Assembly (NCBI RefSeq): GCF_000177375.1
Contig: NZ_ADFR01000015.1
Coordinates: forward strand, 1-42,063
Length of the DNA stretch: 42,063 nucleotides
Direction of reading: 5' to 3'
Origin: Bulleidia extructa W1219
GTDB taxonomy: Bacteria; Bacillota_I; Bacilli_A; Erysipelotrichales; Erysipelotrichaceae
In this document: one piece after another, positions 1 to 42,063 of the stretch
Layout of the letters: each line of letters begins with the position of its first letter
Numbering within the stretch: the stretch's first letter is position 1
Notes under the pieces: generated by a model
Databases searched by the model: none
Told to the model about the DNA's origin: nothing
The model's input: the letters and a program-made list of their open reading frames with translations, nothing else
Translations under genes and position numbers: made by a program

Positions 1-448
1 TCGTATTGTTTAATTCTATTTTTTCATCTATCGGATTAAGACAAGAAAGCACTATTTCTTGTTCTTCTATTGATGGAATATCAAATTCAAGCCTGTTAAG
101 AGTTTCTATTCTAAGACTTGGAATGGTTGTTCCCTCATTATAGTTATTTAGGTCTATAAGAGACATAATATAATATAAGTATTTGGGACGTACAATATCC
201 GTATTAATGATAGTATAAAAAAGCGTATCAACTGTCCAAAATGGATGCTCCACATATTTAACTTTTCCTATTGTCCCCTTTCTTCCAATCAAAACAGATG
301 GTTTATCATAAAGAGCTGTTGTCGCATACCCCATTAATCCTCCAGTGCCATAAATAGGAATATTTCCATCCTCTGAATGAACTTTTTTCTGATTTTTCCC
401 ATATTTAATCATCACCAATTCCGAAAGAGCGTATCTTTTATACTTCAT
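1..448 (-). CDS. hsdS: Type I restriction enzyme specificity subunit HsdS (partial)
   Basis: This is the first 149 codons of the DNA-recognition subunit of a type I restriction-modification complex; the rest lies beyond the left edge. The ATG overlaps the hsdM stop by 11 nt (stop at 438-440), so the two are translationally coupled. The translation carries the usual first target-recognition-domain signature: IPIYGTGGLMGYA, then VLIGRKGTIG, then PFWTVDTLFY, and near the break the helix start IPSIEEQEIV, which normally opens the central conserved spacer. HsdS sets the target sequence for both methylation and cleavage. Target specificity cannot be read from this part. Confidence 0.93.
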   Translation of the reverse strand, partial: MKYKRYALSELVMIKYGKNQKKVHSEDGNIPIYGTGGLMGYATTALYDKPSVLIGRKGTIGKVKYVEHPFWTVDTLFYTIINTDIVRPKYLYYIMSLIDLNNYNEGTTIPSLRIETLNRLEFDIPSIEEQEIVLSCLNPIDEKIELNNT

Positions 449-1970
449 ATCCAATCGCCCCCAGCTTCTTACGAATCTCCTCTTCCAATTCATGAGATTT
501 CTTGAACATATCTGAAAGTTCTGAGGTCAGTCTTGTCATCTTTTTTTCAAAAGGCTCTCCATCATCTTCCTGTTCTTCAATTCCCACATATCGACCAGGA
601 GTTAAGATATAGTCTTGTTTTGCTATATCTTCTATTGACGCTATAGCAGAAAATCCTTTTTTCTCCTCTAATTCTCCATTTTGAAAATCTTCAAAGGTTT
701 TTGCTAATAAGTCAATATCTCCAAGACTTCCATCTTCTTGTATCCCTTCCGTAAAGTCTCTATGCTTTCTATCAACCATATATCCCATTTTTCTGGCATC
801 AATAAAAAGCGTCTTTCCTTTTTGCTTTTTATTTTTAGTAATGAACCATAATGTCACTGGAATAGTAACGCTATAAAATAACTGTGTCGGTAAAGCTACA
901 ATCCCTTCAACAAGATCATCTTCTATAATCTTTTTCCTTATTTCTCCCTCTCCGGAAGATTGGGATGATAATGCTCCATTAGCAAGTACTAAACCTATTT
1001 TCCCATTAGGTGCTAAGTGGTGAATCATATGTTGTATCCACGCATAGTTTGCATTCCCCGATGGCGGAGTTCCATATTTCCACCTAACATCATCTTTTAA
1101 TTTATCTGCACCCCAATTAGAAAGATTAAATGGTGGATTTGCCATAATGAAATCTGATTTTAATGTTTTATGGATGTCATTAAAAAATGTATCGGCATGG
1201 TAGGAACCGAAATTGGCATCAATTCCTCTTATTGCCATATTCATTTTCGCCATCTTCCATGTGTCTGCATTAGATTCCTGCCCATAAACAGAAATATTCC
1301 CTCGATTGTCGCTATGAGCCTGTACAAATTTTTCACTTTGCACAAACATACCACCACTGCCACAACAAGGATCATACACTCGACAGTTATTGAACGGTTT
1401 CAATATAGCAACGATAGTTTTTACAATACTCGAAGGCGTATAAAATTCACCGCCTTTTGTTCCTTCATAAGCAGCAAACTGAGCAATACAATATTCATAC
1501 GTCCTACCCAGCAAATCTTTACTTGCTTCTGTTTCGTCCATTTTTACTTCGTTAGTAAATAAGTCAACAACTTCCCCTAATACTCTTTTATCCAAATCAG
1601 GGCTGGCATAATTCTTAGGCAAAACATTTTTTAAACTCACATTTTCTTTTTCAATCGCTCTCATTGCGTCATCAATCACTGTACCAATTTCAGGTGTGTG
1701 TGCAGCAGAAGAAATCTTACTCCAACGAGCTTCTTCCGGCACAAAAAATATATTTTCTTCTACATATGCATCCCTATCGTTTTCAAAACCATCGCCTTCT
1801 TTTAAAAGTTCTTCATAACGTTTTTCAAAGGCACTGGATATATAACGAAGAAAAATAAGTCCAACAATTACTTTTCTATATTCAGCAGCAGGAATATGTC
1901 CCCAAAGAACGCAAGCTGCGTCCCAAATTTGTTTTTCAAAGCCTATATTTGCATTGTTTTTTCCAGCCAT
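438..1970 (-). CDS. hsdM: Type I restriction-modification DNA methyltransferase HsdM
   Basis: N6-adenine methyltransferase subunit of a type I restriction-modification system, 510 residues, a normal length. An N-terminal helical HsdM_N domain (about 10-140) is followed by the SAM-binding motif DPCCGSGGMF (about residues 201-210) and the catalytic NPPF motif (about 280), preceded by KGGEFYTPSSIV, typical of HsdM. The C-terminus (about 470-510) is a charged helix. It sits 3 nt behind a small HTH regulator and overlaps hsdS by 11 nt, so the three look like one operon. hsdR is not in the window and may lie to the left. The upstream GGGGAATAAAG is an acceptable ribosome binding site. Confidence 0.96.
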   Translation of the reverse strand: MAGKNNANIGFEKQIWDAACVLWGHIPAAEYRKVIVGLIFLRYISSAFEKRYEELLKEGDGFENDRDAYVEENIFFVPEEARWSKISSAAHTPEIGTVIDDAMRAIEKENVSLKNVLPKNYASPDLDKRVLGEVVDLFTNEVKMDETEASKDLLGRTYEYCIAQFAAYEGTKGGEFYTPSSIVKTIVAILKPFNNCRVYDPCCGSGGMFVQSEKFVQAHSDNRGNISVYGQESNADTWKMAKMNMAIRGIDANFGSYHADTFFNDIHKTLKSDFIMANPPFNLSNWGADKLKDDVRWKYGTPPSGNANYAWIQHMIHHLAPNGKIGLVLANGALSSQSSGEGEIRKKIIEDDLVEGIVALPTQLFYSVTIPVTLWFITKNKKQKGKTLFIDARKMGYMVDRKHRDFTEGIQEDGSLGDIDLLAKTFEDFQNGELEEKKGFSAIASIEDIAKQDYILTPGRYVGIEEQEDDGEPFEKKMTRLTSELSDMFKKSHELEEEIRKKLGAIGYEV

Positions 1971-1973
1971 TCT

Positions 1974-2183
1974 TTATTCCCCATCCTCTTCAAATTCCAT
2001 AATATCGTCTAATGTGCAATCCAAAGCTTTACAAATCTTACCTAAAACTTCGACCGTTACATTATCGTTCTTATTAAGCTTGTTGATAGTATATGTACTA
2101 ACTCCAGATATTTGGGCTAATTCTTTCTTTTTCATGTCCCTATCTAATAAAATATGCCACAGTCTTTTATAATTAGCTTTCAT
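1974..2183 (-). CDS. Small Cro/C1-type HTH transcriptional regulator
   Basis: A 69-residue protein that is almost entirely one helix-turn-helix domain of the XRE type: MKKKELAQISGVS forms the turn, followed by YTINKLNKND and a second half VLGKICKALDCTLDDIME, typical of short YozG-like regulators. It has a GTGAGG ribosome binding site and lies 3 nt upstream of hsdM, so it probably controls the restriction operon, much as control (C) proteins do for other systems. That role is inferred from position. The promoter upstream has a perfect extended -10 (see the regulatory entry). Confidence 0.9.
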   Translation of the reverse strand: MKANYKRLWHILLDRDMKKKELAQISGVSTYTINKLNKNDNVTVEVLGKICKALDCTLDDIMEFEEDGE

Positions 2184-2227
2184 TAAATTTCCTCACTTTC
2201 TATAAGTCCCCAAACTCAATTTAGGAT

Positions 2228-2236
2228 ATTATATCA
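2228..2236 (-). promoter_or_regulatory. Extended -10 promoter of the regulator-hsdM-hsdS operon
   Basis: On the minus strand the sequence reads TGATATAAT: a perfect TATAAT (2228-2233) with the TG of an extended -10 at 2235-2236. No convincing -35 is seen, which fits an extended -10 promoter. About 45 nt separate it from the regulator ATG, and a GTGAGG ribosome binding site is present, so this transcript has a normal leader. Confidence 0.6.
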
Positions 2237-2303
2237 TATTTAGACATAAAAATATAGCGTTCTCTCTATTTTAATTTTATATTCTACTATTCTTTATATT
2301 TTA

Positions 2304-2991
2304 TCAATATAAAAACATAAGAAGTCGATGTAGTCCTACGACCACATGCCTCAAATGTGGAAATTGCTTAAGAAAAGCATTTATTTCCTCATATGATTTC
2401 TGATATGCTTCAACATCTTTTCTGTTCATCATCATGTAAATTTTATCATTCGGATTTTTACGATACCCCTCGTAATGTTCTCTTTTGCTAATACAAGTTT
2501 GAATATATTTTACAACTTCCTTTATCCCTTTTTTGTTCCCATGACAGCTTATCAAATTCTCATTTCAGCTCATTCTTTTCAAAGAAATTTCTATCAATAG
2601 CCTTTTCCAGTTCTTACATTGAACCAAAATCTTTTTCATAAATTATAATCATAGTACCGATAGCTGCCTTCATATTATGCTTTATTGCCCAACGCTCATA
2701 TCCTTTGTTAAACTTGGCTTTATCGTTATTTTTAATATCTATGATATTGCCAAATTTTCTGTCCTTATCCAGAATTCTATTTTTGATTTTTTCTTCTGTG
2801 TCATTAACTCCAATAATCTTTGTTCTTGAGTTAAACTGTTTCTTTGTTAGTTCAAATTCCTTATGAGCATTTTCTCTGCTGCACAGGTGCGTTGTAACAT
2901 AAATTTCATCATCGGTTTTATCTCCGTTATAGATATAATCTATTGCCTTTTTCAGTGTTATTTTAATCGGATATATCTTTGTAACTGCCAT
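2304..2991 (-). pseudogene. Decayed MobA-type relaxase
   Basis: Remains of a conjugative or mobilization relaxase in two open pieces. The first (2614-2991, 125 codons) begins MAVTKIYPIK and continues LKKAIDYIYNGDKTDD, the classic start of Firmicutes MobA relaxases. After about 60 residues it jumps to a segment (GNIIDIKNNDKAKFNKGYERWA) that in full relaxases lies in the distal, non-catalytic half. The catalytic HxDxxHxHxHF region is missing, so there is an internal deletion. The second piece (2304-2555) is in another frame (REHYEGYRKNPNDKIYM) and fits a relaxase C-terminal part. Its start overlaps the stop of the mobC remnant in a TAATG. The protein cannot nick DNA. Assignment of the first piece is firm; that of the second is moderate. 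Confidence 0.75.
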
Positions 2992-3369
2992 TAGCTTATT
3001 ACTTTGTTGATAATAAAATCCGATACTTTTTCTCTAAAGTCTATTAGGAAAAGCAGTTCTCTCCGCAAAGCTTTCTTAATACTTTCAATATCATTTTTAT
3101 AAACAACCCCTGTACTGTTTGCTACCTTTGCAATCTGATTCAGGTTCGCTGAATTGCGACTGATAAGAGAAGATAATTTCCCTAGTTATTTTCTAAACTC
3201 TCCAGATATGTTAATACTGATAATCCTGTTTTTGAAAATGCTATCTCGGTAAAATTCTCTTCTATTCTTAAATTAGTCAATACAAATCTTCGGTTAAATC
3301 ATTTATATCTCCTTCGTTCACCATGAAATGAACGGTACAATTGTTTTTACGGTTAACGGTCTTTGACAT
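2991..3369 (-). pseudogene. Broken mobC (relaxosome accessory protein)
   Basis: Reading from an ATG at 3369 with an AAGGAG site just upstream, the start is MSKTVNRKNNCTVHFMVNEGD, ending at TGA after 31 codons. A later frame, open at about 3130-2994, carries LISRNSANLNQIAKVANSTG, the characteristic core of MobC/relaxosome proteins, and ends VSDFIINKVIS at a TAA that overlaps the relaxase ATG (TAATG). Stops and frameshifts separate the two halves. The gene order mobC-mobA with overlapping stop and start is the normal mobilization arrangement, so this confirms a dead mobilization module. Confidence 0.7.
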
Positions 3370-3447
3370 TTTTCATTACTCCTTTCTTCTTCGGGGTTTT
3401 ACGATCTTCCTAAAATTGATTAAACCGAATTTTCGACTTACAAGCCT

Positions 3448-3472
3448 ACTTTTTCGACTGTAGTCAAAAAGT
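3448..3472. repeat. Inverted repeat in the gene-free stretch beside mobC
   Basis: The stretch 3370-3588 has no intact gene. At 3448-3472 the bases ACTTTTT and AAAAAGT flank GACT and AGTC, giving a stem interrupted by one extra C. TTTCGACT occurs twice, near 3431 and 3452. It could be an operator, a transfer-region fragment or a terminator stem; no T-tract follows on either strand. Function unknown. Confidence 0.35.
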
Positions 3473-3588
3473 ATATGCTTGCTATCTCACTGAAAATAAT
3501 ATTTTTACTATACATACACGGAATATGATCTTATACGATTCTTATTTGAGTTGAATGACAGTATTGAGTTTAATATAAACAGGTTATT

Positions 3589-3852
3589 ATGAATGGCGAA
3601 GATCCTGAATATACTATCACAGGTGCATATTTTGGCAGTGAGGCTATTCTTAGAATCCGTAATATGCTTGAACAGTGGCAGAAAATGAAAGAAAAATATG
3701 AGAATAACGAAATTACGAAAGAAGCCTTGCAAGATTGGAAATCTAACTATCCTGACAGTCTGAAAAAAGATTATGTTCCTTTTGAAGAAAGCAATGTAAA
3801 ATTTTACAGAAAAGGTATAACCGCTAAGGTTCCACCGGATATTAGAAAGTAA
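3589..3852 (+). CDS. Small hypothetical protein, possibly a 3' gene fragment
   Basis: An 87-residue charged, mostly helical protein (MNGEDPEYTITGAYFGSEA at the start, then RIRNMLEQWQKMKEKYEN). I do not recognise a family. No Shine-Dalgarno precedes the ATG. A different frame directly upstream (about 3498-3592) encodes YDLIRFLFELNDSIEFNINR and ends in a TGA overlapping this ATG, so both may be parts of one frameshifted gene. It is the only plus-strand gene in the left island and sits against the mobC remnant, so it is probably mobile-element cargo or debris. Confidence 0.45.
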   Translation: MNGEDPEYTITGAYFGSEAILRIRNMLEQWQKMKEKYENNEITKEALQDWKSNYPDSLKKDYVPFEESNVKFYRKGITAKVPPDIRK

Positions 3853-4006
3853 GCATAGAAAAAGCACGTAGCTGAAAGATTGTTGGATCTTAAAGTCATG
3901 TGCTTTCGCTATATTATTTATCGAATGAGCCCGACAAACTGGGGTTTAGATTTTAACCCTTACGGAAAATAAAACGGGCTATTCTCCTGAAGTATGTTCT
4001 ATAACA

Positions 4007-4771
4007 TTATAGTTTAATGCAAAGTGTAGCTATGTAGTCATTTCCATAACGTGATAATCTATGTCTTTTGTCACACGATTCATAAAAATCTATCATAGCG
4101 AGACCATTTTTAAGTTGTCCTCTAATCTGAGTTTCTAAGGTATGGCTAAATTCATATCCATATTCTGGATTTATGGTTATCTTGCCTTCCTCTTCAAGCT
4201 CTTTTGAATTAAAAGGTATTGAAAACTTTAAAAGTAATTCCTCATCGGGTTTGTCCCACACAATGTCAGCATCATACATGTATATCCAAGTATTCATAAA
4301 TCCGACCATTAACAATCCACCCTTTTTCAATACTCGAGAGGCTTCTTTATATATGTTTTCTAAATCTTCTACATATACATTTGAAACCGGATTAAAAATA
4401 ATATCAAAAGTTTCATTTTCAAATGGAAATGGTTTTGTCATATCGCCTTGAACTGTGTTGATTTTTAAGCCTTCTCTTTTAGCAACCATATCATCTCTTT
4501 GTAATTGTGATTTAGAAAAATCCATTATGGTTACATCATAACCTTTTATGGCAAAAACTGGTCCCTGCTGTCCACCACCACAAGCTAAACCTAATATCTT
4601 TTTTCCGTTAGCTTTTTCAAACCATTCTTTTGGAACTTTTTTCCCAACAGTTAATGCAACAGAAATTGGATTATTTCTAACTTCTTCTAATTCTTCATGT
4701 GTCAATGGCTCAGTATAGTCATTTTTTACATTATTCCATCTATCTTCATTTAATTTTATATAATTGTTCAT
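4007..4771 (-). CDS. Class I SAM-dependent methyltransferase
   Basis: A 254-residue protein with a Rossmann methyltransferase core: motif I ILGLACGGGQQGP (about residues 69-81), an acidic end of strand 2 (VTIMDFSKSQL), motif II-like VQGDMTKPFPF and FDIIFNPVSNVYV, and motif III ASRVLKKGGLLMVGF. The N-terminal WNNVKNDYTEPLTHEE region resembles small-molecule methyltransferases of the Methyltransf_11 type. The substrate is unknown. It has a GAGGAG ribosome binding site. It lies between the mobilization remnant and a GrpB-like gene, so it is probably accessory. Confidence 0.88.
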   Translation of the reverse strand: MNNYIKLNEDRWNNVKNDYTEPLTHEELEEVRNNPISVALTVGKKVPKEWFEKANGKKILGLACGGGQQGPVFAIKGYDVTIMDFSKSQLQRDDMVAKREGLKINTVQGDMTKPFPFENETFDIIFNPVSNVYVEDLENIYKEASRVLKKGGLLMVGFMNTWIYMYDADIVWDKPDEELLLKFSIPFNSKELEEEGKITINPEYGYEFSHTLETQIRGQLKNGLAMIDFYESCDKRHRLSRYGNDYIATLCIKL

Positions 4772-4861
4772 CTTATAATCTCCTCGTAATTTTATATTAT
4801 TTCGATTTAAGTTGAATATGTTGCCATTACATTTTTCTCACCTCTACAAATTCTGATTTGG

Positions 4862-5428
4862 TTAATATCTTTTCCCATATAAACTTTTTGCTAAATTTGT
4901 ATATTTTCTTATAAAATCTGTTTTTGCTTCAGTATATCCATCTCTATCATGTTTAAATTCTTTCCAAAGGGATAATTTTAAAGTTTCATATCCTTTGGCT
5001 ATTTCCTTATACTCATTCAAATAATCTCTGAAATATAATTCATCATTATCTCCGGCAATTCTAATATGAAGATGAAATACTTTTTCAGCAAATCCTTGTT
5101 CTGTGTAGCCTTTGTTTAATGTAATGCGGGCTTCAGTCATATTCATACATAGCCAACCCTTGTTTATTAGAATATTTTTAACAATATCTAAATCTGCCTT
5201 GTCGTTTACTTCAACTAATACATCCACAATATTTTTTGCCCATATTCCTGATATAGCCGTGCTTCCGATATGAGATATTCTTTTTATGCTTTTACTCGGC
5301 ACTGCTGATAATATTGATTTTCTTTCTTCTTCATACCATTTTATCCACTCTTTATTATGTTTAACTAAAAATATCGGAAACAGTTGCCAAAGCTCTTTTA
5401 AACTCATTTCCTCCAATTTTTTATTCAT
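4862..5428 (-). CDS. GrpB family protein (UPF0157, nucleotidyltransferase fold)
   Basis: A 188-residue member of the GrpB/UPF0157 family. The diagnostic stretch is ISHIGSTAISGIWAKNIVDVLVEV (about residues 50-73), matching the family HIGSTAVPGLxAKPIIDI; aspartate 69 sits where the nucleotidyltransferase fold would hold metal. The conserved C-terminal part FRDYLNEYKEIAKGYETLK is also present. The reaction is not known; some members are annotated as dephospho-CoA-kinase-like or nucleotidyltransferases. A GAGG ribosome binding site precedes the ATG. Same strand as the methyltransferase 90 nt downstream, with which it may be transcribed. Confidence 0.87.
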   Translation of the reverse strand: MNKKLEEMSLKELWQLFPIFLVKHNKEWIKWYEEERKSILSAVPSKSIKRISHIGSTAISGIWAKNIVDVLVEVNDKADLDIVKNILINKGWLCMNMTEARITLNKGYTEQGFAEKVFHLHIRIAGDNDELYFRDYLNEYKEIAKGYETLKLSLWKEFKHDRDGYTEAKTDFIRKYTNLAKSLYGKRY

Positions 5429-5470
5429 ATCTAACCTCTACAATTCCGATTTACAACTCACTATTTTTAC

Positions 5471-5502
5471 AAAAGCCTCCCACCAAAATGATGGAAGGCT
5501 TC
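5471..5502 (-). terminator. Hairpin terminator between guaA and the GrpB gene
   Basis: On the minus strand AAGCCTTCCATCA and TGGTGGGAGGCTT form a stem of about 13 pairs with two non-standard positions and a short T-rich loop, followed by TTTTGT. It is the last of three hairpins after guaA and shields the accessory genes from guaA transcription. Confidence 0.6.
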
Positions 5503-5605
5503 CTAAACTATCGACCTAAATTCAACAACTCCCTTTTAGACCTGCTTTTTCACCTTTTTAGTATCAAAACAGTATCATTCAGGAGTTTTTTGCTCCTGCA
5601 AATCG

Positions 5606-5630
5606 CTAAAAACCACTGTTTTCAACAGTT
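5606..5630 (-). terminator. guaA: Intrinsic terminator after guaA
   Basis: On the minus strand ACTGTT-GAA-AACAGT is followed by GGTTTTT. It starts about 25 nt after the guaA stop. A second hairpin CAGGAG/CTCCTG (5580-5598) lies just beyond without a T-tract. Confidence 0.6.
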
Positions 5631-5655
5631 TTACAACAGAAACATATTTGTTACT

Positions 5656-7197
5656 CTATTCCCACTCTATCGTCCCAGGCGGCTTTGACGTTATATCCAA
5701 AGCAACCCGATTGACATGTTGAACCTCATTAACAATACGCGTTGAAATCCGATCCAACACCTCATATGGAATCCTAGCCCAATCCGCTGTCATCCCATCA
5801 ATAGAAGTCACAGCCCGAACCACCACCGTATAATCATACGTTCTTTGATCTCCCATAACACCAACCGAACGAATATTCGGCAAACAAGTAAAATACTGCC
5901 AAATTTCTCTCTGTAGACCAGCCTTATTAATCTCTTCCCGTAAAATCAAATCCGAATCACGAACAATTTCTAACTTTTCTTCACTAATTTCACCAAGAAC
6001 CCGAATTCCTAACCCAGGTCCCGGGAAAGGTTGTCTCCATACCATTTCTTCCGGTAAACCAAGCTCAATTCCTAAAGTACGAACTTCGTCCTTAAACAAC
6101 TTATTCAAAGGTTCAATCAACTTGAAATTCAAATCCTCCGGCAGTCCTCCCACATTATGATGCGACTTGATGGTCTGAGCCGTCTTCGTACCGGATTCAA
6201 TCACATCCGTATATAAAGTTCCTTGAGCCAACCAGTGAATATCCACACCTTTCAATAACTTTTGAACCTCATCTTGAAACGTATACACAAATTCATTACC
6301 AATAATCTTGCGCTTCTGTTCCGGATCCGAAACACCCTTCAGCTTATTTAAGAATCGTTTCGAAGCATCCACCTTCGTCAACTGAATATTCATATTCTTA
6401 GCGAAGGTTTTCATCACCGATTCAGCTTCTCCTTTACGTAATAAACCATGATCAATAAACATACAATGCAGCTGACTCCCAATCGCTTTATGCAACAAAG
6501 CTGCCACAACCGAAGAATCTACACCACCCGATAAAGCTAACAAAACCTTATCCGAACCAACCTTAGTTCGAATCTCACTTACTTGCTGATGAATAAAATC
6601 CTTCATCGACCAGTTCGCTTTTGCATGGCAAATATTAAACACAAAATTCCGTAACATAACCAAACCATATTCACTATGGCGCACTTCCGGATGGAACTGA
6701 AGCGTATATATATTTCTTTCCATATCCATTGAAGCCACTAACGGGCAAGTGGCACTTTGACCAATTCCAATAAATCCATCCGCTAATTTAGTTACCTGAT
6801 CCCCATGGCTCATCCAAACGATTTGTTTTTCAGGAAGTCCTCTCAATAAATCATTATCCGTATCAAAAATAACCTCTGTCCGCCCATATTCTTTCTTGTC
6901 TGAGCCTTTTACTTCGCCTCCTAACATTTGATGGGTCATCTGCATTCCATAACAAATTCCCAAAATCGGAAGACCGGAGGTAAAAATAGCCGGATCACAC
7001 TTCGGAGCCCCCTCTTCATACACAGAATTAGGACCACCCGAAAAAATAATTCCCTTCACATCTTTCATCTCTAGGATATCATTTAACTTCATATCCCCGG
7101 GGTGCAGTTCGGAATACACCCCAAACTCACGAACACGACGAGCAATTAATTGATTATATTGACTACCAAAATCTAAAACAATAATTTTATCTGCCAT
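5656..7197 (-). CDS. guaA: GMP synthase (glutamine-hydrolysing)
   Basis: Converts XMP, ATP and glutamine to GMP, the last step of guanine nucleotide synthesis. The 513 residues show the class I glutamine amidotransferase domain first (GGPNSVYEE, nucleophile in GICYGMQ near residue 83, catalytic HPE in FHPEVRHS), then the ATP pyrophosphatase PP-loop LSGGVDSSV (about 224-232), then the GMP synthase C-terminal dimerisation domain ending PPGTIEWE. An AGAGGAAAA ribosome binding site lies before the ATG. No purine riboswitch is visible upstream. The 3' end faces the accessory island, and the guaA 3' end is a known insertion site of integrative elements. Confidence 0.98.
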
Positions 7198-7229
7198 TTT
7201 ATTTTCCTCTTTAATAAAGATACTATATC

Positions 7230-7258
7230 AAAAAAAAGAAGGTTCTTCACCCTCTTTT
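7230..7258 (-). terminator. Intrinsic terminator after metQ
   Basis: On the minus strand AAGAGGGT and ACCTTCTT pair (one G-T) around a GAAGA loop, followed by eight T. It ends the metNIQ transcript about 10 nt after the metQ stop. Confidence 0.8.
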
Positions 7259-7269
7259 CAACCAAAACC

Positions 7270-8109
7270 CTATTCCGATGGAATCACCGATCCATCCGAC
7301 CAATTAGACTTAATAAAATCCTTGATTTCCTTCGATTGTAACACTTCCACCAACGCTTTAATCTTCTTATCCTTTTCATGTCCTTCTTGGCAAACAACGA
7401 TATTCACATACGGATTCTTCGCAGTGGCCTTTTCTAAAATCAGTGCATCTTGACTAGGTTTTAAACCGGCCGAGATCGCATAGTTCCCATTGATAGCCAC
7501 TAAATCGCCTTCGCCATTAGCGTAAGCCGTCGCCAATAATTCCGGTTTAACCTCCTTGAACTTTAAGTGCTTTGGATTATTAGTATCATTATCAATATCT
7601 GCAATCGTTGTTTTCAAAACATTCGCATTCGCCGGCAATTTAATCAAACCGGCCTCATTTAAAATCGACAAAATACGGCCGTTATCTGCTACAGAGTTTG
7701 AAATAATAACGGTTGCTCCATCTTTAACATCACTCACTTTCCGAATAGTCTTCGCATAAATTCCAAACGGTTCAATATGCACACCCCCTACATTTACAAG
7801 CTTATATCCTTTCTCTTTCTTTTGATTATCAAAGAATGGTACATGTTGAAAGAAGTTCGCATCTGCACTGCCACCGGAAACGGCTTCATTTGGGATATAA
7901 TAATCATCTGTGATTGAAACTTCTAATTCAATTCCATATTTCTCTTTCAAGATCGGCTTCGCTTTTTCTAAAATTGTCCCATGAGGATTGGCCGTAGCGG
8001 CCACTTTTAACTTTCCATCTTGATGAGAAGATTCTTTAGAACCACTCCCACAAGCTATTAAGCTCAGTGCCAAACTAGAAATCGCTACCACTTTTATCCA
8101 TTTATTCAT
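7270..8109 (-). CDS. metQ: Methionine ABC transporter substrate-binding lipoprotein MetQ
   Basis: A 279-residue NlpA/MetQ family lipoprotein that captures methionine outside the membrane for MetNI. It has a lysine-containing signal peptide and a lipobox SLIAC (cysteine near residue 20), then the NLPA domain with VAATANPHGTILEKAKPILK, DANFFQHVPFF and the VNVGGVHIEPFGIY loop. The family binds L- or D-methionine; the Met T-box upstream of the operon supports this substrate. An AAAGGAGAG ribosome binding site precedes the ATG; it starts 26 nt after metI. Confidence 0.96.
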   Translation of the reverse strand: MNKWIKVVAISSLALSLIACGSGSKESSHQDGKLKVAATANPHGTILEKAKPILKEKYGIELEVSITDDYYIPNEAVSGGSADANFFQHVPFFDNQKKEKGYKLVNVGGVHIEPFGIYAKTIRKVSDVKDGATVIISNSVADNGRILSILNEAGLIKLPANANVLKTTIADIDNDTNNPKHLKFKEVKPELLATAYANGEGDLVAINGNYAISAGLKPSQDALILEKATAKNPYVNIVVCQEGHEKDKKIKALVEVLQSKEIKDFIKSNWSDGSVIPSE

Positions 8110-8134
8110 ACTAATTCTCTCCTTTACGATTTAC

Positions 8135-8791
8135 CTATCGCTTATCTATTCGTTTTACAATTGTATCACCAACCCATTGCATCAAAAATACGATTGCAAT
8201 AATAATAGCGGTTGAAGTGTAGACAACCGGCTTGTTATCTCGTGCAAAGCCATATAAATACGCAAGATTACCAAGACCGCCAGCCCCAATAGCTCCTGCC
8301 ATGGCAGTATAAGAAATTAAGGCAATTCCTGTCACGGTGATTCCCGACACAATCGCCGGTAAAGATTCAGGTAATAAAACTTTTGTAATAATTTGCCAGT
8401 TTGAAGCTCCCATTGATTTACTGGCTTCAATCGTTCCTTTATTCACCTCTTGAAAAGCAATGACACACATTCGAGCAAAGAAAGGGGATGAAGCTAAAAT
8501 CAAAGACGGCAAAGCCGCTTTAGCTCCCAACATACTTTTCGCAAAAAATTTCGCTAAGGGAATGGCCAATATCAATAAAATAATAAACGGAATAGCTCGA
8601 AGAACATTAATAACCATATCCGAGATTCGATGAATGAATCGATTTGGAAATAAACCATCGCTTTGCGTCCCATATAATAAAATCCCTATCAACAAACCCA
8701 AAATCACCGATACCGCCAAAGAAATAGAAGTCATATAAACCGTTTCCCAAACAGCCGTTAAAAGTTGTTCCATATTCACTGTTTTTGCCAT
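8135..8791 (-). CDS. metI: Methionine ABC transporter permease MetI
   Basis: Inner-membrane permease of the methionine importer, 218 residues from the chosen start, with five hydrophobic segments and the permease EAA loop (EASKSMGASNWQIITKVLLPESLP) that contacts the ATPase. The ATG at 8791 starts 1 nt after the metN stop and has GGAGG about 10 nt upstream. An in-frame start 8 codons earlier would overlap metN and adds an atypical MLVWRFFE, so I prefer 8791. Confidence 0.95.
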   Translation of the reverse strand: MAKTVNMEQLLTAVWETVYMTSISLAVSVILGLLIGILLYGTQSDGLFPNRFIHRISDMVINVLRAIPFIILLILAIPLAKFFAKSMLGAKAALPSLILASSPFFARMCVIAFQEVNKGTIEASKSMGASNWQIITKVLLPESLPAIVSGITVTGIALISYTAMAGAIGAGGLGNLAYLYGFARDNKPVVYTSTAIIIAIVFLMQWVGDTIVKRIDKR

Positions 8792-8792
8792 T

Positions 8793-9812
8793 TCAAAGAA
8801 CCTCCACACCAACATGACTTTGTTCTAACATTTTCATAAAACACCCATAATCTTCTTTATTTCCATTACTCAAATGAATGTATGTGACTCCCATTGGTCC
8901 ACTCGCTGATTGAGAAATATTGGATTCCACAATAGAAACATCAAAGGATACTTTTCGAGCAGCCTTGATGATAATCGGTTGATCGGCATTATTGCCGGTA
9001 AATGAAACTCGTAATAATTGACCTTCCGGATATCGCTTCTTTAAACTTTCCGCCAAGTCCTCAATGGATTGATCCGCCTCAATATTCTGTACAAATTTTC
9101 GAGTCACCGCGTGTTTCGGATGGGAAAATAATTCTTCTACCAATCCGATTTCAACCATTCTCCCTTCCTCCATCACCGCCATGCGATGACAAATCTTTTG
9201 AACCACCTCCATTTGATGTGTGATCATCACAATCGTCAAACGCAACTTCTGATTAATTTCTCGTAATAATGATAGAATCTGTTCTGTCGTTTCCGGATCC
9301 AAAGCAGAAGTGGCTTCATCACATAAAAGAATCTTAGGGTGATTTGCTAGGGCTCTAGCAATACCCACTCTTTGCTTCTGACCACCTGATAATTCACTCG
9401 GATAAGCGTTCTCGCGACCGGTCAAGCCAACCAATTCAATCAATTCTTTTGCCTGCTTCTGACGTTCTTCTTTAGAAACACCAGCCAATTCCAAAGGCAA
9501 TTCGATATTCTTTTGAACCGTTCGACTCCAAAGAAGATTAAAGTGCTGAAAAATCATGCCGATACTTTGTCTTTGAAAACGCAATTCTTTCTGACTAAGT
9601 TGCTTGATATTCACCTCATCAATGAAAATATCACCCGTTGTTTGTGTTTCAAGTTGATTAATCAAACGAATCAATGTACTTTTACCGGCACCTGAATAGC
9701 CGATGATACCAAATATCTCTCCATCTTGAATGCTAAGCGATACTTCATTGACCGCATGAATATTTTCCGATTTCGTAGAAAATGTTTTAGTCACATTTTT
9801 AATTTCGATCAT
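8793..9812 (-). CDS. metN: Methionine ABC transporter ATP-binding protein MetN
   Basis: ATPase of the methionine importer. It has Walker A GYSGAGKST (about 36-44), the signature LSGGQKQR, Walker B ILLCDEATSALD and switch ITHQM, followed by the C-terminal NIL domain (about 260-339), which in known MetN proteins binds methionine and inhibits uptake when the cell has enough. The ATG at 9812 (MIEIKNVTKTF) has AAGGGG at a good distance. An ATG three codons earlier (9821) touches that GGGG and is less likely. First gene of metN-metI-metQ behind a T-box leader. Confidence 0.96.
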   Translation of the reverse strand: MIEIKNVTKTFSTKSENIHAVNEVSLSIQDGEIFGIIGYSGAGKSTLIRLINQLETQTTGDIFIDEVNIKQLSQKELRFQRQSIGMIFQHFNLLWSRTVQKNIELPLELAGVSKEERQKQAKELIELVGLTGRENAYPSELSGGQKQRVGIARALANHPKILLCDEATSALDPETTEQILSLLREINQKLRLTIVMITHQMEVVQKICHRMAVMEEGRMVEIGLVEELFSHPKHAVTRKFVQNIEADQSIEDLAESLKKRYPEGQLLRVSFTGNNADQPIIIKAARKVSFDVSIVESNISQSASGPMGVTYIHLSNGNKEDYGCFMKMLEQSHVGVEVL

Positions 9813-9838
9813 CTTTTCCATCCCCTTTTTTTCTATGC

Positions 9839-9869
9839 AAAAATCCCGTCCTGCTTATAAGGACGGGAT
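9839..9869 (-). terminator. T-box terminator hairpin before metN
   Basis: On the minus strand ATCCCGTCC and GGACGGGAT form a perfect 9-bp stem followed by T5, directly downstream of the T-box core. It ends transcription when tRNA-Met is charged. Confidence 0.92.
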
Positions 9870-10085
9870 AGATCATCTCGTGTTACCACCTTAATTCACA
9901 TATACCTCACGATACATGCCTCATAGAGTACCAACATACTCCGCGTCTATAACGGGACATCCCGTTGATGCCTAACGATCGACACCAAAGCTCCAAGACC
10001 ATATTCACCAAACCTTCCTTGTTCCCTTTTCAGCTGCCGGGACTCTCTAAGACAACTATTTTCTGGCTACTCTTCTTTTCATCGC
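9839..10085 (-). promoter_or_regulatory. Methionine T-box riboswitch controlling metNIQ
   Basis: A tRNA-sensing leader of about 250 nt. The T-box core reads AAGGTGGTAACACGAG on the minus strand (9877-9892) and is followed by the terminator. Upstream, a stem I region starts with an AGAGAGT-like segment and GAAAAGGGAACAAGG; the probable specifier in GTGAATATGGTCTTGG is ATG at 10000-10002, the methionine codon, matching the metNIQ genes downstream. Uncharged tRNA-Met would pair with the specifier and with the TGGT bulge of the core, favouring the antiterminator. The exact 5' end is an estimate; the specifier is read from codon and context, not from a computed fold. Confidence 0.92.
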
Positions 10086-10097
10086 TGTATATGTAGA

Positions 10098-10125
10098 ATT
10101 GTACTGTTAATTTTCCGTTTGTCAA
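10098..10125 (-). promoter_or_regulatory. Promoter of the metNIQ operon
   Basis: A consensus -35 TTGACA (10120-10125), 16-nt spacer and -10 TACAAT (10098-10103) on the minus strand place the start just before the T-box leader. Confidence 0.82.
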
Positions 10126-10134
10126 ATTTTTTCA

Positions 10135-10518
10135 TCAACGAACGATCTTGCCTGGCCAAGTACCAATACCACCCATCTCATAAACCTTAGTATACCCTAA
10201 AGCCACTAACTTTTTCGCTGCTTGCCGACTTCTATTTCCACTTCGACAATACACAAAAATTGGTTGATCTTTTCGAGGCAACTCCTTTGGAGCTTCATTT
10301 TGAATACTTTCATTCGGAACCAAAATAGCTCCCTCAATATGCCCTTCACGAAATTCTTCTTCACGACGAACGTCCACAATCCGATAATCTTTTAAGGATT
10401 TCATCATCTCAATAGCCTTTTCTTGTGAAATAGAAGTATATCCATTTTTATTGGAAGAACCAGCACAGCCAGTCAAAACCAAACCAAATAAAACCATTAA
10501 AACAAACCATTTTTTCAT
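10135..10518 (-). CDS. Rhodanese-domain lipoprotein
   Basis: A 127-residue exported lipoprotein with lipobox LVLTGC, then one rhodanese-like domain. The active-site loop is CRSGNRS with the catalytic cysteine in FVYCRSG, and the conserved DVRREEEFREGHIEGA lies before it, so the fold and active cysteine are intact. Such proteins transfer sulfur or handle thiols at the outer membrane face; the partner is unknown. The start at 10518 (MKKWFV) has AGAGGTGA at good distance; a longer in-frame start at 10563 would run through the terminator of uppP. Confidence 0.9.
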   Translation of the reverse strand: MKKWFVLMVLFGLVLTGCAGSSNKNGYTSISQEKAIEMMKSLKDYRIVDVRREEEFREGHIEGAILVPNESIQNEAPKELPRKDQPIFVYCRSGNRSRQAAKKLVALGYTKVYEMGGIGTWPGKIVR

Positions 10519-10553
10519 TTTTATCACCTCTGGTATCACTATACCAAAGAATA

Positions 10554-10580
10554 TAAAAAGCATCTTCTCAGATGCCTCTT
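10554..10580 (-). terminator. Intrinsic terminator after uppP
   Basis: On the minus strand AGGCATCT-GAGA-AGATGCT is followed by TTTTA. It begins at the uppP stop and separates uppP from the rhodanese gene. Confidence 0.8.
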
Positions 10581-11418
10581 AATGAACAAATCCAACAAAA
10601 CTAAAAATCAGAACAACGATCCCTAAAATGATACGATATACCCCAAAAATCGTGAAATCATGCTTACGGATATATTTTAATAAGCGTTGAATCGCCACGA
10701 TAGAAACCAAAAAACTAACGATGATACCCACCAATAAAATCATAACTGCATACCAATTAAACGCAATTTTTGCCTTGACCAGTTTCAATAAAGAAGCCCC
10801 AAACATAGCCGGAATTGCCATAAAAAAGCTAAATTCCATCGCTGTCTTACGATCAAATCCCATCAAAGTAGCTCCCAAAATAGTAGATCCCGAACGGCTG
10901 GTACCAGGAATGACTGCCAACAGTTGGAATAAACCGACCGAAATCGCATCTTTTGGCATAATATAGCCCACTCGATCAATAAGAACATCATGTTCCCGAT
11001 GCTCCATCCAAATAAAGAGGATGCCATACACTATCAAAGCTACCGCAATCACATACGAACTACTCAATACCGTATCCACCAGCTTATCAATCACCACTCC
11101 AACCACCAACGGTATAGAAGCAATGACCACCAATAACCAAAGCCGTTGCGTTCTTCTTTTCTTCTCCAAAGTCGCCCTCTTACCATAAGTCAATTTTTTC
11201 CAATACAATAAAAGAACTGCCAAAATACTACCAAATTGGATCACCACTTTAAATAAATTCCAAAAAGCCGTGTTCATAGCAGGATCCGTATATACCTTTA
11301 AAGGTAAGAAATTCTCCATCAAAATCAAATGTCCTGTTGAACTAATCGGTAACCATTCCGTAATCCCCTGCATAATGCCATATAAAACAGCTTTGAAAAT
11401 ATTCCAAACAAAAGCCAT
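10579..11418 (-). CDS. uppP: Undecaprenyl-diphosphatase UppP (BacA)
   Basis: Integral membrane phosphatase, 279 residues, that recycles undecaprenyl diphosphate to the monophosphate carrier needed for peptidoglycan. Both family motifs are present: GITEWLPISSTGHL near the N-terminus and PGTSRSGSTI (about residue 170), with about eight membrane segments. The ATG at 11418 (MAFVWN) has GAGGTGG five nt upstream; a GTG three codons earlier lies inside that site and is rejected. In other bacteria BacA dosage affects bacitracin tolerance. Confidence 0.96.
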   Translation of the reverse strand: MAFVWNIFKAVLYGIMQGITEWLPISSTGHLILMENFLPLKVYTDPAMNTAFWNLFKVVIQFGSILAVLLLYWKKLTYGKRATLEKKRRTQRLWLLVVIASIPLVVGVVIDKLVDTVLSSSYVIAVALIVYGILFIWMEHREHDVLIDRVGYIMPKDAISVGLFQLLAVIPGTSRSGSTILGATLMGFDRKTAMEFSFFMAIPAMFGASLLKLVKAKIAFNWYAVMILLVGIIVSFLVSIVAIQRLLKYIRKHDFTIFGVYRIILGIVVLIFSFVGFVH

Positions 11419-11484
11419 ACCATCCACCTCAATATCTTATGTATTTTATCATTATCATATAGGCAATGCAATTTGAGAATTGTG

Positions 11485-11490
11485 TATAAT
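11485..11490 (+). promoter_or_regulatory. -10 element of the cyclophilin gene
   Basis: A perfect TATAAT preceded by TGTG, 23 nt before the ATG at 11513. A -35 element is not clear. An AAGGAGA ribosome binding site follows, so this mRNA has a short normal leader. Confidence 0.6.
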
Positions 11491-11512
11491 GGTAACTAAA
11501 AGGAGACCTAAA

Positions 11513-11986
11513 ATGATTGTAATTGAAATGGATAATGGTGGTGTGATTAAAATTAAATTAGACGTCAACGCTGCTCCAAAAACAGTAGAAAATTTCGAAA
11601 GCTTAGTCAAGAAAGGATTTTATAACGGATTGACCTTTCATAGAATTATTCCCGGTTTTATGATTCAAGGAGGCGATCCACTTGGCAATGGCATGGGCGG
11701 ATCAGAAACGAATATCATTGGTGAATTTGCAAGTAACGGAATCCAAAACCCGCTACCTCACAAACGTGGAGTCATCTCAATGGCTCGTTCACAAGATCCA
11801 AACTCTGCCAGTTCTCAATTTTTTATTATGCACGCTGATGCTTCCTATTTAGATGGCCATTACGCTGCTTTTGGAAAAGTTGTAGATGGCATGGATGTTG
11901 TAGATGAAATCGCAATGACACCGACTGGATTCCAGGATAAACCAACTCATCCTGTTATCATGAAACGTGTTTATATTGAAAACTAA
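11513..11986 (+). CDS. ppiB: Cyclophilin-type peptidyl-prolyl cis-trans isomerase
   Basis: A 157-residue single-domain cyclophilin that speeds proline isomerisation during folding. The active-site residues are visible in FHRIIPGFMIQGGDP (Arg, Phe, Met, Gln) and SSQFFIMH. There is no signal peptide, so it is cytoplasmic. The ATG at 11513 is set by AGGAG 7 nt upstream; an upstream in-frame start would lie in the promoter. It is an isolated plus-strand gene with its own promoter, ending in a bidirectional terminator. Confidence 0.96.
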   Translation: MIVIEMDNGGVIKIKLDVNAAPKTVENFESLVKKGFYNGLTFHRIIPGFMIQGGDPLGNGMGGSETNIIGEFASNGIQNPLPHKRGVISMARSQDPNSASSQFFIMHADASYLDGHYAAFGKVVDGMDVVDEIAMTPTGFQDKPTHPVIMKRVYIEN

Positions 11987-12007
11987 AAAAGGCTTCGGCC
12001 TTTTTTA
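11985..12007. terminator. Bidirectional terminator between cyclophilin and ECF S component genes
   Basis: AAAAAAGGC-TTCG-GCCTTTTTT, a stem with a TTCG tetraloop with T-tracts on both strands. It overlaps the stop codons of both convergent genes. Confidence 0.92.
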
Positions 12008-12619
12008 AATATTCATTTTTTCACGAATCGGTTTTAGAGCTCGATACATGAAAGGAACCATCATCCCCGCCGCCATCATTTCAAATAAGCCATTGCTTAA
12101 TAACACAGTTACAATCACCGATCCAACGCCAACGCCAACCACTCTTGAATAAACCGACCCGAAGACAAGCCAAATCAAACCCATAACACTTATCGTATGC
12201 ACCAAAGTACAAATCACCGATAGAGCCATCATCCAAGGTAATTCAGAGAACCGTTTTTTTCCAAAGTTTTTCAAAAATCCGGCAAACCATCCTAAAAAGA
12301 TTCGTGGTCCAAAACAAATTACCAAACTAAATATATTTCCTTGCACGTTTCCAACCGAATAAAATGGTGTAAAACAAAAGCTTGTTAAATTTGGCGCAAA
12401 AGTTGCTCTTAGAAAACTGGCTAAACCAAACACAAAACCAATGATCGCTCCTTCTTTTTTCCCCATAAACACACCGGATAAAATCACCGGCAAATGCATT
12501 AAAGTGATTGAAATCACTCCTACATTCAAATAGCCAAGAGGGGTCAATGCCAGCAGCAGTTCGATTGCTATAAAAAAAGCCAAGACTGTAAAGTGCTGTG
12601 TTTCTGATTTTATTTGCAT
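12005..12619 (-). CDS. ECF transporter S component (vitamin or precursor binding)
   Basis: A 204-residue membrane protein with about six hydrophobic segments and the N-terminal pattern of ECF S components of the pantothenate/folate type (LAFFIAIELLLALTPLGYL, then ISITLMHLPVILSGVFMGKKEGAIIGFVFGL). It binds a vitamin and uses a shared EcfA/T energising module encoded elsewhere. The MHLPVI-GxxxG pattern recalls PanT-like proteins, but the ligand is not certain. No riboswitch was found upstream to reveal it. AAGGAG lies before the ATG and an extended -10 TGATAAAAT (12643-12651) further up. Confidence 0.85.
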   Translation of the reverse strand: MQIKSETQHFTVLAFFIAIELLLALTPLGYLNVGVISITLMHLPVILSGVFMGKKEGAIIGFVFGLASFLRATFAPNLTSFCFTPFYSVGNVQGNIFSLVICFGPRIFLGWFAGFLKNFGKKRFSELPWMMALSVICTLVHTISVMGLIWLVFGSVYSRVVGVGVGSVIVTVLLSNGLFEMMAAGMMVPFMYRALKPIREKMNI

Positions 12620-12683
12620 AAAAGCTCCTTATTTCCGATATTATTTTATCATCCCTACTTTAGCACAGATTTATCTTACCAAC

Positions 12684-12704
12684 AAAAAAACTCCCGCAGG
12701 AGTT
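12684..12704 (-). terminator. Intrinsic terminator after the HU gene
   Basis: On the minus strand AAACTCCTGCGGGAGTTT is followed by a run of T. It lies just after the HU stop. Confidence 0.85.
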
Positions 12705-12713
12705 TCGTTAGAC

Positions 12714-13004
12714 TTACTTACTGTTGACTAAATCTTTCAAAGTCTTAGAAGCTTTAAACTTAGGAGCCTTAGAAGCTTTGATTTTAATCTTCTCACCAGT
12801 TGCTGGGTTTAAACCTTCGCGAGCCGCTTTTTCAACAACCACAAATTTACCAAAACCGTTAATGGAAACTTCTTCACCCTTCTTGATAGCTGTTGTGATT
12901 TGATCAAACACAAAGTTTACCAATTCATTTGCATCTTTTTTCGATACTTCATATTCAGCTGCGATGCCTTCAGCTAAAGTTTTCTTCGTTACTTGTTCTG
13001 CCAT
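12714..13004 (-). CDS. hup: HU family DNA-binding protein
   Basis: A 96-residue histone-like nucleoid protein that bends DNA. It has the HU arm motif GFGKFVVVEKAAREGLNPATGEKIKI with the conserved RxGxNPxTG sequence and the intercalating proline, and the N-terminal dimerisation helices. AAGGAGG precedes the ATG. Its promoter shows -35 TTGAAA (13056-13061), an 18-nt spacer and -10 TAGAAT (13032-13037). It is monocistronic. Confidence 0.97.
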   Translation of the reverse strand: MAEQVTKKTLAEGIAAEYEVSKKDANELVNFVFDQITTAIKKGEEVSINGFGKFVVVEKAAREGLNPATGEKIKIKASKAPKFKASKTLKDLVNSK

Positions 13005-13031
13005 GATTCTCGGCCTCCTTAACCTAGTTCA

Positions 13032-13061
13032 ATTCTATCTAAATTTTCATACTAATTTCAA
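13032..13061 (-). promoter_or_regulatory. Promoter of the HU gene
   Basis: On the minus strand -35 TTGAAA (13056-13061), 18-nt spacer, -10 TAGAAT (13032-13037), then AAGGAGG near the ATG. Confidence 0.65.
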
Positions 13062-13071
13062 TAGGTTTCTT

Positions 13072-13662
13072 TTATTTTTTGCTCTTAATACCCATTTTTA
13101 TGATTTTTTTCTGTAAAAATGGAACAATCTCTGCTTCAAACCAAGGATTTTTCTTCAACCATATCCCATTTCTTCCTGAAGGATGTACCAGTGGTAAATA
13201 TTCCGGCAAATAGTTAAAGTAGTTTTTGACTGTCTCTGTTAACGTCTTTTTTCGTCTTTCTTTTAAATAATACGCTTGTGCATATTGACCAATTAACAGG
13301 AATAATTCCACTTCCGATAACTGTTTTAAAAGGAGCGGATGCCACTTTTGGGCAAACCCTTTCCGTGGGGCCAAGTCACCTCTTTTTGCACTTCCGGGAA
13401 AATAAAAGTCCATTGGTAAATGAGCTATCAAATTAGTTTGATAGAATTCTTCTCTGGATAAGCCAAGCCAATCTCGCAAGCGATTTCCACTTGGATCATT
13501 CCAATATAAATGACTTTCTTGCGCTTTAATACCGGGAGCTTGCCCAACGATAACCAATTTTGCCTCTTTGGGAGCTGAAAATAAAGGTTCAATGCCTTTT
13601 TCAGTATATACCCTATTTGGTGCATCATTCATGATGGAGGTTTTGATTTCTTCGATGTTCAT
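13072..13662 (-). CDS. Uracil-DNA glycosylase family protein
   Basis: A 196-residue UDG-superfamily protein for base excision repair. The first motif is VGQAPGIKAQESH (about 38-50), in place of the family 1 GQDPYH; the second is VHPSGRN (about 159-165), in place of HPSPLS. NDPSGNRLRDWLG and the FPGSAKRGDLAPR loop are typical of a distinct GQAPG subgroup whose substrate range is not well defined. No Shine-Dalgarno precedes the ATG, which lies 4 nt after the T-tract of the terminator of the gene upstream; an ATG ten codons in also lacks one. The start is therefore uncertain. Confidence 0.88.
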   Translation of the reverse strand: MNIEEIKTSIMNDAPNRVYTEKGIEPLFSAPKEAKLVIVGQAPGIKAQESHLYWNDPSGNRLRDWLGLSREEFYQTNLIAHLPMDFYFPGSAKRGDLAPRKGFAQKWHPLLLKQLSEVELFLLIGQYAQAYYLKERRKKTLTETVKNYFNYLPEYLPLVHPSGRNGIWLKKNPWFEAEIVPFLQKKIIKMGIKSKK

Positions 13663-13665
13663 ACG

Positions 13666-13692
13666 ATAAAAAACATAGCTTACGCTATGTTT
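13666..13692 (-). terminator. Intrinsic terminator after the FMN-binding lipoprotein gene
   Basis: On the minus strand AACATAGC-GTAA-GCTATGTT is followed by TTTT. It overlaps the stop codon and ends 4 nt before the next ATG. Confidence 0.85.
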
Positions 13693-14032
13693 AGTTAGCC
13701 TTTGCGTTTGCTAAAGCCGCTTTAACAGCCTCCTTGATTGCATTGGAAGTGATTGTAGCACCAGAAGCACCATCTACTTCTACTGAATTCTTCTTAACAA
13801 TGGCTTCAGGAACATTCTTTAAAGCCGGATCCGCAAGACCGGCCGTTTCTTTATGTTCCTTGATCTCTACTTTTGTAATCGCTGTATCGGATACTGTTAC
13901 CGCAACCATAACATCTCCATTACGACCTTTCGCCTTTCCTTCATACGTACCGGCCTTATAAACCTTCTTAGAACCGCATCCTGCCAATAAAGCAATTGAT
14001 GCTGCCGCAACCACTAATTTGTTTAATTTCAT
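13691..14032 (-). CDS. FMN-binding domain lipoprotein
   Basis: A 113-residue lipoprotein (lipobox LLAGC) with one FMN-binding domain. The flavinylation motif DGASGATITS, in which a threonine is covalently linked to FMN by ApbE in known family members, is complete, so it should carry an extracytosolic flavin. Related small flavoproteins pass electrons outside the cell or to flavin reductases. The start at 14032 follows GGGAGG; a longer frame up to 14089 would extend into the nuclease gene upstream. The paralogous domain of the flavin reductase at 26650 makes a redox partnership plausible. Confidence 0.92.
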   Translation of the reverse strand: MKLNKLVVAAASIALLAGCGSKKVYKAGTYEGKAKGRNGDVMVAVTVSDTAITKVEIKEHKETAGLADPALKNVPEAIVKKNSVEVDGASGATITSNAIKEAVKAALANAKAN

Positions 14033-14093
14033 GAGTATTATCCTCCCTTTGGTCAACCTCATTATAAAGGATTTTCCACCCCTACGCAAAACA

Positions 14094-14894
14094 TTAATTC
14101 AAGCGATTTTTCCCTGTTTGATAATCAATCCAAATACCTTTCTGTACATTAAAACAGAAGACGCAAAAATGAATTCCCTTTCCTCCATCTTCAATGGATC
14201 GTGCTTCCATTAAAACTCCTCTGGCCACTAATTCATTTGCTTCATACAAAGGGCGAACACGATATAAGACATGATTCCCCGTTTTACGAATGTAACGCAC
14301 CACTTGATTCTCATATGGTAACATCTCTTCCACATTCAACTGTCTGGTTCCTGTGATCAGATTCAAAGGATTCGCATTTTGTCCACTTAATTCATAAGCG
14401 ATCAAATGACAACGGTGATACAAATACTTACCGTCAATAAAATCATACTTGGCCATCTGCCAACCACTTGGCTTCACCATACCAATGGATTCTCTTTTCT
14501 TTTTTGGTAATGTATGCACCCCCAATAAAGCATAAGCCATTCTAGCTCTACCTAATGAATCTAAAGGTTGGTATATTTCAAAAGCCTTTTGACGCAAATC
14601 CGCTTTTGAAAAATAAGGGATATTCGCATTCATTTCGACAACATGTTTCCCCTCATATTTTGGAATGGAGACAGGCGTTTCCATTTCCACTGTCGAAATT
14701 TTTTTCGGCCAATATTCCGTTATCAAAAAGGAAGTAAATAACGCCGTCACTAAAAAATACTGTCGAAATTTCCGTCTCCATTTTCGGTTTCGTGGTTGAA
14801 AAATCACCTTGACTAGTGCGATCAATAGAAAAAAGCTAGAGATAAAGACACAAGAAAGGCTTCCTAACCAGATCAAATCAATTTCTTTCCACAT
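14094..14894 (-). CDS. Membrane-anchored DNA/RNA non-specific endonuclease
   Basis: A 266-residue protein with two N-terminal hydrophobic segments (about 8-32 and 44-60) and a beta-beta-alpha metal nuclease domain. The motif YHRCHLIAYELSGQNANPLNL (about 154-174) corresponds to the DRGH/NRGH-type active site with its catalytic histidine and an asparagine metal ligand, close to EndA-like nucleases of streptococci. It could act in DNA uptake or nutrient scavenging; comFA and comFC are also in the window. It has no ribosome binding site: TGATAGAAT ends 6 nt before the ATG, suggesting a leaderless mRNA. Confidence 0.88.
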   Translation of the reverse strand: MWKEIDLIWLGSLSCVFISSFFLLIALVKVIFQPRNRKWRRKFRQYFLVTALFTSFLITEYWPKKISTVEMETPVSIPKYEGKHVVEMNANIPYFSKADLRQKAFEIYQPLDSLGRARMAYALLGVHTLPKKKRESIGMVKPSGWQMAKYDFIDGKYLYHRCHLIAYELSGQNANPLNLITGTRQLNVEEMLPYENQVVRYIRKTGNHVLYRVRPLYEANELVARGVLMEARSIEDGGKGIHFCVFCFNVQKGIWIDYQTGKNRLN

Positions 14895-14900
14895 GGTTCT

Positions 14901-14909
14901 ATTCTATCA
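14901..14909 (-). promoter_or_regulatory. Extended -10 promoter giving a probable leaderless mRNA (nuclease)
   Basis: On the minus strand TGATAGAAT, then AGAACC, then ATG. The -10 (14901-14906) ends 6 nt before the start codon, so transcription should begin at or next to the ATG. No Shine-Dalgarno is possible. Confidence 0.6.
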
Positions 14910-14932
14910 TTCCCCGTTTTTTTCATAAGCCA

Positions 14933-14966
14933 TAAAAAATAGTGGGATTTTATAATTGTCCCACTA
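14933..14966 (-). terminator. Intrinsic terminator after punA
   Basis: On the minus strand AGTGGGA and TCCCACT form a 7-bp stem around an A/T-rich loop, followed by ATTTTTT. It overlaps the punA stop codon. Confidence 0.82.
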
Positions 14967-15771
14967 ATTCATACATATATGCCGCCAAATGACTTGATAT
15001 ATTTCTTCCTACTTCATTGACTTCTTCATCTGATAGTGGTTGTTCTAAAATACCGGCAGCCATATTTGTACAAACCGAAAAACTCAATACCTTCAAACCA
15101 CAATGACCGGCTGTCAGAGTCTCTGTGACCGTGGACATTCCTACTGTATCTCCCCCTAATATCCGAATGGCCCTAATTTCTGCCGGTGTCTCAAAATGAG
15201 GCCCCTGCATAAAGAAATAATTGCCCTCATGAAAAGTTAAAGGAAAATCACGAGCCACTTCTTTCGCTTTTTCTCTTAATTCCGGAGTATATAACGTGGA
15301 AACATCATAGAAACGAGACCCGAAATCTTCTTCATTGAAACCTCGCATCGGACTTTCAATGCCAAAAAACAGGTGATCTCGAATGATCATAACATCCCCA
15401 GGTCGATAACTTTCATTTACCGCTCCTGCCGCATTGGTGGTCATCAGAATTTGAATCCCCAACAATTTCAATAAACGAACAGGAATAACCAATTCCGAAA
15501 AAGAAAAACCCTCATACGAATGGAAACGACCTGACATACAAACCACTTTTTTACCATTTAGAAAGCCGAAAATCAATTCACCTTTATGAGATGGATTGGT
15601 GGTTTGTAAAAAACCGGGTATCTCTTGATAAGCAATCGTGATTGTATTTTCCAATTGTGTCACTAAAGTTCCTAACCCCGAACCTAAAATCAAACCGATT
15701 TCCGGTACCATATCCGTTTTAGTACGAATAAAATCTAGGGCTTCTTGAAAATAAGCTTTATTATACCGCAT
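14950..15771 (-). CDS. punA: Purine-nucleoside phosphorylase (PNP type I)
   Basis: Splits inosine, guanosine and their deoxy forms with phosphate for purine salvage. The 273 residues show LILGSGLGTL (phosphate loop), NPSHKGE, the long conserved MTTNAAGAVNESYRPGDVM and the base-binding ETPAEIRAIRILGGDTVGMST, which mark the trimeric PunA/PNPase class rather than hexameric DeoD. It overlaps mtnN by 11 nt and has GAGGAACAC before the ATG, so the two purine salvage enzymes are co-translated. Confidence 0.96.
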   Translation of the reverse strand: MRYNKAYFQEALDFIRTKTDMVPEIGLILGSGLGTLVTQLENTITIAYQEIPGFLQTTNPSHKGELIFGFLNGKKVVCMSGRFHSYEGFSFSELVIPVRLLKLLGIQILMTTNAAGAVNESYRPGDVMIIRDHLFFGIESPMRGFNEEDFGSRFYDVSTLYTPELREKAKEVARDFPLTFHEGNYFFMQGPHFETPAEIRAIRILGGDTVGMSTVTETLTAGHCGLKVLSFSVCTNMAAGILEQPLSDEEVNEVGRNISSHLAAYMYELVGQL

Positions 15772-16450
15772 GTGTTCCTCCTAATTGCATGACTAATGCT
15801 AGAACTAATTTTGCACAATCTCTTGCAGCCTGTTCTTCAAACTGCTCATAAGTCAGTGAACTTTGATGATCTGCCTGGTCAGAAATAGCTCTGATGATCA
15901 CAAAGGGTACCTGATTTAAATAACAGGTTTGAGCAATCGCAGATCCCTCCATTTCCACACAAAGAGGTTTAAAATCTTCCCACAATTTCTTTTTGACCGT
16001 CTCTTCTCGAATGAATTGATCTCCTGAGACAATCGGTCCCGCTTGCAAACTTCGAATGGTTTGAACCCAATGAATCATCTCTTTATCCGCTTCAAACCAT
16101 AAAGGAAGCTGAGGTACTTGCCCCTTGGCATAACCGAAATTCATGACATCCACATCATGATGAGCCACCTTTGTACTAACTACAATATCTCCCACCTTTA
16201 AAGAGGGATTAAGCCCTCCTGCAATACCGGTATTCAGTATTTTATCCACACCAAATCGATCCACCAGTAACTGAGTACCGATAGCCGCATGCACTTTCCC
16301 AATACCACATTTCATCACCACAACTTCTTGATTATTGATTTTACCTGTATAAATTTTAAACCGTCCGATTTCATGTTCCCGAAGACTTTGGCATTGATGC
16401 AAAATAGTTTGAACCTCGATATCCATAGCTCCAATAATTCCCAATTTCAT
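15761..16450 (-). CDS. mtnN: 5'-methylthioadenosine/S-adenosylhomocysteine nucleosidase
   Basis: Hydrolyses MTA and SAH to adenine and the thioribose compound, removing inhibitors of methyl transfer and feeding the methionine cycle. At 229 residues it is the usual length. It shows GIIGAMDIE, NTGIAGGL, the substrate-binding CVEMEGSAIAQ and the catalytic aspartate in RAISDQAD. An AGGAGA ribosome binding site precedes the ATG. It is coupled to punA. Confidence 0.96.
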   Translation of the reverse strand: MKLGIIGAMDIEVQTILHQCQSLREHEIGRFKIYTGKINNQEVVVMKCGIGKVHAAIGTQLLVDRFGVDKILNTGIAGGLNPSLKVGDIVVSTKVAHHDVDVMNFGYAKGQVPQLPLWFEADKEMIHWVQTIRSLQAGPIVSGDQFIREETVKKKLWEDFKPLCVEMEGSAIAQTCYLNQVPFVIIRAISDQADHQSSLTYEQFEEQAARDCAKLVLALVMQLGGTHAV

Positions 16451-16485
16451 AAACTTTCTCCTATCTTTTTGACGTTAAAAAGCGT

Positions 16486-17352
16486 TCAAAAGTGTTCTTC
16501 TATTTTTTGCAATAACACTTCTCCAGACCGTTCGTAATAGTGATTAAAGTCCTCTTTAGCTTCCATAAATTCCACATATTCATTGAAAATAGCTAATTCC
16601 AAATCTATTTGATACTGCCTACGATCCATCTTTTCCGGTAATCTTTCATACATTCTCTGTACAAATATTGTTTTTTGTTCATCACTCATGTAAAAAGGGA
16701 AGGTACTTTTATGGACGGTGCTATGCGCTATGAAACGAGCCACATCCAAGGTATAGGGCATTTTACCACCAAATCCCCAATCGATGATTTTAACTCCACT
16801 CTTAGTTTCTATCACATGACAAGCCAATAAATCTCCACAAGATAGAGTTAAGGGCAATTCCTTTTGTCGATCTATAAAGATGTGATAGATTTTTTCCCAT
16901 CTTGGTCTATTTCTCAAAAAAGCAGCTCTCTTTTGAATCCTTTTTAAATATCTTTCAAAACGATCGTCTTGGATATCGGTTTTCCAATATTTTCGTTGCA
17001 ATTGAGAAAGACTCGTAACCAGCGGCATCACCAAATCATTCCTCATTTCAGACAAATCATTTCCTTGGCAATATTCCATCAACAACCAATTTCCTTCTTC
17101 TGTCTTTAGAAAGCCAAAATAGTCAGGGACCGCTAAGTGATGATCTTTCAAATACGTTTCATAAACAAAAATTTCTTGTTTTTCTACTTTTTTTAATATA
17201 TATGAACAAGCTGAACATTCAATACGAAATACATCATACATTCTTCCCTGTTCTTCATATTGTTGGTAGATTTCCTGGATTTCTCCTTTTTGAAAAGATT
17301 GAAAGATCGCCATGACAAATTCTCTTTTTTTACCTTTAAGCTTTTTCTCCAT
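16486..17352 (-). CDS. Aminoglycoside/choline kinase-like phosphotransferase (APH fold)
   Basis: A 288-residue protein of the APH/choline kinase superfamily. An N-lobe with the hinge WLLMEYCQGNDLSEM is followed by LSCGDLLACHVIE and VKIIDWGFGG. Aligned to HGDxxxxN and DxD, the catalytic Asp is present (CGD) and the metal-binding Asp is present (IDWG), but the usual His is Cys and the usual Asn is His, so activity is uncertain. The substrate is unknown. The start overlaps the hydrogenase end by 17 nt and no clear ribosome binding site is seen; an ATG at 17313 is possible. Confidence 0.8.
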   Translation of the reverse strand: MEKKLKGKKREFVMAIFQSFQKGEIQEIYQQYEEQGRMYDVFRIECSACSYILKKVEKQEIFVYETYLKDHHLAVPDYFGFLKTEEGNWLLMEYCQGNDLSEMRNDLVMPLVTSLSQLQRKYWKTDIQDDRFERYLKRIQKRAAFLRNRPRWEKIYHIFIDRQKELPLTLSCGDLLACHVIETKSGVKIIDWGFGGKMPYTLDVARFIAHSTVHKSTFPFYMSDEQKTIFVQRMYERLPEKMDRRQYQIDLELAIFNEYVEFMEAKEDFNHYYERSGEVLLQKIEEHF

Positions 17353-18808
17353 GTTCTTTCTGTTTAGCAGCTAAAGCTGCTTTCTTCAAGTTGGCGATAG
17401 AAGTTGGACAAGTTTCCGGTGTACAAGCCCCATTTGGGCCGAGATCACTTGAACGATCCATAAATCCTTCAGTATGCAATAACTGATGAGACTGTTCACT
17501 CAATGGCGCTCCAAAAAATTCATTATACATATTTTGGATTTCCGAATTATCTTGAGCCGTTTTAATCACAACTTCACCATCTCGTTTATACAAAGAATCA
17601 ATCCGAGCCTGCTTAGCCGCCATCACTTTAGGCATCTTCACTCTCGGCATCCCACCACCACCAATACAACCGCCCGGGCAAGCCATGACTTCAATAAAAT
17701 CATAATGCTTACCCGATTCCTTCATTTCCAAATAAAACTTACGAAAGTTTCCAGTACCCGAAATAGCCGCCACATGAAGAGTGTGCTTTCCAATTTGTAC
17801 ATCTGCCTCTTTAACTCCCTGTAATCCACGAATTTCTTTAAATGGAATCAAAGACAATGGCGCATTTTCATTGGTCATAAACTTATACGCCGAACGCATA
17901 GCAGACTCCATCACTCCACCGGTGTTTCCAAAGATAACCCCACCTCCGGAGGCTTCTCCCATCACCTGATCAAAACTTCCTTCTTCCAGATTCACAAAAT
18001 CAATTTCTTCTTCTCGAATCCATTTTGCTAATTCGCGTACTGTAATACACAAATCTCCATCTCTTAAATTTTCTTGATTCCAATACTGTGCTGAACTATT
18101 CATTTCCGGACGACGAATTTCCGCTTTTTTAGCTGTACATGGAGTGACGCAAACAGTGACCATTTTAGATGGATCAATTTGATGTTTCTTTGCAAAATAA
18201 GTTTTTTGCGTTGCTGCCGCCATTAAAATAGGACTTTTAGCAGACGATAAATGCGGAATCAATTCAGGATAAAATGTTTCTACAAACTTTACCCACGCTG
18301 GACAACAACTTGTTAATTGAGGTAATGGATGATTGGAACTTGTCAACCGTTCAATCAATTCTGAAGCTTCTTCCATAATTGTCATGTCCGCTCCGAAATT
18401 GGTATCTAACACATAATCAGCCCCTAATTGTCGAAGGGCAGTAATCACTTTTCCTTCCACAAAGGAACCATATTCCATGCCAAATTCTTCCCCCAAGCCA
18501 ACCCGAATCGCCGGAGCGGTTTGGAAAACCACCACTGATTGTGGATCCATGATGGCTTTCTTTACTTCTGAAATCTCCGAGCGCTCATTGATACAATCAA
18601 AAGGACAGGCAACGGCACATTGCCCACAATTAATACAAATTGGCCGATCACCATTAGTTGTTAGATCATAAAAATCCATCACTCCCGCATCATTGACACA
18701 AGCCCTTCGACATAGGGTACAATTCTTACACTTGTCCAAATCTTGAACCAAAGACACATTATCCAAGGCAATCGGAACACGCTTATCTAAATTTTGATAT
18801 TGACTCAT
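17336..18808 (-). CDS. hydA: [FeFe] hydrogenase catalytic subunit
   Basis: Soluble hydrogen-forming or oxidising hydrogenase, 490 residues. Two ferredoxin-type [4Fe-4S] sites come first (CKNCTLCRRAC at 27-37, CINCGQCAVAC at 58-68). The H-cluster ligands follow: C169 in TSCCPAW, C224 in TPCTAKK, C377 and C381 in VMACPGGCIGGGG; the proton-relay cysteine C168 and FGADMTIMEE are kept. Two positions differ from the commonest form: PAW for PGW, and T222 for the Met before the L2 cysteine. A Cys-containing tail (ACTPETCP) follows. GAGGAGG precedes the ATG. It lies 39 nt after an ABC importer ATPase and may be on the same transcript. Maturases HydEFG are not in the window. Confidence 0.95.
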   Translation of the reverse strand: MSQYQNLDKRVPIALDNVSLVQDLDKCKNCTLCRRACVNDAGVMDFYDLTTNGDRPICINCGQCAVACPFDCINERSEISEVKKAIMDPQSVVVFQTAPAIRVGLGEEFGMEYGSFVEGKVITALRQLGADYVLDTNFGADMTIMEEASELIERLTSSNHPLPQLTSCCPAWVKFVETFYPELIPHLSSAKSPILMAAATQKTYFAKKHQIDPSKMVTVCVTPCTAKKAEIRRPEMNSSAQYWNQENLRDGDLCITVRELAKWIREEEIDFVNLEEGSFDQVMGEASGGGVIFGNTGGVMESAMRSAYKFMTNENAPLSLIPFKEIRGLQGVKEADVQIGKHTLHVAAISGTGNFRKFYLEMKESGKHYDFIEVMACPGGCIGGGGMPRVKMPKVMAAKQARIDSLYKRDGEVVIKTAQDNSEIQNMYNEFFGAPLSEQSHQLLHTEGFMDRSSDLGPNGACTPETCPTSIANLKKAALAAKQKEHGEKA

Positions 18809-18847
18809 TGTTTTCCTCCTCTAAAAACAGTAAGTATCTCTTTACTT

Positions 18848-19429
18848 CTATTGTAATCGCAGATCACTTGAAAGGTCTAGACACAAAGAGTCTTCCGGAA
18901 AGTCAAGTTCTTCATGATTTACCCAAAGTGTCAATGAACCATGACACTTTTCTAATAAATATTGATACACCATTTCTTTCGTTTCCGAATCAAATCCCTT
19001 CAACGGTTCATCCAATAACACTAAATCATAGGGAATTAAAAAAGCTCTTATAATCGCAATTCTTCTTCGCATTCCTCCTGATAAAGTGGCAACAGGTTGA
19101 TCCATCCAATCCTCTAAGCCAAGTTTTTTTAATTCCTTTTTAATTTTATTCTTGGCTTTCTCCTTAGGTTCATCCATCACCATCCATAAATTGGTAAAGA
19201 CCGTCAAATTCATGACTAAGCGATCCTCCTGAAAAACCATGGTTTTATGTTTGATTTCATCCACACTTCCTTGATATGGTTCTAAACCGGCCAAGATCCT
19301 CAATAGAGTTGTTTTTCCACAACCATTTTTCCCCTTGATCCAATATAAACTTCGATCTTGAAAATCATAGTTAAATGAATGGAAAACCTCCTGATCACCA
19401 TACGATTTAGATAGCTGTCTGATGTTCAT
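18848..19429 (-). CDS. ABC transporter ATP-binding protein (nitrate/sulfonate/thiamine-precursor type)
   Basis: A 193-residue ATPase, short for the SsuB/TauB group (about 240-260). It has Walker A GKNGCGKTT, Q-loop VFQEDRLVMN, signature TLSGGMRRRIAI, Walker B LVLLDEPLKGFD and the H-loop WVNHEE. The VFQEDRL loop is typical of the Ssu/Tau/Nrt/Thi family. It overlaps the permease stop by 4 nt and AGGAGG lies inside the permease end. Third gene of a binding protein-permease-ATPase operon. Confidence 0.92.
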   Translation of the reverse strand: MNIRQLSKSYGDQEVFHSFNYDFQDRSLYWIKGKNGCGKTTLLRILAGLEPYQGSVDEIKHKTMVFQEDRLVMNLTVFTNLWMVMDEPKEKAKNKIKKELKKLGLEDWMDQPVATLSGGMRRRIAIIRAFLIPYDLVLLDEPLKGFDSETKEMVYQYLLEKCHGSLTLWVNHEELDFPEDSLCLDLSSDLRLQ

Positions 19430-20193
19430 GAACGTAAAACCTCCTTAATCATTTTATGAATACCTATTTGAACCATTCGATCCATAAGACTACTTAAAAT
19501 GATTACCAATAAAGTCCACGCAAACAAAGAATTGGTATCTAAAAAAACTTTGGCTTCATGTAGCTGACTACCAATGGCCCCATCCGGTAAACCGATCACT
19601 TCCGCTGCCATGCCTGCTTTCCAACAAAAACCAATGGCTAAAGAACAAGCCGTTTCCAAATAAGGCAAAATCTGGGCCAATGTCAGATAACGAAACTTTT
19701 TCTTCTTGGATATATGGAAAACAATACTCATTTCCTCTAAAGATGGATTCTGCGATTCTAGGGCTTTTAAAATCTGATCATAGAAAATAGGCAATCCTAC
19801 TAAAAAGGAAATCACCGGCGCTAAAGCATTCGCTTTCACCCAAACTAGAATTAAAATCACAAAACTGGCAACCGGAATAGACTTCACCGTATAAAAAACC
19901 GGGTTCATCAACGTTTTAAACCAATTCCAACGATACGCTAGATAGGCCAATAAAACCCCTAATATCATAGCTAACAAAAAGCCTGACATCACCCGAACCA
20001 TAGAGGCACCTATCAAAAACCAATTATGACTATCTTTCAGTAATTGAAAAAGCCTTTGAAATACGACAAAAGGAGACACCAACAGTATCTCCTGATTTAA
20101 TAAACGAGCTCCTATTTCCCAAATCAATAACCAAAATAGGATGACCCACCACGTCCATTTCTTCTTACTTTTGAACTCCATAATAGAAATCAT
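19426..20193 (-). CDS. ABC transporter permease (nitrate/sulfonate/thiamine-precursor type)
   Basis: A 255-residue permease with about six membrane segments and the BPD_transp_1 pattern of the SsuC family (LWEIGARLLN near the N-terminus; conserved loop MSIVFHISKKKKFRYLTLAQILPYLETA). It forms the pore for the lipoprotein and ATPase next to it. The start overlaps the binding-protein gene by 29 nt; an ATG four codons in is an alternative, and neither has a strong ribosome binding site, so coupling is likely. Confidence 0.92.
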   Translation of the reverse strand: MISIMEFKSKKKWTWWVILFWLLIWEIGARLLNQEILLVSPFVVFQRLFQLLKDSHNWFLIGASMVRVMSGFLLAMILGVLLAYLAYRWNWFKTLMNPVFYTVKSIPVASFVILILVWVKANALAPVISFLVGLPIFYDQILKALESQNPSLEEMSIVFHISKKKKFRYLTLAQILPYLETACSLAIGFCWKAGMAAEVIGLPDGAIGSQLHEAKVFLDTNSLFAWTLLVIILSSLMDRMVQIGIHKMIKEVLRS

Positions 20194-21136
20194 CTTCCGG
20201 CAAATGCCCCCCTATAGCCTTTGGATTTTGTTGGTGTAAAATACTTAAATAATTCGCTAATTGTTTCTTTAAATCTTTTCCGGTTACTAATGTAATATGG
20301 CAATTCGGTAATGCTTTTTTCGCAATAGCTTCTTTCACAATATTATATTGCCCAACCAATTTTGCTGCCTCATCCGTTTTCGAATTCGCAAAATCAACAG
20401 ATTCTTTATACTTATGTAAGAAATCTTGAATGACTTCCGGGTTTTTCTCAACAAATTCTTTACGAGCAATCACCACACCTGTTAATAAAGGACTACCATT
20501 GACCTTTTCCCATTCCTTATTTAAATCCAAGGCTACACGAATCTTAGGATTCTTTGTCGTGGCAACGGTGACGAAAGGTTCCGGCAATAAAGCAATCCCC
20601 TTGGGATCTTTCGCCAAAGCTTGTACTACTTCTGTATGTTCGCTCTTCCATTCAATATGAACATCTGAAATTCCATTCTTTTCTAATAAGGATTTCAAGC
20701 TGTATTCCGGAGTAGCTCCTTTTCCACTGGCATAAATGGTCTTTCCTTTTAAATCAGAAAGTTGCTTCAATTGATTTCCCGTTTCCACCAAATACAAAAC
20801 ACCTAATGTATTAATTCCCAATACTTGAACCGATTTTTTAGTGTTATTATACAAAACAGAAGACAAATTCGCCGGCACAGTAGCAATATCCACTTCTCCC
20901 TTTGCTACTAAAGCAGTTACCTCATCCACCGCTGATGCTATCTTAAAATGATAAGCATGTGTCTTTACTTTTCCTTGTTCACTATCTTGCATCAGTTTGA
21001 CAAGCCCCATGGAAGTCGGTCCTTTTAAGCTAACCACTTTAACCTCTGTTCTTTTGATTTCTTGCTTAGGAATGGCACAAGCCACTAAAGATAAAGCCGT
21101 GATACAAGCCACTATGATTTTATTAAAACGATTCAT
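20165..21136 (-). CDS. ABC transporter substrate-binding lipoprotein (SsuA/NMT1-like)
   Basis: A 323-residue lipoprotein (lipobox SLVAC) with a periplasmic-binding type 2 fold of the NMT1/SsuA/ThiY kind: VVSLKGPTSMGLVKLMQDSE near the start, then GEVDIATVPANLSSVLYN and LKGKTIYASGKGATPEY. Ligands in this family include sulfonates, nitrate and thiamine precursors; no riboswitch or enzyme next door fixes it here. The start at 21136 follows AAAGGAAAAGAGGG; a longer frame to 21214 crosses the promoter. An extended -10 (TGATATGAT, 21159-21167) lies just upstream. The operon runs toward the hydrogenase. Confidence 0.9.
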   Translation of the reverse strand: MNRFNKIIVACITALSLVACAIPKQEIKRTEVKVVSLKGPTSMGLVKLMQDSEQGKVKTHAYHFKIASAVDEVTALVAKGEVDIATVPANLSSVLYNNTKKSVQVLGINTLGVLYLVETGNQLKQLSDLKGKTIYASGKGATPEYSLKSLLEKNGISDVHIEWKSEHTEVVQALAKDPKGIALLPEPFVTVATTKNPKIRVALDLNKEWEKVNGSPLLTGVVIARKEFVEKNPEVIQDFLHKYKESVDFANSKTDEAAKLVGQYNIVKEAIAKKALPNCHITLVTGKDLKKQLANYLSILHQQNPKAIGGHLPEDDFYYGVQK

Positions 21137-21158
21137 ATTCCCTCTTTTCCTTTCTGAA

Positions 21159-21167
21159 ATCATATCA
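21159..21167 (-). promoter_or_regulatory. Extended -10 promoter of the ABC importer-hydrogenase operon
   Basis: On the minus strand TGATATGAT: -10 TATGAT at 21159-21164 with TG at 21166-21167, about 23 nt before the ATG. The short leader contains the ribosome binding site. Confidence 0.55.
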
Positions 21168-21235
21168 TAAAACTTCCCAATAAACCTAAGTCTAGAAAAT
21201 TTATGAAAGCGCACCCAAACATGATATTATATTAT

Positions 21236-21304
21236 CTGTAGGTATATAAGTCTTATATCAAAATGACTCATTGATATTTTAATACATACCAACTCCACCT
21301 ACAG
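21236..21304 (+). promoter_or_regulatory. Stem-bounded structured leader before the DUF4272 gene
   Basis: CTGTAGGT (21236-21243) is perfectly complementary to ACCTACAG (21297-21304), closing a 69-nt element. Inside are ATATAAG/CTTATAT and TATCAA/TTGATA pairs, so a multi-branched fold is possible. The closing strand directly abuts the ribosome binding site AAAGGA. It matches no riboswitch class I can name. A weak -10 (TATTAT) lies just upstream. Confidence 0.45.
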
Positions 21305-21319
21305 AAAGGATATGACATA

Positions 21320-22021
21320 ATGAAATTATTCAATCGTTTAAATAGCCATCAACCTCTAAGTCCCATGGAAAGAAGAGATAATAATAACCGGTTGATTCAA
21401 GAAATGGGAATTTCCTGTTTGGAAAATTTACCAGTGCTTGAATCAAGTGAAGAAGTGCAACTAAAAGAAGTAGATATCATCATCAAAAGAGCTATTGCGT
21501 GTTTACTTGTTATCCAACTAGCTTGCGATATTTGTGGAAATGGCGATTATCAAGAGTCAAAATCAATTATTTCTGATTTATTAAAAAAGTTTCAGGTAGA
21601 AGAATGCTTATTGAGTCATGAACAAAGATTATTCGATCAAGATTATACCGAACAAGATGCCATTAATGTAGCGTGGACTTATGAATGTTACTGGAGTTTG
21701 ATATGGGCTTTAGGATTGATTGAAGACGATGATTTAAAAGTTCCAAATACAATATGCGATTGCGAACGAGCCATTAATTTCGTTAAGAATTGTAACAATT
21801 TTAAGGAATTTAAAGACAAAACCAAATTAAGAAGTATCGAAGAGGTTTTAGATATGACAGATCTTTACTACCGATACCATTGGGCTTGTGTTGAAAAATC
21901 CATAAATCCCCAAACCAATATTGGCGATCTAAATCCGGAAGTGGTCTTAGAAAGAAGAAAAGGATTAGAATGGCTCATTTCCACAAAGGATGATTGGAAT
22001 GAAATATCGCTTGATACTTAA
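21320..22021 (+). CDS. DUF4272 domain-containing protein
   Basis: A 233-residue protein matching the DUF4272 family, whose function is unknown. Supporting features are the N-terminal RLIQEMGISCLENLPVLESSEEVQL, where DUF4272 usually begins with an R-rich stretch, the central WTYECYWSLIWALGLIE (about 117-133), and the C-terminal LYYRYHWACVEKSI followed by VVLERRKGLEWL, which is the family hallmark (ERR.AL.WL). No signal peptide. The ATG follows AAAGGA. It is monocistronic, divergent from the ABC importer, with its own terminator and a structured leader. Confidence 0.85.
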   Translation: MKLFNRLNSHQPLSPMERRDNNNRLIQEMGISCLENLPVLESSEEVQLKEVDIIIKRAIACLLVIQLACDICGNGDYQESKSIISDLLKKFQVEECLLSHEQRLFDQDYTEQDAINVAWTYECYWSLIWALGLIEDDDLKVPNTICDCERAINFVKNCNNFKEFKDKTKLRSIEEVLDMTDLYYRYHWACVEKSINPQTNIGDLNPEVVLERRKGLEWLISTKDDWNEISLDT

Positions 22022-22030
22022 TGATTTTTA

Positions 22031-22067
22031 AAAAGAAGTTTTTCTTTCTTGAGAAACTTCTTTTTTA
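22031..22067 (+). terminator. Intrinsic terminator after the DUF4272 gene
   Basis: AAAAGAAGTTT and AAACTTCTTTT form a long stem around a T/C-rich loop, followed by TT and A/T-rich sequence, 10 nt after the stop. Confidence 0.82.
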
Positions 22068-22128
22068 TTATTCCTTACCAATAAAGTCACTTCTCAACAT
22101 AGGATTGAAGTACTTTTCCTTTAAATTC

Positions 22129-22137
22129 TGCTAAAAT
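22129..22137 (+). promoter_or_regulatory. Extended -10 promoter giving a probable leaderless mRNA (D,D-carboxypeptidase)
   Basis: TGCTAAAAT is followed by AAACCT and then the ATG at 22144. The -10 (22132-22137) ends 6 nt before the start codon. A TTGAAG at 22105-22110 is 21 nt away, too far for a normal -35. Confidence 0.6.
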
Positions 22138-22143
22138 AAACCT

Positions 22144-23091
22144 ATGTTTCAAACCCTATTCAAACTAAGTTTATCCACTATCCTACTTCTTTCTTTCTCT
22201 GTTAAAACAGAGCTTTTTCAGAACACTAAAAGTAGTCATTATCTTTTACTGGATCTAGAACAAGGAGAAGTCTTAGAAGAAAAAGGAAAAAGTGAAAAAA
22301 TTTATCCCGCTTCCTTAACTAAGATGATGGTAGTCTATGTGGCTTTAAATCACATCGAAGACAAGCAAAAAACCGCTATCATTTCACCGAATCTATTAAA
22401 AGAACTTCGTCAACAAGGAGCAGCTATATCCAATTATCCTAGTCAAACTCCTATCAGCTATGAAGATCTTCTATACGGAATAGCCCTCCCTTCTGGTGCC
22501 GATTGCTCCATCACTTTAGCTAAAGCTTTATTTCCCACAACCGATGCCTTTGTACAAGCTATGAATCAAGAAGCCAAACAGTTAGGCATGCTCCATAGTC
22601 ATTTTGATAATGTGACTGGGCTACATAGCCCCAATCACTACACTACCCTAGAAGACCTTAGTCGCTTCTTAAAGGTAGCCCTCAAAAATCAACATTTTCG
22701 AAACTATTTTTCAGCTATCAAATATACTTCCAAAACAGGAATCACTTTATCTCATACCCTTTATCGGGATATACAAAAAACAGGATTGAAAATTCCCGGC
22801 TATCAAGGCTCTAAAACAGGATATACCGCTCAAGCCGGTCATTGCTTAGCTCTTTGGTTCAATCAAAAAGGTCATCCTTTCCTTTACTTAGCCACTGGTG
22901 GTCCGGGTGATGTTTACACTAGTAGTCACTTAAGTGATGCTCATCTAGTGACCTCTCGACTGGCCAAAGCAACAAAAAAGTCCTTTGGACCATTTGATTT
23001 TTTTTACAGTCATTCAAAAGAGGTTTTCTTTTCTTATTGCCTGATCCAATCCGGTATGCCTCATCTATATCTATTTCAACATGGTTCTTAA
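22144..23091 (+). CDS. D-alanyl-D-alanine carboxypeptidase (S11 family)
   Basis: Trims the terminal D-Ala of peptidoglycan stem peptides outside the cell. It is 315 residues with a signal peptide (hydrophobic about 8-20), the serine motif PASLTKMM (SxxK, about 56-59), LPSGADCS at the second motif (here SGA where many have SxN) and GSKTGYT (KTG). It stops soon after the catalytic domain: the usual second beta domain and the C-terminal anchor helix are missing. No ribosome binding site; the ATG follows an extended -10 by 6 nt. The last 21 nt overlap the convergent ABC gene at 23071. Confidence 0.92.
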   Translation: MFQTLFKLSLSTILLLSFSVKTELFQNTKSSHYLLLDLEQGEVLEEKGKSEKIYPASLTKMMVVYVALNHIEDKQKTAIISPNLLKELRQQGAAISNYPSQTPISYEDLLYGIALPSGADCSITLAKALFPTTDAFVQAMNQEAKQLGMLHSHFDNVTGLHSPNHYTTLEDLSRFLKVALKNQHFRNYFSAIKYTSKTGITLSHTLYRDIQKTGLKIPGYQGSKTGYTAQAGHCLALWFNQKGHPFLYLATGGPGDVYTSSHLSDAHLVTSRLAKATKKSFGPFDFFYSHSKEVFFSYCLIQSGMPHLYLFQHGS

Positions 23092-24756
23092 TTCCAATCG
23101 CTGATTTTTCATTTCATAAATGCGGTCACAATGCACTAACGTTGAATAACGATGAGAAATAATGATCACCATCTTATGTTGATAAGCTTTTTCAATGGTT
23201 TGTAATAATTCCAACTCATGTATGGTATCTAAGTTGGCACTTGGTTCATCTAAAATCAAGATGTCGGGATCCTTTAAAATAGCTCTAGCCAAACTCAATC
23301 GTTGTCTTTCACCACCTGACACCCTATCATTCATCTCTCCCATCAACGTATCTAAACCTTCCGGTAAATGATGCACAAAAGTATCAATACCTGCCTCTTT
23401 CAAGCAGGCTTCTATTTCCTCTGTACTGGCATCTTTTTTTGCCATCAACAGGTTATCACGGATACTTTGATCAAATAAATAACTATCTTGTTCTAAAAGA
23501 GACATGCGATCATGTAACGATTGTAATGAATAGTTACGAATATCCTTCCCATTGATTAAAATAGAACCGGATTGAACATCATAAAAACGCATCAACAAAC
23601 GTAATAAAGTTGACTTACCGCTACCACTTTCGCCAATAATACCAATTGTTTCTCCTGATTGAATCATGAGATTCATCCCACTTAAAATTTCTTCTTGAAC
23701 TTTTGGATACGTAAAATGAACATCTTGAAATACAATTGTTGAAATCGAGGATAACGGTTCGCTATCCTTTTTCTCTTGCACAAACAAGGGTCCATCTTCC
23801 AGTTGAAATAAACGGCTCGCTGCCGCATACGCTTGTATTAATTGCGTTAATATAAATGTCAAACTAAAGGAAGAAGAAAAAGAAGCACTCGTTACAAAAC
23901 TCACTACAATCGTTCCAACCGGATCCGCTTTCCCAATTCCCGCTAGATAAGCCGCTACATAAATCACTAATACTCGAGCCAAATAAACAAAGAAATTTGG
24001 AATGGAATTTAAAGCCTGTTTGTATAAAGTCAAAACATGTTGACCGGCATTCACTTCTTCATTTTCCTGTTGGATCATTGCCAAACGTTTTCCCTGGAAA
24101 TGATAAATTTGAAGATCCTTTAATCCATAGACTGTTTCTAAAATAAGAGCTTTTAAACGACCCAAGGAACGACGTAAGCGAAGCCCGATTCGTTGTCCAT
24201 ATCGCAAAGAAACTGAAGGAATCACTACAATCACCATTATGTACACCGGCAATAATACCCACATCCATAAAGCAGAGTAATGGTAAGCAATGGCTAATGA
24301 AATGATTGGTAATAAAATAACTGTAATCATTGGTCCTATGGTGTGTGCATAAAAATACTCTAGCGTTTCAATATCTCCCATTGCTAAATTCATTAAGTTC
24401 CCCATTTCTTCCTGAACGAAGATGGCGGGGCTTCTTTTTTCAATAGAAGTGAAGAATTCAATTCGCAATTGAGCCAATATCGCATAAGCTCCAATATGAG
24501 AAAATATCCCTTCTATATACCTTCCTATCGCAATGAAAATAGCCGAAAGAATCATTAGCCATGGATAAAGCGCATGAAAAGAAATCATCTTTGCCACTGA
24601 AAGAAGCCAAAGAGCTCCAAAGCCCATAAACCCCATCTGACCAAGATGACCAAAAAAGCTAGCTAAACAAGAAATCACCAGTTCTTTCCAAATTGGTTTT
24701 GCTTTAGAAAGAAGTCTTTTAGTCAGAATAAAAATCGAATATTTCTTAATCACCAA
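23071..24756 (-). CDS. ABC exporter half-transporter, CydC-like
   Basis: A 561-residue protein: six membrane segments (about 20-300), then an ATPase domain with Walker A GESGSGKST, signature RVSGGERQRLSLARAI, Walker B ILILDEPSANLD and H-loop ISHRYS. Order and pairing with the upstream gene fit heterodimeric exporters of the CydDC type, which export cysteine and glutathione for cytochrome bd assembly; no cydAB is present, so the substrate is open. It overlaps the partner gene by 11 nt. The 3' end overlaps the convergent carboxypeptidase gene by 21 nt. Confidence 0.85.
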   Translation of the reverse strand: MVIKKYSIFILTKRLLSKAKPIWKELVISCLASFFGHLGQMGFMGFGALWLLSVAKMISFHALYPWLMILSAIFIAIGRYIEGIFSHIGAYAILAQLRIEFFTSIEKRSPAIFVQEEMGNLMNLAMGDIETLEYFYAHTIGPMITVILLPIISLAIAYHYSALWMWVLLPVYIMVIVVIPSVSLRYGQRIGLRLRRSLGRLKALILETVYGLKDLQIYHFQGKRLAMIQQENEEVNAGQHVLTLYKQALNSIPNFFVYLARVLVIYVAAYLAGIGKADPVGTIVVSFVTSASFSSSFSLTFILTQLIQAYAAASRLFQLEDGPLFVQEKKDSEPLSSISTIVFQDVHFTYPKVQEEILSGMNLMIQSGETIGIIGESGSGKSTLLRLLMRFYDVQSGSILINGKDIRNYSLQSLHDRMSLLEQDSYLFDQSIRDNLLMAKKDASTEEIEACLKEAGIDTFVHHLPEGLDTLMGEMNDRVSGGERQRLSLARAILKDPDILILDEPSANLDTIHELELLQTIEKAYQHKMVIIISHRYSTLVHCDRIYEMKNQRLELRTMLK

Positions 24757-26455
24757 AACCTCCTTCTAACGCCTCTTGTTGATCCACCATTTGAGCATAC
24801 AAACCTGCATTAGCCATCAACTGATCGTGTGTTCCCTCTTCCACAATTTTCCCCTCTTCCATCACTACAATACGATCCGCTTGTTGAATAGTAGATAAGC
24901 GATGGGATATCAACAATAATGTTTTTTCATGAAATAAAGTATGAATAATTCGCCAAATTTCTTCCTCATTTTTTGGATCTACCGCTGAAGTGGCTTCATC
25001 CAACACCATATAAGGAGCATCGCTTAATAAAGCTCGAGCCATGCCTAATTTTTGTTTCTGACCGCCGGACAACCGACTACCATTTTCCCCAACTTCTTCA
25101 TCCAATTGATGGGGAAGAGTCTTTACAAAATCTTCTAAACGTACTTTCTTTAAAACTGCAAATAATTCCTCATCACTTGCGGTTTCTTTTCCTAACATCA
25201 AATTTGAACGAATCGTTCCTGAAAAAATATGTACCCTTTGAGGTACCATCACCAACTTTTTTCGCAATATTTCTTCTGATAAGCTTCGATAATCCTGACC
25301 ATCTAATCGAATATGCCCTTTTTTTGGATCAATGAATCGTAGTGCCAAAGAAGCGATGGTACTCTTCCCACAACCCGATAAACCGACCAAAGCTAAAACC
25401 TCTCCTTTTTTAATATCTAAATTGAGATCTTGAATCACTTCATTCCTTCCCTCATACGAAAAGGAAACATTTTCAAATTGAATCCCTTCTTCTTGATTAG
25501 CCGGTATGAATTCATAAACTCTAGCGGTTTTTTTCTGAAGGATAGATTGCATCTTTGTTGAAGCAGAAATAGCCGTTAAAGCATCATGTGTTGCTGACAT
25601 CAATTGGCGAATACTCGCGAAATACGCATAACCCAGTAATAATAAAGACAAATTATTTGCCAAACTCAACTGACTTTGTATCCCCCATAAAACCACTAAA
25701 AATAAAGTTCCATACATGATCCACTCTGTCACTAAAAAAGAGCTGAAGTTGATTTTCATAAACGCATGAATATCCCGGTTTAATTCTTGACTATATTGTT
25801 CTAATTTCTTAACATGGGCCTTTGACTGATTATAAATTTTCAAAGTGGTCATACCTCTTAAACCATCCAAATACAATCTCGTCATCATTTCTAAAGAAAG
25901 CCAATATTTTTTTCTTAAGCGTTCAATGTTTTTACGAAATAGATTATGAATCGGTAATAAAAGCCAAGAAACCGCCAATAAAATATAAGCAATACCAATT
26001 TGGTATTTGCAAACTTCAAAAAATAAATACAATGGTGCCACAAAGCTATATACCAAACTGGGCAAATAAACGCTCACATAAGGAAGGGCCATTTCCACCG
26101 CATCTAACGCCGCTATACTACTGGAAGTCGGCCCAATTTCCTCCAATTGCCCACTATCCAATTCCAAGGTTTTCTTCACCATCTCATTACGCATCATCGT
26201 TCTCGTGCGAGCTTGCAATTGATATTCCAGTTCCCCTTGCACCAAAGAAACAAGCAAAATAAACAAGGAGATACTAAGACATAAACCAATCACAAACCCG
26301 ATTGTAGATACGGTCATAGTCGCTAAAACTTTTCCCAACAATAGTGAAAACTGCGTAATGCCAACCAATATAAACAATCGTAAGCCTACAATACCAACAA
26401 TCCATAACCATGATCTTTTCCCATATTCCATCAATAAGCGATCAATGAGTAACAC
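24746..26455 (-). CDS. ABC exporter half-transporter, CydD-like
   Basis: A 569-residue partner of the CydC-like protein. Membrane domain about 15-295; ATPase domain with GLSGCGKST, RLSGGQKQKLGMARALL, MVLDEATSAVD and ISHRLS. The start is a GTG at 26455 because AAAGGAGAG lies 6 nt before it; an in-frame GTG at 26491 lies inside a terminator-like hairpin with no ribosome binding site. A leader of about 160 nt with a possible 13-codon peptide and that hairpin precedes the gene, so regulation by attenuation is likely. Export of a thiol or other small molecule is inferred from similarity only. Confidence 0.85.
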   Translation of the reverse strand: MLLIDRLLMEYGKRSWLWIVGIVGLRLFILVGITQFSLLLGKVLATMTVSTIGFVIGLCLSISLFILLVSLVQGELEYQLQARTRTMMRNEMVKKTLELDSGQLEEIGPTSSSIAALDAVEMALPYVSVYLPSLVYSFVAPLYLFFEVCKYQIGIAYILLAVSWLLLPIHNLFRKNIERLRKKYWLSLEMMTRLYLDGLRGMTTLKIYNQSKAHVKKLEQYSQELNRDIHAFMKINFSSFLVTEWIMYGTLFLVVLWGIQSQLSLANNLSLLLLGYAYFASIRQLMSATHDALTAISASTKMQSILQKKTARVYEFIPANQEEGIQFENVSFSYEGRNEVIQDLNLDIKKGEVLALVGLSGCGKSTIASLALRFIDPKKGHIRLDGQDYRSLSEEILRKKLVMVPQRVHIFSGTIRSNLMLGKETASDEELFAVLKKVRLEDFVKTLPHQLDEEVGENGSRLSGGQKQKLGMARALLSDAPYMVLDEATSAVDPKNEEEIWRIIHTLFHEKTLLLISHRLSTIQQADRIVVMEEGKIVEEGTHDQLMANAGLYAQMVDQQEALEGGFGD

Positions 26456-26470
26456 TTTATCTCTCCTTTC

Positions 26471-26498
26471 AAAAAAACCATCAGGATACACCTAATGA
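26471..26498 (-). terminator. Terminator-like hairpin in the leader of the CydDC-like operon
   Basis: On the minus strand CATTAGG-TGTAT-CCTGATG is followed by GTTTTTTT. It lies only 16 nt before the GTG start of the first ABC gene, so it can act as an attenuator rather than as the end of the previous gene. Confidence 0.7.
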
Positions 26499-26528
26499 TT
26501 TCTTATAGAGCAAGCTGAGCAGCCACCT

Positions 26529-26570
26529 TTAGACAATTGCCAAGCTCTGCTTCCGCTTTTTCTTATCCAT
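26529..26570 (-). CDS. Candidate 13-residue leader peptide (MDKKKRKQSLAIV)
   Basis: A short frame in the leader of the CydDC-like operon, with five basic residues in a row after MD. Its codons 8-10 lie in the 5' half of a possible stem (AGAGC pairing with GCTCT further down), and the attenuator hairpin begins about 30 nt after the stop. This is the layout of peptide-controlled attenuation. The ribosome binding site is weak; TAAAAT ends 5 nt before the ATG. Whether it is translated is not known. Confidence 0.35.
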   Translation of the reverse strand: MDKKKRKQSLAIV

Positions 26571-26649
26571 CTTTTATTTTACGGCCAATCTTCTCAATTA
26601 GAACATATCATTTTTCACGTCTTTATTATACCGAAGTTTCCGTATTTCA

Positions 26650-28359
26650 CTATTTATTTGCTTCAAGATCTCTAGCTAATTTTTCCGCTAAAACCTTTCC
26701 CGACACAAAACTAAACGCATTGGAAACTCCCAAAGATTCCTTGTTTCCAAAAACTCCGCCAACCGCAGAACCAATCGCATACACATTCGGAATCGCTTTA
26801 TTACCGCTCATCACATGAAACTCTCGATCCACCTTTAATCCTGATAAACTTTGAATACGATATGGTTCTAACTCAATACAATACAATTGACCTGTTAATT
26901 TAATTCCTTTCGGTAAAGCGATACCTGCTTTCTTAGCTACTTCCGAAACACTATTTCCACTGCTAATCAACAAACTATCTTTTTCTCGCATGGCCTTAAC
27001 ATATTGTTCCGATAAAGCATGTGTTTTGATAATTTCCTCACGCAATTTATCATAACCGGATTTCGTTAGCCATAAGTAACCACGATGATGATCTAACTTT
27101 TGAATCCAAGAAGACAATCCATTCTTTTCATAGCTTTCTGTTGATAGTAAATTTCCTTTAGCATCACTTAAACTAAATTCATTTTGCTTCAGTTCATGAA
27201 GGGCTTCCTCTACCGACACAGCTTGTGTCTGATCATTAGCACCAGCTTGTGCCATGATGGATGGCAATGAAGATGTCACATCATATTTTTCTTGTTTTGC
27301 TAACACCAAACCGTCTCCTTGGTTTTGAATAGGACCGCCAAACACATGCGTTGCATCCAACGGTGTTAAACCATCCATATTACGTAGCTGACTTCCCATT
27401 GCTAAAACAACCGCTTGGGCTCTAATATCAACTAACCTACCATTCGCTTTCTTAATGCGCACACCTACAATTTTATGGCCTTCTTTCAAATAACCAACTA
27501 AGGCCGCATTCGTATATACATCCGCTCTGGACACCCCTATTTCCCGACGAAGAAGGGCTAATAATTCATCTTTCTTTTTTTCATATTTAGCACTGGTTAA
27601 ATTAGCATCTTTCGCATCGGATACATATTTATTCTCAAAAGTCATCCCTAAGTCTTCTGTTTGCCAGTTAATGGTTTCTTGCAAACGGCTTTGAAAATCT
27701 TGAATCATCTCTAAATTTCCTTTACCGGCTTTTTGTAGCTTAGTAGCCAATTCAGAAATAGACATCTTCTTACTTTGTGGATCTAAACTCGTTCCTGATA
27801 CATACTGATACGCATTTGAGGCAAAGGCCATAGTTCCACCCACTTCCCTTGCTTTTTCCACTAAAGTCGTTGGAATACCTTGTTGACGAAGGCGAAGCGT
27901 CGCTGCCATCCCGGCCGGTCCGGCTCCAATCACCACCACTTTCGTTTCTTTTTTCTCCACTTTGGTTTCACTATGACTCCTACGATCTATCATCCATTCT
28001 TTTTCCACACCGCCAGCTTGAAGAATCGCTTTTTTCACACCTTCTTGAATTGCTTTTGAAGTTTTCGTTGCTCCTGTTGACAAATCCACGTTTAAAGATT
28101 GACTTTCGATCATCTTCTTTGGAATTCTATCAAAAGCTTCATTGGTTAACACATCCGTTTCTGAATGAGAAACCACTTTGATTTCTTTCAAATTCTGCTT
28201 TTCGAAAAGAACCTCCAATTCAATATTGCCACGATATCCCGCTACCTTTACCGCATAAGTACCATCTTTAATTCCTGTTCTTTTAACTGTTACACCCTGA
28301 CAAGCACTCAAGCTCATCGCTAGCCCTAATAAAGGCACATACCATTTCTTTAATTTCAT
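26650..28359 (-). CDS. Lipoprotein flavin reductase: FMN-binding domain plus FAD-dependent fumarate-reductase-type domain
   Basis: A 569-residue lipoprotein (lipobox SLSAC). Residues about 30-120 form an FMN-binding domain with flavinylation motif DLSTGATKTS. From about 140 an FAD_binding_2 flavoprotein follows (VVVIGAGPAGMAA; C-terminal YAIGSAVGGVFG), as in fumarate, urocanate and related reductases that act outside the cytoplasm with electrons from a covalent FMN. The organic acceptor is unknown. No ribosome binding site; a TGATATAAT extended -10 ends 6 nt before the ATG. It stands alone between terminators. Confidence 0.9.
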   Translation of the reverse strand: MKLKKWYVPLLGLAMSLSACQGVTVKRTGIKDGTYAVKVAGYRGNIELEVLFEKQNLKEIKVVSHSETDVLTNEAFDRIPKKMIESQSLNVDLSTGATKTSKAIQEGVKKAILQAGGVEKEWMIDRRSHSETKVEKKETKVVVIGAGPAGMAATLRLRQQGIPTTLVEKAREVGGTMAFASNAYQYVSGTSLDPQSKKMSISELATKLQKAGKGNLEMIQDFQSRLQETINWQTEDLGMTFENKYVSDAKDANLTSAKYEKKKDELLALLRREIGVSRADVYTNAALVGYLKEGHKIVGVRIKKANGRLVDIRAQAVVLAMGSQLRNMDGLTPLDATHVFGGPIQNQGDGLVLAKQEKYDVTSSLPSIMAQAGANDQTQAVSVEEALHELKQNEFSLSDAKGNLLSTESYEKNGLSSWIQKLDHHRGYLWLTKSGYDKLREEIIKTHALSEQYVKAMREKDSLLISSGNSVSEVAKKAGIALPKGIKLTGQLYCIELEPYRIQSLSGLKVDREFHVMSGNKAIPNVYAIGSAVGGVFGNKESLGVSNAFSFVSGKVLAEKLARDLEANK

Positions 28360-28365
28360 ACTTGT

Positions 28366-28374
28366 ATTATATCA
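28366..28374 (-). promoter_or_regulatory. Extended -10 promoter giving a probable leaderless mRNA (flavin reductase)
   Basis: On the minus strand TGATATAAT, then ACAAGT, then ATG. The perfect TATAAT (28366-28371) ends 6 nt before the start codon; no Shine-Dalgarno. Confidence 0.62.
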
Positions 28375-28390
28375 GTTATTTCAAATACAT

Positions 28391-28416
28391 AAAAAGTAGG
28401 ATAGCTCCTACTTTTG
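28391..28416 (-). terminator. Intrinsic terminator after the amidase-like gene
   Basis: On the minus strand AAAAGTAGGA-GCTA-TCCTACTTTTT, overlapping the stop codon. It isolates the flavin reductase promoter just beyond. Confidence 0.88.
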
Positions 28417-29172
28417 AATCACTTGTTGAATCGCCGATACATAACGATTCGCTATTTCTTCATACCCTTTATCAGAATGCCAAGTTTTCACATCATTTTG
28501 ATTCGATATATAAAATTGTTCCACCACAATGATTCTCTTATCTGAATCATTCATAATTGACCAAGTTTCCAAGTTTTCTTTCTTGCCGCCCAAGTCCACA
28601 TACGTAGGTATTTGCGTATTTTTTTCCCCTTGCTTATAGAAAAGATACCCGGCCCAAACTCCCTCATGCCCATTACTGAAAGATTGCTTTAAAGCAGACA
28701 CAATGGAAGTTGTTGCCTCTTGTTTTGGATTCGCATAAAAACGAATACCTGATTTCTTTGGATCCTTACTATGCGCAGCTCGAATACTAATCACCAAAGC
28801 CGGATGATTCTTTTGAATGAATTTTATCTTTTCTTCCAAAGTCGCAAAAGTTCCCGCCGGATGCGTTCTTTGTACTCGATAACCACTTGCCAACAATTTC
28901 TTTTCCAAGGCATTGACCGTTTTTTCTGCCACATCAGCTTCATTTACGATACCTTCAAAACCTTTCTGTTCACCACCATAAGTCGCATCCAACAAAATCA
29001 ACGGCTTCTTCAATTCATTTTTCGTATGAATCGTTGATAAAACAGAGCCAATTAATGAACCAAGTGTCAAAAAGATCAGTAAAACAGAAAGAATAAAAAC
29101 CATCGGATCTTTCCAATTCAAAGATTTAAAGTAATGTACTACTATTTCTATATATTTTTTCACTCGTTCCAT
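28408..29172 (-). CDS. Membrane-anchored amidase_3-like protein with lost zinc ligands
   Basis: A 254-residue protein: one N-terminal membrane anchor (about 24-46), then a domain aligning with N-acetylmuramoyl-L-alanine amidases of the amidase_3 family. In active enzymes the first zinc His is in GHGG and the second in SIHANA; here the matching positions read ATYGG and SIRAAH, so both His are replaced. The late glutamate is kept in VVEQFYISNQND. It probably binds cell wall without cutting it, or has changed function. It overlaps the HAD gene by 13 nt and has AAGGAAAA before the ATG. Confidence 0.75.
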   Translation of the reverse strand: MERVKKYIEIVVHYFKSLNWKDPMVFILSVLLIFLTLGSLIGSVLSTIHTKNELKKPLILLDATYGGEQKGFEGIVNEADVAEKTVNALEKKLLASGYRVQRTHPAGTFATLEEKIKFIQKNHPALVISIRAAHSKDPKKSGIRFYANPKQEATTSIVSALKQSFSNGHEGVWAGYLFYKQGEKNTQIPTYVDLGGKKENLETWSIMNDSDKRIIVVEQFYISNQNDVKTWHSDKGYEEIANRYVSAIQQVIQK

Positions 29173-29999
29173 ATTTTATTTTCCTTTTCCTTTAAAAGCA
29201 ATTTTTCTCGAATCGCTCTTAAATTTTGTTTTACATACCGATCTAAAGGACTATTCAACTCATAATTGGCCGGCACCGCTACGTTTACCCTTCCTTCTTT
29301 TAAAAGAGTTTGACTCACTTCTAAAGGATCTTTTTGATCCGGATGGTAAACTACAATGGATTTTCCTTTATATTCCTTGATCAAACGCATACAAGGCACA
29401 TCGGTGAAACCATCTCCAATATACATCATATTTGAAATCGGAATCGGTCTTTCTTCCAATGGCACATAGGTATTAATAGCCGTACTGGTTTCAGATAAAA
29501 TCTGCTTATTAATACGAAATACAAATTGCGTTTTTGTCGTGTAATTGATAATTTGTGACGGCCATACCGCTTCTTTATTTTCATCATAGAGATAAGAACA
29601 AGCATAAATTTGCGTAATATCCTTAGCAATGGAAGTACCCTCCACTATCTCTTTTAATCCTGACGAAATAATATAGTGTTCCACTTCCAGATTCAGTGTT
29701 TTCCCATATTCCGTGATTCGTGAAAACCAAGTCTCCACACCATCACAAAATGAAATATTCTTACCGTATTGCTGCAATCTTTCCTTGGTTAAAGAAATTC
29801 CTTTTTTCTTAAATTCTTCTTTCAATAAATACAAATACGCCGGAATATAGTCCATATCCCTTTCTTGGGCCAACTTGACCACTTGAACCCAAAAAGCCTC
29901 GGTATTCGTATACCCAAGCTCAGGCAATACTTCAAAATCAAACATATTTTGACGACTTAAGGTATCATCAAAGTCATAAATTAACGCCACTTTTTTCAT
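29160..29999 (-). CDS. HAD family hydrolase (phosphatase-like)
   Basis: A 279-residue haloacid dehalogenase superfamily protein with motif I IYDFDDTLS (nucleophile Asp, general acid Asp), motif II YIISSG and motif IV YIGDGFTDVPC; the C1 cap lies between motifs I and II. It resembles PSP-like HAD hydrolases; the substrate is unknown. The ATG at 29999 follows an extended -10 by 6 nt with no ribosome binding site, so a leaderless mRNA is probable; an upstream in-frame start at 30017 would lie inside the promoter. It is followed by the amidase-like gene with a 13-nt overlap. Confidence 0.88.
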   Translation of the reverse strand: MKKVALIYDFDDTLSRQNMFDFEVLPELGYTNTEAFWVQVVKLAQERDMDYIPAYLYLLKEEFKKKGISLTKERLQQYGKNISFCDGVETWFSRITEYGKTLNLEVEHYIISSGLKEIVEGTSIAKDITQIYACSYLYDENKEAVWPSQIINYTTKTQFVFRINKQILSETSTAINTYVPLEERPIPISNMMYIGDGFTDVPCMRLIKEYKGKSIVVYHPDQKDPLEVSQTLLKEGRVNVAVPANYELNSPLDRYVKQNLRAIREKLLLKEKENKIWNE

Positions 30000-30005
30000 G
30001 GGGTT

Positions 30006-30014
30006 ATTATAACA
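30006..30014 (-). promoter_or_regulatory. Extended -10 promoter giving a probable leaderless mRNA (HAD hydrolase)
   Basis: On the minus strand TGTTATAAT, then AACCCC, then ATG at 29999. The perfect TATAAT is at 30006-30011. It abuts the T-tract of the pepV terminator. Confidence 0.62.
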
Positions 30015-30017
30015 CAA

Positions 30018-30042
30018 TAAAAAAAGCGACCTAAATCGCTTT
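30018..30042 (-). terminator. Intrinsic terminator after pepV
   Basis: On the minus strand AAAGCGA-TTTAGG-TCGCTTT followed by TTTT. Confidence 0.88.
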
Positions 30043-30045
30043 TCA

Positions 30046-31407
30046 CTACAATTCTAATAATTTTTCAATACCACGAACGTAAATCTCCGTTTGTAAAAGA
30101 AGTTCCTCCACGGGGCAAAATTCATTGGCATCATGGATATGATAGTCTGTGCCCGGAAAAGCACAACCAAAGGCAATGGTATTCTTAATAGCTTTAGCAT
30201 AGGTACCACCACCAATCACCAATGGCACTGCTTCCAAGTCACCCGTCACCTCTTGATAAGCTGATACTAAGCTCTTAATAAGTGGGGCATCCGGTGGAAA
30301 GTACAATGGTTCAACCAGTTCATCAAAGACAACTTGCCCGCCTTCATCTTCCAACCGATTTTCCACCATTTTCATCATTTCCTTCACTGTCTTCGTAACC
30401 GGAAAACGAGAATCTATCGAACCACGAATCACACCATCTTTCATCATGATGACTCCGGTATTCATTGTCAAAGAACCAAATTCATCTTCACACTTCGCAT
30501 TCATTCCCGAACCATCCGTAGATAAACCAAAGTGTGAATCATAAAATTCCACAAACGGATCCTGATACCCGGCTTCCTTTAATCCAACTAACGCATAACT
30601 AATAGCATTAACCCCTAAATGAGGTAAAGAGGCATGAGCTGCGACACCTTCTACCACTAAAGTACAAACTTTCTCACCACATTCTAAAGAAAAATTAATA
30701 TTATGATCGTTTAAGAAATCTTCTAGTACCTTCTTGGAAAAAGAATTCTTTTCCACTTTCACCATACATTGACGAGCCACTACATTTTCAGCACTACCCC
30801 CAACAATATCTAAAATATGACTATTCTTAGAAAAATAATATCCTCTCATCAATCCTTTTTCACCATGAATAGCCGGAAAATCACCATCTGGAGTAAAACC
30901 ATAGTCTACCGAACCTAGTTTTTGCACATAATGCTCTAAACACTTAGAACCATTTTCCTCATTTGTTCCTAAAATCAAACGAATTCGTTTATTTAATGGA
31001 ATCCCACTTTCTTGAATTAGTTTCATAGCCATCATTGAAGCTACGGCGGCTCCTTTATCATCGCTAACCCCACGGCCATACACAATACCATCTTTTTCCA
31101 CCATTTCAAACGGATCACTGTTCCAACCATCTTCTTTATGAGCTGGAACAACATCTAAGTGAGCAATAATCCCAATAACCTCATCGCCTTGGCCAATCTC
31201 TCCATAACCAATGTAGTTATCCACATTGACTGTCTTGAAGCCATCATCCTCCATCATTTTCAGTGCCGACTCTAATGCTTTCTTAGGGCCGGTTCCAAAA
31301 GGAGCCTCAGCACTCGCTTCTCCCATTTCAGAATTAATGGAAACTAATGTTCCTAAACGCTTCAACAATTCTTGTCGACAAGCCTGCACCTTTTCTTTTA
31401 CGCTCAT
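30046..31407 (-). CDS. pepV: Dipeptidase PepV (M20 family)
   Basis: A 453-residue cytosolic zinc dipeptidase with broad specificity for Xaa-dipeptides. Metal ligands are visible in IIAHLDVVPA (His, Asp), GRGVSDDKGAA (bridging Asp), NEENGS (Glu-Glu) and the C-terminal DYHIHDANE. A long insertion about 180-350 is the lid and dimerisation domain typical of PepV. AAGGAG precedes the ATG. It is 17 nt behind the exonuclease gene and may share its transcript. Confidence 0.95.
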   Translation of the reverse strand: MSVKEKVQACRQELLKRLGTLVSINSEMGEASAEAPFGTGPKKALESALKMMEDDGFKTVNVDNYIGYGEIGQGDEVIGIIAHLDVVPAHKEDGWNSDPFEMVEKDGIVYGRGVSDDKGAAVASMMAMKLIQESGIPLNKRIRLILGTNEENGSKCLEHYVQKLGSVDYGFTPDGDFPAIHGEKGLMRGYYFSKNSHILDIVGGSAENVVARQCMVKVEKNSFSKKVLEDFLNDHNINFSLECGEKVCTLVVEGVAAHASLPHLGVNAISYALVGLKEAGYQDPFVEFYDSHFGLSTDGSGMNAKCEDEFGSLTMNTGVIMMKDGVIRGSIDSRFPVTKTVKEMMKMVENRLEDEGGQVVFDELVEPLYFPPDAPLIKSLVSAYQEVTGDLEAVPLVIGGGTYAKAIKNTIAFGCAFPGTDYHIHDANEFCPVEELLLQTEIYVRGIEKLLEL

Positions 31408-31424
31408 ACTTCTCCTTTCATTGC

Positions 31425-32180
31425 TTAAAAATCCATTTCCAATTCAATCGGACAATGATCCGAACCTTTAACTTCATCATCAATCAAAGCATTCTTTACT
31501 TTTTCTTTCAAATTTTCCGATACGATAAAGTAATCAATTCTCCAACCAACATTTCTTTCCCTGGCAGCTGCCCGATATGACCACCATGAATACTTCACTT
31601 CCTTAGGATATAAATAGCGAAAGGAATCAATATAGCCATCTGCCAATAATTCTGTCATTTTTTGCCGTTCTTCATCCGAAAAACCGGGATTCTTGTGATT
31701 GGATTGCGGATTCTTTAAGTCGATTTCTTCATGAGCCACATTCAAGTCACCCGTATAGATCACCGGTTTTACCTCTTTTAAACGATTCAAATGATCTCTT
31801 AACCTATCTTCCCATTCCATACGAAAACCCAAACGTGCCAACCCTTCTTTCGAATTAGGGACATACGCCGTCACAAAATAGTAATTTGGATATTCTAAAG
31901 TAATCACACGACCTTCCATAGAAGTATCCCCTTCTATATCGTATTGCACGGATATCGGCTCTTCCTTACAATACACCATCGTTCCTGAATAGCCTTTTCT
32001 TTCAGCTGAATTCATGTACCGATAATACCCTTCAAATTCCATCTCCGATGTGATTTGATCAGCTTGCATCTTTGTTTCTTGAAGAGCAAACACATCCGCA
32101 TCTACCCTTTCAAAAAACTCTTTAAATCCCTTCTTCATCACTGCCCGAAGGCCATTCACATTCCACGAGACAAACTTCAT
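31425..32180 (-). CDS. xthA: Exodeoxyribonuclease III (AP endonuclease)
   Basis: A 251-residue exonuclease III family enzyme that nicks DNA 5' of abasic sites in base excision repair. Catalytic elements are SWNVNGLRA, LQETKM (metal Glu), YTGDLNVAH (Asp and Asn), WRIDYF and GSDHCPI (catalytic His). The start is the ATG at 32180, which overlaps the aminopeptidase stop in a TGATG; GAGGGAGTTAG lies upstream. A longer frame to 32258 lies inside the neighbour and is rejected. Confidence 0.96.
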   Translation of the reverse strand: MKFVSWNVNGLRAVMKKGFKEFFERVDADVFALQETKMQADQITSEMEFEGYYRYMNSAERKGYSGTMVYCKEEPISVQYDIEGDTSMEGRVITLEYPNYYFVTAYVPNSKEGLARLGFRMEWEDRLRDHLNRLKEVKPVIYTGDLNVAHEEIDLKNPQSNHKNPGFSDEERQKMTELLADGYIDSFRYLYPKEVKYSWWSYRAAARERNVGWRIDYFIVSENLKEKVKNALIDDEVKGSDHCPIELEMDF

Positions 32181-33973
32181 CAACGAACTAACTCCCTCGT
32201 CACTTCTTTCAAGTAAGCCAATTCTTCTCCTTGTAAATAAGGACTTAAAATAGAACAAACTTGACTATGATAGTCGTTCAATTGTTTCAACTCTTCATCC
32301 GTTAATAAGGAAATATCAATTGCTTCCACTTCATAAGGCACGTACGTCAAGGTCTCAAAGTGCATAAATTGACCATAAAAATTTTTCTTCCCATTAACCA
32401 CTAATAATTCATTTTCAATTCGAATGCCTAATTCATGAGGTAAATAAACCCCCGGTTCATCTGTTACAATCATTCCCTCTACAAAAGGAACCGGTGGGCG
32501 AAGGCTGGAAAATCCCCACCCAATGCGATGTGGTCCTTCATGAACCGCTAGGACATGACCAACTCCATGTCCTGTTCCACACTGATAATCAATATTTTCT
32601 TTCCACAAAGGTTGACGAGCTAAAATATCTAAGTTATTACCTGTTGTTCCTTTTAAGAAATGAGCCGCCATCAAATCTAAATGCCCCTTTAAAACTAAGG
32701 TATAGTATTTCTTCTCTTCTGCCGTTAAAGGACCTACCGCAATGGTACGAGTGATGTCTGTCGTCCCATCTTTATAGGTTCCACCAGAATCCACTAATAA
32801 GAAACCTTTTTGTTCAAGTTTAGCGTGGCTTTCTTCTGTAGCAGAATAGTGCATCATGGCCCCATTAGCTTGGTAGGCAGAAATCGTTGTAAACGAAGGT
32901 TCAATGTAATCCTGCCCTTCTGATCGCAAAGCATATAACTTATTTTGAGCACTAACTTCTGTCACTTCAGACTTCTTAACTTCATTTTTCAGCCAATAAA
33001 TAAACTTAAATACCGCAACTCCATCTTTCACATGAGCATTCTTCGTACAAGCAATTTCCACTTCGTTCTTCACTGCTCTATAATAAGCGATTGGCGATCT
33101 TTGATCTAAAATCGTATTACCTTGTAAAGCTGCATAGAGTTTCGAATTTAGAGTATCTAAATCAGCTAAAACCACTTTATTTTGAAGCTTTAATAAATCC
33201 GTTTCAATTTCCTCATAATCCTTAACTGTCACACCATTGTCTTCCAAATGAGCTTTTACTAACGCGTTTACTTTCTTTTCATCTACATAGTAGTTCACTT
33301 CATTAGCACTCATTAACACAAACGCATACGCCACTGGTGTGTTCTCAATATCATCGCCTCGAAGATTCAATAGCCAGCAAGGATCCTCTAAAGTACTAAC
33401 GAATAATTCATCCGCTCCAACTTCTTCCATAGCCTTTCTGGTTCGAGCAATTTTATCTTTCGCTGAAACACCTGTAAACTTCGTATCTAACACATACAAA
33501 GCCGCTTCTGGCATCCTAGGGCGTTCTTCCCAAATTCGACCCACAAGATCCACATCATTTACGATGGAAGCTTTTTTCTGAGCTAACTTTTTTTCTAAAA
33601 ACAACATGGTTCTAGCGCTCACCACAGAACCATCAAAACCTAAGACACCATGATCCGGTGTCTGTTCCACTAAGAAATCCAGCGGATTGGGAACTCCCTC
33701 TTGACGAAGACGCATCAATTCAACCTGTGTTCCAGCCAATTCATTTTCAGCTTGTGTAAAATAACGACCATCCGTCCATAAACCAGCAAAATCTTTGGTA
33801 ACAATCACGCAACCCGATTCTCCACTAAAACCAGATATATAAGACTTGGCTTTAAAGTAATCTGCTGTATATTCTTCCGATAAATGATCATCTTCATTTG
33901 GAACATAATACACGTCCAAATGGTTCTCCCTCATCAACTGACGAAGTGCTTCTATTCTTTCATTTACTGTCAT
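32180..33973 (-). CDS. pepP: Aminopeptidase P family protein (Xaa-Pro aminopeptidase, long three-domain form)
   Basis: A 597-residue M24 metallopeptidase that removes an N-terminal residue next to proline. Two creatinase-N-like domains (about 5-130 and 160-315) precede the pita-bread catalytic domain. Metal ligands: Asp in VDSGGTYKDG and TTDITRT, His in GHGVGHVLAVHEGP, Glu in DEPGVYLPHELGIRIENE. The C-terminal M24_C tail is present. The length equals the long cytosolic eukaryote-like form common in Firmicutes. AGAGGTGA precedes the ATG. Confidence 0.95.
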   Translation of the reverse strand: MTVNERIEALRQLMRENHLDVYYVPNEDDHLSEEYTADYFKAKSYISGFSGESGCVIVTKDFAGLWTDGRYFTQAENELAGTQVELMRLRQEGVPNPLDFLVEQTPDHGVLGFDGSVVSARTMLFLEKKLAQKKASIVNDVDLVGRIWEERPRMPEAALYVLDTKFTGVSAKDKIARTRKAMEEVGADELFVSTLEDPCWLLNLRGDDIENTPVAYAFVLMSANEVNYYVDEKKVNALVKAHLEDNGVTVKDYEEIETDLLKLQNKVVLADLDTLNSKLYAALQGNTILDQRSPIAYYRAVKNEVEIACTKNAHVKDGVAVFKFIYWLKNEVKKSEVTEVSAQNKLYALRSEGQDYIEPSFTTISAYQANGAMMHYSATEESHAKLEQKGFLLVDSGGTYKDGTTDITRTIAVGPLTAEEKKYYTLVLKGHLDLMAAHFLKGTTGNNLDILARQPLWKENIDYQCGTGHGVGHVLAVHEGPHRIGWGFSSLRPPVPFVEGMIVTDEPGVYLPHELGIRIENELLVVNGKKNFYGQFMHFETLTYVPYEVEAIDISLLTDEELKQLNDYHSQVCSILSPYLQGEELAYLKEVTRELVR

Positions 33974-34040
33974 AATTCACCTCTTTAATGTATGTGTTAT
34001 TTATTATATCCCTTTTAGTAAGGTCAGGCTAACAAAGCCG

Positions 34041-34622
34041 TTATTTTCTTTCTTCAATCTCATCTCTTCTATAATACTCTTCTTCTAAAATACCCATAGT
34101 AATAACATCATAATACCGCCCACGATGGTACGAAGCTGCTCTTCTCACACCTTCTTTCACAAAACCCACTTTTTCATAGACATGAATCGCTGAATCATTA
34201 TAAGAAAATACATTCAATTCTACTTTATGGGCATTCAATTCTTCAAATGCCAACTCAATTCCTTTTCTCATTGCCTCGGATCCATATCCATGTCCTTGAT
34301 AATCCGGCCCAATAAAAATACCTAATGTAGCAATTCTTTCCGGTAAAGTTAAACCAAAGCAGGATAGATGACCCACCACTTTTCCTTCATGATTTTCAAT
34401 TGTTAAACCAAAACCATCTTTTTTTTCATTACTTGACCATTCCATAAATAACTGATCATTTTTTTCTTCATAAGTTGGAAACAAGCGGGAACGATTCCCA
34501 AGCAATAAAGAATCTTCATTCCACCATTTTGCAAAAATAGCCCGATCACTTTCCGTTGTTCCTCTTAAACGAATTTTATCTCCTTGCAATAATTGATTTC
34601 GATATTGAATTAGTTCCTTCAT
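34041..34622 (-). CDS. GNAT family acetyltransferase (RimJ/RimL-like)
   Basis: A 193-residue N-acetyltransferase. The acetyl-CoA pyrophosphate loop is GPDYQGHGYGSEAM (motif Q/RxxGxG/A), preceded by ATLGIFI and followed by LNVFSYNDSAIHVYEKVGFVKEGVRR, typical of the RimJ/RimL/SpeG branch. Acceptor unknown. The ATG at 34622 has GAGG 6 nt upstream; a GTG four codons earlier is part of that site. Its own promoter lies after the terminator at 34653. Confidence 0.9.
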   Translation of the reverse strand: MKELIQYRNQLLQGDKIRLRGTTESDRAIFAKWWNEDSLLLGNRSRLFPTYEEKNDQLFMEWSSNEKKDGFGLTIENHEGKVVGHLSCFGLTLPERIATLGIFIGPDYQGHGYGSEAMRKGIELAFEELNAHKVELNVFSYNDSAIHVYEKVGFVKEGVRRAASYHRGRYYDVITMGILEEEYYRRDEIEERK

Positions 34623-34652
34623 ATTAAACCTCACTATTCTAAGTATAACCTA

Positions 34653-34679
34653 AAAAAGAGTGTCCGTTTGACACTCTTT
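34653..34679 (-). terminator. Intrinsic terminator of the downstream peptide module
   Basis: On the minus strand AAAGAGTGTC-AAAC-GGACACTCTTTTTT. Two further small hairpins precede it: GCGAG-GTAA-CTCGC (34683-34696) and TGGAAT-ACGAG-ATTCCA (34700-34716). It ends the transcript of repeat copy 1. Confidence 0.85.
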
Positions 34680-34734
34680 CTTGCGAGTTACCTCGCTGTT
34701 GGAATCTCGTATTCCAAACCACTTATTTTATCAA

Positions 34735-34855
34735 CTATTCAATTTTTCCTAACTTAAATTGTACATGGGTATATACCCCCTTGCCTGTTTTCTCTAATTC
34801 TTTTAGCCAGGCCACTAAAAGAACGCTACCTTAATTCGAGAAGAATCTCCTTCAT
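34735..34855 (-). CDS. Short-peptide frame of copy 1; possible +1-frameshift product of 39 residues
   Basis: With AAAGGAG 8 nt upstream, the ATG at 34855 opens MKEILLELR, stopping at TAG (34826-34828) in the context AGG-TAG-C. One base forward a frame continues as SVLLVAWLKELEKTGKGVYTH to a TAG at 34735-34737. A +1 slip at AGG would give a 39-residue amphipathic peptide. Alternatively the 9-residue peptide is a leader and the rest starts at an inner GTG, or the frame is simply broken. The frame break is the same in both copies. Function unknown. Confidence 0.4.
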
Positions 34856-34947
34856 AACTTGCGCTCCTTTCTGTCCAAAGGGGACACTTTTTACACCTTC
34901 ATCATACCTCTTTTTTATTCTTTTCCAAGTCTGTTTTTTAAAAATTA
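34755..34947 (-). repeat. 193-bp direct repeat, copy 1 (promoter plus short-peptide module)
   Basis: Nearly identical to 35480-35672 in the same orientation; I count about five substitutions and a difference in one G-tract (5 against 7). Each copy contains a full promoter, an AAAGGAG ribosome binding site, a 9-codon frame and a longer frame one base on. Weaker similarity continues about 30 nt further. There is no transposase and no terminal inverted repeat, so it is a local duplication, not an insertion sequence. Confidence 0.9.
34901..34928 (-). promoter_or_regulatory. Promoter of repeat copy 1
   Basis: On the minus strand -35 TTGGAA (34923-34928), 16-nt spacer, -10 TATGAT (34901-34906). 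Confidence 0.65.
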
Positions 34948-35007
34948 TTTGATGTATAATTATTCTATGAGCCATCTAGAAAAGAGGGGCTTTTTTAATC
35001 ACATCAT

Positions 35008-35175
35008 TTACTTAAAAATTGAAAGAAAAACCATACACAAAGCAATACTCATCAGTATTATCACCGCCAACTGTACATACTGATTTTTAATAAACCGATA
35101 ATGCTTAATTTTCTCATGTAAAAAAAGACTAAAAATAATTGCCGATAAAACTAATGCATACTCTACCCAAGACAC
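35008..35175 (-). CDS. 55-residue two-helix membrane protein, possible immunity protein
   Basis: A GTG start at 35175 with GGGAGGGG about 5 nt upstream opens a 55-codon frame beginning MSWVEYALVLSAIIFSLFLH, a basic loop EKIKHYRFIKNQ, then a second hydrophobic helix LAVIILMSIALCMVFLSIF. It overlaps the 3' end of the bacteriocin-like gene by 47 nt in another frame. Small two-helix membrane proteins placed directly after a bacteriocin gene are often immunity proteins; that role is an inference. I know of no named homologue. Confidence 0.6.
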   Translation of the reverse strand: MSWVEYALVLSAIIFSLFLHEKIKHYRFIKNQYVQLAVIILMSIALCMVFLSIFK

Positions 35176-35434
35176 AAAACCACCCCTCCCTTGGATAACA
35201 TCTATATGTTAACCACCAATTAACATCCAAAATAACACCATTGCCAGGTCTATTAGCATTATAATCCACTGTATCTGCAATAGAATAGGCATAGAGAGCC
35301 GACAATCCGCTTGGCAAAGATCCTATCCCACCAAAGATTGCCCCAGCCAACGCAGCCGCTCCTGCATCAACATGTGCATTCATTCTGACATTATATGCAT
35401 AATCTCTAGCTGAGAAAACTTTCGATCTATACAT
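35129..35434 (-). CDS. Small Gly/Ala-rich bacteriocin-like peptide
   Basis: A 101-residue protein with a charged N-terminal part (MYRSKVFSARDYAYNVRMNA), then a Gly/Ala-rich hydrophobic stretch AGAAALAGAIFGGIGSLPSG and a motif NRPGNGVILDVNWWLTYR near residues 65-82, a layout seen in unmodified bacteriocin-like peptides. There is no double-glycine leader or Sec signal, so export is unclear. GGGAGAGGGAG precedes the ATG. It follows the peptide frame of repeat copy 2, whose promoter probably drives it, and overlaps a possible immunity gene. No transporter or protease gene is adjacent. Function is an inference. Confidence 0.55.
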   Translation of the reverse strand: MYRSKVFSARDYAYNVRMNAHVDAGAAALAGAIFGGIGSLPSGLSALYAYSIADTVDYNANRPGNGVILDVNWWLTYRCYPREGWFCVLGRVCISFIGNYF

Positions 35435-35458
35435 AGCAACTCCCTCTCCCCCTTTACT

Positions 35459-35582
35459 TCACACTTCCATGTAATCATCTAAATTGTACATGGGTATATA
35501 CCCCCCCTTGCCTGTTTTCCCTAATTCTTTTAGCCGGACCACTAAAAGAACGCTACCTTAATTCGAGAAGAATCTCCTTCAT
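35459..35582 (-). CDS. Short-peptide frame of copy 2; possible +1-frameshift product of 40 residues
   Basis: The ATG at 35582 (AAAGGAG 8 nt upstream) again gives MKEILLELR, then TAG (35553-35555) in the context AGG-TAG-C. The +1 frame continues SVLLVVRLKELGKTGKGGYI and, after a tract of seven G, ends YNLDDYMEV at TGA 35459-35461. Because copy 1 has five G, the two copies use different frames after the tract and so have unlike C-termini. The frame ends 24 nt before the ATG of the bacteriocin-like gene. Confidence 0.4.
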
Positions 35583-35672
35583 AACTTGTGCTCCTTTCTG
35601 TCCAAAGGGGACACTTTTTACACCTTCATCATACCTCTTTTTTATTCTTTTCCAAGTCTGTTTTTTAAAAAA
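35480..35672 (-). repeat. 193-bp direct repeat, copy 2
   Basis: Same orientation as copy 1 at 34755-34947 and about 97% identical by eye. It lies directly upstream of the bacteriocin-like gene and supplies its promoter. Recombination between the two copies would remove the bacteriocin-like and membrane-protein genes in one 725-bp deletion. Confidence 0.9.
35628..35655 (-). promoter_or_regulatory. Promoter of repeat copy 2 and the bacteriocin-like cassette
   Basis: On the minus strand -35 TTGGAA (35650-35655), 16-nt spacer, -10 TATGAT (35628-35633), identical to copy 1. GGGTATATACCC, a perfect 12-bp palindrome (35492-35503 and its equivalent in copy 1), lies downstream and could be an operator. 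Confidence 0.65.
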
Positions 35673-35752
35673 TATTTATTGTATAACGTTCTTATGGGCA
35701 TCCAAACAATGATGCACTTTTTTATTTTCAACTGCTTATCTTGATTAAAATT

Positions 35753-35780
35753 TTGGATGTTTTTCCTTTTGCCTTATACT
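35753..35780 (+). promoter_or_regulatory. Promoter of the Nudix hydrolase gene
   Basis: TTGGAT (35753-35758), 16-nt spacer, TATACT (35775-35780), then AAAAGGAGG before the ATG at 35801. Confidence 0.65.
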
Positions 35781-35800
35781 AAAAAGAAAAGGAGGTTCTT

Positions 35801-36631
35801 ATGATTCAAGATATTTATCCCTACATCATGATGAATCACTATCATCCTCATCAAAAGCCTAAGAAAGGGGATAAAATTTTTTACTTTGAAGATAATCAAG
35901 TCATTACAAAACCGGATGGACGCTTCTTTCAATATGAAGATTGTATTGAGAATGAAAGCTACATTTATTTGTTCTCAATGGGAACTCACCACTTCTTTCT
36001 AAGCGACATTCGCTCTTTACAACATAGTTCTTTTTCTGCCCGTCAACTTCGCTATTACGAACCTCAATTTCTTGGTTTTGCGGCTTTAACCGCTCTCCAT
36101 TTGTTCCACTGGTACACTGAAAATAAATATTGTGGGAAATGTGGTCATTTGTTTGAACTGGATCAAAAAGAAAGAGCACTTCATTGCCCTTATTGTCAAA
36201 ACATCGTTTATCCTAAAATTTCTCCTGCCATGATTGTAGCTATTCTTAATCAAAAAGGTCAATTATTAGTCACTAAATACGCTCAAGGAGACTATCAAAA
36301 ATACGCTTTAATAGCAGGCTATGCTGAAATAGGCGAAACCATCGAACAAACCGTTCTTCGAGAAGTTCAAGAAGAAACAGGATTAAAAGTTAAAAATCTT
36401 CATTATTATAAATCTCAACCATGGGGATTCTCTTCTTCTCTTCTCTTCGGTTTCTTTGCTCAAGTAGATGGTGATGAGACCATTCATATGGATCAACAAG
36501 AACTTCGTTTAGCTAGATGGGCTAATCCCCATGAAGACTTAGATACCAATGGTGTCGCTTCTTTAACAGGAGAAATGATAGAATTATTCTTAACCGGACG
36601 ATACAAAGATTTCTATACTTTGGAAAAGTAA
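35801..36631 (+). CDS. nudC: NAD(H) diphosphatase NudC
   Basis: A 276-residue Nudix enzyme that hydrolyses NADH (and, in known NudC, decaps NAD-capped RNA). The four-cysteine zinc ribbon is CGKCGHLFEL and HCPYCQN (about 111-133), followed by the Nudix box GYAEIGETIEQTVLREVQEETGL (about 167-189). The SQPWGFSSSLL sequence matches the NudC-specific SQPWPFPxS element with two changes. AAAAGGAGG gives a strong start. It ends in a bidirectional terminator shared with prfB. Confidence 0.93.
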   Translation: MIQDIYPYIMMNHYHPHQKPKKGDKIFYFEDNQVITKPDGRFFQYEDCIENESYIYLFSMGTHHFFLSDIRSLQHSSFSARQLRYYEPQFLGFAALTALHLFHWYTENKYCGKCGHLFELDQKERALHCPYCQNIVYPKISPAMIVAILNQKGQLLVTKYAQGDYQKYALIAGYAEIGETIEQTVLREVQEETGLKVKNLHYYKSQPWGFSSSLLFGFFAQVDGDETIHMDQQELRLARWANPHEDLDTNGVASLTGEMIELFLTGRYKDFYTLEK

Positions 36632-36653
36632 AAAAGAGCAACTGCTCTTTTTT
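36630..36653. terminator. Bidirectional terminator between nudC and prfB
   Basis: AAAAAAGAGCA and TGCTCTTTTTT form a perfect stem with T-tracts on both strands, at the ends of the convergent genes. Confidence 0.92.
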
Positions 36654-37750
36654 ATAGTTGGCTTCGCAAATACGAATCGATGAAGCCCTCAATATCTCCA
36701 TCCATAACCGATTGCACATTGCCTACTTCATAACCTGTTCTTAAATCTTTAACCATTGTATATGGTGCAAAAACATAGGAACGAATTTGTGATCCCCATT
36801 CATTGGCTTTCACTTCACCTTTAATTTCAGAAGCTCTTTGTTCTTGTTCACGAATCTTGAGCTGCAATAGCTTAGATTTCAACATATTCAAACAAGTTTC
36901 CCTATTCTGAAGTTGTGAACGTTGAGATTGAGAAAAAACCGTAATTCCTGTCGGCTTATGTGTCATCCGAACCGCTGAATCAGTTTTATTAATATGCTGA
37001 CCTCCAGCTCCTGAAGAACGCATCGTAATCACATCCAAATCTTTATCTTCAATTTCAATTTCCAAATCATCCTCAAACTCCGGCATAATTTCCACCGAGG
37101 CAAAAGAAGTATGTCTTCTAGCATTTGAATCAAAAGGAGAAATGCGCACCAGCCGATGCACCCCATTTTCCGCCTTCAAATATCCATATGCCATATTACC
37201 TGAAACACGCATCGAAACTGACTTCACACCCGCTTCTTCTCCCGGTTGATAGTCCAAAACGTCTAAATGATATCCTTTTCTTTCCGCAAAACGGGTATAC
37301 ATGCGATATAACATTCCCGCCCAGTCCATTGCTTCCGTTCCACCAGCTCCCGGATGAATTTCTAAAATCGCATTGTGGTCATCATAAGGGCCAGATAGCA
37401 AAACACGAACCTCAAATAGTGCATAATCTTGATCATATTGGACATATTCTTCTTCCACCAATTCTTTCATATCTTCATCCAAAGAAGATTGTAATTCCGT
37501 AACGGAAGCTAATAAATCCAAGGTTGTTTCATACAACTTGGTATGTTGATCAACCAAGTCTTTCAAACTATTGTTTTCTTTAATGATTTTTTGAGCTTTC
37601 TTTTGATCATTCCAAAAGTCTTCCTGTGCCATCAAATCATTGTTTTTTTGAATTTCTTGTTTCTTCTGATCTAAGTCAAAGCGAGTAGCCAAGCGACTCC
37701 AATTTGGCTTGGCGTTGACTTAAGATCTGTTTTAATTCATACAATTCCAT
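36652..37750 (-). CDS. prfB: Peptide chain release factor 2, with programmed +1 frameshift
   Basis: Terminates translation at UGA and UAA. The gene starts at ATG 37750, overlapping the secA stop (TAATG). Codon 25 is an in-frame TGA (37676-37678) in the canonical slip site CTT-TGA-C; a +1 shift reads CTT then GAC and continues to give 365 residues, the normal RF2 length. The anticodon-like tripeptide SPF is in RISPFDSNAR, and the catalytic GGQ is in SSGAGGQHINKT. The Shine-Dalgarno-like stimulator that usually sits 3 nt before CTT is absent here; the nearest GGAG is about 17 nt away. A TTG start at 37692 would give an artefactual shorter frame. Confidence 0.96.
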
Positions 37751-40098
37751 TAAGCTACCTCTTCTTGTTTAACCACTTGAACGTTCATACAATAATTCAC
37801 CACATCTTGTGAAATATTTCTTTGCATATCTTCAAACATTTGGAAACCTTCGGATACATACGCTTGTAAAGGATTACTTTGAGCATACGAACGTAACCCA
37901 ATTCCGTCTCTTAGTTTGGACATATTATCAATATGATCCGACCAAGCACGATCAATCACACTTAAAGTCATATTTCGTTCAAAATCCTGAATTTGATCAC
38001 GAACCGGTTCAATTTTTTGATCATAATCTTCCCAAGCTTTCTCTGTACTGAAATCCATTACCTGTTCATCATTCATCCCTTCAATATCTTCTATCCTCAC
38101 AATACCTTCAAAGCCCAAACTATCCAACGCCTTCACATAATCATCTACATTCAATTGACGTGACTCAGGATTCACATGAGAAGCCACCAAATCAGAAATG
38201 ACTCGTTTAAACATACTTTCAATGAAACTATGGATATCTTCATGTTCTAAAATGTAATCCCGCTGTTCATACATTGTTTCACGTTGTTGACGCATAACGT
38301 CATCATATTGAAGAAGTTGTTTACGAGCATCATAGTTAACTCCCTCCACCCGTTTTTGTGCGGAAGAAATCGAACGAGTAGCCACTTTGGATTCGATCGC
38401 TGTATCCCCTAAAGATGCGAACAGAGATTCAAATCGTTCTGGAGCGAATCGTATCATCAAATCATCCTGTACAGAGATATAAAAACGAGACATTCCCGGA
38501 TCACCCTGACGACCAGAACGACCACGTAACTGGTTATCAATACGACGAGATTCGTGTCTTTCAGAGCCGAGAACACATAAACCACCTAATTCACGAACCC
38601 CTTCTCCAAGCTTAATATCGGTACCACGACCCGCCATATTGGTCGCAATCGTAACCGAACCGATTTGTCCTGCCTTAGCGATAATTTCCGCTTCTCGTTG
38701 ATGATTCTTTGCATTTAAAACTTCGTGGTGAATATGGCGCTCTTTCAAATATTTTGAAATCAATTCTGAAGTTTCTACTGCAATCGTACCCACTAAAACA
38801 GGTTGCCCTATCTCATGACGTTCCACCACTTCATCTACCAAAGCTGAAAATTTTGCCTTCTTAGTTCCATAAACTGCATCCGGATAATCCACCCGAATAA
38901 CCGGACGATTGGTAGGAACTTCCACCACATACATATTGTAAATTTCCAAGAATTCTTCTTCTTCCGTCTTAGCAGTACCGGTCATACCGGCTAACTTGTT
39001 ATATAAACGGAAGAAATTCTGATATGTGATAGTAGCTAAAGTAGTTGTTTCCTGCTTAATAGAAATTCCCTCTTTAGCTTCTACCGCCTGATGTAATCCA
39101 TCCGACCATTGACGACCCGGCATCAAACGTCCTGTATTTGGATCAACAATCACAATCTCATCATTTTCTGTGTCCACTAAGTAATCAATATCACAAATCA
39201 TAATATAGTTCGCTTTTAAAGCTTGGTTAATATGATGCAACAATTGTGTATAAGCCAAGTTGTACAAATTATCAATCTTAAACGCTTTTTCCGCCTTATG
39301 CACACCAAATTCTGTCAATTGAACTGTCTTTGATTTAACATCTAATTCATAGTCTTCATCTTTATGTAAAGACTTCACAAAACGGTCAGCTTGTAAGTAT
39401 AGGTTTGCCGTTTGTTTCTTGCCACCAGAGATAATTAATGGCGTTCTGGATTCATCAATCAAAATAGAGTCTACTTCATCGACAATCGCAAAATTTAAGC
39501 CTCTTAAAACACGGTCATTTAATTCTGTTACCATATTGTCTCTTAAATAGTCAAAGCCTAATTCTGAATTAGTGGTATAAGTAATATCACAAGCGTAGGC
39601 CGCTCTTTTTTCAGATGGTGTTAACTGGCGAAGATTCAAACCGACACTTAATCCCAGAAAACGGTGAATCTGTCCCATCCATTCCGAGTCACGTTGGCTT
39701 AAGTATTCATTGACCGTCACCACATGAACCCCTTTTCCTTCCAAAGCGTTTAAATATACCGCCATTACAGAAGTTAAGGTTTTTCCTTCCCCGGTTTTCA
39801 TTTCCGCAATATCGCCTTGTTGCATAACGGTTGCTCCAATTAGCTGAACCGGATATGGAAATTCTCCAATCACCCGCTTACAAGCCTCTCTTGCCGTAGC
39901 GAAAGCTTCGACATAAATATCATCTAAGCTTTCCCCATTTTCTAAACGCTCTTTAAACTCAACGGTTTTATGTTGCAATTGTTCATCGCTTAGTTGTGCA
40001 TATTCTTCTTCCAATGCCAAAATCGGCTGAATCTGTTTTTCTAATTTAGCCAGTTTTCTTGCATCTTCATTAAAAAGTCTTGTTAAAAAATTCGCCAT
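37750..40098 (-). CDS. secA: Protein translocase ATPase SecA
   Basis: Motor that drives secreted and lipoproteins through SecYEG. It has the Walker A motif MKTGEGKTL (about 102-110), DEVDSILID (DEAD motif), the GTAKTEEEEF preprotein region, and the second helicase domain with TNMAGRGTDI and QLRGRSGRQGDPG. At 782 residues it is shorter than the common 830-900 because the C-terminal zinc domain (CxCxSGx8CH) is absent; it ends at the helical scaffold (NVQVVKQEEVA). It has GAGGAAAA upstream. It overlaps prfB by 1 nt; secA-prfB is a common pairing in Firmicutes. Confidence 0.97.
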   Translation of the reverse strand: MANFLTRLFNEDARKLAKLEKQIQPILALEEEYAQLSDEQLQHKTVEFKERLENGESLDDIYVEAFATAREACKRVIGEFPYPVQLIGATVMQQGDIAEMKTGEGKTLTSVMAVYLNALEGKGVHVVTVNEYLSQRDSEWMGQIHRFLGLSVGLNLRQLTPSEKRAAYACDITYTTNSELGFDYLRDNMVTELNDRVLRGLNFAIVDEVDSILIDESRTPLIISGGKKQTANLYLQADRFVKSLHKDEDYELDVKSKTVQLTEFGVHKAEKAFKIDNLYNLAYTQLLHHINQALKANYIMICDIDYLVDTENDEIVIVDPNTGRLMPGRQWSDGLHQAVEAKEGISIKQETTTLATITYQNFFRLYNKLAGMTGTAKTEEEEFLEIYNMYVVEVPTNRPVIRVDYPDAVYGTKKAKFSALVDEVVERHEIGQPVLVGTIAVETSELISKYLKERHIHHEVLNAKNHQREAEIIAKAGQIGSVTIATNMAGRGTDIKLGEGVRELGGLCVLGSERHESRRIDNQLRGRSGRQGDPGMSRFYISVQDDLMIRFAPERFESLFASLGDTAIESKVATRSISSAQKRVEGVNYDARKQLLQYDDVMRQQRETMYEQRDYILEHEDIHSFIESMFKRVISDLVASHVNPESRQLNVDDYVKALDSLGFEGIVRIEDIEGMNDEQVMDFSTEKAWEDYDQKIEPVRDQIQDFERNMTLSVIDRAWSDHIDNMSKLRDGIGLRSYAQSNPLQAYVSEGFQMFEDMQRNISQDVVNYCMNVQVVKQEEVA

Positions 40099-40182
40099 AA
40101 TTTACTTTTCCTCGCATAATAACTCAGGCTAATTATAAGGAAATACACCCTAAAAGGCAATCGAACCAACTTTATTATTCCT

Positions 40183-40785
40183 TCAAAATAACCAACTTTG
40201 ATTCACCGAAACACAATAAATTTGAATCTTCACTTTCTTATCTTGCAATAAATTCAACGCTGCCTCTAAAGTGGCTCCTGTAGTAATGGTATCGTCTACT
40301 AATAAAATCCGTTTTGGAAGAGAAACGTCCGGAATTAAAGAAATGAACTTTCCAACATTTAAACGTTGTTTAACACTTAGGTTTTTTTGATCCATCGCAT
40401 CATTTTTTTGAAACAGTTCTTTTTGTTCCAAAGGGATATCCGCAAAAATTTCTCTCAACGGGAAAAAACCCCTTTCTTGAATTTTCTGTTTTCGAGAAGG
40501 CATAAAAACGATTGTGTATCCTCGATAACGCCACCAAATCTTTCTTTTTAAGCCATAGAGAAAAACGGTTTTCAACGCTTCATCCTTTTGTTCCTTAAAT
40601 TGTTTCAACAGACGAGAAAAAGCCACATCATACACATAATCCGAACGCAACCAAACACCATGAAACCGGAAACCAATTGATTTCTTTGATAAGCCTCTTC
40701 GACATTCCAAACACAAAGGATCTTCTGAAAAAAACAACTCCCATAGAGAAGCGTTCTTTCTTCGATCACAAAGCAGACAACGCAT
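40183..40785 (-). CDS. comFC: ComFC-like phosphoribosyltransferase domain protein
   Basis: A 200-residue ComF family protein: a zinc ribbon (CLLCDRR and CLECRR, residues about 3-40) followed by a phosphoribosyltransferase-fold domain with the PRPP loop ILLVDDTITTGATL (about 162-175). ComFC helps natural transformation, probably with ComFA. The start at 40785 (MRCLLCDRR) has GGAG 6 nt upstream and overlaps comFA by 20 nt; a longer frame to 40860 would lie inside comFA. Confidence 0.92.
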   Translation of the reverse strand: MRCLLCDRRKNASLWELFFSEDPLCLECRRGLSKKSIGFRFHGVWLRSDYVYDVAFSRLLKQFKEQKDEALKTVFLYGLKRKIWWRYRGYTIVFMPSRKQKIQERGFFPLREIFADIPLEQKELFQKNDAMDQKNLSVKQRLNVGKFISLIPDVSLPKRILLVDDTITTGATLEAALNLLQDKKVKIQIYCVSVNQSWLF

Positions 40786-41887
40786 TCGACTCCTGTATAG
40801 ATTGAATCGCTTTTTCCACCACTTTGGATCTTTCCATGCATAGAAACAACACATCTCCACTTGGATGATTCATTTTTCTTCCCACACGACCGGCTATTTG
40901 AATTAAACTTGCCTGATCAAAGACGATATGTTGCGCTTGCCAAACACAGACATCGACTCCTTCAATGGTGATTCCCCTTTCCATCACGGTAGTACAAAAT
41001 AAAAGATGACATTTTCCTTTTCGAAAAGAAGTTAATACCTCTTCTTTATTTTTACTTTCACTTGTGACTATTTCACACGGATAAAAAAGACGAAAAATGC
41101 GATAAAACCAATTTGCCAAAACGATTGTCGGCAGAAAAACCATACATGGAATCCTCCGCCTTTTCTTTAACCAAACACACAAACGGAAAAACTGTATTGC
41201 TTTTGAACCATATTTTAAATAAGGAACCACCAAAGGATACCCATGAGGTCTTTGATCCAAACGAAGAATTTTTAACTTTTTCCGCTTCAAAATAATATCA
41301 TTGGGTGTTGCACTTAAAAAAATCATGTGACCGAAGCAGGCTCTTTGAGCAAAGCCCCATAAAACCGGATTGTTTTTAAAGGGAAAGGCATCAGGCTCAT
41401 CTAAAATCAAGACATCAAAAGTATGTGGATACCGATATAACTGATGCGTTGTGCAAACCACAATATCTCCTTTCGTTTCTGTGGTATAACCCGCACAAAC
41501 CGCAATCACTTTCGCTTCTTGAAAAATCATAGCCAGCCTTTCCTTTAATTCCAAAACCACCTCTCTTCTTGGAATCGCAAAGCCCACCACTTTTCCTTTC
41601 TTTAGTTGTTGTGCGATCGTTTCCAACACCATTTCTGTTTTCCCTGCTCCACAAACACAACGTAATAGCACATCTCGATGTTCAATCTCAACAGCACATT
41701 GATGAGAAATTTCTTGTTGCTTCAAGGATAATGGATAGCTCAGACAATATTCATCACAATCTTCTTTTGATAATTTCCACTCTAGCTTTTCTTCCTCTAA
41801 AAATGAAACACATTTTCGACAATAACGCCCTCTTTTTCCATGATAAAAATAACCGGGATCTTCATTTCCGCACCTTAAGCATTTCAT
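40766..41887 (-). CDS. comFA: ComFA-like DEAD-box DNA translocase of competence
   Basis: An ATP-driven helicase-like protein thought to pull single-stranded DNA through ComEC. The 373 residues carry a four-cysteine zinc site (CLRCGNED and YCRKC, about 3-33), Walker A CVCGAGKTE (about 82-90), the DEAD-variant LDEPDAFPF, the motif III SATPND and a second helicase domain with ERGITIEGVD and QIAGRVGR. The start is the ATG at 41887; a TTG six codons earlier lacks a ribosome binding site. The ComFA-ComFC pair suggests natural transformability, although comEC is not in the window. Confidence 0.92.
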   Translation of the reverse strand: MKCLRCGNEDPGYFYHGKRGRYCRKCVSFLEEEKLEWKLSKEDCDEYCLSYPLSLKQQEISHQCAVEIEHRDVLLRCVCGAGKTEMVLETIAQQLKKGKVVGFAIPRREVVLELKERLAMIFQEAKVIAVCAGYTTETKGDIVVCTTHQLYRYPHTFDVLILDEPDAFPFKNNPVLWGFAQRACFGHMIFLSATPNDIILKRKKLKILRLDQRPHGYPLVVPYLKYGSKAIQFFRLCVWLKKRRRIPCMVFLPTIVLANWFYRIFRLFYPCEIVTSESKNKEEVLTSFRKGKCHLLFCTTVMERGITIEGVDVCVWQAQHIVFDQASLIQIAGRVGRKMNHPSGDVLFLCMERSKVVEKAIQSIQESNALSAL

Positions 41888-41919
41888 ATCTTTATATTCC
41901 CTCAAAAAAGATTTTCCCC

Positions 41920-41950
41920 AAAAAAAAAGGATGATTATCGCAAATCATCC
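41920..41950 (-). terminator. Intrinsic terminator at the end of ispD
   Basis: On the minus strand GGATGATT-TGCGAT-AATCATCC is followed by nine T. It overlaps the last codons of ispD and separates it from comFA. Confidence 0.88.
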
Positions 41951-42063
41951 GGTGTTGTTATTTTAAAATTGCTTGGACTGCCTTCTACAATCTTAACAGG
42001 CACATCACTATAATATTCCACTAAAGAAGCGTCATCTGTAGCTAAATATCCTTCCTTCTTTGC
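41935..42063 (-). CDS. ispD: 2-C-methyl-D-erythritol 4-phosphate cytidylyltransferase IspD (3' end)
   Basis: The last 42 codons of a gene that continues past the right edge. The frame reads LATDDASLVEYYS and KIVEGSPSNFKITTPDDLR; the TDDASxVE and NxKITTPxDL elements are diagnostic of the IspD family, an enzyme of the non-mevalonate isoprenoid route. This implies isoprenoid supply through MEP, which fits the undecaprenyl cycle enzyme UppP in this window. Confidence 0.88.
   Translation of the reverse strand, partial: AKKEGYLATDDASLVEYYSDVPVKIVEGSPSNFKITTPDDLR

Follow-up and report, generated by a model that had tools for sequence, protein, structure and literature searches.

The dual-function small RNAs of bacteria, such as SgrS, RNAIII, and SR1, are autonomous transcripts with an embedded small ORF. 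In leader-peptide attenuators and upstream ORFs (uORFs), such as the ilvB and fthC motifs, a short ORF with a Shine-Dalgarno (SD) sequence stands right before alternative RNA structures; these two uORF motifs control a fixed downstream gene (PMC11109978). The element described here recalls both kinds of system. Like the small RNAs, it is a putative autonomous transcript holding a small ORF and, like the attenuators, it places a short ORF with its SD directly before alternative structures, which suggests that translation and folding are coupled. However, unlike SgrS, RNAIII, and SR1, it has two ORFs (8 and 5 codons) split by a covarying pseudoknot and no known base-pairing target, and, unlike the ilvB and fthC motifs, it has a variable and often convergent next gene, a terminator of its own, and two consecutive mini-ORFs. 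On balance, we think it rather likely that a repeat in the window, i.e., the whole 42,063-nt stretch of DNA analyzed, makes up the 5′ portion of an autonomous RNA gene characteristic of the Erysipelotrichaceae, which has been duplicated here with a bacteriocin-like gene pair between the copies, and which would act as a translation-sensing switch. Comparison between genomes supports the parts, spacing, and conservation of this RNA gene, and its geometry suggests the switch.

The repeat has two direct copies, at 34755-34947 and 35480-35674, both of them minus-strand, and occurs nowhere else in the 1.42-Mb genome. The copies are 96% identical, one of the differences being a 2-nt insertion within a G-run, and such identity over ~200 bp is far above chance; beyond them, weaker similarity continues for ~50 bp more on the upstream side. 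This upholds the initial annotation in its account of two near-identical copies in the same orientation and in its coordinates for copy 1, although the end that it gave for copy 2 (35672) moves to 35674; it was also right in placing between them a gene for a 101-residue protein and an overlapping one for a 55-residue, two-helix protein. The whole locus, i.e., both copies, the 101-aa ORF, and the overlapping 55-aa ORF, lies on the minus strand, with the RNA gene oriented divergently, upstream of nudC. It is flanked by GNAT (34041-34634) and nudC (35801-36631), with 83% and 85% protein identity, respectively, to G221, the complete genome of a sister species of the same genus; as both genes are conserved there, the insertion sits between otherwise syntenic genes. 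The features of the locus are:

34652-34947, minus strand: copy 1, a candidate complete RNA gene from promoter to terminator, matching the single copy of G221 along its whole length
34901-34928 and 35628-35655, minus strand: promoter-like TTGGAA-16-TATGAT of copies 1 and 2, kept in both and in G221
34864-34869, minus strand: SD of mini-ORF1 in copy 1, AAGGAG
34826-34855 and 35553-35582, minus strand: mini-ORF1 of copies 1 and 2, MKEILLELR and a stop (consensus of the relatives MK[EK][IV]LL[EN]Y)
34797-34824 and 35524-35551, minus strand: hairpin P1 of copies 1 and 2, in copy 1 one nt past the stop of mini-ORF1
34783-34812, minus strand: pseudoknot of copy 1, P1 loop GCCTG (34812-34808) with CAGGC (34787-34783)
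34749-34782, minus strand: SD-like AAGGGGG (34782-34776) and mini-ORF2 (34766-34749), MYNLS and a stop, of copy 1
34652-34679, minus strand: intrinsic terminator of copy 1, predicted from sequence and fold, AAAGAGTGTC-aaacg-GACACTCTTT-T run, kept in G221
35480-35674, minus strand: copy 2, covering two thirds of the RNA gene from its 5′ end (promoter, mini-ORF1, P1, and start of mini-ORF2)
35459-35491, minus strand: altered mini-ORF2 of copy 2, MYNLDDYMEV and a stop, ending 24 nt ahead of the start codon of the 101-aa ORF
35129-35434, minus strand: Gly/Ala-rich ORF of 101 aa with a bacteriocin-like C-terminal domain (left-out profile E 1.7e-10)
35008-35175, minus strand: ORF of 55 aa with a GTG start and two hydrophobic segments, a putative immunity protein

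G221 carries one copy of the element, between nudC and GNAT, which is 88% identical to copy 1 over 321 bp with the terminator included. As for the independent promoter and terminator of a dual-function small RNA, the terminator is clear in copy 1 and G221, and the promoter match is weak: by itself it is no better than shuffled sequence, conservation being its sole support. All the parts first assigned to each copy are present, namely this promoter-like match, an SD, and a short frame, MKEILLELR.

A homologous element adjoins nudC in more distant relatives too, where it was first spotted through a shared mini-ORF. A DNA pattern for mini-ORF1 matched 17 of 244 genomes of the family with zero control matches, and in a collection of 84,980 genomes its matches were confined to records of Erysipelotrichaceae or Erysipelotrichales. 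Part of ORF1 was built into this pattern, and another was therefore made from the 3′ motif alone; it matched 47 of the 244 family genomes versus 2 controls, including 28 of 42 genomes of the same genus, though many of the genomes in these counts are closely related and the counts are not independent. The relatives are mostly metagenome-assembled genomes. Upstream of the 3′ motif, mini-ORF1 was present at 29 of the 31 inspected places and, given that the search used the 3′ motif alone, this presence was not selected for; an ORF2 of exactly five codons was present at 24 of them. The Rfam 15 covariance models (E up to 1) yielded no match to the element in the window region or in the loci of 14 relatives, and ARAGORN detected no tRNA or tmRNA in nine element loci. 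What emerges is an RNA gene that is structured and conserved, occurs in at least 28 of the 42 examined genomes of one genus, and is not in Rfam. Identity with tmRNA, a single gene with tRNA-like ends and a resume ORF, was rejected on the ARAGORN result and because the genuine tmRNA of this genome lies elsewhere, at C15; a phage origin of the repeat was likewise rejected, the exact patterns being absent from viral contigs. None of the papers searched has these peptides or such an element in Erysipelotrichaceae, though the element is possibly an unnamed motif in the supplementary tables of RNA-discovery papers.

With uORFs the element shares a conserved short ORF with an SD and a stop; a constant same-strand downstream gene was not found, as the downstream genes differ between genomes. 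This bears on the idea that it is a cis attenuator of the same-strand gene downstream, here GNAT, in favor of which both the window and G221 have a terminator separating the RNA from GNAT on the same strand; with the downstream gene varying and being convergent in several genomes (G014, G069, G011, G638, G612, and G236), we hold this to be improbable. On the upstream side, several loci (L059, L057, L072, and others) have a common block, CCCAACAA..ATTATA, 60-120 bp upstream of mini-ORF1, which on the opposite strand reads TATAAT..TTGTTGGG and is perhaps a divergent promoter; it is found also where nudC is not the neighbor (L069).

The relatives share a plan comprising an SD and mini-ORF1, P1 at 0-5 nt past its stop, a pseudoknot, and then mini-ORF2, followed by 3′ hairpins and, in copy 1, the terminator. 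P1 has a mean energy of -13.3 kcal/mol versus -3.1 in shuffles and reaches -8.5 or lower in 31 of 32 cases; G082 fits P1 poorly. The pseudoknot joins the P1 loop to the segment just 5′ of GAGGNYAGACCAATG, the ATG of which starts mini-ORF2. Its two strands covary as TGCAGA/TCTGCA, GGCAGA/TCTGCC, CGCAGA/TCTGCG, TGTAGA/TCTACA, and TGCCTG/CAGGCA, with a combined p of ~3e-11 over pairs that are not independent, and from its end to the start of ORF2 there are 11-16 nt in all members where it was found. In the alignment, 88% of the pseudoknot cells are paired versus 24-52% when the partners are slid, a count that understates the pseudoknot of the window because alignment A5 shifts the window rows by one column; for a further hairpin, P2, the corresponding values are 94% versus 7-38%. 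Taken singly, the pseudoknot of copy 1 is not significant, being reached by 110 of 300 shuffles; those of G221 and other members are. In the array members G536 and G537, no clear pseudoknot was found.

Mini-ORF1 has 8-9 codons and most commonly reads MKKVLLEY, MKEVLLEY, or MKEILLEIH at the inspected places, with MKEILLEY also common. Its Leu, Val, and Lys codons change synonymously, the variation at codons 2, 4, 5, and 6 is mostly synonymous, and all three stops are used, though this codon table was gathered through a peptide filter and is weaker than the survey of the 31 places. The mostly synonymous variation points to selection on the peptide sequence, as would be expected if the mini-ORF peptides themselves were the active agents, signals or regulators, with the hairpins merely governing translation or RNA stability. 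However, conservation of the pseudoknot, and of its distance from the second start codon, equals that of the peptide, and the ORF2 peptides vary in sequence while keeping their length, which makes this account rather unlikely in our estimate. The same bases also enter another proposal, that +1 programmed frameshifting at AGG_TAG_C yields a ~39-residue protein from each copy (MKEILLELR followed by SVLLVAWLKELEKTGKG...). This was attractive in the window copies, as the +1 frame stays open in G221 as well as in both of them, with two of the three G221 changes there synonymous. It was rejected as scarcely tenable since it is not kept in the relatives: in other members the frame is closed or stands in a different relation to ORF1, and in every one of them these bases go into P1 and the pseudoknot.

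The reading that we favor, a switch that senses translation, takes its cue from this arrangement. A ribosome arriving at the stop of ORF1 would melt P1 and the pseudoknot, releasing the UCUGCA-type strand for P2, a competing hairpin predicted to lie beside the SD of mini-ORF2 or to contain it; the formation of P2 would in turn alter how accessible ORF2 is and how the 3′ domain folds. In most members the pseudoknot and P2 share one strand and would thus be mutually exclusive. There is no such overlap between CAGGC and GGGTATATACCC, the sequences of the window type, suggesting that the switch is not uniform across members; here the SD of mini-ORF2 in copy 1 falls partly within the hairpin GGGTATATACCC. 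With two tiny conserved ORFs, the coupling is directly testable by mutation. More tentatively, and with some doubt on our part, the element might represent a novel class of autonomous translation-sensing RNA, with two serial mini-ORFs coupled by a pseudoknot set against a hairpin over the second SD, action in trans instead of on a downstream gene, and a capacity to be captured as a leader by incoming genes like the bacteriocin-like pair here. Sensing of translation in trans, if true, would widen leader-peptide control past what is known in cis.

The two copies in the window appear to have fared differently. Copy 1 would have retained the complete RNA gene after duplication of the locus. Copy 2 stops short of the 3′ domain and the terminator, and its P1 loop reads GTCCG, which breaks the pseudoknot pairing; it has thus lost the terminator and probably also the pseudoknot. 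The altered loop, the longer ORF2, and the missing terminator are what would be expected had it given up the role of an RNA gene, and copy 2 would now be a promoter and leader for the cassette. Between promoter and SD, the two copies share 99% identity, as against 78-79% with G221, whereas over the 55 columns upstream about one third differ among copy 1, copy 2, and G221. This combination of a conserved core and a diverged upstream region suggests that the duplication is old and its core was later homogenized, or that there was recombination with a cassette-bearing relative. At the same site in G221, there is no 101-aa protein or cassette, so that a genome with a single repeat and without the cassette, as the initial annotation had proposed to look for, does exist among the relatives. 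Its suggestion that the cassette can be lost through recombination between the repeats is possible on this evidence, but G221 may equally show the ancestral state.

Duplication of the module is seen elsewhere too. Three genomes (G069, G011, and G638) have two mini-ORF1s ~105 bp apart, G075 has two motif copies spaced by 185 bp, and G536 and G512 have four mini-ORF1s each. The array of G536 (L069, 1614-1328, minus strand) reads MKKILLNY, MKEILLEI, MKEILLNY, and MKEILLEI, and that of G512 (L070, 1345-2059, plus strand) MKKVLLEY, MKEILLEF, MKEVLLEF, and MKEILLEF, with a hairpin after each. The toxin domain is absent from all other fetched element loci, tandem-module loci included, and these tandem modules therefore suggest that duplication is a habit of the element itself. 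One might instead suppose a mobile or MITE-like element that spread with the cassette, given the direct repeats around an insert that varies between species; this is very unlikely with two copies only in the genome, a chromosomal site beside nudC that is conserved in several species, viral contigs without matches, and compensatory changes in the stems.

Neither the 101-aa nor the 55-aa ORF, which overlap by 47 nt, reaches any family cut-off in Pfam or NCBIfam. The 101-aa protein matches a Clostridioides plasmid protein, which is secreted, in its C-terminal domain, and further relatives come from Enterococcus gallinarum, Macrococcus, Weissella, Lactiplantibacillus, and a Bacilli genome. A profile of the six relatives, with the window sequence left out, recovers the C-terminal domain of ~85 aa in the 101-aa protein (E 1.7e-10), and in five of the six a small membrane ORF lies directly downstream, in the same position as the 55-aa ORF. 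These relatives bear out the description of the cassette as bacteriocin-like: the family is probably one of a bacteriocin plus its immunity protein. By this comparison, the 101-aa protein belongs, as a divergent member, to an uncharacterized family of secreted, plasmid-borne proteins, and the cassette adds a bacteriocin-like family common to plasmids of lactic acid bacteria, enterococci, and macrococci. Scans with protein patterns in the genome and viral collections did not find the toxin.

That the copies flank the cassette, with copy 2 just upstream, favors the view, in line with the initial annotation, of the repeat as a component of the bacteriocin system, a leader or regulator traveling with it. 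However, the element is widespread and unlinked to such peptides, an outcome that the initial annotation itself had named as refuting its reading: the other fetched element loci lack the toxin domain, the toxin relatives come from genomes outside the range of the element, and G221 carries the element without the cassette. We accordingly give this view very little credence.

The relatives are comparable to EntV/enterocin O16 (EF1097) of Enterococcus faecalis, in which the active helical domain is the C-terminal part of a secreted precursor (PMC9562342), and with which they share the layout of secreted precursor and C-terminal domain. The toxin-family profile had no sequence match in the PDB set, in which the presence of the EntV chain is unconfirmed, and an AlphaFold model of the 101-aa protein alone is all-helical at a pLDDT of 48, too poor for comparison. 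Unlike EntV, the 101-aa protein of the window has no signal peptide, and it lacks the N-terminal signal peptide and pro-region of its relatives. It begins within the domain, just past the WWGxR motif of the latter, with an in-frame stop close upstream, and has an 18-residue extension past the usual stop, which runs over the 55-aa gene. The missing signal peptide and the run past the usual stop suggest either a leaderless bacteriocin or a decaying gene, perhaps a truncated remnant that copy 2 has captured. Leaderless class II bacteriocins are small, lack a leader or signal peptide, and are encoded beside a small membrane protein. In adjoining a small membrane protein and lacking a signal peptide, the 101-aa protein resembles them (aureocin A53 and LsbB types; reviewed in PMC6131525), but it differs in its 101 residues, in having no Pfam or NCBIfam bacteriocin match, and in having relatives with signal peptides.

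Two of the toxin loci show further features. In the Clostridioides plasmid pESS17301a (L007, 3440-5092), the secreted toxin relative is followed by an S8 peptidase, perhaps a processing protease, in place of a small membrane protein. In a Loigolactobacillus backii plasmid (L092, 1324-1960), a relative of the toxin precursor lies in several frames, as a signal-peptide ORF, a middle ORF, and a C-terminal piece, and is apparently broken.
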